DNA of 64,000 nucleotides from contig NZ_PTPX01000014.1 in the NCBI RefSeq assembly GCF_003260095.1, positions 124,001-188,000 of the forward strand. The letters run 5' to 3'. Under the pieces are notes generated by a model. The model worked only from the letters and a program-made list of their open reading frames with translations, was not told the DNA's origin and did no database searches. Every line of letters starts with the position of its first letter. Position 1 is the stretch's first letter. The position numbers and the translations under genes are program-made. Positions 1-64,000 of the stretch are shown here, in pieces. This stretch comes from Glaesserella australis. GTDB taxonomy: Bacteria > Pseudomonadota > Gammaproteobacteria > Enterobacterales > Pasteurellaceae.

Positions 1-1913
1 TTTTGGATACCGAAGCATTTATGGCGGGATTTGCTACTGCTGATAAAGCAAAACAGGCTGGCATACGCCCGAGTTTCCCTGATCTACATGAATTGTATCA
101 GTGCTATGAGCTTTATATGGCGGAGCTAGCGAAAAAGACAGATTTAGGGAGATTAGTCAATCAAGAACGTCAAGTGATATTACAACAATGTTTTAGTGCA
201 GCTGAGTTAGATAAATCGCTATTTAGCTTAACCGTGCCAACTGGCGGCGGTAAAACCTTAGCGAGTTTAGGGTTTGCCTTGAAGCATGCTCTGAAATTTC
301 ATAAAAAACGTATTATTTACGCCATTCCGTTTACTAGTATTATTGAACAAAACGCAGCCGTTTTTCGTAAGGTATTGGGGGATAACGTGGTGCTTGAACA
401 TCACAGTAATTTAGAAGTGAGTGAAAGTAACGAAACGACCAAAAATCGCTTAGCAACCGAAAACTGGGACGCTCCTTTGATTGTAACAACCAATGTACAA
501 TTGTTTGAAAGCCTGTTTGCCGCTCGCACTAGCCGTTGCCGTAAGATTCATAATATTGCCGATAGTGTAGTAATTTTAGACGAGTCCCAGCAACTCCCCC
601 GTGAATTTCAAAAGCCGATTACGGACATGATGCGTGTCTTGGCACAAGATTATGGCACGACTTTTGTGCTTTGCACCGCGACTCAACCTGAATTGGGTAA
701 GGAAATTGATGCCTTCGGACGCGTAGATATGGAAGGTTTAAATGATGTTTATGAAATTATTCAAGATAAAACTACGTTAGCAAAACGTTTGCAACGAGTA
801 CAAATCAACTTTCCTGAAGCGAATTCACCCAAACAAACATGGCAACAAATTGCTGCTGAAATCACAACACAACCGTGTGTGCTGGCAGTAGTGAATACAC
901 GGCGTCATGCACGTCAATTATTTGCTGAGTTACCTGATGATGGTATTAAGCTACATCTTTCTGCCAATATGTGTGCAGCGCATCGTGCTGAAGTCATCGC
1001 TTTAATAAGGCGTTATCTACATGAATATCATAATGGACACTTAAATCAACCGCTATGGGTGGTGAGTACCCAGTTAATTGAGGCGGGGGTAGATGTAGAT
1101 TTTCCGGTGGTATATCGTGCGATGGCGGGCTTGGATAGCATTATTCAGACGGCAGGCCGTTGTAATAGAGAGGGGAAATTACCTGACCTTGGTAAGGTGG
1201 TCGTGTTCCGGGCAGAACAAGGCGCGCCTAGCGGCAGTTTAAAACAAGGGCAGGATATTACTGAAGAAATGCTGGTAAAAGGATTATTAAGCGAACCACT
1301 ATTGCCTGAAACGTTTAGTGACTATTTTCGCCGATTTAGAGCTAAAGGCGCAGTGGATAAATACAATATCAGCGCAGATTTAACTGCTGAATGTTCGCAA
1401 CAAAACCCGTTGGCTTTTAAGTTTCGCACGGCTGCCGAGAAATTTCGTTTGATTGATAATAAAGGTGTGGCATTAATTGTTCCTTTTATACCCTTGGTTT
1501 GGCAGGAAGAAGGGAAAGAGAACAAGATAGTCGATACCACAAAGTTGGACGATTTTTTAAAGCAGCATTTAGATAATATCTCATTTGATAAATGGCAGGA
1601 AAAATTAAACAGCTTGCGTTATCCAAGTGCAGAACAAAACGAATTCTTACGAACCGATAAGCCTTCTTTGCCAGAACCTTTTGAAACTTGGTTTACTTAT
1701 TTGGAAAGTGATCCACTAAAACATAAATGGGTATATCGCAAATTACAACGTTATACGATTAGTGTATATGAACATGAACTAAAAAAATTGCCTGAAAAAG
1801 CGGTATTCTCAAGAGCAGGGTTATTGGTGCTGGATGTAGGTTATTACCGCGATATGTTGGGGGCAGATTTTGATGATGAAATCAGTCTTATGCCACAAGA
1901 ATCCGTATTGTAA
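1..1913 (+). CDS. cas3: CRISPR-associated helicase/nuclease Cas3 (type I-C), 5' end outside window
   Basis: Cas3 is the helicase-nuclease recruited by Cascade to unwind and degrade target DNA. The reading frame is open to the left window edge, so the N-terminal HD nuclease domain lies upstream and the apparent TTG start at base 3 is not real. Visible SF2 helicase motifs, in order: a Walker A loop TVPTGGGKT (about 80 residues in), motif II DESQ near base 575, TQLIEAGVDVDF near base 1070, and motif VI QTAGRCNREG near base 1150. The visible 636 residues are what would be expected once the HD domain is removed. It is the first gene of the I-C locus and is separated from cas5c by a 200-bp regulatory region. 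The family assignment is secure. Confidence 0.95.
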   Translation, partial: LDTEAFMAGFATADKAKQAGIRPSFPDLHELYQCYELYMAELAKKTDLGRLVNQERQVILQQCFSAAELDKSLFSLTVPTGGGKTLASLGFALKHALKFHKKRIIYAIPFTSIIEQNAAVFRKVLGDNVVLEHHSNLEVSESNETTKNRLATENWDAPLIVTTNVQLFESLFAARTSRCRKIHNIADSVVILDESQQLPREFQKPITDMMRVLAQDYGTTFVLCTATQPELGKEIDAFGRVDMEGLNDVYEIIQDKTTLAKRLQRVQINFPEANSPKQTWQQIAAEITTQPCVLAVVNTRRHARQLFAELPDDGIKLHLSANMCAAHRAEVIALIRRYLHEYHNGHLNQPLWVVSTQLIEAGVDVDFPVVYRAMAGLDSIIQTAGRCNREGKLPDLGKVVVFRAEQGAPSGSLKQGQDITEEMLVKGLLSEPLLPETFSDYFRRFRAKGAVDKYNISADLTAECSQQNPLAFKFRTAAEKFRLIDNKGVALIVPFIPLVWQEEGKENKIVDTTKLDDFLKQHLDNISFDKWQEKLNSLRYPSAEQNEFLRTDKPSLPEPFETWFTYLESDPLKHKWVYRKLQRYTISVYEHELKKLPEKAVFSRAGLLVLDVGYYRDMLGADFDDEISLMPQESVL

Positions 1914-1990
1914 ATAAAATGCCCCAAAAGGGGCATTTGGGCTGGTCAATATAGCACCATGGTTTCAACACACAGTCAGAGATGACTGAT
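1911..1990 (-). ncRNA. creR-like: CreR-like crRNA: degenerate CRISPR repeat + pseudo-spacer + terminator, predicted to repress the cas5c promoter
   Basis: Read on the minus strand, bases 1990 to 1962 form a single degenerate copy of the array repeat. It has a 6-bp stem (CAGTCA/TGACTG), a 4-nt loop and an 11-nt tag TGTGTTGAAAC, against TGAGTTGAAAC in the array (one difference). A 23-nt pseudo-spacer follows (1961-1939). Then comes a 9-bp stem with a TTTT loop and a T-rich tail (1938-1911), which is an intrinsic terminator only on the minus strand. The first 14 nt of the pseudo-spacer match the minus strand of the cas5c promoter (2093-2080) except at position 6, with TTC immediately 5' of the match. 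Known precedent: CreA/CreR RNAs guide Cascade to promoters using short seed matches. No near-consensus promoter is visible for this RNA; the upstream sequence is AT-rich. Expression is inferred. Confidence 0.8.
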
Positions 1991-2055
1991 TTTACTATTA
2001 TTAGTAAGTCTTATATTTTAACAAAAATTTGTCGAAATAAAAATTTCGTCAATCA

Positions 2056-2084
2056 TTGACAATACTGTTGGAGTTTTTTAATAT
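2056..2084 (+). promoter_or_regulatory. cas5c-cas8c-cas7c promoter
   Basis: A perfect TTGACA (2056-2061) and TAATAT (2079-2084) are separated by 17 bp, 30 bp upstream of the cas5c start. The strength of this promoter suggests it needs repression. The -10 element overlaps the predicted Cascade target described under the CreR-like RNA. Confidence 0.8.
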
Positions 2085-2096
2085 AGCTCCATGGAA
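2080..2096 (-). promoter_or_regulatory. Predicted Cascade self-target (protospacer with TTC PAM) over the cas5c -10 region
   Basis: On the minus strand TTC (2096-2094) is followed by CATGGAGCTATATT (2093-2080). The CreR-like pseudo-spacer begins CATGGTGCTATATT. The only mismatch is at spacer position 6, a base that type I Cascade flips out and does not pair. Beyond 14 nt the match is lost, which is the pattern expected for binding without cleavage. Confidence 0.75.
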
Positions 2097-2113
2097 ATCA
2101 TTAAGGAGGGTAT

Positions 2114-2758
2114 ATGAGTTTTATCATAGAAATTAGCGGCGATCTGGCTTGTTTCACCCGCCCAGAATTGAAGGTGGAGCGAGTTAGCTATCCTGTAATT
2201 ACACCTTCAGTCGCGCGTAATATCTTGATGGCTATTCTGTGGAAACCGGCTATTCGTTGGCGTGTTTTAAAGATAGAAATTTTGAAACCAATTCAATGGG
2301 TTAGTATTCGCCGCAATGAGGTCGGTATAAAAATGAGTAACCGTAGTCAAGGTATGTACATTGAAGATAACCGCCAACAACGGGCTTCTATGTTATTGCG
2401 TGATGTTGCCTACCGTATCCATGCTGACTTTGATATGACAAACGAAGCGGGTGAAGGAGATAATCGCACTAAATTTGTCGAAATGTTTAAACGCCGTGCC
2501 AGTAAAGGGCAATATTTTCATCAGCCGTATTTAGGTTGTCGTGAATTTCCTTGCCATTTTAGATTGCTTGAAAAAGCGGAAGACGGTTTGCCACGCGAAG
2601 ACATTACTCAAAATTTCGGCTTTATGCTCTATGACATGGATTACAGCAAATCTGCCCCGCACGATTCCAATAATGCCGAGCCGATGTTTTATGAGTGTAA
2701 AGCAGTTAATGGCGTAATTATAGTGCCGCCAGTCGATAGCGAGGAGGTGAAGCGATGA
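2114..2758 (+). CDS. cas5c: Type I-C CRISPR protein Cas5c (Cas5d)
   Basis: A RAMP-fold protein of 214 residues. In type I-C it replaces Cas6: it cuts pre-crRNA at the base of the repeat hairpin, leaving the 11-nt 5' tag, and then caps the complex. The start follows a strong AAGGAGGG ribosome site. The N-terminus (IEISGDLACFTRPELKVERVSYP region) and the C-terminal FYECKAVNGVI stretch look like the family, and the length is typical. The last four bases overlap the cas8c start (ATGA), so the two genes are translationally coupled. Its promoter is the predicted target of the CreR-like RNA. Confidence 0.93.
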   Translation: MSFIIEISGDLACFTRPELKVERVSYPVITPSVARNILMAILWKPAIRWRVLKIEILKPIQWVSIRRNEVGIKMSNRSQGMYIEDNRQQRASMLLRDVAYRIHADFDMTNEAGEGDNRTKFVEMFKRRASKGQYFHQPYLGCREFPCHFRLLEKAEDGLPREDITQNFGFMLYDMDYSKSAPHDSNNAEPMFYECKAVNGVIIVPPVDSEEVKR

Positions 2759-4563
2759 TTTTACAAGCATTGACGCATTATTATCAACGTAAATCAAATG
2801 CTGGGGGAGATGTTGCTCCTGAAGGGTTTGAATTTAAAGAACTTCCTTTTGTGATTGTGATTGATGAGCAGGGGCGGTTTATTGCCCTTGAAGATACACG
2901 AGAGCAAGTCGCTAAAAAGAAAATTGGACGTAAATTTTTGGTGCCTAAAGGTTTGGGGCGTAGTGGTGCTAAGTCCTATGAAGTGAGCAATATTTTGTGG
3001 GATCACTATGGCTATGTGCTGGGTGTCGCAAAAGAAGTAGAGAGCATTGCTAAAAAAACACCTGAGCAAATTGCTGATGAACAAACCAAAAATCAGATTT
3101 TGGCAGACAATCAACATCAAAGTTTTATTAAAAAAGTAGATGAATTGCTTCAAGCGCTTCCAAGCGATAAAGGCATTGTGGCTGTTAAAGCATTTTTGGC
3201 AAACACAGATGAGATTGTTAAGGTTACCCAGTCTGAAAATTGGTCTGAGTGCTTTAAAACCAAAGGGTGTAACTTAAGTTTTCGTTTGGTAAGCGAAGTG
3301 CGCGATTTAATCTGCCAGTCCAAAGCATTACAAACCTATCTGTCGGATAAAAAAGGCGATAAGTCGGAAAATAGCCAAGTAGGTATTTGTTTAGTAACAG
3401 GTAAAAAGACAAATATTGCTCGCTTGCACAATCCCGTCAAAGGTGTCAATGCTAAACCTGCGCCATTTGCTTCGGTAAATTTGGCTGCATTTGAGTCTTA
3501 TGATAAACAGCAAGGTTTTATTTTCCCTGTGGGCGAGCAGGCAATGTTTGAGTACACCACGGCCTTGAATATGCTCTTAGATAGCGACAATCGCTTTCGT
3601 ATTGGTGATGTGACAGCCGTGTGCTGGGCTGAAAAACCTACGCCGCTTGAGAGTAAGATGTCACTGATGATGAACGGGGGTGGTAAAGACAACCCAGATG
3701 CACATATTGAAGAAGTGAAATTGCTTTATAAAAGCCTATATAACGGCAAATATCAAGAGCCTAACGCCAAAGATAAATTTTATCTGCTTGGCTTGTCGCC
3801 TAATTCCGCTCGGATTGTGGTGCGATTTTGGCATGAAACCACGGTTGCAGAATTGTCGGAAAATATTGCCAAATGGTATGACGATTTACAAATAATTCGT
3901 GGTGAAAAATCGCTTTATCCTGAATTTATGCCATTACCACGTTTGTTGGGGAATCTAGTGCTTGACGGCAAATTGGATAATTTACCATCGGATTTGATTG
4001 CAACCGTGACACAAAGTGCCTTAAGCAACCAGCCCCTGCCAGTTAGCCTTCTGCAACTTGCTTTACGTCGTAATAAAGCTGAGCAAAAAATTACCTATGG
4101 ACGTGCTTGTTTAATTAAAGCCTATTTAAATCGTGCTGTCCGTACAGGTAGATTAAAAACTACAAAGGAGATTACCATGAGTTTAGATAGAGAAAGAAGT
4201 GACATTGGTTATGTTCTAGGGCGTTTATTTGCTGTTTTAGAAAAAGCGCAAAGCGAAGCCAATCCATCACTAAACGCCACCATTGGCGACCGCTATTTCG
4301 GTTCGGCAAGTAGCACACCGATTGCCGTGTTTGGCACTTTAATGCGTTTATCGCCCCATCATTTGAGTAAGCTAGAACATGAAGGTCGCGCTGTACATCT
4401 AAAATGGGAAATTGGACAAATTTTAGAGAAATGCCAAAAATTCCCCAGCCATCTTAATTTGGAGCAACAAGGTTTATTTGCCATCGGCTATTACCATGAA
4501 ACCCAATTTTTGTTTACCAAGGAAGCTTTAAAAACCCTTTTTAACCAAGCGAAATCTGCTTAA
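2755..4563 (+). CDS. cas8c: Type I-C Cascade large subunit Cas8c (Csd1)
   Basis: Large subunit of 602 residues, the usual Csd1 length. In type I-C it recognises the TTC-type PAM and recruits Cas3. The start overlaps the cas5c stop, and cas7c follows after 11 bp. The N-terminus ([12 protein letters not shown]) and the central [14 protein letters not shown] segment resemble Csd1 proteins. The 3' quarter contains an in-frame internal start with its own ribosome site that should make the small subunit Cas11c, listed separately. Confidence 0.93.
4177..4563 (+). CDS. cas11c: Internal in-frame ORF: Cascade small subunit Cas11c
   Basis: Type I-C systems lack a separate small-subunit gene; Cas11c is made from an internal start within cas8c. 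Here ATG at 4177 is in frame with cas8c (codon 475) and is preceded at 6-bp spacing by AAGGAG (4165-4170), a ribosome site that would be odd by chance inside a gene. The product is 128 residues beginning [15 protein letters not shown], close to the size known for Cas11c. It would line the belly of Cascade and stabilise the R-loop. The inference rests on family knowledge plus the visible ribosome site. Confidence 0.78.
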
Positions 4564-4574
4564 GGAGCAATAAA

Positions 4575-5426
4575 ATGACTATTGAAAAACGTTATGACTT
4601 TGTCTTTTTGTTTGATGTACAAGATGGTAACCCTAACGGTGACCCCGACGCAGGAAACTTGCCACGCATTGATCCCGAAACGGGCATGGGCTTGGTAACT
4701 GATGTTTGCTTAAAACGCAAAGTACGTAATTTTGTACAAATGACCCAAAGCCCTGAAACACACGATATTTTTATTCGTGAAAAAGGTATTTTAAATAACC
4801 TAATTGATGACTCCCACGAACAAGATAGTGTTAAAAATAAAGAAAAAGGTGAGAAAACTGAAGCGGCTCGCCAATATATGTGCGCTCGTTATTATGATGT
4901 TCGTACCTTTGGTGCAGTTATGACCACCGGCAAAAATGCAGGTCAAGTGCGTGGTCCAGTTCAACTTACTTTTTCACGCTCTATCGATCCGATTATTACA
5001 TTAGAGCATTCTATTACTCGTATGGCAGTAACTAATGAAAAAGATGCTAGTGAAACGGGGGATAATCGTACCATGGGGCGCAAATTCACCGTTCCTTATG
5101 GTTTGTATCGTTGCCACGGCTTCATTTCCGCTCACTTTGCCAAACAAACCGGTTTTTCCGATGAAGATTTGGAGTTGTTCTGGCAAGCTTTGATCAATAT
5201 GTTCGATCACGATCATTCCGCAGCCCGCGGGCAAATGAATGCACGTGGTTTGTATGTATTTGAACATAGTAATAGCTTGGGTGACGCTCCTGCTGATAGC
5301 CTGTTTAGACGTATTTTTGTTTCTAAAAAAGAAGGCGTAGATTCTGCCCGCAGTTTTGATGACTATAGTGTAGCGGTGGACGATAAAGATTTGGGAGCAA
5401 CAAAACTATATCGTAAATTAGGTTAA
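4575..5426 (+). CDS. cas7c: Type I-C Cascade backbone Cas7c (Csd2)
   Basis: Backbone subunit of 283 residues that polymerises along the crRNA spacer. The family hallmark near the N-terminus is clear ([19 protein letters not shown], followed by [12 protein letters not shown]), as is the central [16 protein letters not shown] stretch. The start has AAGGAG upstream. It is the third gene of the cas5-cas8-cas7 unit. A 59-bp gap with an uptake word (ACCGCTTGT) separates it from cas4. Confidence 0.95.
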
Positions 5427-5485
5427 TCAAGTGCTTATTTGCAAAATTTTCAGCAAATCAAACCGCTTGTAAGAGAGTGTCATCC

Positions 5486-6091
5486 ATGCGTATGATTTCG
5501 CTCTCCGCCTTACAGCACTATGCCTTTTGCCCACGCCAATGCGCGTTAATTCATAACGAACAGGTGTGGGCAGAAAACTATTTGACTGCTCAAGGTAGGG
5601 CGTTGCACGAGCGAGTGGACAGTGGCGAGCCTGAAACTCGCAAGGGCGTTCGCTTTGAGCGTAGTGTTCACGTTGCTGCCGAGCAACTTGGGCTAAGTGG
5701 GGTGCTGGATATGGTGGAGCATGACCTAAAAACAGGCGAGTTAAAACCTGTGGAATATAAGCGTGGCAAGCCTAAGCCTGAACCCTTTGATGAAATCCAA
5801 CTGTGTGCTCAAGCCTTGTGCTTAGAAGAGATGACAGGGCAGACCATCAACGAAGGAGCATTATGGTATATGCAAACCCGCCACCGCCTGCCTGTGGTGT
5901 TTTCAGCTGAGTTGCGAAAACGTACGCTAGATGTTATCAAAAGCGTACGAGCGTTACTTGACAGCGGACAAACTCCACCCCCTGAGTATGCCAAACGCTG
6001 TAAGGCGTGTTCCTTGATTGAGCTTTGCCAACCGAAGTTGTTGGGGAAGGATAGGTCAGTGGGGTATGTGGCGGGGTTGTTTGGGGGGTAA
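5486..6091 (+). CDS. cas4: CRISPR-associated exonuclease Cas4 (Cas4/Dna2 family)
   Basis: Cas4 trims prespacers and selects those with the correct PAM, working with Cas1-Cas2. The product is about 201 residues. Cysteines for an iron-sulfur cluster are visible near the N-terminus (YAFCPRQC) and C-terminus (CKACSLIELC), with RecB-type nuclease residues between them (GVLDMVEHD, PVEYKRGKPK). I chose ATG 5486, which has AAGAGAG at good spacing; a GTG at 5477 is also in frame. In most I-C loci cas4 is directly followed by cas1; here an OLD-type nuclease gene separates them. Confidence 0.93.
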   Translation: MRMISLSALQHYAFCPRQCALIHNEQVWAENYLTAQGRALHERVDSGEPETRKGVRFERSVHVAAEQLGLSGVLDMVEHDLKTGELKPVEYKRGKPKPEPFDEIQLCAQALCLEEMTGQTINEGALWYMQTRHRLPVVFSAELRKRTLDVIKSVRALLDSGQTPPPEYAKRCKACSLIELCQPKLLGKDRSVGYVAGLFGG

Positions 6092-6138
6092 AATATTAAA
6101 ACTCTTTTTTGCTTTGAGAAATTTATAAGGAAAACCAT

Positions 6139-7898
6139 ATGAAGATTAGAACAATTGAAATTAGAAACTGGCGTTCTATTAAAGAACTCAAAATTTCAGC
6201 GCAGGATTTAATGATTATTATCGGTCAAAATAATCAGGTAAATCTAATTTACTTTCTTCTATTTTATTCTTTTTTGGTGAAATTAAGCATCAAGATTTAG
6301 ATTTTTCACAAGGAGCGCAAGAGCTTTTTGTGGAAATAGAATTTGCTGAACTGGATGAACAAGACAAAAAAACATTTGAAAAATATTTAACCCAACAAGA
6401 AACACTTAGAGTTAGAAAAACTGCTTATTTAAACGGTAGTTTTGAATACAAAGGTTGGGTGCAAAATTGTTCAGAAGACTATTTAAAAGAAGAGAATGCA
6501 GGGAGTTATACAAATAGAGAAACGGCTAATAGCTTACCTTTCTATCGGCATTTACCAACAACAGGAAGATTAACTAAACAAAATATTATTGATGCGCAAC
6601 AAAAATATATTCAAGAAAATTTCTCTAACCTTTCGTTTAGTTATGAGTTAGAAGCAACTAATTTTATGGGGGCAAAATCTGTTGCCAAAGGAATTTTTGG
6701 AGATGTTTATTTCTTACCGGCAATAAAGAATGCTGCTGATGATTTTACATCAAAAGATACTAGTATTTTTGGGAAACTATTGGGAGAGGTTGTAGAAGCC
6801 ATGTCGCAACATAATTCTGACTGGCAGGGAACGAAACAACAATTAACAAATTTATTTTCTAAATTCAGTAAATATATTGATGGTGTAGAAAATACCAATC
6901 GGCCGGAGCAACTATCTAACTTGGAAGATGAGTTATCAAAAGAATTATCATCTTGGAATGCGCATTTTGATATTGAATTGAACGCTCCTGATATTGATAC
7001 AGTTTTGAAATCAAACGCTTCTGTATGGATTAACGATGGAACGAGAACGGATATTGCACGAAAAGGTCATGGTTTGCAACGTGCTGTAACGATTGCACTT
7101 ATTCAGTTAATTGCAAAACGCCAATCGCAAGCTACAAATAATACTGAAACTACTAATCGGGTAGCATCTAAATCTCGTTATTTTATTTTTGAAGAGCCTG
7201 AATTGTATTTACATCCACAGGCTCAAAGATCATTATTTGATAGCTTTATAAATTTATCTGAAACTAGCAGTCAAGTTATTTTATGTACACATTCTAGTAA
7301 TCTTATCAATATAGATAAATATAAATCTATTTATATTGTTAAAAAGGAAAATGAACAAGCTGGTAGCAAGGTAACTCAATGTGAAGAAGATTTATTTGAT
7401 GGAAACCAAAAAAATGAATGGAATTTGTCCTATTGGATTAATCCTGATAGAGGAGAGTTGTTTTTTGCTGAAAAAGTAATTTTAGTAGAAGGGCAAACTG
7501 ACAAAGTTATTATTTCTGCATTGGCAGATAAATTAGGTGTTTTTAAATATAGTTATACTATTATTGATTGTGGTTCAAAACAGAATATCCCTTTGTATAT
7601 TAGATTGTTAAACAAATTTGGCATTCCATATGTTGCCGTATATGATAAAGATCATCAAGAACATAAACAATCAAAACCACAAGCAATCGAAGCTGCTGAT
7701 TCTGCTACAAAAGCAATTGTAGATGAAGTTATTGAAGGATTGGGTATAGCAGTTGAACTAGTCAATGATATAGAAGAAGAGCTTGGTTATACGAGCGATA
7801 CATCAGGGAAACCATTTAAAGCATTACAACATATTAAATCGGATGATTTCAAATTTTCAGAAAGCTTTTCTGAAAAGATTAGAAAAATTTATGAATAG
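6139..7898 (+). pseudogene. OLD-family ATPase/TOPRIM endonuclease, frameshifted at its P-loop
   Basis: The gene begins at ATG 6139 behind AAGGA and reads MKIRTIEIRNWRSIKEL, then GQNNQ, then shifts frame at GG 6237-6238. One extra G there would restore GQNNQGKSNLLSSILFF, the expected Walker A, and join the start to the downstream frame, which runs to 7898 from about 6240. The rest is a complete OLD-type protein: a Walker B/D-loop region with FEEPELYLHP, an H-loop LCTHSSN, then a C-terminal TOPRIM nuclease (VILVEGQTDKVI, later VYDKDHQ). OLD proteins act in phage defence. A GTG at 6330 could restart translation but would give a product without the P-loop. It sits inside the cas operon between cas4 and cas1. 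A sequencing error is possible but cannot be judged here. Confidence 0.8.
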
Positions 7899-7983
7899 TA
7901 GGTGTAGGATGTGTGTATTAGGTGCACATATATTGACGGGTTATATACTTTAAATCATTAAAATACACAATAGAGTCTCCCAA

Positions 7984-8997
7984 ATGCGTAAACTTCAAAA
8001 CACACTCTATATCACCACCCAAGGCAGTTATTTACATAAAGAGCGTGAAACCTTGGTGGTGGAGCAAGACCGTAAGAAGGTAGCACAATTGCCTGTGCAT
8101 TCTATTGGGCATATTTTTTGTTTTGGTAATGTGTTGGTGTCGCCGTTTTTGATGGGCTTTTGTGGTGAAAATAATGTCAATTTGGCATTTTTTACTGAAA
8201 ATGGGCGGTTTTTGGGGCGGCTGCAAGGGCGACAAAGTGGCAATGTGCTACTAAGACGCGCTCAATATCGATTATCCGAACAAAATCCTGTGCCGATTGC
8301 TCGCCATATCATCGCTGCCAAAATCCAAGCATCAAAACGAGTACTCCAGCGACGACTGCGCAATCACGGTGAGCAAGCAGAAGTTGAACAAGCAATTAAT
8401 GCCTTAAATATCAGCTTAAATCAGCTTAAGCGGGCAGATAATTTGGACGTGATTCGTGGGATTGAAGGCGAAGCTGCGGCGCATTATTTTAGTGTATTTG
8501 GGTATTTGCTCAGCGAAGGTTGTGGCTTTACGTTTTCAGGGCGAAATCGTCGCCCGCCACGAGATGAAATCAATGCTTTGTTATCACTGTTATACAGCAT
8601 TCTTGGCAAGGATATCAGCGGGGCTTTGCAAGGTGTAGGGCTTGATCCGCAAGTGGGCTTTTTGCACGCTGACCGCCCGGGGCGCGACAGTTTGGCGCAG
8701 GATATTTTGGAAGAATTTCGTGCGTGGTGGGTGGATAGAATGGTGCTGTCGCTGATTAACCGTGGGCAAATCAAACTGCAAGATTTTACCACTGAAGCCA
8801 GTGGTGCAGTCAATCTCAAACCTGAAACCCGCAAGCTACTTTTCCAAACACTTCAAGCCAAAAAACAAGAGAAAATTATCCACCCATTTTTACAAGAAGA
8901 AGTGGAAATCGGTTTACTGCCATATATCCAAGCGATGTTGTTAGCCCGCCATTTACGTGGTGACTTGGCGGAGTATCCCCCATTTTTGATGAAATAA
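7984..8997 (+). CDS. cas1: CRISPR integrase Cas1 (type I-C)
   Basis: Catalytic subunit of the spacer integrase, 337 residues, normal for I-C Cas1. The metal-binding residues are in recognisable context: the Glu in GIEGEAAAHYF, the His in GFLHADRPGRDSLAQDILEE and the acidic residues just after it. The 85-bp region upstream contains TTGACG and AT-rich sequence but no convincing paired -10, so it may depend on readthrough across the OLD gene or on a weak local promoter. cas2 follows after 82 bp, which include an uptake word GACAAGCGGTCAG. Confidence 0.96.
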   Translation: MRKLQNTLYITTQGSYLHKERETLVVEQDRKKVAQLPVHSIGHIFCFGNVLVSPFLMGFCGENNVNLAFFTENGRFLGRLQGRQSGNVLLRRAQYRLSEQNPVPIARHIIAAKIQASKRVLQRRLRNHGEQAEVEQAINALNISLNQLKRADNLDVIRGIEGEAAAHYFSVFGYLLSEGCGFTFSGRNRRPPRDEINALLSLLYSILGKDISGALQGVGLDPQVGFLHADRPGRDSLAQDILEEFRAWWVDRMVLSLINRGQIKLQDFTTEASGAVNLKPETRKLLFQTLQAKKQEKIIHPFLQEEVEIGLLPYIQAMLLARHLRGDLAEYPPFLMK

Positions 8998-9079
8998 ACG
9001 GACAAGCGGTCAGTTTTCGGCAAAAATTTGCAAATTTTAAGAAAAAAGCACCCGGCTGTAAGATGTTTAAGGAGAGAAT

Positions 9080-9373
9080 ATGTTGATGTTAGTTACCTAT
9101 GATATTTCTTTTGATGACCCCGAAGGGCAAGCTAGACTGCGTCGTATCGCTAAACATTGTCTTGATTATGGCGTGCGAGCGCAGTATTCGGTGTTTGAAT
9201 GTGATGTTACCCCAGACCAGTGGGTCAAGCTCAAACAAAAATTATTAGAAACTTACAATCCTGAAAGCGATAGCTTGCGATTCTACCATTTGGGCAGCAA
9301 GTGGCGAAATAAGGTCGAACACCACGGCGCAAAACCTGCGGTGGATGTGTTTAAAGATGTGCTTATTATCTAA
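9080..9373 (+). CDS. cas2: CRISPR integrase subunit Cas2 (type I-C)
   Basis: Structural subunit of the Cas1-Cas2 integrase, 97 residues, beginning MLMLVTYDISFDD with the ferredoxin-like fold and the conserved Asp after the first strand. The RYGVRAQYSVFEC-type stretch is present (YGVRAQYSVFECDV). The start is preceded by AAGGAGAG. It is the last cas gene and points into the CRISPR leader. Confidence 0.96.
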   Translation: MLMLVTYDISFDDPEGQARLRRIAKHCLDYGVRAQYSVFECDVTPDQWVKLKQKLLETYNPESDSLRFYHLGSKWRNKVEHHGAKPAVDVFKDVLII

Positions 9374-9549
9374 CGCTAACCTGTGGTTCTCATCAAAATA
9401 CAGTAAGGTTAGCGAAAAGCTAACCCATTGAGTTCTTTAACAATTGAAATAACTTATTGAATTTCTTAGAATAGAAATGTTTTCATGGCGATAGCTTAGC
9501 GATTTTGCTTATCTATCTCCTTGAAAATACTGCCATTTTCATAATGGCA
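9374..9549 (+). promoter_or_regulatory. CRISPR leader with array promoter
   Basis: A 176-bp AT-rich leader lies between cas2 and the first repeat. A 9-bp inverted repeat (CGCTAACCT 9374-9382 / AGGTTAGCG 9406-9414) opens it. A promoter, TTGAAA (9444-9449) with a 17-bp spacer and TAGAAT (9467-9472), points into the array. The leader ends with an 8-bp hairpin (CTGCCATT 9530-9537 / AATGGCAG 9543-9550) whose last base is the first base of repeat 1, a likely integrase anchoring site. Orientation agrees with repeat degeneration at the far end. Confidence 0.8.
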
Positions 9550-12500
9550 GTCGCTCCCCACGCGGGAGCGTGAGTTGAAACACATCACCGCCGGATACCC
9601 AGATCCCATTTTGCGGGTCGCTCCCCACGCGGGAGCGTGAGTTGAAACCCATTTTTTACCACCGGTCAAAAAGGGGGGTGACTTGTCGCTCCCCACGCGG
9701 GAGCGTGAGTTGAAACTTCAAAAGACAAGCAACCTGCGGTGTAAGTGTTAGTCGCTCCCCACGCGGGAGCGTGAGTTGAAACGCCTGCCACGTCAAAACG
9801 CCTGCGGTTATGGCTATGTCGCTCCCCACGCGGGAGCGTGAGTTGAAACTTATGTTTTTAAATTAAAATAGGAGAAAAAAAAATGGTCGCTCCCCACGCG
9901 GGAGCGTGAGTTGAAACACCGCAGATAAAGCGTTGAAGTGGGTGGTGGGTAGTCGCTCCCCACGCGGGAGCGTGAGTTGAAACTGGATTGCTACGCCTTA
10001 CGATATGGGCGATCCACCGTCGCTCCCCACGCGGGAGCGTGAGTTGAAACACAGTGGGGTAATTTGTCGTAAACCTGATGGTGAAGGTCGCTCCCCACGC
10101 GGGAGCGTGAGTTGAAACCACGCCACCCAATTCTTTGAGCAGCAAATTGGTCGTCGCTCCCCACGCGGGAGCGTGAGTTGAAACGGGTAGGTCGCTTTCT
10201 TCAAAAGACAAGCAACCTGTCGCTCCCCACGCGGGAGCGTGAGTTGAAACTGCTAACGCCCTGCGGTTGTTAGACTAAAAAAGCCAGTCGCTCCCCACGC
10301 GGGAGCGTGAGTTGAAACATAATGGTGTCCGTTCTTCTATTTTGACCGCTGAAAGTCGCTCCCCACGCGGGAGCGTGAGTTGAAACAAATAAAACTAGTA
10401 TTAAACCTGAAGAAAAGAAATCGTCGCTCCCCACGCGGGAGCGTGAGTTGAAACTATAAGTGAGTTACTACCATGAAGGGCTTTTAGTAGTCGCTCCCCA
10501 CGCGGGAGCGTGAGTTGAAACTATCGACTTTTCATTTCTAGAGTTAAATTCTCTGTCGCTCCCCACGCGGGAGCGTGAGTTGAAACATCTTCTGAAGCAT
10601 ATTTCGGATCAGCTAATAATGGTCGCTCCCCACGCGGGAGCGTGAGTTGAAACAATTATGACTAGACAAAGATTGAAAATCATCCAATGTCGCTCCCCAC
10701 GCGGGAGCGTGAGTTGAAACTGTTGTCGTTCAGCCTCCATCGCATCATAAACCGTGTCGCTCCCCACGCGGGAGCGTGAGTTGAAACTGCAACTTATACA
10801 TAGCTCTAGCCACGTTTTCAGAGTCGCTCCCCACGCGGGAGCGTGAGTTGAAACAGTATCGTCAGGAACACCAGGAGCACAGACCTCCGCGTCGCTCCCC
10901 ACGCGGGAGCGTGAGTTGAAACAAGGTGATGAGCAATGCTATTTTGCTCAGACAGCTCGTCGCTCCCCACGCGGGAGCGTGAGTTGAAACTCCACCTCGG
11001 TTTCTGCATTTAGCATTTTATCCCACGTCGCTCCCCACGCGGGAGCGTGAGTTGAAACTTTATAATGCAATCACTTTCTAGGAAGAACTTTGTGTCGCTC
11101 CCCACGCGGGAGCGTGAGTTGAAACAATGCGAATAGCGTCACGAGCCTTTGTTTTTGGCGGGTCGCTCCCCACGCGGGAGCGTGAGTTGAAACTAGGGAA
11201 CACTAGGAAGAACTTTGTAACAATAACTGTCGCTCCCCACGCGGGAGCGTGAGTTGAAACTATTCCGAAGTCAAAGCTTTATTTGCTACTGATGAGTCGC
11301 TCCCCACGCGGGAGCGTGAGTTGAAACTATCTAGCCAATAGGCTATAAGGATCAATATATGTCGCTCCCCACGCGGGAGCGTGAGTTGAAACCCGCTCGC
11401 TCGCCACGCCACGAAACCACGCAATCACGTCGCTCCCCACGCGGGAGCGTGAGTTGAAACTAGGCGGTTTATCGTTGCTTGCATTGTTGCAGTAGTCGCT
11501 CCCCACGCGGGAGCGTGAGTTGAAACCCTACAATGTACTCACTTTCTAGGGAATACTAGGAGTCGCTCCCCACGCGGGAGCGTGAGTTGAAACTGTTTTT
11601 CGTACCAAGTGCGACAAAATCCACAAAAGTCGCTCCCCACGCGGGAGCGTGAGTTGAAACTTATAATGTGATCACTTTCTAGGGAACACTAGGAGTCGCT
11701 CCCCACGCGGGAGCGTGAGTTGAAACACTGGGTAAAGCCGGTGCAAGCCGTGACCCATCGTCGCTCCCCACGCGGGAGCGTGAGTTGAAACATTTTTATC
11801 AATGTTCGACGGTGTGAGGAATACAAGTCGCTCCCCACGCGGGAGCGTGAGTTGAAACTGAAAAAGGAAAGTATCCTTACACTTGGGCTATGTGTCGCTC
11901 CCCACGCGGGAGCGTGAGTTGAAACAAGGAAATTATACTCGTTAATTCGGCGACTAATCCGTCGCTCCCCACGCGGGAGCGTGAGTTGAAACCAACAATC
12001 TCAATCACTCGCTCCACGTCATCGACGTCGCTCCCCACGCGGGAGCGTGAGTTGAAACAGATCTAAGATTATCTAGATCTTGCATTACATTAGGTCGCTC
12101 CCCACGCGGGAGCGTGAGTTGAAACTAGGGAACACTAGAAAGCAATCATTATCTAGTAACGTCGCTCCCCACGCGGGAGCGTGAGTTGAAACAAAAGAAA
12201 TAGTATCTGTTGTCTATGGTGATCAGGCGTCGCTCCCCACGCGGGAGCGTGAGTTGAAACACCAATAATGTCCCACGTTCAAAGGCACTAACCTGTCGCT
12301 CCCCACGCGGGAGCGTGAGTTGAAACGTCTCTTTGAGTTAGTTTAATATCTCGTGGTGGCGTCGCTCCCCACGCGGGAGCGTGAGTTGAAACCACATTAT
12401 TAACCACGATGGCATAAAAGTTGTATGTCGCTCCCCACGCGGGAGCGTGAGTTGAAACCGTCATAAAACCCTGCAAGTTGTGTACCATCAACAGGTCGCT

Positions 12501-15500
12501 CCCCACGCGGGAGCGTGAGTTGAAACAATAAACACAGGTATTACGCTTACGAAGAATAACAGTCGCTCCCCACGCGGGAGCGTGAGTTGAAACACTCAAA
12601 CGGAAGTGCTTTTAACTGAAATGAATGGTCGCTCCCCACGCGGGAGCGTGAGTTGAAACTTTAATGAAGCTGATGACGCATTAACAAAAGCGTGGGTCGC
12701 TCCCCACGCGGGAGCGTGAGTTGAAACTGTACGCTGTGTGACAGGGTTATATACCTGAGCGTCGCTCCCCACGCGGGAGCGTGAGTTGAAACCACGCTAA
12801 ACGTAAGCTCATCATCAGGATCCATCGTCGCTCCCCACGCGGGAGCGTGAGTTGAAACTAGGGAACACTAGAAAGGATAATCTAACAGTAACGTCGCTCC
12901 CCACGCGGGAGCGTGAGTTGAAACGCTACAAAGTGATTGCGTGGATTTTGTGATTTAGTGAGTCGCTCCCCACGCGGGAGCGTGAGTTGAAACACTTTTT
13001 CGCCGTATATTTCAACGGCGATCTCTTTGTCGCTCCCCACGCGGGAGCGTGAGTTGAAACTTTATAATACAATCAAGTTTTAGGGAATACTAAAGTCGCT
13101 CCCCACGCGGGAGCGTGAGTTGAAACCAATCTTTGCTATTTAGCTCTTTCATTGAAAAAGTGTCGCTCCCCACGCGGGAGCGTGAGTTGAAACCCATCGT
13201 GGGCGAGAATCAATAGATGATGAGCGAGAGTCGCTCCCCACGCGGGAGCGTGAGTTGAAACAGGATTGCGAAGTTTTGCAGAATTAACACCGCTGTCGCT
13301 CCCCACGCGGGAGCGTGAGTTGAAACCATGGGTCCGATATAACCAATAAATAACAGTTTTGTCGCTCCCCACGCGGGAGCGTGAGTTGAAACATCACGAG
13401 CTAAATTCAGCTCACCAGCAAGGCTCGTCGCTCCCCACGCGGGAGCGTGAGTTGAAACCTTTGTTGGCTAGAAAAAGAAGATGGCAAGATGGAGTCGCTC
13501 CCCACGCGGGAGCGTGAGTTGAAACTATTTATTATTTAGTCTCTCTTGAGCAATGTCGAGTCGCTCCCCACGCGGGAGCGTGAGTTGAAACCTTTGCGTG
13601 TTTGTGGTGAATACCAAAGGCGAGTGTCGCTCCCCACGCGGGAGCGTGAGTTGAAACATTTGAACCCATTTAGCGAAATACTTTGGCGTTGTCGCTCCCC
13701 ACGCGGGAGCGTGAGTTGAAACGTATGGTTCGTGCCACCTAATAATCTTATGATTAGGTCGCTCCCCACGCGGGAGCGTGAGTTGAAACTACCGATGACT
13801 TACTTAAACTAAAAGCCCAAGTCGTCGCTCCCCACGCGGGAGCGTGAGTTGAAACTACGCCCATACGGTTAGCACTCTCGTCTAGCAATGGTCGCTCCCC
13901 ACGCGGGAGCGTGAGTTGAAACTCGAATGGGCGAAAGAAGCTGACGAAGCAGATGTTGTCGCTCCCCACGCGGGAGCGTGAGTTGAAACCAACCGAGCGT
14001 AGCACGCAAAAGCCGTTATAACCCGTCGCTCCCCACGCGGGAGCGTGAGTTGAAACCCTAAATTCGCTAAACTAGGCGATACGGCTTTTGTCGCTCCCCA
14101 CGCGGGAGCGTGAGTTGAAACGTTTATGACGGCTTAAAAACAATGCGTAAACGTAGTCGCTCCCCACGCGGGAGCGTGAGTTGAAACTTCATAGTTTTAA
14201 CCTTATAAATTTTCTTGTACGTCGCTCCCCACGCGGGAGCGTGAGTTGAAACAAGGCATTGCTAAACGTATGGAAAAAGCGAAAGAGTCGCTCCCCACGC
14301 GGGAGCGTGAGTTGAAACAGGTTTGATGTTATCAAATGCACAATTATCTATTAGTCGCTCCCCACGCGGGAGCGTGAGTTGAAACTTTCTCACGACCTAA
14401 AGCAATCACATCTTGCGTTGGTCGCTCCCCACGCGGGAGCGTGAGTTGAAACGTTGCAGATCGCCCATCACTAGCAAGAATGTACAGGTCGCTCCCCACG
14501 CGGGAGCGTGAGTTGAAACTTATTATTAGGTAAAACCAATAATATATTTAGTGCGTCGCTCCCCACGCGGGAGCGTGAGTTGAAACGATTGAATAGACAC
14601 CGCCCAACGCTTTTACAAGTTGTCGCTCCCCACGCGGGAGCGTGAGTTGAAACCGATAAGGCGTTGTTTGTTTAAAAGCTCGTATGCGTCGCTCCCCACG
14701 CGGGAGCGTGAGTTGAAACATCATCAGGTTTAGCCCCTTTAGTTGGAATAGTTAGTCGCTCCCCACGCGGGAGCGTGAGTTGAAACTACACTTCTAAAGC
14801 GTTGGAATGAATATAGAGGAGTCGCTCCCCACGCGGGAGCGTGAGTTGAAACTCTTAAACGCTCTCTATCAAAAAGGCGTTTCTTGGTCGCTCCCCACGC
14901 GGGAGCGTGAGTTGAAACATATAAGCACGAACGGCTTTATCCATTTCGATGGCGTCGCTCCCCACGCGGGAGCGTGAGTTGAAACATCTTTTAGAGAGTG
15001 GTAAAAATGGCATTAAGTGGTCGCTCCCCACGCGGGAGCGTGAGTTGAAACCCTGCTCTCAAAAAGCAATCCACAACGGTTATCTCAGTCGCTCCCCACG
15101 CGGGAGCGTGAGTTGAAACAATAAAAGGAAACCCTATGTACAACAAAATAATCAGTCGCTCCCCACGCGGGAGCGTGAGTTGAAACCGCCTTTACCACTT
15201 GGATAAAGCGAATTCGCAAGGTCGCTCCCCACGCGGGAGCGTGAGTTGAAACATCAATGTCTGCACCTGTTTCTGCGCTTAAACCTGTTGCTCCCCACGC
15301 GGGAGCGTGAGTTGAAACCGCTCAGCCACGGCGTCCGTGTCAATCCATTTGTCGTCGCTCCCCACGCGGGAGCGTGAGTTGAAACACTAAAAAACACTAA
15401 AAACAAAACCATAAAAAATAGTCGCTCCCCACGCGGGAGCGTGAGTTGAAACCAGCGCAAACTTGCGAAGGAAATCCCCTACGGCGGTCGCTCCCCACGC

Positions 15501-16515
15501 GGGAGCGTGAGTTGAAACAAAACTGGGTATTTGAAGAAGTCCTACCGCAAATCGTCGCTCCCCACGCGGGAGCGTGAGTTGAAACGATTTGCGTAATCTT
15601 TTCAGTTTTGGATGCATCATGTCGCTCCCCACGCGGGAGCGTGAGTTGAAACTTGGTAAAGTTGGTACATTTGCTCGCTATTGTGAGTCGCTCCCTTCAC
15701 GGGAGCGTGAGTTGAAACTCATTTATGTTTTATCCTAAGTATTTTGATAAATGTCGCTCCCTTCACGGGAGCGTGAGTTGAAACGGTATATCAGGTACAG
15801 GCAAATCACGTTTTGTGGTCGCTCCCTTCACGGGAGCGTGAGTTGAAACCATAAACACAAAATAATTCATCAACAAAACGCCCCGTCGCTCCCTTCACGG
15901 GAGCGTGAGTTGAAACATTGTAGGGCATAACGGGATTGGGGTGATTTTGGGGTCGCTCCCTTCACGGGAGCGTGAGTTGAAACAAGCCATAAACGCTTCG
16001 CTTCGCGGTAGCTGTGCTCGTCGCTCCCTTCACGGGAGCGTGAGTTGAAACCAACTGCTGACGAATTTCAAGGGGTGTGACGTTGGTCGCTCCCCACTCG
16101 GGAGCGTGAGTTGAAACGTTTGAGTTCAGATATTTCTTTGTCTGTTATTTTGTCGCTCCCCACGCGGGAGCGCGAGTTGAAACTGATTAAGTCAATAAAG
16201 ACCATAGATTAGTTCCCGGTCGCTCCCTTCACGGGAGCGTGAGTTGAAACACCAATACGCATCACAAAATCATCAACACTGGCGGTCGCTCCCTTCACGG
16301 GAGCGTGAGTTGAAACACTATTTGCAACAGGGGTTGGATCTTGCTCATTATGTCGCTCCCTTCACGGGAGCGCGAGTTGAAACCAACAGCTTTACTATTG
16401 GCTCGCTTTCAAGGGCTGTCGCTCTCCACACGGGTGCGTGAGTTGAAACGCTCAAAATAACTATTTCTGCCCAAAGCTAATGCGTTGCTTCCTACGAGAG
16501 AGCGTAAATTGAAAC
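9550..16515 (+). CRISPR. Type I-C CRISPR array, about 105 repeats of 32 bp with 33-37 bp spacers
   Basis: Repeats start GTCGCTCC, form a 7-bp stem (CGCTCCC/GGGAGCG) and end in the 11-nt tag TGAGTTGAAAC, the expected I-C 5' handle. I counted 105 by eye with a period of 66-68 bp. Repeats 1-92 (to about 15650) carry loop CACGC and are invariant except at 15287 (GTTG for GTCG). From 15687 on most carry TTCAC instead; 16086 has CACTC, 16152 and 16352 have GCGAG for GTGAG, and 16418 and 16484 are strongly degenerate. This decay marks the leader-distal, oldest end. Several spacers are related to each other (see findings). Reading frames across the array, such as VSTHAPAWGAT repeats on the minus strand, are artefacts. 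Confidence 0.98.
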
Positions 16516-16679
16516 TAATTTAAGCTAGCTTTTATAGATAATCCAAACTTCTATTCAGAGAGATAAATTGAAATATACTAAAGTTTCTTATTTATTTTTA
16601 GTAGACTTGTTAATTTACTTTTTTTCTGTAAATCGGATAAGATTCTATTAAGGCAAATTAATTTCAGGAATAAATATAA
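16516..16679 (+). repeat. Decayed repeat remnant beyond the array, then maf promoter region
   Basis: Bases 16548-16574 (CTTCTATTCAGAGAG, then ATAAATTGAAAT) look like a still more degenerate repeat one period after the last recognisable one, so the array once extended further. The remaining sequence upstream of maf is AT-rich, with a weak promoter candidate TTTACT (16614) and TAAGAT (16638) at 18-bp spacing. Confidence 0.5.
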
Positions 16680-17264
16680 ATGGATCAGCTTTATCTCGCA
16701 TCGAACAGTCCACGTCGTTGGGAATTGTTGCAACAAATTGGTTTACAACCGATTAAAATAGAGAGTGAAATTGATGAGACGCCTTTGATAAATGAAGACG
16801 CAAAGTCGTACTGTTTACGCATTGCTTTGGAAAAAAATAAGGCAGCACAAGGGGTGAGATCTCACAAAAATCTTGCAAATTTACCTATTTTAACGGCAGA
16901 TACGACGGTTTCTGTCGATCATCAAATTCTAGGAAAACCACTAGATCAAGCTGATGCATATCGAATGTTAAAATTGCTTTCAGGAAGAACTCATCAAGTA
17001 TTTACTGCAGTATGTGTGAGTGTCAATGGTCAGACGTTTTCGGATATTCAAACAAGTCATGTTGAATTTAAAATGCTAACTGATGAAGAAATTTGGTCAT
17101 ATATTAAGACAAATGAGCCGATGGATAAGGCTGGGGCTTATGGAATTCAAGGTTTAGGTGGCATTTTTATTAGGCATTTATCAGGAAGCTTTACGGGCGT
17201 AATGGGCTTGCCTATTGCTGAAACTGCAATATTACTACAAAAATGTGGTATAAAAGTTATTTAA
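16680..17264 (+). CDS. maf: Maf-family nucleoside triphosphate pyrophosphatase (YhdE type)
   Basis: Hydrolyses non-canonical or dTTP/UTP-type nucleotides to monophosphates. At 194 residues it is a standard Maf length. The nucleotide-binding N-terminus LASNSPRRWELLQQIG, the central LTADTTV and the C-terminal GIQGLGGIF and GSFTGVMGLP motifs are all present. It is the first core gene after the CRISPR array and converges on holA, with their 3' ends overlapping by 8 bp (17257-17264). Confidence 0.93.
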   Translation: MDQLYLASNSPRRWELLQQIGLQPIKIESEIDETPLINEDAKSYCLRIALEKNKAAQGVRSHKNLANLPILTADTTVSVDHQILGKPLDQADAYRMLKLLSGRTHQVFTAVCVSVNGQTFSDIQTSHVEFKMLTDEEIWSYIKTNEPMDKAGAYGIQGLGGIFIRHLSGSFTGVMGLPIAETAILLQKCGIKVI

Positions 17265-18282
17265 ATAGTGTACCAAATCGCTCAAATGCTTGCCAACTAT
17301 CATCACTAAACTCTTGTTTGACTTGCTTTTCTAGCTCCGCTAGTGATTGGATAAGTTTGTAGAGTTTATTGTAAGTTAAGCGAGAGACAGCTGTTTGATA
17401 CAAGTTACGACGGTTTTGCCACACTTTCAAGCGGTCAAATTCTGCACGTAAATTACCATTATATAACGATTGATGGCTGTTTAGCACAGGTTGCGGGCAA
17501 CGTGTCATTTCCAGTAAGAGTAGTAACTCTTTTTGTACGATACGCAGTAGCACCACAGGTTGTACTTCTTCATTTTGTAAATGATGTAGTACTCTTGATG
17601 CTCGGGTGAACTTGCCTTCAAGCAATGCATCGATCCATTGAAATGGAGTAAACTGTGCCGATTGTTCAATCACTTCTTTGGCTCGATTTAAGCCGATTTT
17701 CTGTTCGGGATAACGCAGTTGTAGCATTTGCAACGCTTGCTTTAATGCCAGTAAATTTCCCTCGTAGCTGTAGCAGAATAATTGAATAGCTTCGGGATCA
17801 AGTTGTAGCTCCATTGCTTTGGCTCGATGTTGTAACCAAATCGGCAGTTTGCTGATGTCGGGAGTTTGGCAGTTGATCAGTAGAGCGTTATTCAACTGGA
17901 TAAACCAGCCTTGCTTTTCCATTGTTTTGGTCAGTTTGGGCTGATGTAAAATGAAGATCAGATCTGAATGTGAAAACGCTAGCAGTTCGGCTAACTGCTT
18001 TTGTTGAGCAACAGTGAGATTTTCAGGCAGATTGAGTACCAGAATTTGACGGTTGAAAAATAAGCCGTTGGACTGTACGAGATCGAACAGCATATCCCAT
18101 TGGGTATCGTTGGCAATCGTAAATTCCTGCTTTTCATCAAAATCGTGCAAACGACCCGCTTGTACGATCTGATCTTTAGCTTCGCCGATCAAGAGCAGAT
18201 CTTGCCCTGTCAGTAAATAAAAGGGCTGTAAGCCTTTACTGAGAGCCGTTGATAATCCCTCTGAGAAAATGCGTTGTATCAT
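17257..18282 (-). CDS. holA: DNA polymerase III subunit delta
   Basis: The delta subunit opens the beta sliding clamp during clamp loading. The product is 341 residues, close to E. coli HolA (343). The N-terminus has the PFYLLTGQDLLLIGEAKDQI pattern, and there is an AAA+-like fold without a functional P-loop, as expected for delta. It lies one base downstream of lptE and belongs to the conserved leuS-lptE-holA cluster. Confidence 0.94.
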   Translation of the reverse strand: MIQRIFSEGLSTALSKGLQPFYLLTGQDLLLIGEAKDQIVQAGRLHDFDEKQEFTIANDTQWDMLFDLVQSNGLFFNRQILVLNLPENLTVAQQKQLAELLAFSHSDLIFILHQPKLTKTMEKQGWFIQLNNALLINCQTPDISKLPIWLQHRAKAMELQLDPEAIQLFCYSYEGNLLALKQALQMLQLRYPEQKIGLNRAKEVIEQSAQFTPFQWIDALLEGKFTRASRVLHHLQNEEVQPVVLLRIVQKELLLLLEMTRCPQPVLNSHQSLYNGNLRAEFDRLKVWQNRRNLYQTAVSRLTYNKLYKLIQSLAELEKQVKQEFSDDSWQAFERFGTLFK

Positions 18283-18283
18283 C

Positions 18284-18778
18284 TTATTTGTCTTGAGCCA
18301 GTGCTTTTTGTAAGCCTGCTACTTTGATAAGTAGTTGGCGAGATGCTTGGTCATACATTTGGCGCATAATAGATTCTTTCTCTTCTGATTTTGCTAATGC
18401 AGCACGAGAGTCATCGAAGAAGGTACGGTGTACGCTTGTTTCAATTGGATATGAACCTTTGTTTGGAACCGTTACTGTTGCTTTTACCGTTAAACTTAAG
18501 ATTTTTTCAGCTTCACGGGCTTGTTTAAAAACAGACGCAACACGTGAGCTACTTTCCGTTGAATTTAAGCGTAAATTGGCAACTTGTGCTGATTTTGGCA
18601 CAATATTGATATTAGTCAGTAGCATCTCATTTCTTAGTGCTCGAGACATATCACTGTACTGATCTGCGCTTTCAAAGCTTAGTGTGCGTAATTCTTCAGG
18701 GAACAATTCACTATTTTTAAAATGCCAACCACAAGCGGTTAGAAACAGCACAAAAACAAGAGAGAGTTTTTTTAACAT
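18284..18778 (-). CDS. lptE: LPS-assembly lipoprotein LptE
   Basis: Outer-membrane lipoprotein that plugs LptD and helps insert lipopolysaccharide. The 164-residue product begins with a signal peptide and lipobox ending LTAC (Cys at residue 16), followed by GWHFKNSELFPEEL, the conserved start of mature LptE. It lies between leuS and holA, the usual position. A palindromic element separates it from leuS. Confidence 0.93.
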   Translation of the reverse strand: MLKKLSLVFVLFLTACGWHFKNSELFPEELRTLSFESADQYSDMSRALRNEMLLTNINIVPKSAQVANLRLNSTESSSRVASVFKQAREAEKILSLTVKATVTVPNKGSYPIETSVHRTFFDDSRAALAKSEEKESIMRQMYDQASRQLLIKVAGLQKALAQDK

Positions 18779-18803
18779 AAGACACCTTCGCTATTTTTAT
18801 ATT

Positions 18804-18870
18804 GTAGGGTGGGTTTTGACCCACCACATAGCAATGTAAATGTTGAACGGTGGGTTAAAACCCACCTTAC
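18804..18870. repeat. Intergenic palindromic repeat (GTAGGGTGGG family)
   Basis: GTAGGGTGGGTTTTGACCCA (left arm region 18804-18825) and GGTGGGTTAAAACCCACC (18849 onward) form two hairpins that also pair with each other. It lies between lptE and leuS within what should be one operon. Related elements occur at 26452-26587, 42741-42764 and 57701-57772. Confidence 0.65.
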
Positions 18871-18871
18871 A

Positions 18872-21457
18872 TTATGCCTTAACGGCAAAACTCAACATCT
18901 TAAACGGCACGTAGATCTCTTTGACAATCTCTACCCCTTCAAGATATTTTGCGACATTTTCATCGGCTTTCGCAATGGCTTTGACTTCATCTTCCGTTGC
19001 AGTCGCAGATACAGTGATTTTACCACGTACTTTGCCGTTTACTTGCACCACAACCAGTTTTTCATCTTCTACCATCGCACTTTCATCTGCAACAACCCAA
19101 GGGGCGAAATCAATAGCGCCTTCATTACCAAGAGCTTGCCACAATTCAAAGCAGATGTGTGGCGTGATTGGGTAAAGCATACGAATCACCGCATTTAACG
19201 CTTCTGCCATTACCGCCTTATCTTGATCGTTTGCAAGCGGTGCTTTAGTGAGTTTATTCATCAACTCCATAATCGCTGCAATCGCGGTGTTAAAGGTTTG
19301 ACGGCGACCAATGTCATCGCTCACTTTGGCAATGGTTTTGTGGACATCACGGCGTAAATCTTTTTGCTCTTTGCTTAATACAGTCGGATCTAACGCCACA
19401 GTCGCAGGGGCTTGGGCATATTCGTATGCCAAGTTCCATAAACGGCCTAAGAAACGCTTCGCCCCTTCCACGCCCGATTCTTGCCATTCCAACGTCATTT
19501 CCGCAGGGGACGCAAACATCATAAACAGACGCACCGTGTCCGCACCGTATTTTTCCACCATTTCTTGCGGGTCGATACCGTTGTTTTTCGATTTCGACAT
19601 TTTGGTCATACCGCTGTGAACCAGCTCACGCCCCTCTTTGTCCACCGCTTTGATGATACGTCCTTTTTCATCACGCTCAACGGTCACTTCCGTTGGTGAA
19701 ACCCAAATACGTTCGTTGGTTGGGCTAGTGTAGTAGTAAGCGTCCGCTAGCACCATACCTTGACAGAGCAATTTTTCGGTTGGTTCATCGCTGGTCACAA
19801 AGCCAGCATCACGCAACAATTTATGGAAGAAACGGAAGTAGAGCAAATGCATCGTGGCGTGTTCAATACCGCCGATATATTGATCCACAGGCAACCAGTA
19901 ATTCGCTTCGTCTTTGTCCAACATACCTTGCTGATATTGCGGAGACGCATAGCGTGCGTAGTACCAAGACGACTCCATAAAGGTGTCGAAAGTATCTGTT
20001 TCTTTCAAGGCTGGCTGACCGTTGTAAGTGGTTTTCGCCCATTCAGGATCGGCTTTGATCGGGCTTTTCACGCCGTCCATTACCACATCTTCAGGCAACA
20101 CCACAGGTAAATCTTGTAGCGGAACCGTCACGGTTTCGCCATTTTCAAGGGTGAGCATTGGAATTGGCGCTCCCCAGTAACGTTGGCGAGAAACGCCCCA
20201 GTCACGCAAGCGGTAATTCACTTGACGCTTACCGATCCCCATTCCCTCTAATTTATCTGCGATGCCATTAAATGCACCGTCAAAATCTAAACCGTTAAAT
20301 TCCGCAGAATTAATCAGTTTGCCGTGTTCGGTGAAGGCTGCTTTTGAGAAATCCCACTCGCTATGATCAAGCGGTGCGATTACCTGCTTAATTGGCAAAT
20401 TGTATTTTTGTGCGAATTCAAAATCGCGCTCATCGTGAGCAGGCACTGCCATTACCGCCCCTGTGCCGTAGTGCATCAACACGAAGTTCGCAACCCAAAC
20501 TGGCACTTCTTCGCCTGTCAATGGGTGAATAGCGAACAAGCCTGTCGCCATGCCTTTTTTCTCCATTGTGGCAATATCTGCTTCGGCAACTTTGGTGTTT
20601 TTCGCTTCTTGAATAAATGCCGCCAACGCTGGATTGTTCTCTGCCGCAAGGGTAGCTAACGGATGAGCCGCCGCCACAGCCACATAGCTTACGCCAAAAA
20701 AGGTATCAGGGCGAGTGGTGTAAACTGATAAAGTCTGATCCACATCTTTGATTTTAAAGGTAATTTCTACCCCTTCAGAACGACCGATCCAGTTGCGTTG
20801 CATGGTTTTTACTTGATCTGGCCATTGTGGTAAGTTATCTAAGCTGTTTAATAATTGCTCCGCATAATCGGTGATTTTGATAAACCACTGCGGAATTTCT
20901 TTTTGCTCCACAGGGGTATCACAACGCCAGCAACAACCTTCGTGAACCTGCTCATTCGCCAACACCGTTTCATCATTCGGACACCAGTTCACCGTAGAAG
21001 TCTTTTTATACACTAAACCTTTTTTGTACAACTCAGTAAAGAACCACTGCTCCCATTTGTAGTATTCAGGCTTACAGGTTGCAATTTCACGATCCCAGTC
21101 AAAACCAAAACCTAATAACTTGAGCTGACCTTTCATATATTCAATATTTTCATAGGTCCATTTGGCTGGGGCAGTTTTATTTTTTACTGCCGCACCTTCC
21201 GCCGGCAAGCCGAATGCATCCCAACCCATTGGTTGCAACACATTTTTGCCGTTCATACGTTGATAGCGAGAAACCACATCGCCGATGGTGTAGTTACGCA
21301 CGTGTCCCATATGTAGACGACCTGACGGATACGGGAACATCGATAAACAGTAATATTTCGGCTTGCTTTCGTCTTTAATGGCTTTGAATACTTTATTTTC
21401 AGCCCAATACTGCTGTACTTTAGGCTCAATCGCACTCGGATTGTATTGTTGTTGCAT
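18872..21457 (-). CDS. leuS: Leucyl-tRNA synthetase
   Basis: Class I aminoacyl-tRNA synthetase, 861 residues (E. coli 860). The HIGH-type signature appears as [19 protein letters not shown] near residue 42, and the KMSKS loop is exact ([10 protein letters not shown]). The CP1 editing domain ([16 protein letters not shown]) and its zinc-like [13 protein letters not shown] region are present. It starts the leuS-lptE-holA cluster and is divergent from thrS. Confidence 0.98.
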
Positions 21458-21671
21458 GATTTTTAACCTTCAAAATTTGTCGAAAAAATTGTGGTATAGG
21501 ATAGCGTAAAAATGGGATTTTTTGAAATGAAAGCGGTGGAATATATGCTATTTTTCACAAAATTGTGCCTTAAGCTGAATATTTACTTTTTTTATGCTAA
21601 AATTCGTCCGCTTTTCCGTCCGCCCATTTGTGAGGGCGAGTGAAGCAACTTGCAAAAAAATTTGAAAAACT

Positions 21672-21700
21672 GACCGCTTGCAAGCGGTCTTTTGTTTTGA
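21672..21700 (+). terminator. Palindromic double uptake word with T-rich tail in the thrS leader
   Basis: GACCGCTTGCAAGCGGTC (21672-21689) is a perfect 18-bp palindrome made of two opposed DNA-uptake cores, followed by TTTTGTTTT. It can act as an intrinsic terminator or attenuator upstream of thrS. The rest of 21458-21769 is AT-rich, with a weak -10-like TATGCT/TAAAAT near 21593-21603. Confidence 0.5.
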
Positions 21701-21729
21701 AAAATTTACCAATTTATTTAAATCAACAA

Positions 21730-21750
21730 GTCACCTTTCGTATGGGTGAC
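21730..21750 (+). promoter_or_regulatory. thrS translational operator (tRNA-Thr anticodon-arm mimic)
   Basis: A hairpin with stem GTCACC/GGTGAC and loop TTTCGTATG sits 20 bases before the thrS start, just upstream of the AAGGA ribosome site. The loop carries CGT, matching a threonine anticodon. In E. coli ThrRS binds such an anticodon-like arm in its own mRNA and blocks ribosome entry. The role here is inferred from that precedent. Confidence 0.65.
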
Positions 21751-21769
21751 CACTGTATAAGGATTAACA

Positions 21770-23701
21770 ATGCCAATTATTACTTTACCTGATGGCTCAC
21801 AACGCCAATTCGATAACCCCGTTTCCGTAATGGAAGTTGCTCAATCTATCGGTGCTGGGCTTGCCAAAGCGACCATTGCAGGCCGTGTAAACGGTGAACG
21901 CCGTGATGCGTCTGACATTATCAGCGAAGATGCAACCCTTGAAATCATCACCGCAAAAGATGAAGACGGTTTAGAGATTATCCGTCACTCAACGGCTCAC
22001 TTGCTCGGTCACGCAATCAAACAGCTTTTCCCCAATGTGAAAATGGCAATCGGCCCGACCATTGACAACGGTTTCTATTACGACATTGATTTAGACCGCT
22101 CTTTAACCCAAGAAGATATTGATGCGTTAGAAAAACGTATGTTAGAGCTGGCGAAAACCAATTATGACGTGGTGAAAAAACGTGTGAGTTGGCAGGAAGC
22201 AAGAGATACTTTTGAAAGCCGTGGCGAAACCTACAAAATGGCGATTTTGGACGAGAACATCAGTAAAGATGACCGCCCAGCCCTTTATCATCACGAAGAA
22301 TATATTGATATGTGCCGTGGTCCACACGTGCCGAATATGCGTTTTTGCCATCATTTCAAACTACAAAAAGTGGCAGGGGCTTACTGGCGTGGCGACAGCA
22401 AAAACAAAATGTTGCAACGTATCTACGGTACAGCGTGGGCAGATAAAAAACAACTTGCCGACTATTTACACCGTTTAGAAGAAGCAGCAAAACGTGACCA
22501 CCGTAAAATCGGTAAAGCGTTGGATTTATACCATATGCAAGAAGAAGCACCGGGTATGGTGTTCTGGCACAATGACGGCTGGACGATCTTCCGTGAGCTT
22601 GAAACTTTCGTGCGTACCAAATTAAAACAGTACGATTACCAAGAAGTGAAAGGTCCATTTATGATGGATCGTGTGTTGTGGGAAAAAACAGGTCACTGGC
22701 AAAACTACGGCGATATGATGTTCACTACTCAATCAGAAAACCGTGAATATGCGATTAAGCCGATGAACTGCCCAGGACACGTTCAAATCTTCAATCAAGG
22801 CTTGAAATCTTACCGTGATTTACCAATTCGTATGGCGGAATTTGGTTCTTGCCACCGTAACGAGCCATCAGGTTCTTTACACGGCTTAATGCGTGTGCGT
22901 GGCTTTACCCAAGATGATGCCCATATTTTCTGTACTGAAGATCAAATTCAGCAGGAAGTAACAGGCTGTATCAAAATGGTTTACGATATTTACAGCACAT
23001 TTGGCTTTACCGATATTTATGTGAAACTTTCAACTCGCCCCGAAAAACGTATCGGTTCAGATGAAATTTGGGATCGCGCGGAAGCAGACTTAGCGGAAGC
23101 ATTAAAAGCCAATGGCTTAGCTTACGAAATCCAAGAAGGCGAAGGCGCATTCTACGGGCCGAAACTCGAGTTTGCGTTGCGTGATAGTTTAGATCGTGAA
23201 TGGCAATGTGGTACGGTACAAGTGGACTTCTCATTACCGGGTCGCTTAGATGCGTCTTATGTGGCGGAAGATAATTCACGCCGCACGCCTGTAATGATCC
23301 ACCGTGCGATTTTAGGCTCAATCGAGCGTTTCATTGGGATCATCACCGAAGAATACGCAGGTTTCTTCCCAGCGTGGTTAGCCCCAACGCAAGCGGTCGT
23401 GATGAACATCACCGACAGCCAAGCAGACTATGTGCAACAAGTGGTAAAACAACTTTCAGATGCAGGTATCCGTGTTAAAGCAGACCTACGCAACGAAAAA
23501 GTCGGTTTCAAAGTGCGTGAACATACCTTACGCCGTGTGCCGTATATGCTCGTTTGTGGCGACAAAGAGATCACCGAAGGCAAAGTGTCCGTGCGTACCC
23601 GTAAAGGTGCGGATTTAGGCACATACAAAGTCGAAGAGTTTGTGGAAATCTTAAAAGCACAGATTCGTGGACGTGAGTTGAAATTGCTTGGGGAAGAGTA
23701 G
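21770..23701 (+). CDS. thrS: Threonyl-tRNA synthetase
   Basis: Class II synthetase, 643 residues. Domains in order: N-terminal TGS (1-62), the editing domain with [10 protein letters not shown], the catalytic core with motif 2 ([23 protein letters not shown]), and the C-terminal anticodon-binding domain ([20 protein letters not shown]). It is probably controlled by its own leader hairpin. The last 224 coding bases plus the terminator recur as a direct repeat 2.7 kb downstream, bounding an island. Confidence 0.98.
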
Positions 23702-23762
23702 TTCTCTATAGTAAATTGCAAAAAATCAGTAAAAAAGCACCGCTTGTTGCGGTGCTTTTTTT
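23478..23762 (+). repeat. Direct repeat, left copy: thrS 3' end and terminator
   Basis: These 285 bp recur without gaps at 26164-26448, with about 16 differences by eye, nearly all synonymous. The intervening 2.4 kb carries accessory genes. The terminator inside it (GCACCGC 23737-23743 / GCGGTGC 23749-23755, then seven T) ends thrS transcription. Confidence 0.9.
23737..23762 (+). terminator. thrS intrinsic terminator
   Basis: A 7-bp GC-rich stem GCACCGC/GCGGTGC with a TTGTT loop is followed by seven T. The stop codon of the converging Sel1-repeat gene lies within the T tract. Confidence 0.9.
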
Positions 23763-24969
23763 ATGAAATCAATGCATTGAGTACAGTAGGCTTTACGGGA
23801 TTATTTATACGATCATAATGTGAGTTTCTCTCGATACTCATCAATTTTTCTGGGGTTAAATTCATCATTTGATATATGGGTGTCAATATATTTAGATTAT
23901 TGTCATCCGTTTTTTCAATGAGTTCTATTAACATTTTAAAGTACTTAATAAGATATATTTTAGATTTCTCTATATCTTGGACAGAAATTTCTGTTCTATA
24001 CAAATAGGATAAGGTCATATATATAAAAGCAGTATATTCATTTATTGGTTCATCTACTATTATTTTATCATAAATGTTAATTGCTTCTTTCACATTTTTA
24101 TTTACACCTATGCCATTAGCGTACGCAAAAGCTAGATTCAGTTTACCTTCTAAATTACCTAACTTACTTGATTTCTCAGTATATTCAAAGAATTTATCCA
24201 AATTCTTAGGTACACCTTTTCCTTCGTAATAACAATAAGCTAGCTTATTTAAAGCGAGATCAAAATCTAAATCGGCTGATTTTTGATAGTATTTAAAGGA
24301 TTTATTTTCATCACAAGGGATCTCTCCAGTTTCATATTCATAAATAATACCAAGTTGATATAGTGCTATTTCATCTCCTTCAGAAGCAGCTTGTTCATAA
24401 AGTTTGAGTGCTGTTTTTACATTTCTAATGCTATTTTTTCCAAAATAGTAGTAATAATGTGCAAGTGTAGTTATTGCTTCTTTTTTATTTCTTTCAGCAT
24501 AATATTCGACTTCTTTTAAAGCTTTCTCTTCAAACCAATTCCAGAGCTTCTCAGATGAATTAGCAATCGCATCTTTATTAAATTTACGGTAATTTTCAAT
24601 ATTGTACTCAGCAATATTTCCAATATAGGTAATTTCTTTTTGGATATCAAGGTTTAATATTTCGCAGATTTTTCTTACAGATATTTTTTTCTTATCTACA
24701 GATAGATCTTTGTGAATAGTAATCTCACCTTGTTCTTTCCTCTGCATTGATTTTTTTAGATTACTTGCAAAATTCTTGATATGACTCTTTTCTTCATCTT
24801 CCGTATAGGATTCTTCTTCAGCTATATAAGCAAGATAGATTTTCTTTGCTAAATCTGACAATGATATGTAATGTTCATTACTGTATTTTTGAATAGCTTC
24901 AAAATATTTTGCATTACTGCTTGTTTTTTCAACATTGTCCCCGTTTTTTTCCTCAGTTGTCACTTTCAT
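23761..24969 (-). CDS. Sel1-repeat protein of unknown function (island gene)
   Basis: The 402-residue product is low in GC and has no signal peptide. Residues 1-130 are charged and unrecognised. From about residue 165 there are Sel1-type helical repeats with the A-x-x-G-x-x-x-A pattern (AASEGDEIALYQLGIIYEYETG, then ALNKLAYCYYEGKGV, then KLNLAFAYANGIGV). Such repeats scaffold protein contacts. It is divergent from the HicA-like and viperin genes across a 77-bp region with a dyad, and all three lie between the thrS repeats, so a role in the same accessory module is possible. Function unknown. Confidence 0.75.
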   Translation of the reverse strand: MKVTTEEKNGDNVEKTSSNAKYFEAIQKYSNEHYISLSDLAKKIYLAYIAEEESYTEDEEKSHIKNFASNLKKSMQRKEQGEITIHKDLSVDKKKISVRKICEILNLDIQKEITYIGNIAEYNIENYRKFNKDAIANSSEKLWNWFEEKALKEVEYYAERNKKEAITTLAHYYYYFGKNSIRNVKTALKLYEQAASEGDEIALYQLGIIYEYETGEIPCDENKSFKYYQKSADLDFDLALNKLAYCYYEGKGVPKNLDKFFEYTEKSSKLGNLEGKLNLAFAYANGIGVNKNVKEAINIYDKIIVDEPINEYTAFIYMTLSYLYRTEISVQDIEKSKIYLIKYFKMLIELIEKTDDNNLNILTPIYQMMNLTPEKLMSIERNSHYDRINNPVKPTVLNALIS

Positions 24970-24987
24970 ATTGTTACCCTTGTGTTT

Positions 24988-25006
24988 GTAGATAGACCAT
25001 ATCTAC
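24988..25006. promoter_or_regulatory. Dyad operator in the divergent island promoter
   Basis: GTAGATA (24988-24994) and TATCTAC (25000-25006) form a 7-bp inverted repeat with a 5-bp centre, midway between the divergent Sel1 and HicA-like genes. A -10-like TATGCT (25017-25022) serves the rightward side. This is the arrangement of a repressor-controlled divergent promoter; the regulator is unknown. Confidence 0.5.
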
Positions 25007-25046
25007 ATATGGATTGTATGCTAAAAATCAAGAGTAGGAGAAAGTT

Positions 25047-25262
25047 ATGTGTACTAAGTACAGCTCAAACAAAGATATAAATCAACTAATCAAAGGGTTA
25101 GTTAAAGTGGGATGGTGGTTTCATCGGAGATCAAAGCATAGTGAGCTTTGGTCTCCTGATAGAAAGCAACGTATTTTTATTTCAGTTAGTCCTAGCGATA
25201 AGCGAGCTTATATGAAATTGAAAAGTAATCTAAGAAGAATAGGATTTATAGTTGAGCGTTAA
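25047..25262 (+). CDS. HicA-like small protein (YcfA/HicA fold candidate)
   Basis: The 71-residue basic protein has AGGAG at good spacing. The pattern SNKDINQLIKGLVKVGW, then KHSELWSP, then IFISVSPSDKRA and a final basic SNLRRIGF resembles HicA mRNA-interferase/dsRNA-binding folds, including a His at the place of the catalytic residue. No HicB antitoxin is visible nearby. It is 14 bp upstream of the viperin-like gene and surely co-transcribed with it. The similarity is by pattern only, so toxin activity is uncertain. Confidence 0.6.
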   Translation: MCTKYSSNKDINQLIKGLVKVGWWFHRRSKHSELWSPDRKQRIFISVSPSDKRAYMKLKSNLRRIGFIVER

Positions 25263-25276
25263 TTTGGAGAGTAGTG

Positions 25277-26125
25277 ATGAAAGAATTAGTTGTTAATTGG
25301 CATATTACAGAAGTTTGTAATTTTAAATGTCAGTATTGCTTTGCTAAATGGGATAAATCTTGTAAAAGAGAATTGTTTCGCGATCGTGAGAAAATCTATG
25401 ATTTATTAGATCAAGTATCACTTTTACTTACTCAATTCAGTGGTTTTTATAAAATTAGGCTAAATCTAGTTGGGGGAGAAATATTTTTATATCCTGAAGA
25501 TGTTAAAATTATTTCTATAGAAGCTAGAAAAAGAGGTGTGAGTTTATCCTGTATTACCAATGGAAGTTTGATGAATGAGTATATTAATAAATTTATTGCA
25601 AAAAATTTTGATATGTTGGGGGTTAGTGTCGATTCTATTAATGATATTACTAATATAGAAATTGGTAGAGAGACAAAAGGAAAAGCTATTGATCTTGCTA
25701 AGATTGTGGACGGTATTTCTGATATTAGAAAGATAAATCCAAATATTTCAATAAAAATTAATACGGTAGTGAATAAACTAAATTATCGTGAATATATGGG
25801 GGATTTTATTTCTTCAGTTTTACCTGACAAATGGAAAGTATTCAAAATGTTACCTATTATTAATTCTTATTTGGATATTGATGATATACAATTTAATCAT
25901 TTTTTAATTTCACATCAAAAGTTTGGAGATATAATTAGTTCAGAAAATAATGATGAGATGACACAATCATACTTGATGATAGATCCGTTAGGTAGATTTT
26001 TCCAAAATCAACCTAATGAACTAGGTTATATTTATAGTCAGCCAATACTGAAAGTTGGGATAATTAATGCATTGAAGGAAATTCACTTCGATGCAGAAAA
26101 ATTTTGCAAGCGATACAAGACTTAA
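25277..26125 (+). CDS. Prokaryotic viperin-like radical SAM enzyme (candidate antiviral ddh-nucleotide synthase)
   Basis: Viperins convert CTP, GTP or UTP to 3'-deoxy-3',4'-didehydro nucleotides that terminate viral transcription. The 282-residue product has the cluster motif CNFKCQYCF (C14, C18, C21), NLVGGEIFL (viperin NFSGGEPFL), [55 protein letters not shown] and a C-terminal FDAEKFCKR. These align in order along human viperin. The usual RGG-x-Y-x-W ending is missing: the frame stops at RYKT about 40 bp before the thrS repeat, so the tail may be altered. ATG 25277 is preferred over GTG 25274 by ribosome-site spacing. Low GC suggests transfer. Confidence 0.85.
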
Positions 26126-26147
26126 TTTCTTAAGTGTTGAATATTTG

Positions 26148-26387
26148 TTAAATATCAACAGCCAAGCAGACCTACGTAACGAAAAAGTCGGCTTCAAAGT
26201 GCGTGAACACACCTTACGCCGTGTGCCATATATGCTTGTTTGTGGCGACAAAGAAATCACTGAAGGTAAAGTCTCAGTGCGTACCCGTAAAGGTGCAGAT
26301 TTAGGCACATACAAAGTCGAAGAGTTTGTGGAAATCTTAAAAGCCCAAATTCGTGGACGTGAGGTGAAATTGCTTGGGGAAGAGTAG
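26148..26387 (+). pseudogene. thrS': thrS C-terminal fragment (partial duplicate)
   Basis: Encodes the last 74 residues of ThrRS (from [15 protein letters not shown]) with one substitution (EVKLL for ELKLL). Compared with intact thrS, the bases before it show a 57-bp in-frame deletion between two 8-bp copies of AAGCAGAC (23421 and 23478 in thrS), and weak homology (LNI-NSQAD against MNITDSQAD) extends back to about 26148. It has no start signal of its own and is not expected to be functional. A terminator (26423-26448) follows. Confidence 0.85.
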
Positions 26388-26448
26388 TTCTCTATTGTAA
26401 ATTGCAAAAAATCAGTAGAAAAGCACCGCTTGTTGCGGTGCTTTTTTT
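26164..26448 (+). repeat. Direct repeat, right copy: thrS 3' end and terminator
   Basis: Matches 23478-23762 base for base in register, about 94% identical by eye. It ends at the same point, the last T of the terminator. Its divergence from the left copy suggests the two came from different lineages rather than from a recent tandem duplication. Confidence 0.9.
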
Positions 26449-26451
26449 CGA

Positions 26452-26587
26452 TATTATGTAGTAGTTGCACAAAACTCAGAAAAGCTTGTAGGGGCGGGGT
26501 TTATCCCCGCCCGAAATAACATCCAATAGTTAGCGGGCGGGGATAAACCCCGTCTCTACGATGTCTTTGTGCAACTGCTACATAATA
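26452..26587. repeat. MITE-like nested palindrome (136 bp)
   Basis: Outer arms 26452-26473 and 26566-26587 (TTTGTGCAACTGCTACATAA on the right) pair with one mismatch. Inner arms 26488-26512 and 26535-26559 (GTAGGGGCGGGG / CCCCGTCTCTAC) pair with two mismatches, and each inner arm is itself a hairpin around TTTATCCCC/GGGGATAAA. The inner unit recurs at 57701-57772, and an arm fragment at 53716-53733. It lies exactly between the thrS repeat and the toxin operon. No transposase is present. Confidence 0.7.
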
Positions 26588-26947
26588 CCGGTTTGTAGAT
26601 ATTATTACATCTTAAAACTATCTTTGGCTTATGGTGAAAAATTGCTATATCTTAAGCATATAAGGTAGAGATCGGACCAGTAAAGTGTACTATACAAATA
26701 ATCGTAAATTTAAGTAAAATTATCATTTTATGAAACAAAATTTAATTGGGTTTATTGAGCATCTTTCCTTAATTTATCTATGAGTAATTAGATCTTCTTA
26801 AATATAATCATGTGGCATGATAACTGTTTATGCCGTCTCTTCCTTATCTTTTTGATATAACAAATGGTCATATTTTTTTTACGAACAATTTTGTTAGAAT
26901 GCGGTCATATATAATAAATAGTTCTTAAAGCATGCTGGAACAAAGCT
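26588..26947 (+). promoter_or_regulatory. Upstream region and promoter of the RTX operon
   Basis: About 360 bp of very AT-rich sequence with no gene. The best -10 is TATAAT at 26910-26915, with an alternative TAGAAT at 26895-26900. No matching -35 at 17 bp is visible, which fits an activated or curvature-dependent promoter. The apxC start has only a weak ribosome site. Confidence 0.45.
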
Positions 26948-27481
26948 ATGAGTTATAAAAATGTTAAGAATTTGACAAATGATTTTACAATTTTAGGACA
27001 TGTTGCTTGGTTATGGGCGAATTCTCCTTTGCATAAAGATTGGCCTATTTCTCTATTTGCTAAAAATATTCTACCCGCTATTCAACATAATCAATATGTA
27101 TTGTTGATGCGAGATGAATTCCCAGTGGCATTTTGTTGTTGGGCAAATTTAACATTAGCTAATGAAGTGAAGTATGTATGTGATGTGACTTCATTAACAC
27201 TTGAAGACTGGAATTCGGGAGAGCGCAAATGGTTTATTGATTGGATTGCCCCATTTGGGGATAACAATATGCTTTATCAGCATATGCGTAAAAAATTTCC
27301 TTATGATGTATTCCGTGCTATTCGTGTATATCCTGGCTCCACTGAAGCAAAAATTATTCATGTTCAAGGAGGAAAAGTCGATAAATCAATAGCAAAAAAA
27401 TTAAAACAACAATATCAAGAAGAACTTACTTATGTTCTTAATAATTTAACAACAGAAAAATTAAAAGGAGACAAAATATGA
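26948..27481 (+). CDS. apxIIIC: RTX toxin-activating lysine acyltransferase (ApxIIIC-like)
   Basis: Transfers fatty acyl chains from acyl-ACP to two lysines of the toxin in the cytoplasm. The 177-residue product is HlyC-like throughout. The catalytic pair is in place: His29 in NSPLHKDW and Asp98 in FIDWIAPFGDN, equivalent to HlyC H23 and D92. It overlaps the toxin start by four bases (ATGA), coupling their translation. The sequence resembles ApxIIIC of A. pleuropneumoniae more than LktC of Mannheimia, as I recall those families. Confidence 0.9.
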   Translation: MSYKNVKNLTNDFTILGHVAWLWANSPLHKDWPISLFAKNILPAIQHNQYVLLMRDEFPVAFCCWANLTLANEVKYVCDVTSLTLEDWNSGERKWFIDWIAPFGDNNMLYQHMRKKFPYDVFRAIRVYPGSTEAKIIHVQGGKVDKSIAKKLKQQYQEELTYVLNNLTTEKLKGDKI

Positions 27482-30400
27482 GTACATGGTCAAGCATGCT
27501 CTCAGATCTTAAAAAACAGGCAGAAATAGCCAAACAGCAAGCAAAAAAAGGCTATAACGTAACTAAAAATGGCCTGCAATATGGGGTGAGTCAAGCTAAA
27601 TTACAAGCACTAGCAGCTGGTAAAGCGACTCAAAAACTCGGGAATAGACTCGTGTTAGCGATTCCGAAAGATTATGATGGAAATCTCGGTAACGGTTTAT
27701 TTGATTTAGTGAAAGCTGCCGAAGAATTAGGCATTCAAGTGCAATATGTCGACCGAAATGATCTAGAAATTGCTCACAAAAGCTTAGGTGTAGCAGATCA
27801 ATTTTTAGGGCTAACAGAACGTGGTCTCACTTTATTTCTCCCTCAATTAGATAAATTTTTAAAGGATCACTCAAAGATTTCTAATGTTGTTGGTAGTTCA
27901 ACGGGAGAAACTATAGATAAGTTGGCTAAGGGCCAAGCGGTTATTTCAGGTATTCAGTCTGTATTAGGCACTGTATTAGCGGGGATTAATCTCAATGAAG
28001 CTATTATTAGTGGTGGTTCTGAACTTGAATTAGCTAAAGCAGGCGTTGCTTTAACATCCGAACTTGTCAGCAATATAGCTAAAGGTACAGCAACTGTTGA
28101 AGCCTTTACTGAACAAATTCAGAATTTTGGGAAACTGGTAGAAAATGCTAAAGGCTTAGGCGGTGTTGGTCGTCAATTGCAACAGATTTCAGGTTCTGCA
28201 TTAACTAAAACAGGATTAGGCTTGGATATTATTTCAAGTTTACTTTCAGGAGTTACGGCAAGTTTTGCGCTTGCTGATAAAAATGCATCAACAGGCACTA
28301 GAGTTGCCGCAGGTTTTGAACTTTCTAATCAAGTAATTGGCGGTATTACAAAAGCAGTATCAAGCTATATTCTGGCTCAGAGATTAGCAGCAGGCTTATC
28401 AACTACTGGTCCTGCGGCTGCGCTAATTGCATCTAGTATTTCTTTAGCTATAAGCCCGCTCGCATTCTTACGTGTGGCAGATAATTTCAACCGCTCTAAA
28501 GAAATTAGTGAATTTGCAGAACGCTTCAAAAAACTAGGCTATGAGGGAGATAAACTACTTTCAGAGTTTTATCATGAAGCAGGTACTATTGATGCATCTA
28601 TTACTACAATTAGTACAGCGCTTTCTGCTATCGCAGCAGGCACTGCTGCTGCAAGTGCAGGTGCATTGGTTGGAGCGCCAATTACTTTATTAGTTACAGG
28701 TATTACAGGACTCATTTCTGGTATTTTAGAGTTCTCTAAACAGCCGATGTTAGATCATGTTGCATCAAAACTAGGTAGTAAGATTGATGAATGGGAGAAA
28801 AAATACGGTAAAAATTACTTCGAAAATGGATATGATGCTCGTCATAAAGCCTTTTTAGAAGATTCATTCTCTTTATTATCAAGTTTCAATAAACAATATG
28901 AAACAGAAAGAGCTGTATTAATTACTCAACAACGTTGGGATGAATATATTGGTGAACTAGCAGGTATTACAAGTAAAGGGGATAAAATCTCCAGTGGTAA
29001 GGCATATGTTGATTATTTTGCAGAAGGTAAATTATTAGAGAAAAAACCTGATGACTTTGAGAAAGTTGTATTCGACCCAACTCAAGGGAAAATTGATATT
29101 TCAAATAGTCAAACATCAACGCTATTAAAATTTGTTACACCATTATTAACACCTGGTACAGAATCACGAGAACGGACTCAAACAGGTAAATATGAATATG
29201 TGACGAAATTAGTGGTAAATGGTGTAAATCAGTGGTCTGTTAATGGCGTAAAAAATAAAGGTGCTGTCTATGATTATACTAATTTAATCCAGCATGCACA
29301 TATCAGCTCATCTGTTGCTCGTGGTGAAGAGTACCGTGAAGTTCGTCTTACATCCCATCTTGGTCATGGTAATGACAAAGTGTTCTTGGCTGCAGGTTCT
29401 TCAGAGATTCATGCTGGTCAAGGTCATGATGTAGTTTATTATGACAAAACAGATACGGGGCTTTTGGTCGTTGATGGAACTAAATCAACTGAACAAGGAC
29501 GCTATTCGGTAACTCGAGAATTAAGTGGTGCTACAAAAATTCTTCGAGAAGTTGTGAAAAAACAAAAATCTTCTGTAGGTAAACGTGAAGAGACTTTGGA
29601 ATATCGTGATTATGAATTGACTCAGTCAGGTAATAGTAATCTAAAAGCACAAGATGAGCTTCATTCTGTTGAAGAAGTTATTGGAAGTAACCACAGAGAC
29701 GAGTTCAAAGGTAGCAAGTTTAGGGATATTTTCCACGGTGCCGAAGATGACGATTTATTACACGGTAATGATGGCGATGATATCTTACACGGAGACAAAG
29801 GTAACGATGAATTACGTGGAGATAGCGGCGATGACCAGCTTTATGGTGGAGAAGGTGATGACAAACTCCTTGGAGGTAATGGTAATAATTATCTCAGTGG
29901 GGGAGATGGTAACGACGAACTTCAGGTTTTCGGTTATGGTTCCAATGTTCTTCGTGGCGGTAAAGGCGACGATAAACTTTATGGTGGTGCAGGAGCTGAT
30001 TTACTTGAAGGTGGAGAAGGTAATGATTACTTAGAAGGTGGAGAAGGTAGCGATTTCTATATTTATCGCTCAGCTTCAGGTCAACATACTATTTATGATC
30101 AGGGTAAGGCTAGCGATTCAGATAAATTATATTTATCAGATATTTCTTTTGATAGTCTATCAATTAAAAGGGTCAATAATAACCTTGAGTTTAGAAACCA
30201 TAGTAATGGTTCTAACTTACTCACGGTCAAAGACTGGTTTATAGCAGGCAACAATCATAATCATAAGATTGAGAAAATTATTGATAAAAATGGTAGACAA
30301 TTGACTGCAGAGAGTTTAGAAGCATCTCTTAATAATAAAGATAGTTTACTCCATAATGCTATTAAGGATCAAAATGAAAGCAACTTAGCTTCAATCAAAA

Positions 30401-30666
30401 ATGAACTAAGTAAGATCATTTCGAGTGCAGGTAATTTTGGCCTAGCAAAACGTACTGAAAAGGAAATTGTTTCAGTGGCTAATGAATTTGACGAATTCAG
30501 TAGAATCAATACGACTCCTTCTGCATCATTGAATAATGATGTAAGTAAAATCGTATCTTCTGCGAGCACTTTTACAAGTTCACATGTTGCTGGTACAGGC
30601 TTAGGACTGATGTCATCAACTAATGTAAACTCAGTTATATTAAGTAGTTTAGCTAGAGCAGCTTAA
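27478..30666 (+). CDS. apxIIIA: RTX cytolysin of the ApxIIIA type
   Basis: A pore-forming toxin of 1062 residues, slightly longer than ApxIIIA (about 1052) and clearly longer than Mannheimia LktA (953). The N-terminus (MSTWSSMLSDLKKQAEIAKQ) is ApxIII-like. Hydrophobic pore segments span roughly residues 150-415. The predicted acylation lysines fall at K571 (TGKYEYVTK) and K702 (VGKREETLEYRDYE), the positions reported for ApxIIIA. Glycine-rich calcium nonapeptides (GGEGDD, GGNGNN, GGDGND and similar) run from about 743 to 861. A C-terminal type I secretion signal follows. AAGGAG precedes the start, within apxIIIC. The frame is intact. Confidence 0.93.
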   Translation: MSTWSSMLSDLKKQAEIAKQQAKKGYNVTKNGLQYGVSQAKLQALAAGKATQKLGNRLVLAIPKDYDGNLGNGLFDLVKAAEELGIQVQYVDRNDLEIAHKSLGVADQFLGLTERGLTLFLPQLDKFLKDHSKISNVVGSSTGETIDKLAKGQAVISGIQSVLGTVLAGINLNEAIISGGSELELAKAGVALTSELVSNIAKGTATVEAFTEQIQNFGKLVENAKGLGGVGRQLQQISGSALTKTGLGLDIISSLLSGVTASFALADKNASTGTRVAAGFELSNQVIGGITKAVSSYILAQRLAAGLSTTGPAAALIASSISLAISPLAFLRVADNFNRSKEISEFAERFKKLGYEGDKLLSEFYHEAGTIDASITTISTALSAIAAGTAAASAGALVGAPITLLVTGITGLISGILEFSKQPMLDHVASKLGSKIDEWEKKYGKNYFENGYDARHKAFLEDSFSLLSSFNKQYETERAVLITQQRWDEYIGELAGITSKGDKISSGKAYVDYFAEGKLLEKKPDDFEKVVFDPTQGKIDISNSQTSTLLKFVTPLLTPGTESRERTQTGKYEYVTKLVVNGVNQWSVNGVKNKGAVYDYTNLIQHAHISSSVARGEEYREVRLTSHLGHGNDKVFLAAGSSEIHAGQGHDVVYYDKTDTGLLVVDGTKSTEQGRYSVTRELSGATKILREVVKKQKSSVGKREETLEYRDYELTQSGNSNLKAQDELHSVEEVIGSNHRDEFKGSKFRDIFHGAEDDDLLHGNDGDDILHGDKGNDELRGDSGDDQLYGGEGDDKLLGGNGNNYLSGGDGNDELQVFGYGSNVLRGGKGDDKLYGGAGADLLEGGEGNDYLEGGEGSDFYIYRSASGQHTIYDQGKASDSDKLYLSDISFDSLSIKRVNNNLEFRNHSNGSNLLTVKDWFIAGNNHNHKIEKIIDKNGRQLTAESLEASLNNKDSLLHNAIKDQNESNLASIKNELSKIISSAGNFGLAKRTEKEIVSVANEFDEFSRINTTPSASLNNDVSKIVSSASTFTSSHVAGTGLGLMSSTNVNSVILSSLARAA

Positions 30667-30681
30667 CCATTTTTAATAATC

Positions 30682-30722
30682 AATAGCAATCCTAGAAAAA
30701 TCTTAGGATTGCTATTTTATTT
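30682..30722 (+). terminator. Intercistronic terminator between toxin and secretion genes
   Basis: A 13-bp perfect stem (AATAGCAATCCTA 30682-30694 / TAGGATTGCTATT 30704-30716) is followed by a T-rich tail. In related RTX operons a leaky terminator here makes much toxin mRNA (CA) and less full-length mRNA (CABD). Confidence 0.85.
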
Positions 30723-30736
30723 TTATGGAGTCATAA

Positions 30737-32860
30737 ATGTCCTTCAACGAAACAAAAGATTATGGATTACATGCCTTAGTAATTCTTGCACAGTATCATA
30801 ATGTTGCTGTAAGTCCTGAAGAAATAAAACATAAATTTGATCTAGATGGTAAAGGCTTAAATTTGACATCATGGTTATTAGCAGCAAAGTCACTAGATTT
30901 GAAAGCTAAAAGGGTAGAAAAAAGTATTGATAGATTGCCATTTATTCACCTTCCAGCATTGATTTGGCGAGATGATGGTCAGCATGTGATTCTTACAAAA
31001 ATTGATACCCAAACGAATCGTTATCTTATCTTTGACCTAGAAGAACGGAATCCAAAAGTGTTAAGTGATGTAGAGTTCCAACAGCTTTTTCAAGGCAGTG
31101 TGGTTCTTATCACTTCTCGTGCTTCTATTATGGGGCAATTAGCAAAGTTTGATTTTACTTGGTTTATCCCAGCAGTAATTAAATATCGTAAAATTTTTGT
31201 TGAGACAATAATTGTATCTATTTTTCTACAACTTTTTGCGTTAATTACTCCGCTGTTTTTCCAAGTTGTTATGGATAAAGTCCTCGTGCATCGAGGTTTC
31301 TCAACGCTTAATGTTATTACAATAGCATTAGCCATTGTGGTGATCTTTGAAATTGTTTTAAGTGGTTTACGAACTTATGTATTTTCTCATAGTACTAGCC
31401 GAATTGATGTAGAACTTGGAGCAAAATTATTCCGTCATTTGTTAGCATTACCAATTTCGTATTTTGAAAATAGACGAGTAGGAGATACTGTTGCACGTGT
31501 ACGAGAATTAGATCAAATACGTAATTTCTTAACAGGCCAAGCTCTTACTTCTGTATTGGATCTCTTATTTTCTTTCATTTTCTTTGCTGTAATGTGGTAT
31601 TACAGCCCAAAACTGACTATTGTCATTTTGTTATCGTTACCTTGCTATATCGCATGGTCACTATTTATTAGTCCAATACTTCGTCGCCGTTTAGATGAAA
31701 AATTTGCTAGAAATGCGGATAACCAATCCTTTTTAGTAGAATCTGTCACTGCAATTGATACGATTAAAGCCCTAGCAGTAACACCACAGATGACCAATAT
31801 TTGGGATAAACAATTAGCGAGCTATGTATCGGCAGATTTCCGAGTAACGGTATTGGCAACGATTGGGCAACAAGGTGTACAACTTATTCAAAAAGCGGTA
31901 ATGATCATTAACTTATGGCTGGGAGCTCATTTAGTTATATCAGGTGATCTTAGCATTGGGCAATTAATTGCTTTTAATATGCTTTCAGGGCAAGTAATCG
32001 CACCAGTCGTCCGTTTAGCACAGTTATGGCAAGATTTTCAACAAGTAGGAATTTCAATTACGAGATTGGGAGATGTATTAAATTCTCCTACAGAAAATTT
32101 TCGTGGCAAACTGTCACTACCAGAAATTAACGGTGATATTGCTTTTAAAAATATTCGTTTTCGTTATAAACCTGATGCACCTGTAATCTTAGATGATGTA
32201 AATTTATCAATTAAACAGGGAGAAGTAGTGGGTATAGTTGGGCGATCTGGCTCAGGTAAAAGTACTCTCACCAAATTACTACAACGTTTTTATACTCCAG
32301 AAAACGGGCAAGTGTTAATTGATGGACATGATCTTGCCCTTGCAGATCCTAATTGGTTACGTCGACAGGTTGGGGTAGTTTTACAAGATAATGTGTTACT
32401 GAATCGTAGTATTCGTGACAATATCGCACTTACTGATCCAAGTATGCCTATGGAAAGAGTTATTTATGCCGCAAAATTAGCTGGAGCACATGATTTTATC
32501 TCTGAATTACGTGAAGGTTACAATACTATTGTAGGAGAACAAGGCACAGGACTATCTGGAGGACAGCGTCAACGTATTGCTATTGCGAGAGCTTTAGTAA
32601 ATAACCCTAGAATATTGATTTTTGATGAAGCTACAAGCGCATTAGATTATGAATCTGAGCATATCATTATGCGTAATATGCAGAAAATTTGCCATGGTCG
32701 TACAGTAATCATTATTGCACACCGCCTTTCTACAGTAAAAAATGCCGATCGCATTATTGTGATGGAAAAAGGGCATATTGTGGAACAAGGTGCTCATAAT
32801 GAATTACTCAAAAATCAAGATGGGCTTTATTACTATCTCAACCAACTACAATCAAATTAA
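30737..32860 (+). CDS. apxIIIB: Type I secretion ABC transporter (ApxIIIB/HlyB-like)
   Basis: Inner-membrane ATPase that exports the toxin with ApxIIID and an outer-membrane TolC. The 707-residue length matches HlyB and LktB. Order: an N-terminal C39-like domain without the catalytic Cys (about 1-125), six membrane segments (about 150-430), then the ATPase with Walker [10 protein letters not shown] near residue 500, signature LSGGQRQR near 612 and Walker [13 protein letters not shown]. It is 70 bp after the toxin gene, behind the leaky terminator. Confidence 0.95.
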
Positions 32861-32871
32861 GGTGAAATAGC

Positions 32872-34305
32872 ATGAAATTATGGATTATAGGACTCTGGGA
32901 ATTTTTTCAACGCTATCGTAATATTTGGCGAGAAGTATGGAAAATTCGTAAACAACTTGATACTCCAGCTAGACAAAAAGATGAAAATGAATTTTTACCT
33001 GCACATCTAGAATTAATTGAAACGCCAATATCAAAGAGACCACGTCTAATTGCGTATTTGATTATGTTGTTTCTACTTTTAGCTATTATTATTTCTATTG
33101 TTAGCAAAGTAGAAATTGTCGCCAGTGCTACGGGTAAATTGGTATTTAGAGGGCATAGTAAAGAAATAAAGCCTATCGAAAATGCATTGGTTAAAGACAT
33201 ACTTGTTAAAGAAGGTGAATTTGTTGAAAAAGGGCAATTACTTCTAAATCTTACTGCACTCGGTGCTGATGCAGATCAACAAAAAACGAAAGTATCATTA
33301 GGACTAGAAAAGTTAGATGGTTATCGATATAGAGCCTTGTTATACAGTATTGAGCACGATAGATTACCTTTATTAGATTTTAATCAGGCTGATTTTGATG
33401 CAGTACAAGATGAAGATAAAGCTAATACGCGACATTTAATTACTGAACAATTTGAAACATGGCAAAAACAAAAATACCAAAAAGAATTAGCGTATCAACG
33501 TAAGCAAGCTGAACGGCAGACGGTGTTGGCTAATATCCGAAAATATGAAGCTGCTAGTCGTATTGAGAAGGAAAAACTAGGTGATTTAAAAAAACTATAT
33601 AATGTAAAATCTGTTTCTAAGCATGAATTATTGGCTCAAGAAAATAGATATGTTGAGGTTGTTAATGAACTGTCCGTCTATCAGTCTCATCTTAAAGAAA
33701 TTGACAGCGATGTGTTACAGGCTCAAGAGTCCTTACAATTAGTTACTCAATTGTTTAAAAGCGATATTTTGGAAAAATTGCAACAAAATATACAACGTGA
33801 AAAACAACTCACTTTAGAACTTGAAAAAAATGAGCAACGTCAATTTGCATCTATTATTCGTGCACCTGTATCAGGGACAGTTCAACAGCTAAAAACTCAT
33901 ACAAAGGGTGGTGTGGTGACTACAGCTGAAACGTTAATGGTTATTGCACCTAAAGACGATGTATTAGAAGTGAGTGTATTAATTCAAAATAAAGATATAG
34001 GTTTTGTTGAAGTTGGACAAGAAGCAGTGATTAAAGTGGAAACATTCCCTTATACAAGATATGGGTATCTCTATGGAAAAGTAAAGAATATTACTTTGGA
34101 TGCTATAGAGCACCCACAGCTTGGTTTGGTATTTAATTCTATTATTGAAATCAATAAAGAGACATTAACCAATGGTAATAAGGAAGTACAATTAAGTTCA
34201 GGAATGAATGTTGTTGCAGAGATAAAAACAGGGGAACGTAGTGTTATTAGTTTCCTACTGAGTCCACTAGAAGAGTCCTTTACTGAAAGTTTAAGGGAGC
34301 GTTAA
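32872..34305 (+). CDS. apxIIID: Type I secretion membrane fusion protein (ApxIIID/HlyD-like)
   Basis: Periplasmic adaptor joining ApxIIIB to TolC. The 477-residue product has a short cytoplasmic N-terminus, one membrane helix (about 63-82), a long coiled-coil (about 190-310) and a beta-barrel/lipoyl region with IIRAPVSGTVQQLKTHTKGG near residue 330. The C-terminus ENLRER-like (ESLRER) is typical. It starts 11 bp after apxIIIB. No tolC gene lies nearby, as is usual for these operons. Confidence 0.94.
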   Translation: MKLWIIGLWEFFQRYRNIWREVWKIRKQLDTPARQKDENEFLPAHLELIETPISKRPRLIAYLIMLFLLLAIIISIVSKVEIVASATGKLVFRGHSKEIKPIENALVKDILVKEGEFVEKGQLLLNLTALGADADQQKTKVSLGLEKLDGYRYRALLYSIEHDRLPLLDFNQADFDAVQDEDKANTRHLITEQFETWQKQKYQKELAYQRKQAERQTVLANIRKYEAASRIEKEKLGDLKKLYNVKSVSKHELLAQENRYVEVVNELSVYQSHLKEIDSDVLQAQESLQLVTQLFKSDILEKLQQNIQREKQLTLELEKNEQRQFASIIRAPVSGTVQQLKTHTKGGVVTTAETLMVIAPKDDVLEVSVLIQNKDIGFVEVGQEAVIKVETFPYTRYGYLYGKVKNITLDAIEHPQLGLVFNSIIEINKETLTNGNKEVQLSSGMNVVAEIKTGERSVISFLLSPLEESFTESLRER

Positions 34306-34355
34306 ATAATCATTCCTTCCTTTTCTACTCAATATTATTAGTAAATGTATAAATA

Positions 34356-34405
34356 AAAAGAGTTGCTAGGAATTATAGAAATAATTTTTAGCAACTCTTT
34401 TGTTT
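34356..34405. terminator. Bidirectional terminator between apxIIID and secF
   Basis: A 13-bp stem AAAAGAGTTGCTA (34356-34368) / TAGCAACTCTTTT (34389-34401) has A tracts on the left and T tracts on the right. It can end both the RTX operon and the converging yajC-secD-secF operon. Confidence 0.8.
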
Positions 34406-34422
34406 AGATACATAGTTTTAGA

Positions 34423-35394
34423 TTAGTAATCTGTTAAAGATTTCTGATCTGCACCTTCTTTTTCAACTACAGGTTGAATCATATGTTCACGTTTTAGCCC
34501 TAATGCAAGAGCAACACCAACAGCAACATAAATAGAAGAGTAAGTACCAAATGCAATACCAATGAGTAATGCAAGAGAGAAACTATGCAACGTTGGACCA
34601 CCAAGCCAGTAAAGTGCTAATACAACAAATAATGTTGTAACAGATGTCATCAATGTTCTTGATAGTGTTTGGCTTAATGAAATATCAATAATTTCTTGTG
34701 ATGTTGCACGGCGAATTTTAGGGAAGTTTTCCCGCACTCGGTCAAATACAACGATACTGTCATTGAGAGAATAACCTACTACAGACAAAATTGCTGCAAC
34801 GAAGGTTAAGTCAATCTCAATTTGTAGGTAAGAGAATATCCCAATAGTTACCATCACATCATGAAATAATGCCAATACCCCACCAGCAGCGAGACGCCAT
34901 TCAAAACGAATACCGACATAAAGTAAGAGCATTGCTAAGGTGGCGAGTGTTCCGTAGATCGCACCTTGAGTAAGTTCTTCACCAACATTAGGTCCTACAA
35001 ACTCAATACTTTGGATTTTAGCTTCAGGATCGAGTTTTTGGTGGATAATATCCATGACTTTATTTCCTAAAGTCATATCGCCTGCAGATGCAGGTAAACG
35101 GATCATAATGTCTTTTTGTCCACCAAAGGTTTGTACCAATGCACTAGAGTATCCGCTTTCATCTAATACTGAACGTACTTTAGCAAGATCTGCTGGCTGA
35201 GAGAAATTAGTTTCTATAACAGTTCCGCCAGTAAAGTCTAATCCCCAGTTGAATCCTTTTGTTACTACCGAAAAAATACATAATGCCGTAACAATAATTG
35301 AGAAAGTAAAGGCAATCATTCGGTATTTCATAAAAGGAACCAAACGATACGGGAGCTTGATTTCCACTTCTTTTTCTGTTGTTTGAACAGTCAT
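34423..35394 (-). CDS. secF: Protein-export membrane protein SecF
   Basis: With SecD it forms the proton-driven complex that helps pull exported proteins through SecYEG. The 323-residue product has six membrane segments, the FNWGLDFTGGTVIET motif near residue 50 and the C-terminal SLNDSIVVFDRVREN motif conserved in SecF. It lies 10 bp after secD in the yajC-secD-secF operon. The toxin operon is inserted at its downstream side. Confidence 0.97.
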   Translation of the reverse strand: MTVQTTEKEVEIKLPYRLVPFMKYRMIAFTFSIIVTALCIFSVVTKGFNWGLDFTGGTVIETNFSQPADLAKVRSVLDESGYSSALVQTFGGQKDIMIRLPASAGDMTLGNKVMDIIHQKLDPEAKIQSIEFVGPNVGEELTQGAIYGTLATLAMLLLYVGIRFEWRLAAGGVLALFHDVMVTIGIFSYLQIEIDLTFVAAILSVVGYSLNDSIVVFDRVRENFPKIRRATSQEIIDISLSQTLSRTLMTSVTTLFVVLALYWLGGPTLHSFSLALLIGIAFGTYSSIYVAVGVALALGLKREHMIQPVVEKEGADQKSLTDY

Positions 35395-35404
35395 TTGATT
35401 CCCC

Positions 35405-37249
35405 TTAAATCCAAAGTTTTTTCACTCGTTTACCGCCGTAAACAAGGTTCACTAACATACGTGTCCCTGTAATTGCTGTAAACATAGAGATCATTACCCC
35501 CAAAGCAAGGGTAACAGCAAAGCCTTTTACAGGACCTGTTCCTACGGCATAAAGGATTAATGAAACTAAAACAGTTGTTAAGTTTGAGTCGAAGATACTC
35601 GTAAATGCACCATTATATCCTTCGTGAATAGCTTGTTGGATTGGTCTTCCATTACGGATTTCTTCTTTGATACGTTCATAAATTAATACGTTAGCATCAA
35701 TCGACATCCCTACCGCAAGAACAATCCCTGCAATACCAGGCATAGTTAATGTTGCACCAATTAAAGACATTAAACCAATCGTGAGTACCAAGTTTGCTAA
35801 TAGTGCAGCGGTTGCAAATAAACCAAATACTTTATAGAACACGACACAGAATAAAATAGTTAATCCTAATCCTAATAATCCAGCATCCATCCCTTGTGCA
35901 ACATTATCTGCACCTAGAGATGCACCGATTGTTCGTTCTTCAACAATCACGATAGGTGCAATTAATGCTCCTGAACGAAGTAATACAGCTAGATTTTGCG
36001 CTTCTGCGGCACTATTAATGCCAGTGATTTGGAAACTACTACCTAAACGAGAGTTAATGGTTGCGACATTGATCACTTCTTCATGTTTCTCTAAGATCAC
36101 TTTACCATTTGCATCTCGACGTCCAGAGTCTTTAAATTCACTGAAGAGCGTTGCCATTGGTTTACCAACAGCTGATTTAGTCGCATTTGACATTAAATCA
36201 CCACCAGCCGCATCAAGAGTAATACTTACATTTGGTAAGCCTCTTTCGTCTTTGCCTGATGTTGCATTAATAATATGTTCACCACCTAAAATGACTTTAC
36301 GATAAAGTACGGTTGGAGAACCTTCTCGACTATATTTCACTTCAGAATCGGCAGGAACGATACCACGCGCAGCAGATTCTACATTCGCATTTACATTTAC
36401 GAGACGGAATTCTAAAGTCGCAGTTGCACCAAGAATTTCTTTTGCTCTTGCTGTATCTTGTACACCAGGTAATTCGACAACAATACGATCAGCACCTTGG
36501 CGTTGAATAGTAGGCTCAGACACACCTAGTTCTTCAACACGCTTACGTAAGATAGATAAGTTTTGTTCAATGGCTAAATCGCGAGAAGTAGCTAAACCTT
36601 GAGCGGATTGAGCAAAAAGAACAACAGTTGGAGAAACAAATGTAGCTTCTAGATTTGGATTTGTTCTACGAATATAACGAACGGCTTTATCTGCTGTGTC
36701 AGCATCAATAAATTCAACTTCATTTGCAAAATTTTCTGCTTTTCTAACCGCTTTGTATTGCCATTTTTCCTTACGGAAATCGTTACGTAAGGTATCTTGA
36801 AGCTGATCTTGTTGTTTAGCCAATGCAGTATTCATATCGACTTCCATTAGGAAGCGAACACCACCACGCAAGTCTAAACCACGTTTCATCGGTTCACCAC
36901 CGATGGATGTTAGCCATTCAGGTGTCGCAGGCGCAAGATTTAATGCAACAGAATAGTTATTACCTAAAACTTCTGCAATTTTCTCTTTCGCTGGTAACTG
37001 TTCTTCATCTTTATTCAAACGAACAAGAATAGAGCCATTTTCGAGAACGGCAGATTTTGGGGTAATGTTTAAAGAGCCAAGTGCAGAATGCACTTGTGTT
37101 AGCGTCTCTTGTGACGCTTGTTGCCCACGCGTACCTGAAATTTGTACTGATGGGTCTTCACCATATAAATTTGGAAGGGCATATAAAGCACCAATGGCGA
37201 CCACAAGGATCACCATTAGGTTCTTCCAAAGAGGGAAACGGTTTAACAC
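35405..37249 (-). CDS. secD: Protein translocase subunit SecD
   Basis: 614 residues, the normal SecD length. Visible are a first membrane helix, the GLDLRGGVRFLMEVD motif at the start of the large periplasmic domain, a P1 head region and the C-terminal bundle with GMSIDANVLIYERIKEE. It is co-transcribed with yajC and secF. Confidence 0.98.
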   Translation of the reverse strand: MLNRFPLWKNLMVILVVAIGALYALPNLYGEDPSVQISGTRGQQASQETLTQVHSALGSLNITPKSAVLENGSILVRLNKDEEQLPAKEKIAEVLGNNYSVALNLAPATPEWLTSIGGEPMKRGLDLRGGVRFLMEVDMNTALAKQQDQLQDTLRNDFRKEKWQYKAVRKAENFANEVEFIDADTADKAVRYIRRTNPNLEATFVSPTVVLFAQSAQGLATSRDLAIEQNLSILRKRVEELGVSEPTIQRQGADRIVVELPGVQDTARAKEILGATATLEFRLVNVNANVESAARGIVPADSEVKYSREGSPTVLYRKVILGGEHIINATSGKDERGLPNVSITLDAAGGDLMSNATKSAVGKPMATLFSEFKDSGRRDANGKVILEKHEEVINVATINSRLGSSFQITGINSAAEAQNLAVLLRSGALIAPIVIVEERTIGASLGADNVAQGMDAGLLGLGLTILFCVVFYKVFGLFATAALLANLVLTIGLMSLIGATLTMPGIAGIVLAVGMSIDANVLIYERIKEEIRNGRPIQQAIHEGYNGAFTSIFDSNLTTVLVSLILYAVGTGPVKGFAVTLALGVMISMFTAITGTRMLVNLVYGGKRVKKLWI

Positions 37250-37276
37250 GATAAGTCCCCTTTCTCACGGAAAGAA

Positions 37277-37570
37277 TTAAAGAGATTTGAGTGAACCTTT
37301 TGGTAACACTGCAACCACGAAATCACGTTTGATCGTCACTTCAGTTGTATCATTTAACGCAATAACGATATTATCGTTATCTGCAGTCACTTTGCTAATT
37401 TTACCAATTAAGCCACCGCTTGTTAGCACTTCATCACCTTTTGATAAGCCAGCTAAAAGTTCACGTTGTTGCTTTTGACGTTTTGCTTGTGGGCGATAAA
37501 TCATAAAATAGAAGATAAGACCGAAAACAACCAAAATAAAGATCATTTCCATTCCGCCGCCTTGTTGCAT
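37277..37570 (-). CDS. yajC: Preprotein translocase subunit YajC
   Basis: A small inner-membrane partner of SecDF, 97 residues. It has one N-terminal helix (MIFILVVFGLIFYFMIYRPQAKRQK) and the conserved cytoplasmic GDEVLTSGGLIGKI motif. It is first in the operon; AAGGAG is at good spacing. The 190 bp upstream hold no gene. Confidence 0.96.
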   Translation of the reverse strand: MQQGGGMEMIFILVVFGLIFYFMIYRPQAKRQKQQRELLAGLSKGDEVLTSGGLIGKISKVTADNDNIVIALNDTTEVTIKRDFVVAVLPKGSLKSL

Positions 37571-37779
37571 ATAAACTCCTTAAAATCAATATGTTAGAAA
37601 ATAGAATAGAGTTTTCTCAAATTGTGAGAAAAACGCCCGATAAAATAGCATAAAATCAATAATTAAACGAGTAGAAATTCAGGAAATAGACTCATCAGCT
37701 CTGTTTAAATGCTTTTTTATGATAGGGTAGCCAAATATTGTTTCTACTTAGATAAAATTCAATGGTAAAAGAGGAAAAA

Positions 37780-38340
37780 ATGAGAAAAACAGTATTACAA
37801 GCGGGTGTTTTAGGTCTATTTTTTGCAAATATTGCATTTGCACATAATGTACAACTCAATCAAACGTTACCTTCAGTTGCCGTTATGCAAGATGGTGAGT
37901 TAATCGCAAACGGTAAAAACGTGAGTTATCGTCAATGGCAATCTTCATCTTTAGCAGGTAAAGTTAGAGTAGTTCACCATTTGGCAGGTAGAAGTAGCGT
38001 AAAAGAGAAAAATCAGCCGTTGATGGACGCAATTAAAAGTGCAGGCTTTGATCGTTCAAAATATCAAACAACGACCATTATCAATGCCGATGATGCGATT
38101 GTTGCCACAGGTGCATTTGTAAAAAGCAGTGCGGAAGATGGGAAATTAGAGAATCCGCATTCTCAAGTTGTCCTTGACCAGAAAAGCACAGTGAAAAATG
38201 CATGGAAACTCAAAGAGAAAGAAAGTTTTATTACGGTATTAGATAAAAGCGGTAAAGTACAATTTGTCTCAGAAGGCAAGTTATCACCTGCTCAAAATCA
38301 GCAATTGATTGATTTAGTTAAAAAATTAATTTCACAGTAA
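37780..38340 (+). CDS. ytfJ: YtfJ-family periplasmic thioredoxin-fold protein
   Basis: About 186 residues with a signal peptide (MRKTVLQAGVLGLFFANIAFA). The mature part carries family landmarks LPSVAVMQDGEL, GKVRVVHHLAGRSSVKEKN and TTTIINADDAI. I chose ATG 37780 because AAGAGG precedes it and the signal peptide starts there; ATG 37762 would add six charged residues. The cellular role of YtfJ is not established. Confidence 0.85.
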   Translation: MRKTVLQAGVLGLFFANIAFAHNVQLNQTLPSVAVMQDGELIANGKNVSYRQWQSSSLAGKVRVVHHLAGRSSVKEKNQPLMDAIKSAGFDRSKYQTTTIINADDAIVATGAFVKSSAEDGKLENPHSQVVLDQKSTVKNAWKLKEKESFITVLDKSGKVQFVSEGKLSPAQNQQLIDLVKKLISQ

Positions 38341-38367
38341 AAGAGATTTTATCTCTTTAAACTACAA

Positions 38368-38405
38368 TGGCTGGCTCGACAGTTTTAGTCGAACCAGCCA
38401 TTTTT
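38368..38405 (+). terminator. ytfJ intrinsic terminator
   Basis: A 13-bp stem TGGCTGGCTCGAC / GTCGAACCAGCCA, loop AGTTTTA, then five T. Confidence 0.85.
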
Positions 38406-38446
38406 GAATACAACAAGCGGTCACTTTGTTATAAAACGTTGCAATT

Positions 38447-38860
38447 TTATTGATTTTCAAACCAACTTTCTAAAATCAGACAAGCGGAAATTGAATCCAC
38501 TTTATCCTTTTTTAATGCTTTAAAACCACCACGAGCAAAGATCTCGGCTCGGGCTTCTACCGTGGTTAAACGTTCATCTTGTAGTTCAACAGGTAAGTTA
38601 AAGCGACCATTTAAACGATTCGCAAATTTCTTGGCTCGTTGGGTGAGCGGTTGTTCTGTACCGTCCATATTTAATGGCAAACCGACCACCAAAAGATCTG
38701 GTTGCCATTCGGCGATAACTTTACCGATTAAATCCCAATTAGGAATGCCATCTTGTGCTTTAAATGCGGGTAAACCTTGCGCTGTCCCTGTGATACTTTG
38801 TCCTACCGCACAGCCAATGCTGTTTGTGCCAAAGTCAAAAGCTAAAATCGTTTGGCTCAT
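38447..38860 (-). CDS. ruvX: Holliday junction resolvase-like protein RuvX/YqgF
   Basis: An RNase H-fold protein of 137 residues implicated in pre-16S rRNA 5' maturation. The N-terminal motif [15 protein letters not shown], the central [15 protein letters not shown] and the C-terminal [15 protein letters not shown] are all characteristic. It overlaps the yqgE stop by one base, in the rsmE-yqgE-ruvX cluster. Confidence 0.95.
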
Positions 38861-39417
38861 TAAGCTCTCCCTGCTTTTCCTAAAATGCCTTCAATACCTA
38901 ATAGGGCATTGGCTTCATTCCAACGATCTAAATAGCCTGTTTCAAACAAAATTTTGTTTGATGAAGGAGAGGTTACCCAATAGTTTCGTGCAATTTCATC
39001 TTCTAGTTGATCTGCTTTCCAAGTACAGCAACCTAAACAGACAATAAAATGTTCAGGCGCATCTTCTCTTCCAAAGGTATCAAGAATATCGCCTGAAGTC
39101 GTTAAGGTTAATCCATCGGCAGTTGGATAGCTATGTAGGAAAAATTGTTCTGTTGGCGTATGTAAAATAAAGCCACGCTCTTGCCCAACAGGACCTCCAC
39201 TTAATACTAATTGATCTTTCGTATAATTGCGTTCATTTGCCATCAAGAAATCCATTTTTGCCAACAGTTCCATGACAGATAAATCCGTTGGCGAATTAAT
39301 CATAATGCCCATCGCCCCTTGTTCGTTATGTTCACAAATATAGATAACAGAGCGATCAAAGTATTCATCATTCATTTCTGGTGTGGCAATCAGAAATTGT
39401 CCTTGTAAATTCATCAT
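38860..39417 (-). CDS. yqgE: YqgE/AlgH family protein
   Basis: 185 residues. It begins [37 protein letters not shown], the unmistakable family start, and contains [16 protein letters not shown]. Its biochemical role is unknown. It is directly downstream of rsmE, with no gap, and upstream of ruvX. Confidence 0.95.
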
Positions 39418-40164
39418 TTAACTTAAATCTCCATAAAGCAGTTGTAATGCTGTAATGGTAGCAAGGGAAGCAGTTTCAGTACGTAAAATGCGTTTACCTA
39501 ATAAAACTTCGGTGAAGTTTTCTGTCTCTGTCATCGCAATTTCTTCTGGAGAAAGCCCACCTTCTGAGCCAATCAGCAATCTAACTCCTTCTTTGGGTAC
39601 GTTCGGCAATGATTTCAAGGTATATTTTGCACGAGGGTGTAAATTCAGCTTCAACATACCATCTTGTTCTTTACACCAATCGGTTAATTTCATGATTGGG
39701 CGAATTTCAGGAATAATGTTACGCCCGCATTGCTCACATGCCGCAATCGCAATTTTTTGCCATTGCTGAATTTTTTTATCTTGACGTTCGCCATCTAGTT
39801 TTACACCACAACGTTCAGACCATAATGGCGTGATAGTCGTGACCCCTAACTCAACGGATTTCTGAATGGTAAATTCCATCCGATCTCCACGAGAGATCAC
39901 TTGTCCTAAATGAATCGGTAAAGTTGATTCTCGATCGTCTAATTGACTTTGCGTGATGGCAACACTGATCTGTTTTTTACCTACACTTTCAATCACGGCA
40001 TTAAAAATATGGTTAGAACCATCAAATAAAATCAGTTCTGCGCCTTCGCCCATACGCAGTACTCGACCAACGTGGTTAAAGGCATCTTCACTCAAAATAC
40101 AGTGGCTTTGATTCGCTAAAGGTTCAGGGTGATATATTCTTGGAATTCGCATGGTTTTTTTCAT
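39418..40164 (-). CDS. rsmE: 16S rRNA m3U1498 methyltransferase RsmE
   Basis: A SPOUT-class methyltransferase of 248 residues. Visible landmarks are [22 protein letters not shown], the central [18 protein letters not shown] and the knotted SAM site [14 protein letters not shown] followed by [12 protein letters not shown]. It is first of the rsmE-yqgE-ruvX run. Confidence 0.96.
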
Positions 40165-40174
40165 TAGAGAGAAA

Positions 40175-40221
40175 ACAAGCGGTCGGATTTTGTAAATTTT
40201 TTACAAAATCTCACCGCTTGT
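40175..40221. terminator. Inverted DNA-uptake-word terminator
   Basis: ACAAGCGGT (40175) and ACCGCTTGT (40213) bracket a hairpin whose inner stem (GATTTTGTAA / TTACAAAATC) is AT-rich. It follows the yajG-like gene on the minus strand. Opposed uptake words often serve as terminators in this family. Confidence 0.6.
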
Positions 40222-40229
40222 AAATCGGA

Positions 40230-40817
40230 TTATTTGAATTGATGAATGGCGTTGCCAACTTCATTATCGTTATAGATGGCATAAATGGCATCATTATATG
40301 CTTGACTTAGCACTTTATGGATTTCGTTATTATCTGCACCAAACGCCCCTTCGTATCCACGAGAGGTATTAAAATTCTTAGCGAAGTTTCCACGTGCACC
40401 TTGTACAACGACTTCAACATTGACATTCGCATTAACTTTATAACGTAAATTACCTTGTTCAACATCGGCGAAGAATTTGCGAACATTCACAATCACATTT
40501 GCGTTACCTGCGCCATTGACAATAGTAAAACCTTTGCTATTTAAATTTTGTTGCATTGCTTGTTGGAAAAGCTGTGTTACACTCGGTACAGCATTAAGGC
40601 GATTGACATTTCCTGCTGTTGTGTAGCTGGCGACTTCCGCGGAAGTACGTAAATCTTGTGTACTAACATTGACTAAAGCTGTTTGGTTATGAGTATTAAA
40701 CATTGCGGTAGGCGCCGGTGTCGTGAAGGTTAAGGTATTCGACTGACTTTGACATCCAGCTAATAAAGCTGCGCTTAGCGTTGTGACAGCTAAAATAACT
40801 TTTTTGTTGAGTTTCAT
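40230..40817 (-). CDS. yajG: YajG-family outer-membrane lipoprotein
   Basis: 195 residues with a lipobox LLAGC (Cys22). The mature part has VNVSTQDLRTSAEVASY and a long alternating-charge stretch around NLRYKVNANVNVEVVVQGA, like the YajG family. Function unknown. It is divergent from bolA with an 83-bp gap. Confidence 0.85.
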   Translation of the reverse strand: MKLNKKVILAVTTLSAALLAGCQSQSNTLTFTTPAPTAMFNTHNQTALVNVSTQDLRTSAEVASYTTAGNVNRLNAVPSVTQLFQQAMQQNLNSKGFTIVNGAGNANVIVNVRKFFADVEQGNLRYKVNANVNVEVVVQGARGNFAKNFNTSRGYEGAFGADNNEIHKVLSQAYNDAIYAIYNDNEVGNAIHQFK

Positions 40818-40900
40818 GATAGATTCCTTTAGTTATATGGATAAAATCGAATAAAGTATAGTATCATCTGCAAAATTTGCCAAATCTAAGAGAGAATAAA

Positions 40901-41212
40901 ATGTCTGTTGAACATACAATTGTAACAAAATTACAATCCCAATTTTTTCCCGATGTACTCCATATTGAAAATGAAAGTCATCGTCATAGTTCTGGCCGTG
41001 GGGCTGAATCCCATTTTAAAGTGACGATGGTATCATCTTTGTTTAAGGATAAACGTGCAGTTGCTCGTCACCAAGCGGTTTATACTTGTTTAGCAGATGA
41101 ATTACAGAATGGCGTTCATGCACTGGCTTTACATCTTTATACGCCAGAAGAGTGGATGGAGCGTAATGAACAGATTCCTGCATCCACAAACTGCTTAGGC
41201 CATGGTCATTAA
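40901..41212 (+). CDS. bolA: BolA-family protein
   Basis: 103 residues, partner of monothiol glutaredoxins in iron-sulfur trafficking. Family features: a His in ENESHRHSSGRGAESHFKV, then FKDKRAVARHQAVYTCLADEL and the terminal HALALHLYTPEEW. I chose ATG 40901 (AGAGAG upstream); a TTG start at 40877 is unlikely. A T-rich terminator follows at 41288-41312. Confidence 0.93.
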   Translation: MSVEHTIVTKLQSQFFPDVLHIENESHRHSSGRGAESHFKVTMVSSLFKDKRAVARHQAVYTCLADELQNGVHALALHLYTPEEWMERNEQIPASTNCLGHGH

Positions 41213-41287
41213 CATAATTTATTTTTCTTTATGAAGAAAATGCTTGATTAGACTGTAAAAAATCAGTATAGTTCAATCATCTTTCAG

Positions 41288-41312
41288 ATGTGCATTTTAA
41301 TGCACATTTTTT
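41288..41312 (+). terminator. Terminator after bolA
   Basis: Stem ATGTGCATT / AATGCACAT followed by a T-rich run, just upstream of tRNA-Ser. Confidence 0.6.
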
Positions 41313-41320
41313 ATTGATTC

Positions 41321-41410
41321 GGTGAGATGTCCGAGTGGTTGAAGGAGCACGCCTGGAAAGCGTGTATATGGGAGACTGTATCGGGGGTTCGAATCCCCCT
41401 CTCACCGCCA
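41321..41410 (+). tRNA. serT: tRNA-Ser (anticodon GGA)
   Basis: A 90-nt class II tRNA with encoded CCA. The acceptor stem GGTGAGA pairs with TCTCACC, the anticodon arm is CACGC-CTGGAAA-GCGTG (anticodon GGA), there is a long variable arm, and the T arm is GGGGGTTCGAATCCCCC. The gene symbol is tentative. Confidence 0.96.
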
Positions 41411-41500
41411 TTCAATATGAGAGAGATTCCTTACTGTTTTCATAGATATTTCCTTGGTTAAGTTAAAGTATTTATACTTTTTTTCTTATTTTTTAAGTTA

Positions 41501-41528
41501 TCCCCAAACATTGTTTGGGGATTTTTTT
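41501..41528 (+). terminator. Terminator after tRNA-Ser
   Basis: Stem TCCCCAAAC (41501-41509) / GTTTGGGGA (41513-41521) followed by seven T. The other bases between the tRNA and the lipoprotein gene show nothing further. Confidence 0.85.
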
Positions 41529-41551
41529 AGGTTATAAGTTTCGGGTTACAA

Positions 41552-41926
41552 TCATTTAGGTGATACTTTTTGTAACTTATAATTGTGCTTACTATTGATT
41601 GTATTGCCTGAAGCATCACAAAACTCAACAAAAGTATCAGCAATTTTCAATGCAAGATTATCAGAGTTGGTTAAACGGACAACATTAGGTTTGTTATTAT
41701 CCCAAGCATAAGTACCTTTTTCGGTAAAAGGGTGTTGCTCTTTATTTTTAAAGTAAACCGTATTGTATTGGTAAGTTTTATCACTATTTAACACAAGTTC
41801 GGCCTCAATTTTTTCACAGTCTGCACAAGGTAATGTGCCTTGATAAGTACCTGATACGCTTTTTTGTGGGAGTAATGAGCAAGCACTTAACATTGCAATA
41901 AAGGTTGCTAATGCGATTTTTTTCAT
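41552..41926 (-). CDS. NlpE-like envelope-stress lipoprotein (N-terminal domain only)
   Basis: 124 residues with a lipobox LSACS (Cys16). The mature part has GTYQGTLPCADCEKIEAELVL, the CxxC-containing signature of NlpE/CutF N-terminal domains, and later GTYAWDNN. E. coli NlpE is twice as long with a second OB-fold domain, which is absent here, as in several other Pasteurellaceae lipoproteins. A second lone Cys (FCDASG) may be redox active. Confidence 0.8.
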   Translation of the reverse strand: MKKIALATFIAMLSACSLLPQKSVSGTYQGTLPCADCEKIEAELVLNSDKTYQYNTVYFKNKEQHPFTEKGTYAWDNNKPNVVRLTNSDNLALKIADTFVEFCDASGNTINSKHNYKLQKVSPK

Positions 41927-41944
41927 TCTAATATCCTCTTTAGT

Positions 41945-42253
41945 TTAAACAGATTTAAAGCTTGGGTTTACTTGAAATTGCAAGACCGTAACTTGTGGAA
42001 AATCTGTTTGAATAAGTTTAAGCAAATAGGATTGTTGTAACAATAATCCTTGGCGAATTGTCGCACTTTGAACTTCAAAAGTGAGCAAATTATCGGATAA
42101 ATTTCGAATCCGGTAAAGTCTACGATACTGCTCTGGCAGTAATTGTTGAATTTTTTGATTTAACTCATTTAGTTCATTAGCTTGTTGGACAATCTTAATC
42201 AAATTAGAGTTCTGCAAAATATCATGAATATGTTTTATTGATGAATTTTTCAT
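41945..42253 (-). CDS. DUF721/DciA-family protein
   Basis: 102 residues, rich in Leu and Gln. The pattern of a helical N-terminus and then LLTFEVQSATIRQGLLLQQSYLLKLIQ fits DUF721 proteins, whose member DciA loads the replicative helicase in bacteria lacking DnaC. Its position beside secM-secA on the opposite strand matches the gammaproteobacterial order. Confidence 0.75.
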   Translation of the reverse strand: MKNSSIKHIHDILQNSNLIKIVQQANELNELNQKIQQLLPEQYRRLYRIRNLSDNLLTFEVQSATIRQGLLLQQSYLLKLIQTDFPQVTVLQFQVNPSFKSV

Positions 42254-42357
42254 CTCTTGTACCTATTTAACTTGTTTTTGACGAGATTATCCTTATATTC
42301 TGCCTATTCTACAAAAATTGTCGTATAATCAACATTATTTTTTCGCTCGATTTTTCA

Positions 42358-42678
42358 ATGAATTTTTTACGTCGCTTTCATAAACCTGCTTTGTTGTCGC
42401 AATTCTTTTTGGGAATTGTGGCAATTTTTGCGTTGCCAGCAGTTCAGCCATCGGCAAATGAAAGTGAGCCACTTCCAACAAATCAGCTTGTTCTGCGTTT
42501 AAGTGATTTTTCTGCTGTTCAAAAAGTGGAACTTGAAGCTGCACATTTATTACATTTAGAACAACAGCCTCTTATCACTCCAATTAAACAAGCGGTCGTT
42601 TTTTGCGAATTTTTTGCAAAATCTTACCGCTTGGATAGTGTCGCTAGTCCGCCAATTCGGGCGGGGCCTGTGGTTTAA
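42358..42678 (+). CDS. secM: SecM, secretion-monitoring arrest peptide
   Basis: 106 residues: a signal-like N-terminus (MNFLRRFHKPALLSQFFLGI) and the C-terminal arrest motif SPPIRAGPVV, sharing IRAGP with E. coli SecM. Stalling at this motif during poor export should open the secA ribosome site downstream. The codons just before the arrest motif contain two opposed uptake words (42591-42633), so part of the protein (KQAVVFCEFF, YRLD) is dictated by uptake sequence. secA begins 114 bp later, after a palindromic repeat. Confidence 0.9.
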   Translation: MNFLRRFHKPALLSQFFLGIVAIFALPAVQPSANESEPLPTNQLVLRLSDFSAVQKVELEAAHLLHLEQQPLITPIKQAVVFCEFFAKSYRLDSVASPPIRAGPVV

Positions 42679-42740
42679 TTCTTCTTATTTTACGAAACAT
42701 CGGGTGGATTTGCTCCGCCGTGTCAATTTATCTTTAGTAA

Positions 42741-42764
42741 GTGGTGGGTCAAGACCCACCCTAC
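42741..42764. repeat. Half-size palindromic repeat between secM and secA
   Basis: GTGGTGGGTC / GACCCACCCTAC forms a hairpin of the same family as the element at 18804-18870. It lies in the mRNA region that would be unmasked by SecM stalling. Confidence 0.5.
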
Positions 42765-42792
42765 AACCATTTTTATTTACTGGAAAAATTTT

Positions 42793-45477
42793 ATGTTTAC
42801 AAAATTAATGACTGCGATTTTTGGCAGTAGCAATGATCGCACTTTACGCCGTTTGAACAAACGTGTGGCACAAATTAATCGTTTAGAAGCAGAATTTGAG
42901 AAATTAACTGACGAACAATTACAAGCGAAAACCGCTGAATTTAAACAACGCCTTGCAGACGGTGCAACCTTAGACAGCTTGTTGCACGAAGCCTTTGCGA
43001 CCGTGCGTGAAGCGAGTAAGCGTGTGTTGGGTATGCGTCATTTTGATGTGCAACTTATCGGCGGTATGGTACTGACCGAACGAAACATTGCGGAGATGCG
43101 TACGGGTGAAGGTAAAACGTTAACCGCAACCTTACCTTGCTACTTAAATGCGTTGACTGGCAAGGGCGTTCACGTGGTTACCGTCAATGATTATTTGGCT
43201 CGCCGAGATGCAGAAACCAACCGCCCGTTGTTTGAGTTTTTAGGAATGACGGTGGCGGTGAATATTCCAGGCTTGCCGTCTGATGTGAAACGCCAAGCCT
43301 ATTTAGCTGACATTACCTATGCAACTAACAGCGAATTGGGCTTTGACTATCTGCGTGATAATTTGGCTCATAGCAAAGAAGAGCGTTTCCAACGTCCGTT
43401 GCACTATGCTTTAGTGGACGAAGTGGACTCGATTTTGATTGATGAAGCTCGTACGCCGTTAATTATTTCAGGGCCTGCGGAAGATGCGACCCAAATCTAT
43501 CAAGCGATTGATAAAGTGATCCCCCATTTGATCGCTCAAGATAAAGAAGATACCGAAGAATATACGGGCGAAGGCGACTTCACTTTAGATTTGAAAAGTA
43601 AACAGGCACATTTGACCGAGCGTGGTCAGGTAAAAGTGGAAAATCTTTTGACGGAAATGGGCTTGATGCACGAAGGGGAAAGTCTCTATCACCCAGCTCG
43701 TATCAGCTTGTTGCACCACGTTTATGCGGCGTTACGCGCCCACAAATTGTTTGAAGTGAATGTGGATTATATCGTCAAAGACGGTGAAATTGTGATCATT
43801 GACGAACATACAGGGCGTACAATGGCAGGTCGCCGTTGGTCTGATGGCTTACACCAAGCGATTGAAGCGAAAGAAAAAGTGAACATTCAAGGCGAAAACC
43901 AAACCGTTGCGTCTATCACTTACCAAAACTATTTCCGTCTCTATGAAAAATTAGCCGGTATGACAGGGACAGCCGACACGGAAGCCTTTGAATTTCAACA
44001 GATTTATGGCTTAGACACAGTGGTTATTCCAACTAACCGCCCGATGATCCGTGATGATAAAACCGACTTAATGTTCAAGAGCGAACCTGAAAAATTCCAA
44101 GCGGTGATTAAGGATATTCAAGATTGTATCGCTCGCAATCAGCCTGTGTTAGTCGGGACTATTTCGATTGAAAAATCGGAAGCCTTATCTGATGCCTTAA
44201 AACAAGCGGGTATTCCGCATAAAGTGTTAAATGCGAAATTCCACGCACAAGAAGCGGAAATTGTGGCGGACGCAGGTTATCCAGGGGCGGTTACCATTGC
44301 GACCAATATGGCTGGTCGTGGTACGGATATTGTGCTTGGCGGTAACTGGAAAGCAGAAATTGCCAAGTTAGAAAATCCGACCCAAGAACAGATTGACGAA
44401 ATCAAAGCGAAATGGCAGGAACGTCACGACATCGTGATGCAAGCGGGCGGTTTGCACATTATCGGTACAGAACGCCACGAGTCTCGCCGTATTGACAACC
44501 AGTTGCGTGGACGTTCAGGTCGTCAGGGCGACCCGGGTTCATCACGTTTCTATCTCTCTCTTGATGATGCCCTAATGCGTATTTATCTCAACGAAGGCAA
44601 GCTTAATATGATGCGTAAAGCCTTTACTGAAGAAGGCGAAGCAATGGAGTCGAAGTTACTCACCAAAGTGATTGCGTCTGCTCAAGCAAAAGTCGAAGCG
44701 CACAACTTTGACGGACGTAAGCAGCTTCTCCAATATGATGATGTGGCGAATGAACAGCGTAAAGCGATTTACGAACAGCGCAACTACTTGCTTGAAACAG
44801 ATGATATTTCAGCGATGATCAACACCGTGCGTGAAGATGTGTTTAATGCGGTAATTGACCAATACATTCCACCGCAATCTATTGAAGAGATGTGGGACGT
44901 ACCAGCCTTAGAAAACCGCTTAAGACAAGAGTTTGGCATGGATCTTCCGATTGTAAAATGGTTAGATGAAGAGAGCGATCTACACGAAGATACCTTGCGT
45001 GAACGTATCATCAACATTGCCAAAGAGCAATATGAAGCAAAAGAAGCCATGGTTGGCGCAGAAGTGATGCGTAGCTTTGAAAAAGGCGTGATGTTGCAGA
45101 ACTTAGACGAGCTTTGGAAAGAGCATTTGTCTGCGATGGACTACTTACGCAAAGGGATCCATTTGCGTGGTTATGCACAAAAAGATCCGAAACAAGAGTA
45201 CAAAAAAGAGTCGTTTGCGATGTTTACTGATATGCTTGATCACTTAAAATCAAACGTGATCAGCGTATTAAGCCGTATTCAAGTGCGTAGCCCTGAAGAA
45301 GTGGAACAAGCAGAGCAGGAAAGACAAGCTCACGCTGAGCAAGAGTCTTCTCACTATCACGCCGAAGGTGAAGAACAAGATTTTAGCGATTTACACATCG
45401 GACGCAATGAGCCTTGCCCTTGTGGTTCAGGTAAAAAATACAAGCATTGCCACGGTAGTAAAGCGAAGTATGCGTAA
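42793..45477 (+). CDS. secA: Preprotein translocase ATPase SecA
   Basis: 894 residues. DEAD motor motifs: Walker [14 protein letters not shown] near residue 105 and [21 protein letters not shown] near 215. The second motor half has [14 protein letters not shown] and [20 protein letters not shown]. The C-terminus ends in the zinc/SecB-binding motif [17 protein letters not shown]. The ribosome site (TGGA) is weak, in keeping with control by secM. mutT follows. Confidence 0.98.
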
Positions 45478-45480
45478 TTG

Positions 45481-45531
45481 ACAAGCGGTCGGATTTGTAA
45501 AAGTGTTTGCAAATCCGACCGCTTTCATTTT
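45481..45531 (+). terminator. Inverted uptake-word hairpin after secA
   Basis: AAGCGGTCGGATTTG (from 45483) pairs with CAAATCCGACCGCTT, a 15-bp stem built from two opposed uptake words, followed by TCATTTT. It probably terminates or attenuates secA transcription ahead of mutT. Confidence 0.7.
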
Positions 45532-45551
45532 AACGAAAGGAATGAATTGAT

Positions 45552-45965
45552 ATGTCTAAACCGTTAATTCAAGTGTCTGCCGGTATTATTCGTAATGAAT
45601 TTGGACAGATTTATTTAACCCAACGTCTTGAAGGGCAAGATTTTGCCCAAGCCTTAGAGTTTCCTGGTGGGAAAGTGGCGCAGGGCGAAATGCCAGAAGA
45701 TGCATTACGTCGGGAGTTGGAAGAAGAGATTGGTATTCACGTCTTAAGTGCATTTCCTTATGACCATTTTCATTTTGAATATCCAACTAAAGTAATTGAG
45801 TTTTTCTTCTATTTGGTGGAAGAATGGGTTGGTGAGCCTTTCGGACGAGAAGGGCAAGAAGGTTTTTGGATTGCTCAACAAGAGTTGGATGAAGGTCAAT
45901 TTCCACCAGCAAATGCTGACCTTATTCGTAAGTTAAAAGCAGAAGTGCTCTCTATCTCTAAGTAG
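45552..45965 (+). CDS. mutT: 8-oxo-dGTP diphosphatase MutT
   Basis: A Nudix hydrolase of 137 residues that removes oxidised dGTP. The Nudix box is complete: GGKVAQGEMPEDALRRELEE followed by EIGI, with LEFPGGK before it. The usual neighbour of secA in Enterobacterales and Pasteurellaceae. Confidence 0.95.
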   Translation: MSKPLIQVSAGIIRNEFGQIYLTQRLEGQDFAQALEFPGGKVAQGEMPEDALRRELEEEIGIHVLSAFPYDHFHFEYPTKVIEFFFYLVEEWVGEPFGREGQEGFWIAQQELDEGQFPPANADLIRKLKAEVLSISK

Positions 45966-45995
45966 TATTTACTTTTTCTCTCTTAGTCTCAATAT

Positions 45996-46018
45996 AGGTC
46001 GGGCATTGTTCCCGACCT
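45996..46018. terminator. Palindrome between converging mutT and recN
   Basis: AGGTCGGG / CCCGACCT with a 7-base centre; it can act in both directions. It also resembles the GC-rich arms of the intergenic palindrome family. Confidence 0.5.
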
Positions 46019-46027
46019 TGAAAACAT

Positions 46028-47707
46028 TTAGTCTCTTTCCGCCAAATCTAACATCTCTTGTGCATTGGCTAGGACAGTATCTGTAATTTTCTCTCCACCG
46101 AGTAATCTTGCTAAAGCTTTTACACGTTCTTTTGGAGTAAGCAAGCTCATTTTGGTCTCAGTTTGGTTATTTTCGACCTGTTTTTGTACATTAAAATGAT
46201 GATGTCCGTGGCTTGCCACTTGCGGTAAGTGCGTGACACATAACACTTGGCATTTTTTGCCCAACTGACGCAATAATCGACCGACCACTGTTGCTGTTGG
46301 TCCACTAATTCCTACATCGACTTCATCAAAAATAATGGTCGGTGTCGAAAGTTTATTGGCGGTAAGTACTTGTACCGCAAGAGAAATACGGGATAGCTCA
46401 CCGCCAGAAGCAATTTTGGCTAACGGTTGAGCATTTTGCCCTAAGTTACTGCGTAAGTTAAATTCAACAAAATCTGCCCCATTAGCAGATAATTTGTCGA
46501 GATTATGCTGAATATCAATGAAAAATTCGCCATTTTCCATCGCAAGTTGTTTGATCTGCTTCGTTACTTGAGCAGCGAGTTTCTGCCCTGCTTCAACACG
46601 TTTTTGATAAATTTTTTCAGCTAAATCAAGACATTGCTGATGGGCTTGTTGTTCATCTGCAATTAATTGCTCTTCGTTATCAGCGAAATCTAGTAAGGTT
46701 TGAAGCTCTTGTTGTAATTCAATATGTTTCTGCCATAGTTTTTCTGGTACAACGTGGTGTTTACGAGCCAGTTGTATTGTTTTGCTTATACGTTGATCTA
46801 ATTCCTGTAACAATTCGGGGTCTTGCTCAATTTTATTTGCTAAGTGATTAATTTCTGAGCTTGCTTCCTGCACTTGAATCAACGCTTCATTCAGCATATC
46901 TAGCGCAGATTGATACTGGCTATCGACTTCAACCAGCTCTTCTAAATCTCGGATAGCACGATAAAGCATTGAGTCCACATTGGCATTATCATCACTCAAT
47001 AAATTAAGAACAGACTGCGAAAGCTCTGTCAGTTGTTCTGAATTGGCTAGACGAGCATGATCTTCTTCTAGTTGCTCAAATTCGTTCTCTTTAATGGCAA
47101 ATTCATCTAATTCTTCAACTTGATACTGCAATAATTGTTTACGAGCTTCATTTTCTTGGCATTGTTGATGAAAATTTTTGACCTGTTTATGCAATTTTTT
47201 CCAGGTTTGATATTGTGCGGACATTTCCACCAAAAGCGTATGCAAGTTGGCATAATTATCCACTACTTCAAGTTGATATTCGCTTTTGAGCAATAATTGT
47301 GGAGCATGTTGACCATTGAGATGAATAAGATATTGCCCTAACTCTCGCAGTTGAGATACAGGTAAAGGATGATTATTTACAAAGGCTTTGGAACGTCCTT
47401 CTTGGTTGATCATTCGACGTAAAATACATTCGTGTGGGTTATCTTCATCGAGTAACTCATGCTCTTTTAGCCATAAGTAAGCAGGGCTATTTGGCTGCAT
47501 AGAGAAAGTCGCCGAAATATCGGCTTTATCCGCACCATTGCGGATCATACTGCTTTCAGAGCGATAGCCTAAACATAGGCCAAGAGCATCAATCCCGATA
47601 GATTTCCCCGCACCTGTTTCCCCTGTAATCACAGACATTCCTTCATTTAGTTCAAGGGTTAAATGGCGAACGATAGCAAAATTGTTGATAGTTAATTGAG
47701 TTAGCAT
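46028..47707 (-). CDS. recN: DNA repair protein RecN
   Basis: An SMC-like ATPase for double-strand break repair, 559 residues. Walker A is VITGETGAGKSIGIDALGLC at residue 28, a long coiled-coil spans about 150-370, and the C-terminal signature is ASGGELSRISLAVQVL with IIFDEVDVGISG. Two LexA boxes lie directly upstream, so it should be SOS-induced as in E. coli. Confidence 0.97.
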   Translation of the reverse strand: MLTQLTINNFAIVRHLTLELNEGMSVITGETGAGKSIGIDALGLCLGYRSESSMIRNGADKADISATFSMQPNSPAYLWLKEHELLDEDNPHECILRRMINQEGRSKAFVNNHPLPVSQLRELGQYLIHLNGQHAPQLLLKSEYQLEVVDNYANLHTLLVEMSAQYQTWKKLHKQVKNFHQQCQENEARKQLLQYQVEELDEFAIKENEFEQLEEDHARLANSEQLTELSQSVLNLLSDDNANVDSMLYRAIRDLEELVEVDSQYQSALDMLNEALIQVQEASSEINHLANKIEQDPELLQELDQRISKTIQLARKHHVVPEKLWQKHIELQQELQTLLDFADNEEQLIADEQQAHQQCLDLAEKIYQKRVEAGQKLAAQVTKQIKQLAMENGEFFIDIQHNLDKLSANGADFVEFNLRSNLGQNAQPLAKIASGGELSRISLAVQVLTANKLSTPTIIFDEVDVGISGPTATVVGRLLRQLGKKCQVLCVTHLPQVASHGHHHFNVQKQVENNQTETKMSLLTPKERVKALARLLGGEKITDTVLANAQEMLDLAERD

Positions 47708-47726
47708 AAGAAAATACCCATACGAA

Positions 47727-47767
47727 TACTGTATGGGTATATAGTAAAACTGTTTTTATAAACAGTA
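47727..47767 (-). promoter_or_regulatory. Two LexA (SOS) boxes in the recN promoter
   Basis: AACTGTTTTTATAAACAGTA (47748-47767) fits CTGT-N8-ACAG exactly. TACTGTATGGGTATATAGTA (47727-47746) has one deviation (ATAG). They are adjacent and 20-60 bp before the recN start. E. coli recN likewise has tandem boxes. Confidence 0.8.
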
Positions 47768-47799
47768 AATAGGTTTTGCAAAATTTTTTTTCAGATCTC

Positions 47800-47824
47800 A
47801 CCGCTTGTTATGGAAACAAGCGGT
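47800..47824 (-). terminator. Opposed uptake words after the feo operon
   Basis: ACCGCTTGT (47800-47808) and ACAAGCGGT (47816-47824) form a hairpin. On the minus strand it follows the small FeoB-associated gene. Confidence 0.5.
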
Positions 47825-47847
47825 CATTTATGTGCTATTTTTGCAAG

Positions 47848-48003
47848 TCAACTCTCTCCATGACATCCACCTTGACCTTTCTTACCACAACATTTATCGC
47901 AGCCACTACATAAGTTGCGTTTACGGTTTAAGACGAATTTCCATACAATGTAGCCGACACAAGCGACAACAATAACACCCACAATAATATTCTGAATCAT
48001 CAT
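47848..48003 (-). CDS. FeoB-associated Cys-rich membrane peptide
   Basis: 51 residues: MMIQNIIVGVIVVACVGYIV, one membrane helix, then a basic stretch and a cysteine cluster CSGCDKCC and a terminal GGCHGES. This matches the small FeoB-associated Cys-rich proteins found after feoB. Its ATG overlaps the feoB stop (ATGA), so it is translationally coupled and very likely real. Its role in iron(II) uptake is unproven. Confidence 0.85.
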   Translation of the reverse strand: MMIQNIIVGVIVVACVGYIVWKFVLNRKRNLCSGCDKCCGKKGQGGCHGES

Positions 48004-49856
48004 ACAATCCTCAAAGCAATGTGATATACCACAAGGGCGAAAATATAAGCCAACGCAAAGAGATAAGCTGTGATAAGTGCCGTCTGTTTGGTGGACTTCG
48101 TTTCACGTTTGATTACAGCAAGTGTTGCCATACACATTGGTGCATAGATATACCAAGTGATAAAGGCAAGCGCTACCGGTAAGCCCCAATCATTATTTAC
48201 AACAGGGATAAGTGCATCAACAATCTGATCTTCAGAGCCACTCATTGCGTAAACCGTACCTAAGGCGGCGACCACAACTTCTCGTGCTGCAATGCCGGGT
48301 ATCATGGCAATACACATTTGCCAAGTGAAACCGAGCGGGGCAAAGATAGGTTCGATGAAATGCCCTAACATACCGGCAAAGGTATAATCAATGTCAGGGG
48401 CTGCCGCACTTTCAGGGGGCGCAGGGAATGTGACTAAGAACCATAAAATAACGCTTAATGCAAAAATAACAGTCCCTGCACGTTTTAAAAATGCACTCAC
48501 TCTATCCCATAAGCTTAAACAAATATGGCGGAAGTTTGGCATACGGTAGGTTGGCAGTTCCATAAGCAATGGGAAGTGTTGAAGCCCGCCTTTGCGTAAG
48601 GCGAAACGTTTTGTGACATAAGCCGCTAATCCTGCTGATAAAATACCGATAAAATAGAGTCCAAAGAGTGTTAAGCCTTGTAAGTTGAAAATCCCCCAAA
48701 CAGTTTGTTCAGGAATGATTGCCGCAATGATGAGTGCATAGACAGGCAAACGAGCAGAGCAAGTGAGCATTGGGGCTATCGCTATGGTGACAAGTCGTTC
48801 TCGTGGATCTTGAATGGTTCTGGCGGACATTACCGCAGGGACAGTACAAGCAAAACTTGAGAGTAGTGGGATAAATGCTCTCCCTGAAAGCCCACTTTTA
48901 GCAAGGAAATTATCCAGTAAGAATGCGGCTCTAGGTAGATAACCTGAATCTTCTAACACTAAAATAAAGGCAAATAGAATAGTGATTTGTGGTAAAAAGA
49001 CTAATACGCCACCGACGCCAGCAATAATGCCATTAACGATCAGATCCGCTAAAATCCCTTCAGGCAATGTGCTTTCCACCCATTCTCCAAGAGTGCCAAA
49101 CAGATCTTCAATCAGCCCCATTGCAGGTTCTGCCCACGAATAGACCGCTTGAAACACTAACAGTAAAATAACTAAGAGCAGAGCAATCCCCCATACAGGG
49201 TGCATCACTATTTTATCCAAATGTTCGTGCCATTTTGGTAACTCTATGTCACGTTTAACAACATCAGCAAGAATCTGCTCAACTTGTTGGTAAAGCTGTT
49301 GGCTATCAAGTTGCTCTAATTGTTGCTCTGCATCAGCAGTATCTAGGGGAGTGGATTGTTGATATGGTAAAGCCTTAATCGCTTCACGCAGTGATGAAAT
49401 ACTCTCTTTTTTTATCGCAACGGTTTCTAATACGGGGACTTCAAGTAATTGGCTCAGTTTGTCTGTGTCAATTTGTAATCCCCTTGAACGTGCAATATCG
49501 CTTAAATTAAGAGCAACGAGTATCGGCAATCCTAAGGTTTTGATTTCCAACACCATTCGCAGAGTCATACGCAAATTGGTTGCATCAGCAACGGCAATAA
49601 TCGCATTAGGTCGCTGCCCGATTTTCCCTAAAACTACATCTCGGGCAACGGCTTCATCTGGGCTTGTGGTTCTTAGGCTGTAGGTTCCCGGTAAATCAAC
49701 AATGCGGATATTGGCATCATCAATAAAGCGTCCTTCTAATTTATCGACAGTCACACCTGCATAGTTGGCGACTTTGGCGTTTGCCCCCGTGAGACTATTA
49801 AATAAAGCAGTTTTGCCACAATTTGGTGCGCCAAGTAATGATATAGAGTAACTCAT
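48000..49856 (-). CDS. feoB: Ferrous iron transporter FeoB
   Basis: 618 residues. The N-terminal GTPase has G1 LLGAPNCGKTALFN, G3 DLPGTYSL and a downstream NLSD (G4). The membrane domain includes the conserved Cys in LSSFACTVPAVMSARTI and CSARLPVYALI. I chose ATG 49856, directly after the feoA stop; an upstream frame extension lies inside feoA. It is shorter than E. coli FeoB (773), mainly at the C-terminus. It forms a feoA-feoB-small peptide operon. Confidence 0.95.
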   Translation of the reverse strand: MSYSISLLGAPNCGKTALFNSLTGANAKVANYAGVTVDKLEGRFIDDANIRIVDLPGTYSLRTTSPDEAVARDVVLGKIGQRPNAIIAVADATNLRMTLRMVLEIKTLGLPILVALNLSDIARSRGLQIDTDKLSQLLEVPVLETVAIKKESISSLREAIKALPYQQSTPLDTADAEQQLEQLDSQQLYQQVEQILADVVKRDIELPKWHEHLDKIVMHPVWGIALLLVILLLVFQAVYSWAEPAMGLIEDLFGTLGEWVESTLPEGILADLIVNGIIAGVGGVLVFLPQITILFAFILVLEDSGYLPRAAFLLDNFLAKSGLSGRAFIPLLSSFACTVPAVMSARTIQDPRERLVTIAIAPMLTCSARLPVYALIIAAIIPEQTVWGIFNLQGLTLFGLYFIGILSAGLAAYVTKRFALRKGGLQHFPLLMELPTYRMPNFRHICLSLWDRVSAFLKRAGTVIFALSVILWFLVTFPAPPESAAAPDIDYTFAGMLGHFIEPIFAPLGFTWQMCIAMIPGIAAREVVVAALGTVYAMSGSEDQIVDALIPVVNNDWGLPVALAFITWYIYAPMCMATLAVIKRETKSTKQTALITAYLFALAYIFALVVYHIALRIV

Positions 49857-49857
49857 A

Positions 49858-50124
49858 TCATCTCTCCAAAATCTGACACACAATTTTATTCGCTTCAGGT
49901 TCACGCAAAGCAAACTGCGCTCGATTGCCTAAACGCACAACATAAGGCCCTTTACCTAATGGACCTTTTGCAATCATAGTCAATAGCATCCCTTTAGAAA
50001 AACCAAGATCAGCTAATCGACGGCTGACAATACTATCTATCTCTCCAAAAACATGACTAGAGACGATGTCATGGATTGTGGCAGATACATTTTTTTCAAG
50101 GGAAGAGAGTGTAACCATAGACAT
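49858..50124 (-). CDS. feoA: Ferrous iron transport protein FeoA
   Basis: An SH3-like cytoplasmic protein of 88 residues with RRLADLGFSKGMLLTMI and GPYVVRLGNRAQFALRE, typical of FeoA. It stops one base before the feoB start. The 104 bp upstream are AT-rich; I see no convincing Fur or FNR box. Confidence 0.92.
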   Translation of the reverse strand: MSMVTLSSLEKNVSATIHDIVSSHVFGEIDSIVSRRLADLGFSKGMLLTMIAKGPLGKGPYVVRLGNRAQFALREPEANKIVCQILER

Positions 50125-50228
50125 ACGATATTCCTTTATTATTTGCTAAATTAAAGTAGCGAAAGTATAGTAAATGCGAATAAATCGTAAAGTCATTAAA
50201 TTTTGTAAGTTTGATGAAAAGCAAATAA

Positions 50229-51419
50229 TTATACTTTTTCTATTACACTCTCCGCACACGCAAACGCCGACGACCACGCCCACTGGAAGTTATAACCACC
50301 GAGCCAGCCTGTAACGTCCAATACTTCGCCGATAAAATACAAGCCCGACACATTTTTCGCTTCCATTGTTTTTGATGAAAGATAATCGGTATCTACGCCG
50401 CCCATTGTCACTTCTGCGGTGCGATAGCCTTCGGTGCCGTTGGGTAAGAAGTGCCAGTGGTGGATCAACTGATCTAATGCAGTAAGATCAGATTTACTTA
50501 ATTGGGCAATCACCTGATCGTTAATCATCTGTTGTTCGATCCACAGTTCGACCAATTTTTTCGGTAAATGGCGAGATAACACGGTTTTTAACTGCAATTT
50601 CGGCGAAGATTGACGCAGTTCGCTTAAAATATCCGGAATAGAAGCGGACGGCAGTAAATCAATTTCGACCGTTTCACCTAAATCCCAGTAGTTTGAAATC
50701 TGTAAAATCGCAGGACCCGATAAGCCACGATGGGTAAAAAGCATTTGATTGCTAAAGGTTTTATGGCGATTACTGACAGATACAGGCAACGAAATGCCCG
50801 ACAAACTGGCAAAGGCTTTATCGCTCTCTTTCCAAGTAAATGGCACAAGGCTTGCCCGAACAGGCACGACAGGAATACCAAACTGTTCGGCTATTTTATA
50901 GCCAAAAGGACTTGCTCCCAGCCCAGCCATTGATAAACCGCCTGTAGCGATAATCAGATTTTCGGTTTGGTAGCTTTCGCAAGCGGTCTGAATATGGAAA
51001 AAATTTGCAAATTTTTCAATGTTTCCGACCGCTTGTCGTAGCTGAATTTCAACCTTGCCTTTATCACATTCCGCTTGCAACAGATCGACAATCTGCTGCG
51101 AGCTTTCATCGCAAAACAGTTGTCCTAACTCTTTCTCGTGATAAGCAATGCCGTAACTTGCCACGAGCGAAATAAAATCCCAGTTGGTGTAGCGAGCGAG
51201 TGCCGACTTCACAAAGTGGCGATTTTGGCAAAGATAGTGGTTTGGCGTCACGTCCAAATTGGTGAAATTGCAAAAACCGCCGCCCGACATCAAAATTTTC
51301 CGCCCGATTTTTTTGCCGTTATCCAGTACCAACACCGATTTACCGCCTTGCCCGATCTGTGCCGCACAGAATAGTCCAGCCGCCCCCGCCCCGATAATAA
51401 TTGCATCGTATTGTTTCAT
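50229..51419 (-). CDS. HI0933/YhiN-family flavoprotein
   Basis: 396 residues. The N-terminal dinucleotide-binding motif is IIGAGAAGLFCAAQIG, followed by KIGRKILMSGGGFCNFTN, a signature of this family. The C-terminus has TMGGVDTDYLSSKTMEAK and GEVLDVTGWLGGYNFQWAWSSA. Physiological substrate unknown. Divergent from the EamA transporter. Confidence 0.92.
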   Translation of the reverse strand: MKQYDAIIIGAGAAGLFCAAQIGQGGKSVLVLDNGKKIGRKILMSGGGFCNFTNLDVTPNHYLCQNRHFVKSALARYTNWDFISLVASYGIAYHEKELGQLFCDESSQQIVDLLQAECDKGKVEIQLRQAVGNIEKFANFFHIQTACESYQTENLIIATGGLSMAGLGASPFGYKIAEQFGIPVVPVRASLVPFTWKESDKAFASLSGISLPVSVSNRHKTFSNQMLFTHRGLSGPAILQISNYWDLGETVEIDLLPSASIPDILSELRQSSPKLQLKTVLSRHLPKKLVELWIEQQMINDQVIAQLSKSDLTALDQLIHHWHFLPNGTEGYRTAEVTMGGVDTDYLSSKTMEAKNVSGLYFIGEVLDVTGWLGGYNFQWAWSSAFACAESVIEKV

Positions 51420-51478
51420 ATCGCCCTTTTTATGTGAAATTGCTAAAATAGCCTATCTTTCGCTATTTTATCCTGATT

Positions 51479-52405
51479 ATGTGGAAAAATCCCCTGATAT
51501 TGAATTTTCTCTATGTGTTTGCGATTGGTTTGAACATCGTTTTGCTTCGCTATTTTAGTCTCCACTTTGACGCTCTCAACAATAACGGCGTGCGATTTAC
51601 CGTTGGTGGCTTGGTGTTGCTAGGGTTGGTGTGGCTGAAATATCGGTATGATTTGCGCAAGCTGATAGCACAGCCAAAACTTGCGCTGATTGGCGTGGTT
51701 ATGGGCATCATGATGTGTGCCAATATGTATTTCTGGCTGAAAGGCGTGGCTTTGACAAATGCCGTTACAGCTTCGGTTTCAGGCGTTCTTGCAATGCCCT
51801 TTGGGATTTTAGTAGCAGCGATTTTCTTTCAAGATGAACGGCAAAAACTCAAAAACAAAACCTTTTGGATCGGCAGTTTTCTCACGATCTCCGGTGCGTT
51901 GGGGTTTGTGTGGTATGGAAAAACGATTGAGGTCGGTGATTATTTTCTAGTCGGTTCTTTTTTCCTTTTACTCTCGATTTTGATCCGCAATGTGCAAAAT
52001 TTGTTGGTGAAATTCATTAATCATCAAATTAATGTCGCTACCCTTAGCTTTCTGACATCGCTCACAGCAGGGCTATTAAGCCTGCTGTTAAGCCAACAAA
52101 GTGGCAAGCTGTCTGAATTAAGCCTTATTTCTACCTTTCTACTGATAAGCCTGATCCTTGTCGGTATTTATGCTATTGGAGCTGGAATGGTGCTGACTTT
52201 TCACATCATTCAACAACAAGGCATTGTTACCTATCAAGTGCTTGAGCTACTTATGCCGATTTCTACGGCATTTATCGCTTATTTGTTACTTGGAGAAAAA
52301 ATTGCGTTGGCACAACTGCTGTTCGCCGTTGTAGTGATGATTGGGGCGAGTATGGCGTTGGGGTTGATGCCAATAGAGCAAAAGCGATATAGAACAAATA
52401 AATGA
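51479..52405 (+). CDS. EamA-family (DMT superfamily) transporter
   Basis: 308 residues with ten predicted membrane segments in two EamA repeats (about 5-145 and 155-295). Motifs include NNGVRFTVGGLVLL and the C-terminal LLMPISTAFIAYLLLGEKI. Substrate unknown; members export amino acids or metabolites. Start ATG 51479 has no strong ribosome site. Confidence 0.85.
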   Translation: MWKNPLILNFLYVFAIGLNIVLLRYFSLHFDALNNNGVRFTVGGLVLLGLVWLKYRYDLRKLIAQPKLALIGVVMGIMMCANMYFWLKGVALTNAVTASVSGVLAMPFGILVAAIFFQDERQKLKNKTFWIGSFLTISGALGFVWYGKTIEVGDYFLVGSFFLLLSILIRNVQNLLVKFINHQINVATLSFLTSLTAGLLSLLLSQQSGKLSELSLISTFLLISLILVGIYAIGAGMVLTFHIIQQQGIVTYQVLELLMPISTAFIAYLLLGEKIALAQLLFAVVVMIGASMALGLMPIEQKRYRTNK

Positions 52406-52511
52406 CAAGCGGTGGGATTTTCAGAGAAATTTGCAAATGGTAAAAACTATAACTTTCTCTGAAAAGATGCTTGCCAAACATTAAATAGTTAAGACAACAC
52501 AGTGCAATTCT

Positions 52512-53648
52512 CTAATGTTTTAAAAAAGGTCGCTCAATAAACCAATATGTCAGAATACTACTGATCACTGTTACAAAATAGACCATGGGGAGATAGTAAA
52601 TAAATGTGTCTAAATTAGCGTGATTGAAATCGTAGAGATTAAACAGACTGAACGCTAAATAGAGATAAATCCCATGACTAAGATAAATGCTATAGCTTAT
52701 CTCACCAAGCTTTCTTAGTCCCATAGTATTTAATAAGCCACCAAAACTGTATCCGTTTGAAATTAAGGCAAATCCAACTGCGATGAGACACATTTGCTCA
52801 GCAGAATAACCTTGTGTAAAGAAAAAAATATAGCTAAATAACACTACCATTGGTAGATGCAGATAATGCTGATACTGCTTTACAAATTGTTGGATAGCTG
52901 TTTTGCAAACGACACTTGGCAATGCTAATACAAATAGCCAATATAATGAGTAATTTGTATTTTTGATAACAAGAAAAGCAACAAGAGATGCAAGTGAAAT
53001 TATCAACAATGGTACTTTTTTCTGTTGCCACAATAGATAAATTAATGGCAGGCAGAAATAAAATCCCCATTCATAAATTAATGTCCATTGGGCATGAGAG
53101 CTAATAAATCCAGAGTTAAAGCCATTTAAATCTATTGGATTGAATTTTAACCAATGGAACAAAAACTGGAAAAATTGACCGCTTGTATAATATTCTGAAG
53201 GAAGTATATATAACGTAATTATACAAACCACTAAAATCATCAAAAGATACATTGGCAGAATTCTTTTCAATCGGGATTTCAATAACTTAAGCCAACTTAT
53301 AGGTTGGTTATTAGTGGTTGTATCGGTAGTATTAGCATTAATTTTGGATAGGAAAAGATAGGCGGTAGTCATAAAAAATAGTGATACAGATACTGAACCT
53401 AAGTTATTGAGATAATGAATTTTAGGTGCGACCCAGCCCTGTCCTGTTTTCCATGTGAATGTAATGTAGAAATGATGCACGAGAACGGATAATGCTAAAA
53501 TTCCACGTAAACCATCTAAAGGCGAGTGGCGGTTCGCAGATTGCTGGGAAAGCAATGGTAAGGGTTTCAAAAGAAAATGCGATACTGCTAAGCATAGTAC
53601 AAAAATACCGAGTAATGGTAGAGTTTGATGAAACTCAGGGGTAAACAT
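52512..53648 (-). CDS. Membrane acyltransferase family 3 (OafA/YrhL type)
   Basis: 378 residues with about ten membrane segments. The family signature is at residues 40-65: HSPLDGLRGILALSVLVHHF, with the catalytic-type His. The C-terminal ISYSIYLSHGIYLYL motif follows. Such enzymes O-acylate surface glycans such as LPS or capsule. AT-rich, with no clear partner nearby. Confidence 0.88.
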   Translation of the reverse strand: MFTPEFHQTLPLLGIFVLCLAVSHFLLKPLPLLSQQSANRHSPLDGLRGILALSVLVHHFYITFTWKTGQGWVAPKIHYLNNLGSVSVSLFFMTTAYLFLSKINANTTDTTTNNQPISWLKLLKSRLKRILPMYLLMILVVCIITLYILPSEYYTSGQFFQFLFHWLKFNPIDLNGFNSGFISSHAQWTLIYEWGFYFCLPLIYLLWQQKKVPLLIISLASLVAFLVIKNTNYSLYWLFVLALPSVVCKTAIQQFVKQYQHYLHLPMVVLFSYIFFFTQGYSAEQMCLIAVGFALISNGYSFGGLLNTMGLRKLGEISYSIYLSHGIYLYLAFSLFNLYDFNHANLDTFIYYLPMVYFVTVISSILTYWFIERPFLKH

Positions 53649-53706
53649 AGTCTGATAGCTCCTTAAATGAAGGAACCCATTTTAAAATAAAATGTGTAAA
53701 GATAAC

Positions 53707-53750
53707 TAGGATATTTATGCAACTGCTACATAAAACCACAAAATATCCTA
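53707..53750 (-). terminator. Hairpin carrying a fragment of the MITE arm
   Basis: TAGGATATTT (53707-53716) pairs with AAATATCCTA (53741-53750), enclosing ATGCAACTGCTACATAA, the outer arm of the 26452-26587 element. It follows the ABC-membrane gene on the minus strand. Confidence 0.5.
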
Positions 53751-53771
53751 ATCCCAACCATTTGCTTCCCT

Positions 53772-54659
53772 TTATCCCACATCTACCCGTTTGCCAATAT
53801 CTTTTAATTTGGATAATTCTTCGGTCAGTCTCGGCATATCATCAAGGCTCATTGCAAAAGTCCAAAGATAGGTGATAACCGCATAAATATGCCCGGCCGT
53901 TACCCCTTGTTTGAGCGTCAGTACCGCCAGCGTTACGCAAAACAACACGCCCAATGCCGCCCCGATACACAAATAACTGACCGCTTCACGATTGGAAATC
54001 AAAATCCGCAATTTTTCTACCAAACGATAATGCTTAATCAGTTCGGCATTTTTGGCACGTTCCACGCAATCCACTTCCTTTTCCAAGCGGTTATTGAGCT
54101 TAAAATACAAGCCGTCATTGACTTGGGTAAATTTCGGCAACATCGCCCCAAACATCAGCAAAATCGCCAATGCCACCACGCCCGACCAAAATTCAATCAG
54201 CAATAACATCACCACCGCCCCCACAATAGAAAAAGCGGAAGTGATTAAGGTGGGCAAATGCTGCTCAAAAAAATTCACAAATTCACGCGACAATGCCACG
54301 CGTGCCGTGGTGGTGGACGTATCAAAGCCTTGATTTCGTTGGTTTAAAATCACAGGTACGGCAAGTTCACTATAAATTCGCGTAAACGCCCGCGTATCCA
54401 CCGCCCGCCGTGCCGAACCCACCGCCCACATCACAAACACCATCAAACCATACGCCAAAGCCGAAACCACATCGCCTTGCAATACCGCATTAACCGCAAA
54501 ACTGCCGACCAACGGATACAACAAAAACAGCAAATTTTCCGCCATTACCAACGCAAACGTGGCAGACAGCCGTTTTTTATGCGTGATGGCGATATTTTTT
54601 AAAGTGCGAACCATGTTAGGTTCAAGCGTTACATCAGGATTTATCGTGTTCATATTCAT
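53772..54659 (-). CDS. ABC transporter six-TM domain protein without ATPase
   Basis: About 295 residues with six membrane helices (for example LSATFALVMAENLLFLLYPLVGSFAV) like an ABC exporter membrane domain, but ending at KDIGKRVDVG with no nucleotide-binding domain. This matches a small family of ABC-type membrane proteins lacking the ATPase. ATG 54659 is chosen; the open frame extends to 54692. It overlaps the end of the upstream marR-type gene, so the two are coupled. Higher GC and CG-rich codons than the neighbours hint at transfer. Confidence 0.72.
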   Translation of the reverse strand: MNMNTINPDVTLEPNMVRTLKNIAITHKKRLSATFALVMAENLLFLLYPLVGSFAVNAVLQGDVVSALAYGLMVFVMWAVGSARRAVDTRAFTRIYSELAVPVILNQRNQGFDTSTTTARVALSREFVNFFEQHLPTLITSAFSIVGAVVMLLLIEFWSGVVALAILLMFGAMLPKFTQVNDGLYFKLNNRLEKEVDCVERAKNAELIKHYRLVEKLRILISNREAVSYLCIGAALGVLFCVTLAVLTLKQGVTAGHIYAVITYLWTFAMSLDDMPRLTEELSKLKDIGKRVDVG

Positions 54660-55080
54660 CAATTTTTTGGTTAAATGTGGCACTAAATTCACGCATCAGC
54701 GTAAATAATTGCACGATTTTTTCATCGCCAAATTCGGCAAAGGCAAGTTCGCTCACCGAGCGTGTGGCGTGAAAAATCGGCTCGGCTTGGGTTTTGCCTG
54801 ATTCGGTTAAGTGCATGATTTTTTCGCGTTTATCGTTGGCACTTTCGGCAAATTCAATCCAGCCTTTCTCTTTGTATTCTTTGCAAATATTGAAAACGGT
54901 TTGTTTGGGCAAATACCAATCTTCGCAAATTTGCTTTTGCGTACAGCCGTTTTTTACCGTTTGTGCCAACGCATACAGCACGGCAAAGTGATTGTAATTT
55001 AAGCCTAATTTGCTTATCCAATGGTTTAGGGCATTGTCCATTTCGCTAATGCAATTGCCCAATTCGTCAAAGTGGTTCAT
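54634..55080 (-). CDS. MarR-family transcriptional regulator
   Basis: 148 residues with a winged-helix core: LNYNHFAVLYALAQ, the recognition helix QKQICEDWYLPKQTVFNICKEY, and the wing VSANDKREKIMHLTESG-like (ESANDKREKIMHLTESGK). It heads a two-gene unit with the ABC-membrane protein, which it probably controls. The 283 bp between it and tex are AT-rich; a -10-like TAAAAT lies near 55323. Confidence 0.88.
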   Translation of the reverse strand: MNHFDELGNCISEMDNALNHWISKLGLNYNHFAVLYALAQTVKNGCTQKQICEDWYLPKQTVFNICKEYKEKGWIEFAESANDKREKIMHLTESGKTQAEPIFHATRSVSELAFAEFGDEKIVQLFTLMREFSATFNQKIDEYEHDKS

Positions 55081-55363
55081 TAAGTAGTCCTAAAATTTAC
55101 TAATTTTAGGCATTATACAAAGATTTTTAGAAAAGGAAAGAAATTAGTATTAAAACTTACTATTATGTAATGACATAAAATAATATTGATGAAAGCTGAC
55201 AAATTACCATTTAAATTGAAAATGCTATCTAATAAATTTTATTTAGATGGAATTTTTACTTAGGTTAAAATTTTCAAACTTCTCAAAAATCCCCCCCTTT
55301 CGCTATTTCCCCATTTCCCTGTTAAAATAGCCGGCAAATTGATGTTATTTTACAGGAAAGACA

Positions 55364-57673
55364 ATGACAGAACTCAATCACCAAATCAGCCAAATTATTG
55401 CCACCGAGCTAGCGGTGCGATCTGAACAAATTTTTGCGGCGATGACCTTGCTTGACGAGGGCAATACCATTCCGTTTATCGCGCGTTATCGTAAGGAAGT
55501 TACGGGCGGTTTGGACGATACCCAACTTCGCCATTTTGAGACCCGTTTGCTCTATTTGCGTGAGCTGAACGACCGCCGTCAAACCATTCTGAAATCCATT
55601 GAAGAACAAGGAAAGCTCACCGATGAATTGCGTGAGAAGATCGAGCAAACCCAAAGTAAAACAGAGTTGGAAGATCTCTATTTGCCTTATAAACCGAAAC
55701 GCCGTACCCGTGGGCAAATTGCGATTGAAGCAGGGCTTGAGCCGTTGGCGGAGAGCCTTTGGAATGATCCAAGCCAAGTGCCTGAAGTGTTGGCAGAAAG
55801 CTATGTTGATGCGGATAAAGGCGTTGCCGATGTGAAATCAGCACTTGACGGGGCGAGATATATTTTAATGGAACGTTTTTCGGAAGATGCCGAACTGCTT
55901 GCAAAATTGCGTCAATATCTCACCGCTAATGCCACCCTTGAAGCGAAAGTGATCGAGGGCAAAGAGCAAGAGGGCGAGAAATTCCGTGACTATTTTGCTC
56001 ACAGTGAGCCGTTGAAAAATGTGCCGTCTCACCGAGCTTTAGCGATGTTCCGTGGGCGTAACGAGGGCGTGTTGTCGCTGAATTTAAATGCCGATCCTGA
56101 TGCGGAAGAAGGCAGTCGCTCAAGCTATTGCGAGGAGATTATTCGTGAGCATTTGGGCGTGCAACTTCGCCAACAGCCTGCGGATCACTGGCGTTCGCAA
56201 GTGATTGCGTGGACGTGGAAAATCAAAGCCTTGCTACACCTTGAAACCGAATTAATGGCGGCGTTGCGTGAGAAAGCGGAAGAAGAGGCGATTGACGTGT
56301 TTGCCCGTAACCTGTCAGCATTATTAATGGCTGCACCTGCTGGGGCGAGAAACACAATGGGCTTAGACCCTGGTTTGCGTACAGGGGTGAAAGTGGCAGT
56401 TGTGGATAACACGGGCAAATTGTTGGACACGGCAACGATTTATCCACATACAGGACAAATGGACGCTGCAATGGTGACCATTTATAAACTTATCAAACAG
56501 CATAATGTGGATTTGATTGCGATTGGTAACGGTACGGCTTCTCGTGAAACGGAACGTTTTGCTAAAGAAGTGATTAAAGAGATCAAAGAGAACAAACCGC
56601 AAACGGTGGTAGTGAGTGAAGCTGGGGCTTCGGTCTATTCTGCGTCAGAGCTTGCAGCGGCTGAGTTCCCTGAGCTTGATGTTTCATTGCGTGGGGCTGT
56701 GTCGATCGCTCGCCGTTTACAAGATCCGTTGGCAGAATTGGTAAAAATTGAACCAAAAGCCATTGGTGTAGGGCAATATCAGCACGATGTTAATCAGTCG
56801 CAACTAGCTCGCAAACTTGATGCGGTGGTGGAAGATTGTGTAAATGCGGTGGGCGTGGATCTGAATACCGCTTCCGCACCGCTTCTGGCTCGTGTGGCTG
56901 GAATGAGCAAAACGTTGGCTCAAAATATCGTGGCATACCGTGATGAAAACGGGCGTTTTAACTCTCGTGCTGACCTGAAAAAAGTCGCTCGCTTAGGTCC
57001 GAAAGCCTTTGAACAGTGTGCGGGCTTTATGCGAATTTTAGGCGGAAAGAACCCGCTTGATGCGTCTAGCGTTCACCCTGAAGCCTATCCTGTGGTCGAA
57101 AAAATCTTGCAAGCGACCGCTTCAACCTTAGGCGACTTAATGGGCAATGCCACCAAAATTCACAGCTTAAATGCGAAAGATTTTGTGGACGAACAGTTTG
57201 GCTTGCCGACCGTCAATGATATTTTTAAAGAACTGGAAAAACCAGGACGAGATCCACGGGGCGAGTTCAAAACGGCAACCTTTATGGACGGCGTAGAAGA
57301 GATCAGCGACTTAAAAGTCGGTATGATTTTAGAGGGAACCGTCACCAACGTGACGAATTTTGGGGCGTTTGTCGATATTGGCGTACACCAAGACGGCTTA
57401 GTGCATATTTCAATGCTATCCAACAGCTTTGTGGAAGATCCGCACCAAGTGGTCAAAACAGGCGATGTGGTTAAAGTCAAAGTGTTGGAAGTCGATGCAG
57501 CCCGTAAACGTATCGCCCTGACAATGCGTTTAGACGATAAGCCTACGGATAAACGTGACACAAGCGGTGAGAAACGCAAAGAATTTAGCAAATCCGACCG
57601 CTCGCAAAAGCCTGAACGCCAAAGTTTTGGCAATAATGCCTTTGCTGATGCGTTGAAGGGGTGGAAGAAATAA
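55364..57673 (+). CDS. tex: Tex RNA-binding transcription accessory protein
   Basis: 769 residues. The N-terminal [21 protein letters not shown] is the Tex signature. A YqgF-like domain has [16 protein letters not shown], followed by helix-hairpin-helix segments ([21 protein letters not shown]). A C-terminal S1 RNA-binding domain has [20 protein letters not shown]. It ends in a Lys/Arg-rich tail. Standalone gene. Confidence 0.96.
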
Positions 57674-57700
57674 AAAATAGCTGTACAAAACATCCAACTC

Positions 57701-57772
57701 GTAGGGGCAGGATTTATCCCCGCCCTTAAGCATATCCACATTTCTTTGGGCGGGGATAAACCCCGCCCCTAC
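57701..57772. repeat. GC-rich intergenic palindrome (second copy of the MITE core)
   Basis: Arms 57701-57725 (starting GTAGGGGCAGGA) and 57748-57772 (ending CCCCGCCCCTAC) pair almost perfectly and match the inner part of the 26452-26587 element. Position: between tex and purT. Confidence 0.7.
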
Positions 57773-57830
57773 ACTGCTACGACGTAAGTTATCTATGTCA
57801 TTGCCCTTTATTTTTGATAAAAAAACTAAA

Positions 57831-57855
57831 AAGCAAACGTTTGCTTTGCTATAAT
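57831..57855 (+). promoter_or_regulatory. PurR operator and -10 of purT
   Basis: AAGCAAACGTTTGCTT (57831-57846) is a perfect 16-bp PurR palindrome, followed by TATAAT (57850-57855). Repressor binding would occlude the promoter when purines are plentiful. Confidence 0.85.
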
Positions 57856-57886
57856 GTCCGCAGTTTTTCAACAAAAGGACACAAAA

Positions 57887-59068
57887 ATGACAACCATCGG
57901 CACTCCCTTAACTCCAAAAGCAACCAAAGTGATGATGTTAGGTTCTGGTGAACTTGGCAAAGAAGTCGTGATTGAGCTTCAACGCTTAGGCGTAGAAGTG
58001 ATTGCGGTCGATCGCTATGAAAATGCTCCTGCTCAACAAGTCGCACACCGTGCTTACACCATTTCTATGTTAGACGGTAGCGCATTACGAGACTTGGTCG
58101 AAAAAGAACGCCCTGATTTTATTGTGCCTGAAGTGGAAGCGATTGCAACGGACACCTTAGTCGAATTAGAGCAAGAAGGCTATCACGTGATTCCTACGGC
58201 AAAAGCGACCAAATTGACGATGAACCGTGAAGGGATTCGCCGTTTAGCTGCAGAAGAGCTAGGCTTGAAAACATCGCCTTATCGTTTTGTGGATAACCTT
58301 GAGCAATTTAAACAGGCAGTGGCAGAGATCGGTATTCCTTGTGTGGTAAAGCCGATTATGTCGTCATCAGGTCACGGACAAAGTGTAGTGAAATCTGAAG
58401 CCGATATTCAACCTGCGTGGGAATATGCACAACAAGGTGGGCGAGCGGGTGGTGGACGTGTAATCGTTGAAGGTTTTATCCAATTTGATTATGAAATTTC
58501 GCTTTTAACGGTGCGTCATATTCACGGCACTTCATTTTTAGCACCGATTGGACATATCCAAATTGATGGTGATTATCGTGAATCGTGGCAGCCACAAGCG
58601 ATGTCGGAAACAGCATTGAAAAAAGCCCAAGCAGTTGCAGAGAAAATCACGACTGCGCTTGGCGGACGTGGAATTTTCGGCGTAGAGCTGTTTATTTGTG
58701 GTGATGAAGTGATTTTTAACGAAGTATCGCCACGCCCGCACGATACGGGAATGGTGACGCTGATTTCACAAGAACTATCCGAATTTGCCCTACACTCTAG
58801 AGCGATTTTAGGCTTGCCGATCCCTGAAATCAGTTTAATCAGCCCATCTGCGTCTAAAGCGGTGGTAGTTGAAGGCAAATCAACGCAAGTGACTTTCGGT
58901 AATTTAGCAAATGTACTTGCCGAACCCCATACCAATCTACGTTTATTCGGCAAAGGCGAAGTGAACGGACATCGTCGTCTAGGCGTGATTTTAGCTCGAG
59001 ATGAAAGTGTGGAAAAAGCCCTTGAAAAAGCTCGACGGGCTTATGAGAAATTAGAAGTTAGTTTGTAA
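57887..59068 (+). CDS. purT: Formate-dependent GAR transformylase PurT
   Basis: 393 residues. An ATP-grasp enzyme that uses formate and ATP to formylate glycinamide ribonucleotide in purine synthesis. Motifs: [20 protein letters not shown], the grasp loop [16 protein letters not shown], and [29 protein letters not shown] 57887 follows AAAGGA; the open frame extends further upstream into the PurR promoter and that extension is rejected. A terminator follows at 59080-59116. Confidence 0.96.
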
Positions 59069-59079
59069 AAAACACGTTG

Positions 59080-59116
59080 AAAGTGACCGCTTGTCATTGA
59101 GATAAACGGTCACTTT
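59080..59116. terminator. Terminator between purT and ynbE
   Basis: A 10-bp stem AAAGTGACCG / CGGTCACTTT containing an uptake word, usable from both sides. Confidence 0.7.
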
Positions 59117-59304
59117 TGTGTTTCAGCGTTATCAACTGTTTTTATAACCGCTCTTGATTGCTTATCCATTGTCACTTCAATTTTGTGATCCACCACTACA
59201 TTCATATTAATTGTAATACCTTCAGGCGGTGTTTCAAGTTGTACTTTAGGGGTACAAGCGGTCAGATTTAGGCAAAAAATTGCAAAAAATAGTGGTGTTT
59301 TCAT
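59110..59304 (-). CDS. ynbE: YnbE-family lipoprotein
   Basis: 64 residues with a lipobox LTAC (Cys17) and the mature pattern KVQLETPPEGITINMNVVVDHKIEV. YnbE is thought to work with YdbH as an outer-membrane end of a lipid-transfer bridge. It overlaps the ydbH stop by four bases, so it is coupled to it. Confidence 0.88.
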   Translation of the reverse strand: MKTPLFFAIFCLNLTACTPKVQLETPPEGITINMNVVVDHKIEVTMDKQSRAVIKTVDNAETQK

Positions 59305-62018
59305 TGTTTATCCAACTGTTGATAAATCGAGTGTTCAATATTTTGTTCAAACTGTGAGCCATAATTAATCAGTTTCCACAGGTCGAACATATTTTCTTTA
59401 TGGGTGTAGTTTAAATTTACTTTGGCTTGTTGATGTTCCGTGAGCCTTGTGTGAATGTTGGCAGAAAGTTGCATATCGCCTTTACTGTCTAAATTCACAC
59501 TGGCATTGAAATCATCAATTTCACTTTTATTGACCATATAAGCCAAAATCTGTTCCGTGTATCCCCCTTGTTTTATCGCCTTGAGCAATTCAGGGGTAAA
59601 TTTTAGGTAAGATCGCTCCGCTTGAGTCAAAGTGCCGTTGCAAATATAGCAAGGTTTGCCCGAAAGCCAAAATGGGAAAGTGCCATTGACTTTGCCTGTT
59701 AAATCAAGCTGATGATATTGGGCTAATTCTAAAATTCGCTCAAAGCGAATATCAAACAGTTTTAAATAGGCAATCTGCGTTTGTGGCAAGGCAAAGCGTT
59801 CGACGTTCAATTTGCCATCAAGTAAGTTCAAGCTTAATTCCCGTAAAAACAATGGCTTACGTTTGCTATAAGGCAAATGCCCTTGAATTTTTACGTTCAC
59901 ATTTGTGATTGGAATACCAACATTGACTTCATCGATGTTCACATCAAGGGCTTTTTTCACCCCAATATCCACTTCGCCTTGTTTGTACTGATAAGGCAGT
60001 GAAAAATCAATGCCCTTAATTTCACCGTTTGGCAACGATATTGCCCCATTGCGAATAGCGAAGTGTCCGCCTGCGATTAAGCCACGTTCATTGTTAGCAC
60101 TAAAAGCCGTTTCGCCTTTGATTGTGCCATTGGTGATAATCCATTGATTTCTAAAAGGAAAGAGACTTTGGAAAACATTTGCGGGCTGTTCCGACCAATA
60201 AAGTTTACCGATTAAGTCGCTGGCATTTTTAGTCAGTTTTCGGCGAGCAAAGAGTTTAATTGGTCCTAATTTATTGGCGGTCACATCGCCCCGAAAGTTG
60301 AGATTTTCCACTTCGCCGTAGAAATTCAAATTCGCCGTCGGTTTCTCTAACATTCCACCGTAGGAAAAATTCATTTGTGGAGAGAAAAGTGTTACGCCCC
60401 CCGTTAAATGAAATTTATCGTAATCAAAGTTAATCGGCTCGTTTAATACCAATTCCATTTTGGGAATCGTCACGCCATTTTTCTTAATTTGAGTCAGATC
60501 GCCTTTAAATTCAGAAAGTTGAACTAAATCCTTGTGCCACACGCCACGCCCTGAGATTGCAAGCGGTCGGTTTAGGGCTTTTATTTGCGAATTTCCCCAA
60601 AAACGCCAATTCCATTGATCTTTTACCGCATTGTTCTCAGTTGGATCTTGAAAAAATTCCAACGCCCCTGCTTTGAAATTACGGGCGAATCCGTCTAGTC
60701 GCATTTCAATCTGTTTAAAATCGGGGCTTTCTCCACGAAAAATCGCCTGTAAACGCCCGTGAATACCCTGTTTATCTACACGTACGCCAGCCAGTGGGAA
60801 ACGTAAATCGTTGATGGTTAAAAAACGTTCCGTTCCTGTTAAACGTAACAACGCACCTTGTAAAAAACGAAGGGTAAGATCATTAAATTTGCCACGCAGA
60901 TCAAGGGGAACCGCACTATATAAAATGTAGTTTCCTTGCTTGATATTACCCGTGATTTGTAGCAGAAAGGTCAGCTGATCTGCCAGAATTTCCCCTTGCG
61001 GACTGCTGATCACCACATTGCCTTTGCCCTTATCATTTTGGGTTAATAGGCTAATGCGTAAAGCGGTTTTTATCGGGTAAAGCTCATTTAAGGTAAAACC
61101 GTTTGGCGTGATCGTTGTGGTCAGATAAGCCTTGAGTGGAAAGCTGTCTGTCAGTTGCCAGTCGATTTTACCCTGCTCAATAATAAGGCTGTTAAAATCA
61201 AAGCGAAACGGCAAGGTAAACTGATTTTCAGGCGTGGTCGCTGAGCTCAGCTTCCATTCGCCCTGTAATTGCTCATCTTGCTTTTTCCAAGTAAGCGTTG
61301 AATTGCCTTGTTGCAAACTTGGCTCTGCAATCAAGGTTTCAGGCAGTTGCCATTGATACTGCAACGAGAGATCGTCAGGTAAGCTAAACAGTTGATCTTT
61401 TAGTTGAGCGGTAAGATCGGCAAGGTGTTTTTCTTGCTCATTGGGTTGGTAATGGAGTTGAGCCGTCAGTTGTTGATTTGTAAAATTTGCGTCTAATCTG
61501 ACCGCTTGTTGCTTCAAGTAAGCGGTCAGTTTTTGCTGAAACAAGGCAAGTTTAATTTCACTTGGCGATTGCAGTAGCGTTTTCAAACGTGCGTGCATTG
61601 TCTCAGGCAAGTTTTTCCACGCCAGTGATTTAATCTCCGCTTCCCCTTCAGGCAATAGGGCAAGGATATTTTTTATTGTATCGGACGGATCGCTTTGGCT
61701 TTTCTCTGTGTTTGGAAACAGCGCAAAACAGGCATAATCTACCGTTGCTTGATTAAGGCGGATTGAACGAGTTTCCACCCATTGAACTGCTAAGTGATCA
61801 GCCGAAATCAGCGGACAATCTTGATAATAAAGGGTAAATTGCGGAAGAACCGCTCGCGCTAAACTTGGCTCAATGCCGTTTGGTGTCTCAATTTTCCAAC
61901 CTTGTGGCAACACCATATTGATCGCAGAAGTCAGTTGGCTGCCAGAAAGCAATGATGCACCGCTTGCGATTAAAATCGCAAGCACTGCACCAATCACCAT
62001 AAGACTTCTATATAGCAT
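59301..62018 (-). CDS. ydbH: YdbH-family AsmA-like protein (phospholipid transport)
   Basis: 905 residues with one N-terminal membrane helix (MLYRSLMVIGAVLAILIASG) and a long beta-rich periplasmic body. The C-terminal part (FDIRFERILELAQYHQLDLTGKVNGTFPFWL, AYMVNKSEIDDFNASVNLDSKGDM) matches YdbH. YdbH, TamB and YhdP are redundant in moving phospholipid to the outer membrane. Paired with ynbE as in E. coli. Confidence 0.92.
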   Translation of the reverse strand: MLYRSLMVIGAVLAILIASGASLLSGSQLTSAINMVLPQGWKIETPNGIEPSLARAVLPQFTLYYQDCPLISADHLAVQWVETRSIRLNQATVDYACFALFPNTEKSQSDPSDTIKNILALLPEGEAEIKSLAWKNLPETMHARLKTLLQSPSEIKLALFQQKLTAYLKQQAVRLDANFTNQQLTAQLHYQPNEQEKHLADLTAQLKDQLFSLPDDLSLQYQWQLPETLIAEPSLQQGNSTLTWKKQDEQLQGEWKLSSATTPENQFTLPFRFDFNSLIIEQGKIDWQLTDSFPLKAYLTTTITPNGFTLNELYPIKTALRISLLTQNDKGKGNVVISSPQGEILADQLTFLLQITGNIKQGNYILYSAVPLDLRGKFNDLTLRFLQGALLRLTGTERFLTINDLRFPLAGVRVDKQGIHGRLQAIFRGESPDFKQIEMRLDGFARNFKAGALEFFQDPTENNAVKDQWNWRFWGNSQIKALNRPLAISGRGVWHKDLVQLSEFKGDLTQIKKNGVTIPKMELVLNEPINFDYDKFHLTGGVTLFSPQMNFSYGGMLEKPTANLNFYGEVENLNFRGDVTANKLGPIKLFARRKLTKNASDLIGKLYWSEQPANVFQSLFPFRNQWIITNGTIKGETAFSANNERGLIAGGHFAIRNGAISLPNGEIKGIDFSLPYQYKQGEVDIGVKKALDVNIDEVNVGIPITNVNVKIQGHLPYSKRKPLFLRELSLNLLDGKLNVERFALPQTQIAYLKLFDIRFERILELAQYHQLDLTGKVNGTFPFWLSGKPCYICNGTLTQAERSYLKFTPELLKAIKQGGYTEQILAYMVNKSEIDDFNASVNLDSKGDMQLSANIHTRLTEHQQAKVNLNYTHKENMFDLWKLINYGSQFEQNIEHSIYQQLDKQ

Positions 62019-62843
62019 TTAGAGTATATTCGTAAACGGATAAAGCATTGCAAGGAAGGTCGCTACCGTCCAAGCGGTCGGATTTTTGATGTTTTTTCCC
62101 TGTTTGCCTAATAGCAACCAAGCCAACATCAGCAAAATCACAAATTGCACCGCAAAGAAGATAAAATAAGGATAAATAACCATTTCAGGCATAATCGCAA
62201 GTTGTTGATATAACACGAAAATTACCCAAATATAATTGATGATTAACACCCCAAGTGCGATTAATACCAACAGTTTCAAAAAGCCTTCTAAACGGCTTTT
62301 TGCCAACATCAAATACCAACCGCTTAATAAAACCCCGAGCAGAATTTGAGCGAAGTTGTTGGCTCTGAGCCAGTTAAACAGCGATGGCAGTTCATACCAA
62401 TAAATCAGCAGATATTGAAATAATCCAATCGCTGTGATACCTAAACCGCAGTAGATCACCGTGCGATAAACGTCGTCATCTTTTGGCAATTTCCAATAAA
62501 TAAAAGGAAGGATAACCGACGCAAAACCTACGATTAAGGCAGGGGAATGTTTTGGCGTAAAGGCAAGGGAGTAGAGTAGATTACCTATGGCAAACACCGC
62601 CAAAAACGGCAAAATAGCAGTTAATCGCCCTTTTTGTCCTGGACAGATTTGCCCTTTCCACAACACTACAAAGCTAATCAAACAAACCACAAAAAAGGCA
62701 AACAGATAAGGCGACATAAAAATCGCATTCTGTGGAGCAAAGTAGTGATTGAGCGACATTTCAATCAATAACATCGTCACCAACGGCAAAATAGCGTGGG
62801 TGGCGATTTCTAATTTAGATGGAGTATCGTGATTGTGAGACAT
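62019..62843 (-). CDS. Polytopic membrane protein of unknown function
   Basis: 274 residues with about eight hydrophobic segments and short loops. I do not recognise the family. It starts MSHNHDTPSKLEIATHAILP and ends PFTNIL, and abuts ydbH with no gap, so it is likely co-transcribed with ydbH-ynbE. An uptake word lies inside its 3' part. Confidence 0.75.
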   Translation of the reverse strand: MSHNHDTPSKLEIATHAILPLVTMLLIEMSLNHYFAPQNAIFMSPYLFAFFVVCLISFVVLWKGQICPGQKGRLTAILPFLAVFAIGNLLYSLAFTPKHSPALIVGFASVILPFIYWKLPKDDDVYRTVIYCGLGITAIGLFQYLLIYWYELPSLFNWLRANNFAQILLGVLLSGWYLMLAKSRLEGFLKLLVLIALGVLIINYIWVIFVLYQQLAIMPEMVIYPYFIFFAVQFVILLMLAWLLLGKQGKNIKNPTAWTVATFLAMLYPFTNIL

Positions 62844-62922
62844 AGTTTTAATTCAAAAATGATTTTAAAGTGAGATTATGCCATAATATCAACATTATTT
62901 TCTATTTCAGGGAGATTTTATC

Positions 62923-63327
62923 ATGCGAATTTTACATACGATGTTGCGTGTTGGAAACTTAGAGCGTTCAATCAAATTTTATACTGAAGTGCTTGGTATG
63001 CGTTTGCTCCGCACAAGCGAAAACGAGCAGTACAAATATACCCTTGCTTTTTTAGGCTATGCTGATGAAAGCGAAAGTGCGGTACTTGAACTCACTTACA
63101 ACTGGGGCGTAGAAAGCTATGAATTAGGCACGGCTTACGGACATATTGCGATTGGCGTTGATGATATTTATGCGACCGTTGAAGCCGTTCGCCAAGCGGG
63201 TGGTAAAGTAACCCGTGAAGCAGGGCCTGTGTTGGGTGGAAAAACCGTGATCGCCTTTGTAGAAGATCCTGACGGCTACAAAATTGAGTTTATCGCAAAT
63301 AAAGATGCACAAAAGGCGCTGGGTTAA
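62923..63327 (+). CDS. gloA: Lactoylglutathione lyase (glyoxalase I)
   Basis: 134 residues, nickel-type glyoxalase I that detoxifies methylglyoxal. It begins [26 protein letters not shown] (metal His5), with [25 protein letters not shown] and the C-terminal [13 protein letters not shown] supplying the other ligands. Its stop overlaps the rnt start (TAATG), the same gene order as in H. influenzae and others. Confidence 0.97.
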
Positions 63328-63977
63328 TGGCTGAGACGGAACAAGCGACAGATTATAATTTGCTCAAAAACCGTTTTCGTGGCTATTTGCCTGTGGTGAT
63401 TGATGTGGAAACGGGTGGGCTAAATGCTAAAACAGATGCCTTGCTTGAAATTGCCGCTATTACGCTCAAAATGGACGATAACGGCTATTTGCAACTTGAT
63501 GAAAAATTTCACCGCCATATTCAGCCTTTTGAAAATGCCAATATCAATCCCGAAGCCTTGAAGGTCAATGGGATTGATGTGGATTGTGCTGAGCGTGGTG
63601 CTGTGCCTGAAGATGTGGCAATTACCGAGATGTTTAAAATGGTGCGTAAAGCGGTGAAAGCGAGCGGTTGCCAACGTGCCGTAATTGTGGCACACAATGC
63701 GACTTTCGATCAGGCGTTTTTACACGCCGTGGTGAAACGGATTAACGCCAAACGTGATCCTTTTCACCCTTTTGCGATGTTTGATACCGCTACCCTTGCT
63801 GGCTTTATGTATGGGCAAACGGTGCTTGTCAAGGCTTGCCAAATGGCACAAATTCCCTTTGATGGTAAGCAAGCTCATTCTGCATTATACGATACAGAAC
63901 GTACCGCTGAACTGTTTTGTACAATGGTAAATAAGCTAAAAGAGTTGGGGGGATTTCCGCCCACCGCTACACTATAA
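63327..63977 (+). CDS. rnt: Ribonuclease T
   Basis: 216 residues, a DEDD exonuclease that trims tRNA 3' ends. Exo [23 protein letters not shown], Exo [15 protein letters not shown] and Exo [17 protein letters not shown] are complete. Translationally coupled to gloA. Confidence 0.97.
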
Positions 63978-64000
63978 TTTGATTATCGGCAATTAGGCGA

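What the first reader, a model, noticed from the sequence alone, without database searches (positions are those of the whole stretch)
1911..2100. Crc-like self-regulating RNA: a lone degenerate repeat whose pseudo-spacer targets the cas5c promoter (CreR type)
Seen: between cas3 and cas5c, a minus-strand repeat-like hairpin ends in TGTGTTGAAAC (array tag TGAGTTGAAAC). A 23-nt pseudo-spacer follows, then a terminator that works only on that strand. The pseudo-spacer start CATGGTGCTATATT equals the cas5c promoter strand CATGGAGCTATATT except at position 6, and TTC lies directly 5' of the target. The target overlaps the -10 of a near-perfect promoter. Known: CreA/CreR RNAs recruit Cascade with short seed matches to repress toxin or cas promoters, type I-C uses TTC, and position 6 is unpaired. 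Inference: the locus senses Cascade/crRNA abundance (and anti-CRISPR loss) by autorepression. I do not know of a described case in Pasteurellaceae I-C.
Basis: partly seen in the sequence, partly recalled or inferred. Interest (0 to 1): 0.95.

Follow-up and report, generated by a model that had tools for sequence, protein, structure and literature searches.

The report
CRISPR system's built-in RNA brake
Beside its type I-C CRISPR genes this bacterium carries a small stand-alone CRISPR-like RNA gene whose guide matches the promoter of those same genes, so it likely lets the defence complex turn down its own production, and four related loci (three in other genera, one in an uncultured bacterium's draft genome) keep the guide and the promoter matched although both sequences have changed.

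Summary
On the minus strand between cas3 and cas5c lie a degenerate repeat hairpin (1988-1973), an 11-nt handle TGTGTTGAAAC (1972-1962), a 23-nt guide (1961-1939) and a terminator. The guide matches the cas5c promoter at 13 of 14 positions, missing only position 6, directly beside TTC; this seed plus TTC is unique in the 2.3 Mb genome. New evidence: four relatives (Necropsobacter, Aggregatibacter, a Moraxella-labelled MAG, Pelistega) have the same layout with different seeds, and guide and promoter match at 50 of 50 positions 1-5 and 7-11 over the five loci. Three further relatives lack guide gene and intergenic space alike. In 89 cas5c-upstream regions, 13 hold such a pair beside TTC, against 2 region hits for 59 other trinucleotides. 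Of ten regions with one mismatch in positions 1-11, eight have it at position 6, which Cascade flips out. This is best read as a CreR-type autorepressor of a type I-C system. Reviews give CreR for I-B, I-E and V-A; my capped literature listings showed no I-C case, but the founding paper was not readable here. Transcription, processing and repression are untested.

The parts
1..1913 (+). cas3 (3' part; the gene starts 618 nt before the window)
   Evidence: NCBIfam TIGR01587 above cut-off; 843-aa ORF in the genome
1917..1938 (-). intrinsic terminator of the creR-like RNA, predicted 3' end (AAATGCCCC-TTTT-GGGGCATTT, then TATTT)
   Evidence: flagged on the minus strand only
1939..1961 (-). pseudo-spacer (guide), 23 nt; positions 1-14 = 1961-1948
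   Evidence: sequence; matches the cas5c promoter 13 of 14
1962..1972 (-). 11-nt handle TGTGTTGAAAC, the predicted crRNA-like 5' tag
   Evidence: TGAGTTGAAAC in this array, TGTGTTGAAAC in repeats of the Aggregatibacter locus L035
1973..1988 (-). degenerate repeat hairpin (6-bp stem, 4-nt loop), predicted Cas5c processing site at its 3' base
1989..2024 (-). possible promoter/leader of the creR-like gene (weak: TTGTTA-16-AATAAT, 9 of 12; TAAAAT just upstream)
   Evidence: number found not above shuffles
2056..2084 (+). predicted cas5c promoter TTGACA-17-TAATAT
   Evidence: 10 of 12
2080..2093 (-). target of the guide (positions 1-14 = 2093-2080), overlapping the -10
2094..2096 (-). TTC PAM
2114..2758 (+). 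cas5c, first gene of the predicted repressed operon
   Evidence: TIGR01876
2755..9373 (+). genes behind cas5c, predicted to be one operon: cas8c 2755-4563, cas7 4575-5426, cas4 5477-6091, an ATPase-like ORF 6330-7898, cas1 7984-8997, cas2 9080-9373
   Evidence: NCBIfam above cut-off for the cas genes; the ATPase-like ORF has only a weak match below cut-off
9550..16316 (+). CRISPR array, 100 matching repeats, spacers mostly 33-37 nt, source of competing crRNAs

Best explanation
Window 1911-2096 holds a lone degenerate CRISPR repeat and a 23-nt guide that matches the cas5c promoter beside a TTC at 13 of 14 positions, and it is predicted to be a CreR-type gene whose RNA leads the type I-C Cascade to repress its own operon. 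Shown by sequence: the repeat-handle-guide-terminator layout, the TTC-flanked target over the predicted -10, its uniqueness in the genome, and matched change of guide and target in four relatives with mismatches concentrated at position 6. Inferred: a minus-strand RNA is made, Cas5c cuts at the base of the hairpin leaving the TGTGTTGAAAC handle, the terminator hairpin serves as 3' end, Cascade binds the promoter through the 14-nt region and blocks RNA polymerase, and the short R-loop does not recruit Cas3. Free Cascade (few crRNAs, no anti-CRISPR) would then shut the operon down, while Cascade occupied by the roughly 100-repeat array's crRNAs or blocked by an anti-CRISPR would release it. cas3, upstream, lies outside the predicted repressed unit.
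For: Layout. Unique seed+TTC in the genome. Relatives L002/L031 Necropsobacter, L005/L035 Aggregatibacter, L033 Moraxella-labelled MAG and L036 Pelistega have handle, guide and a downstream hairpin in the same place. Guides and targets of the five loci: 50 of 50 matches at positions 1-5 and 7-11, 8 of these 10 positions vary among loci, 1 of 120 pairings (the true one) reaches the sum. A consensus-like promoter at the target in 4 of 5 (window 10, L031 12, L033 10, L036 11 of 12), with positions 1-14 overlapping the -10 in three and ending one base short of it in L036. Skip-one test in 89 regions: skipping position 6 adds 8 regions, skipping any other position adds 0 or 1. Positions not selected on: 12 matches in 5 of 13, 13 in 11 of 13, 14 in 9 of 13. 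TTC specificity: 13 regions in 9,607 handle-TTC pairs against 2 region hits in 392,349 pairs with 59 other trinucleotides; ten scrambled handles with TTC gave no full match in 60 regions, and three matches at 9 of 10. A scan of whole loci gives one full match in each of the five, the creR itself. The cas3-cas5c gap is 193-345 nt in the five and 23-38 nt in the three close relatives without the guide. Precedent: CreA represses through an 11-bp seed, and 21-24-nt spacers repress without interference in I-B (PMC10989794, passages); I-C Cascade on a TTC target over a -10 represses (PMC10865793, passages).
Against: No expression data. Only one repeat is present, whereas most creA genes have two (PMC8501985, passages). 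The promoter of the RNA is weak by consensus and not above shuffles. A minus-strand terminator behind the guide is flagged only in the window and L036; in L031 the hairpin is flagged on the + strand only, in L033 and L035 not at all. On the + strand the window's repeat hairpin itself scores as a terminator and could serve cas3. In I-E, seed-only Cascade binding left transcription unchanged, and promoter repression falls sharply with 6 PAM-distal mismatches (PMC5904413, passages); in I-B a 16-nt spacer still left 67% and a 20-nt one 44-69% of the transcript (PMC10989794, passages). So a 14-nt match might repress weakly. The five loci share ancestry, so the position-6 mismatch in four of them is not four independent events; the more independent support is L008, L041, L058 and L076. 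In L005 the scan found no promoter at the target, and the L002 hairpin is imperfect. Full matches also arise by chance or from arrays in larger stretches: L040 has one between an array-like repeat and a site 5.9 kb away. Five Pasteurellaceae genomes (L007, L010-L013) show a similar TTC-flanked motif before cas5c, but no partner guide was found in them.
Confidence: 0.9

Rival explanations
1. The two 14-mers are paired operators for a DNA-binding protein (looping repressor), and the hairpin is just a terminator, for example of cas3.
For: Two near-identical same-strand sites 132 bp apart at a promoter; the hairpin scores as terminator-like on the + strand.
Against: An operator would keep one consensus across loci; here the sequence changes at 8 of 10 positions and only the match between the two copies is kept. 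One copy always follows a GAAAC handle and the other TTC, with the mismatch at position 6.
Confidence: 0.03
2. A functionless leftover: an array fragment or self-targeting spacer stranded in the locus.
For: The repeat is degenerate and single.
Against: Same position, order and co-varying seed in the window and four relatives at 64-89% Cas5c identity; 0 of 99 array intervals has such a match to the cas locus.
Confidence: 0.03
3. A CreA antitoxin guide that represses a hidden toxin rather than cas5c.
For: Other I-C loci have a small ORF near the target.
Against: Here only 17 nt separate the PAM from the cas5c start; the only ORF that I see there is an 8-codon one beginning inside the target, and L002 has no ATG at that place.
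Confidence: 0.03
4. A phage-derived repeat mimic (Racr-like RNA anti-CRISPR) that ended up in the locus.
For: Racrs are solitary repeats (PMC10651486, abstract in search listing).
Against: No similar phage record at blastn sensitivity, position inside the cas locus, and a guide matched to the cas promoter in five loci.
Confidence: 0.01

Closest known systems
CreR, cas-regulating RNA (Liu et al. 2023, Cell Host Microbe; known here only through passages of reviews PMC13131331, PMC12737573, PMC12948488)
   Same: crRNA-like gene, partial match to a cas promoter, effector-dependent autorepression (here predicted)
   Different: PMC13131331 names I-B, I-E and V-A; this is I-C, with one repeat and a terminator hairpin in place of a second repeat, antisense between cas3 and cas5c, target on the effector operon without cas3
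CreTA (creA/creT), types I-B (PMC9458426, passages) and I-F (PMC10097628, abstract in search listing)
   Same: Degenerate repeat, short guide, TTC PAM (I-B), about 11-nt seed on a promoter
   Different: No toxin gene seen under the target here
scaRNA with Cas9 (PMC9458426, passages); long-form tracrRNA autoregulation of Cas9 (recalled)
   Same: A native CRISPR effector guided by a short match to a promoter or 5' region
   Different: Type II, Cas9
Type I-C CRISPRi with the Neisseria lactamica Cascade (PMC10865793, passages)
   Same: I-C Cascade on a TTC protospacer over a -10 represses transcription
   Different: Engineered, 35-nt spacer

Membership tests
CreR | crRNA-like gene with degenerate repeat outside the array, in the cas locus | tested here: met
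CreR | Partial complementarity to a cas promoter, next to the PAM | tested here: met
   13 of 14 beside TTC over the predicted -10
CreR | Guide-target match kept among relatives | tested here: met
   50 of 50 matches in five loci, 1 of 120 pairings
CreR | No toxin gene coupled to the guide | tested here: met
   17 nt between PAM and cas5c start, only an 8-codon ORF there, by eye
CreR | RNA made, processed and loaded on the effector | not testable with these tools
   hairpin and handle present; needs small-RNA data
CreR | Effector-dependent repression relieved by crRNA excess or anti-CRISPR | not testable with these tools
   needs reporter assays
CreTA / CrePA | Target lies on the promoter of a toxin gene | tested here: not met
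   the target is the predicted cas5c promoter
CreTA | Two divergent repeats flanking the guide in most creA genes | tested here: not met
   one repeat, then a terminator. A one-repeat creA exists in H. hispanica (PMC8501985, passages)

The most novel reading that the evidence does not exclude
Type I-C systems broadly carry built-in Cascade guides: autorepressing CreR genes in at least two layouts (antisense before cas5c as here; in the cas5c leader as in L018), and CreA-like guides over small ORFs, several of them hydrophobic, placed between cas3 and cas5c. I-C would thus be a new subtype for both self-regulation and toxin-guarded addiction, with the natural guide-target pairs themselves recording the sixth-position flip of Cascade.
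Probability: 0.6. Interest if true: 0.78.

Novelty: new member of a known kind. Interest (0 to 1): 0.62.

Why it matters
[quoted passage not shown] The natural seed-target pairs also give a comparative read-out of which guide positions an I-C Cascade reads, and a simple two-plasmid test.

Tried and rejected
Rejected: protein operator pair, functionless remnant, toxin guard, Racr (see rivals). Rfam gave only a chance-level rncO match (14 bits, gathering score 43). No similar DNA in phage records. Plasmid I-C relatives (51 records) are all under 60% identical and were not followed. A trans-located guide for the L007/L010-L013 group was sought in 5 of 5 genomes and not found. One search read some loci unflipped; one search repeated them in the right orientation. 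(60 regions) was superseded (89 regions) and, which repeats the count with corrected anchors because two loci (L074, L085) had short upstream flanks; the hits did not change. The 89 regions are the window, 36 of the 57 other places (21 weak ones, E 6e-13 or worse, were not taken), 7 of the 12 loci, 23 of the 24 loci and the 22. Dropped as duplicates or a second piece of one gene: L031, L032, L034, L035, L037, L066. Not counted among the 13: L009, L019, L025, L045 and L055, which match at 9 of 10 beside TTC. In one search the four AAN trinucleotides gave many hits because the handle itself ends in AAN (self-match); they are excluded from the control.

Full report
What is there. Between cas3 (stop at 1913) and cas5c (ATG at 2114) lie 200 nt. 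Read on the minus strand they hold a hairpin CAGTCA-TCTC-TGACTG (1988-1973), the 11-nt handle TGTGTTGAAAC (1972-1962), a 23-nt guide (1961-1939) and a terminator. The array downstream (100 matching repeats, 9550-16316, spacers mostly 33-37 nt) has the main repeat GTCGCTCCCCACGCGGGAGCGTGAGTTGAAAC, so the lone copy keeps the handle (10 of 11) and has another stem. The genes are a type I-C set: cas3, cas5c, cas8c, cas7, cas4, cas1, cas2 by NCBIfam.

The match. The guide equals the minus strand of the cas5c promoter at 13 of 14 positions, with the miss at position 6, and TTC lies directly 5' of the target; at positions 15-20 only 2 of 6 match. TTC plus the seed occurs once exactly in the 2.3 Mb genome; the guide gene itself has AAC in place of TTC. 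0 of 20,000 shuffles of the intergenic region reach TTC plus 10 of 10 at positions 1-5 and 7-11. The target overlaps the -10 of TTGACA-17-TAATAT.

Relatives. Cas5c relatives were collected from 140 family, 369 class and 398 phylum genomes (the samples overlap in part) and from genome contigs (12 loci). Of the eight loci with Cas5c at 64-100% identity and readable upstream DNA (window, L002, L003, L004, L005, L033, L036, L038), five have the repeat-handle-guide-hairpin block and a 193-345 nt gap, and three (Actinobacillus vicugnae, Aggregatibacter kilianii, Neisseria polysaccharea) have neither the block nor room for it, gap 23-38 nt. A ninth, L006/L037, is a partial cas5c at a contig end whose upstream DNA looks rearranged by eye, and I left it out. 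Guide gene and internal promoter thus seem to come and go as one unit. In the five, guide and target differ between loci at 8 of the 10 positions 1-5 and 7-11, yet match each other in 50 of 50 cells; only the true pairing among 120 reaches this. Position 6 matches in 1 of 5 and position 12 in 2 of 5. A consensus-like promoter lies at the target in four; positions 1-14 overlap its -10 in three and end one base short of it in Pelistega. In Aggregatibacter the scan finds none. By eye, the stem next to the handle changes by compensation in four (CAGTCA/TGACTG, CAGCCGCC/GGCGGCTG, CAACC/GGTTG, CATCC/GGATG) and is imperfect in Necropsobacter. A hairpin follows the guide in all five folds, but the terminator scan flags it on the minus strand only in the window and Pelistega.

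A test free of the choice of position 6. In 89 distinct cas5c-upstream regions I counted handle-TTC pairs that match at all but one of positions 1-11. Five regions match at all 11. Leaving out position 6 adds 8 regions; leaving out position 3 or 10 adds one each; any other adds none. With 10 single-mismatch regions, 8 or more at one given position has a binomial chance of 2e-7 if positions were equal and regions independent; the four type-A regions among them are related, so the true figure is less extreme. Position 12, also not selected on, matches in 5 of 13 against 11 of 13 at position 13. The flip of every sixth guide nucleotide in Cascade is described for I-E in PMC5904413 (passages), which also reports some contribution of position 6 to first binding. 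With TTC there are 13 regions in 9,607 pairs; with 59 other trinucleotides 2 region hits in 392,349 pairs, both for GTT, in the look-alike loci L019 and L025. Ten scrambled handles with TTC gave no full match in 60 regions and three at 9 of 10. In whole loci the scan gave one full match in each of the five, one each in L040 (array-like repeat, target 5.9 kb away, probably background), L041 and L042, and none in L032, L034, L038 and L039.

How it would work (inferred). The minus-strand RNA ends at the terminator; Cas5c (Cas5d), observed to process pre-crRNA in the type I-C host Mannheimia succiniciproducens according to PMC11127173 (passages), a Pasteurellaceae by my own knowledge, cuts at the stem base. 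A terminator hairpin can stand in for a second repeat in E. coli crRNAs (PMC5904413, passages). The short guide and 14-nt match fit repression without cleavage: in I-B, CreA works through an 11-bp seed, and spacers of 21-24 nt repressed to about 8-29% while interference and, with rare weak exceptions, priming were lost (PMC10989794, passages). The guides from handle to stem are 23-29 nt in the five loci by my reading, shorter than most of the 33-37 nt array spacers. Against this, a 16-nt spacer left 67% and a 20-nt one 44-69% of the transcript in that study, and in I-E seed-only binding was silent for transcription (PMC5904413); natural strength is open.

Other I-C loci. Of the eight further regions with a full match, L018 has the guide in the cas5c leader and the target over the -35 of the apparent promoter of that leader, a second autorepressing layout; in the other seven (L008, L041, L042, L043, L052, L058, L076) a small ORF lies near the target, several hydrophobic, which looks like the CreTA/CrePA layout. 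This was read by eye and not tested further.

Novelty. Reviews give CreR for I-B, I-E and V-A (PMC13131331, passages) or 'Type I and Type V-A' (PMC12737573, passages). The listings of searches showed no title or abstract start on an I-C or Pasteurellaceae CreR; most listings were capped at 15-20 of more papers, and subscription journals are mostly not held. A 2026 survey of Haemophilus CRISPR systems describes the I-C gene order and has no occurrence of 'promoter', 'degenerate' or 'solitary' (PMC13016550, passages). The founding paper is not held, so an I-C prediction in it cannot be excluded. I file this as a new member of a known kind.

Noticed in passing
L008, L041, L042, L043, L045, L052, L055, L058, L076 upstream of cas5c: Cre-like guides whose TTC-flanked target lies near the promoter or start of a small ORF (several small hydrophobic proteins, by eye) between cas3 and cas5c: a CreTA/CrePA-like layout in type I-C. 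L045 and L055 match at 9 of 10 only.
   Followed up: partly
L018, -173 to -91 before cas5c: Second autorepressing layout in a Pasteurellaceae I-C clade: guide in the cas5c leader on the + strand, target over the -35 of the apparent promoter of that leader.
   Followed up: partly
window 6139-7898: ATPase-like gene (weak MAD3 match below cut-off) between cas4 and cas1; the reading frame of its N-terminal part appears interrupted near 6240 (read by eye).
   Followed up: no
window 11017-13200, array: Several array spacers resemble each other (22-29 matching bases, shared CACTTTCTAGG or TAGGGAACACTAG stretches), as if taken repeatedly from one repeated or variable element.
   Followed up: no
L007, L010-L013 before cas5c: TTCTATGGTTATGCTATG-like motif at the cas5c start resembles the targets, but no partner guide was found in 5 of 5 genomes.
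   Followed up: partly
L036 just before cas5c (Pelistega): By eye, a short ORF with its own ribosome site lies between the targeted promoter and cas5c and overlaps the cas5c start.
   Followed up: no
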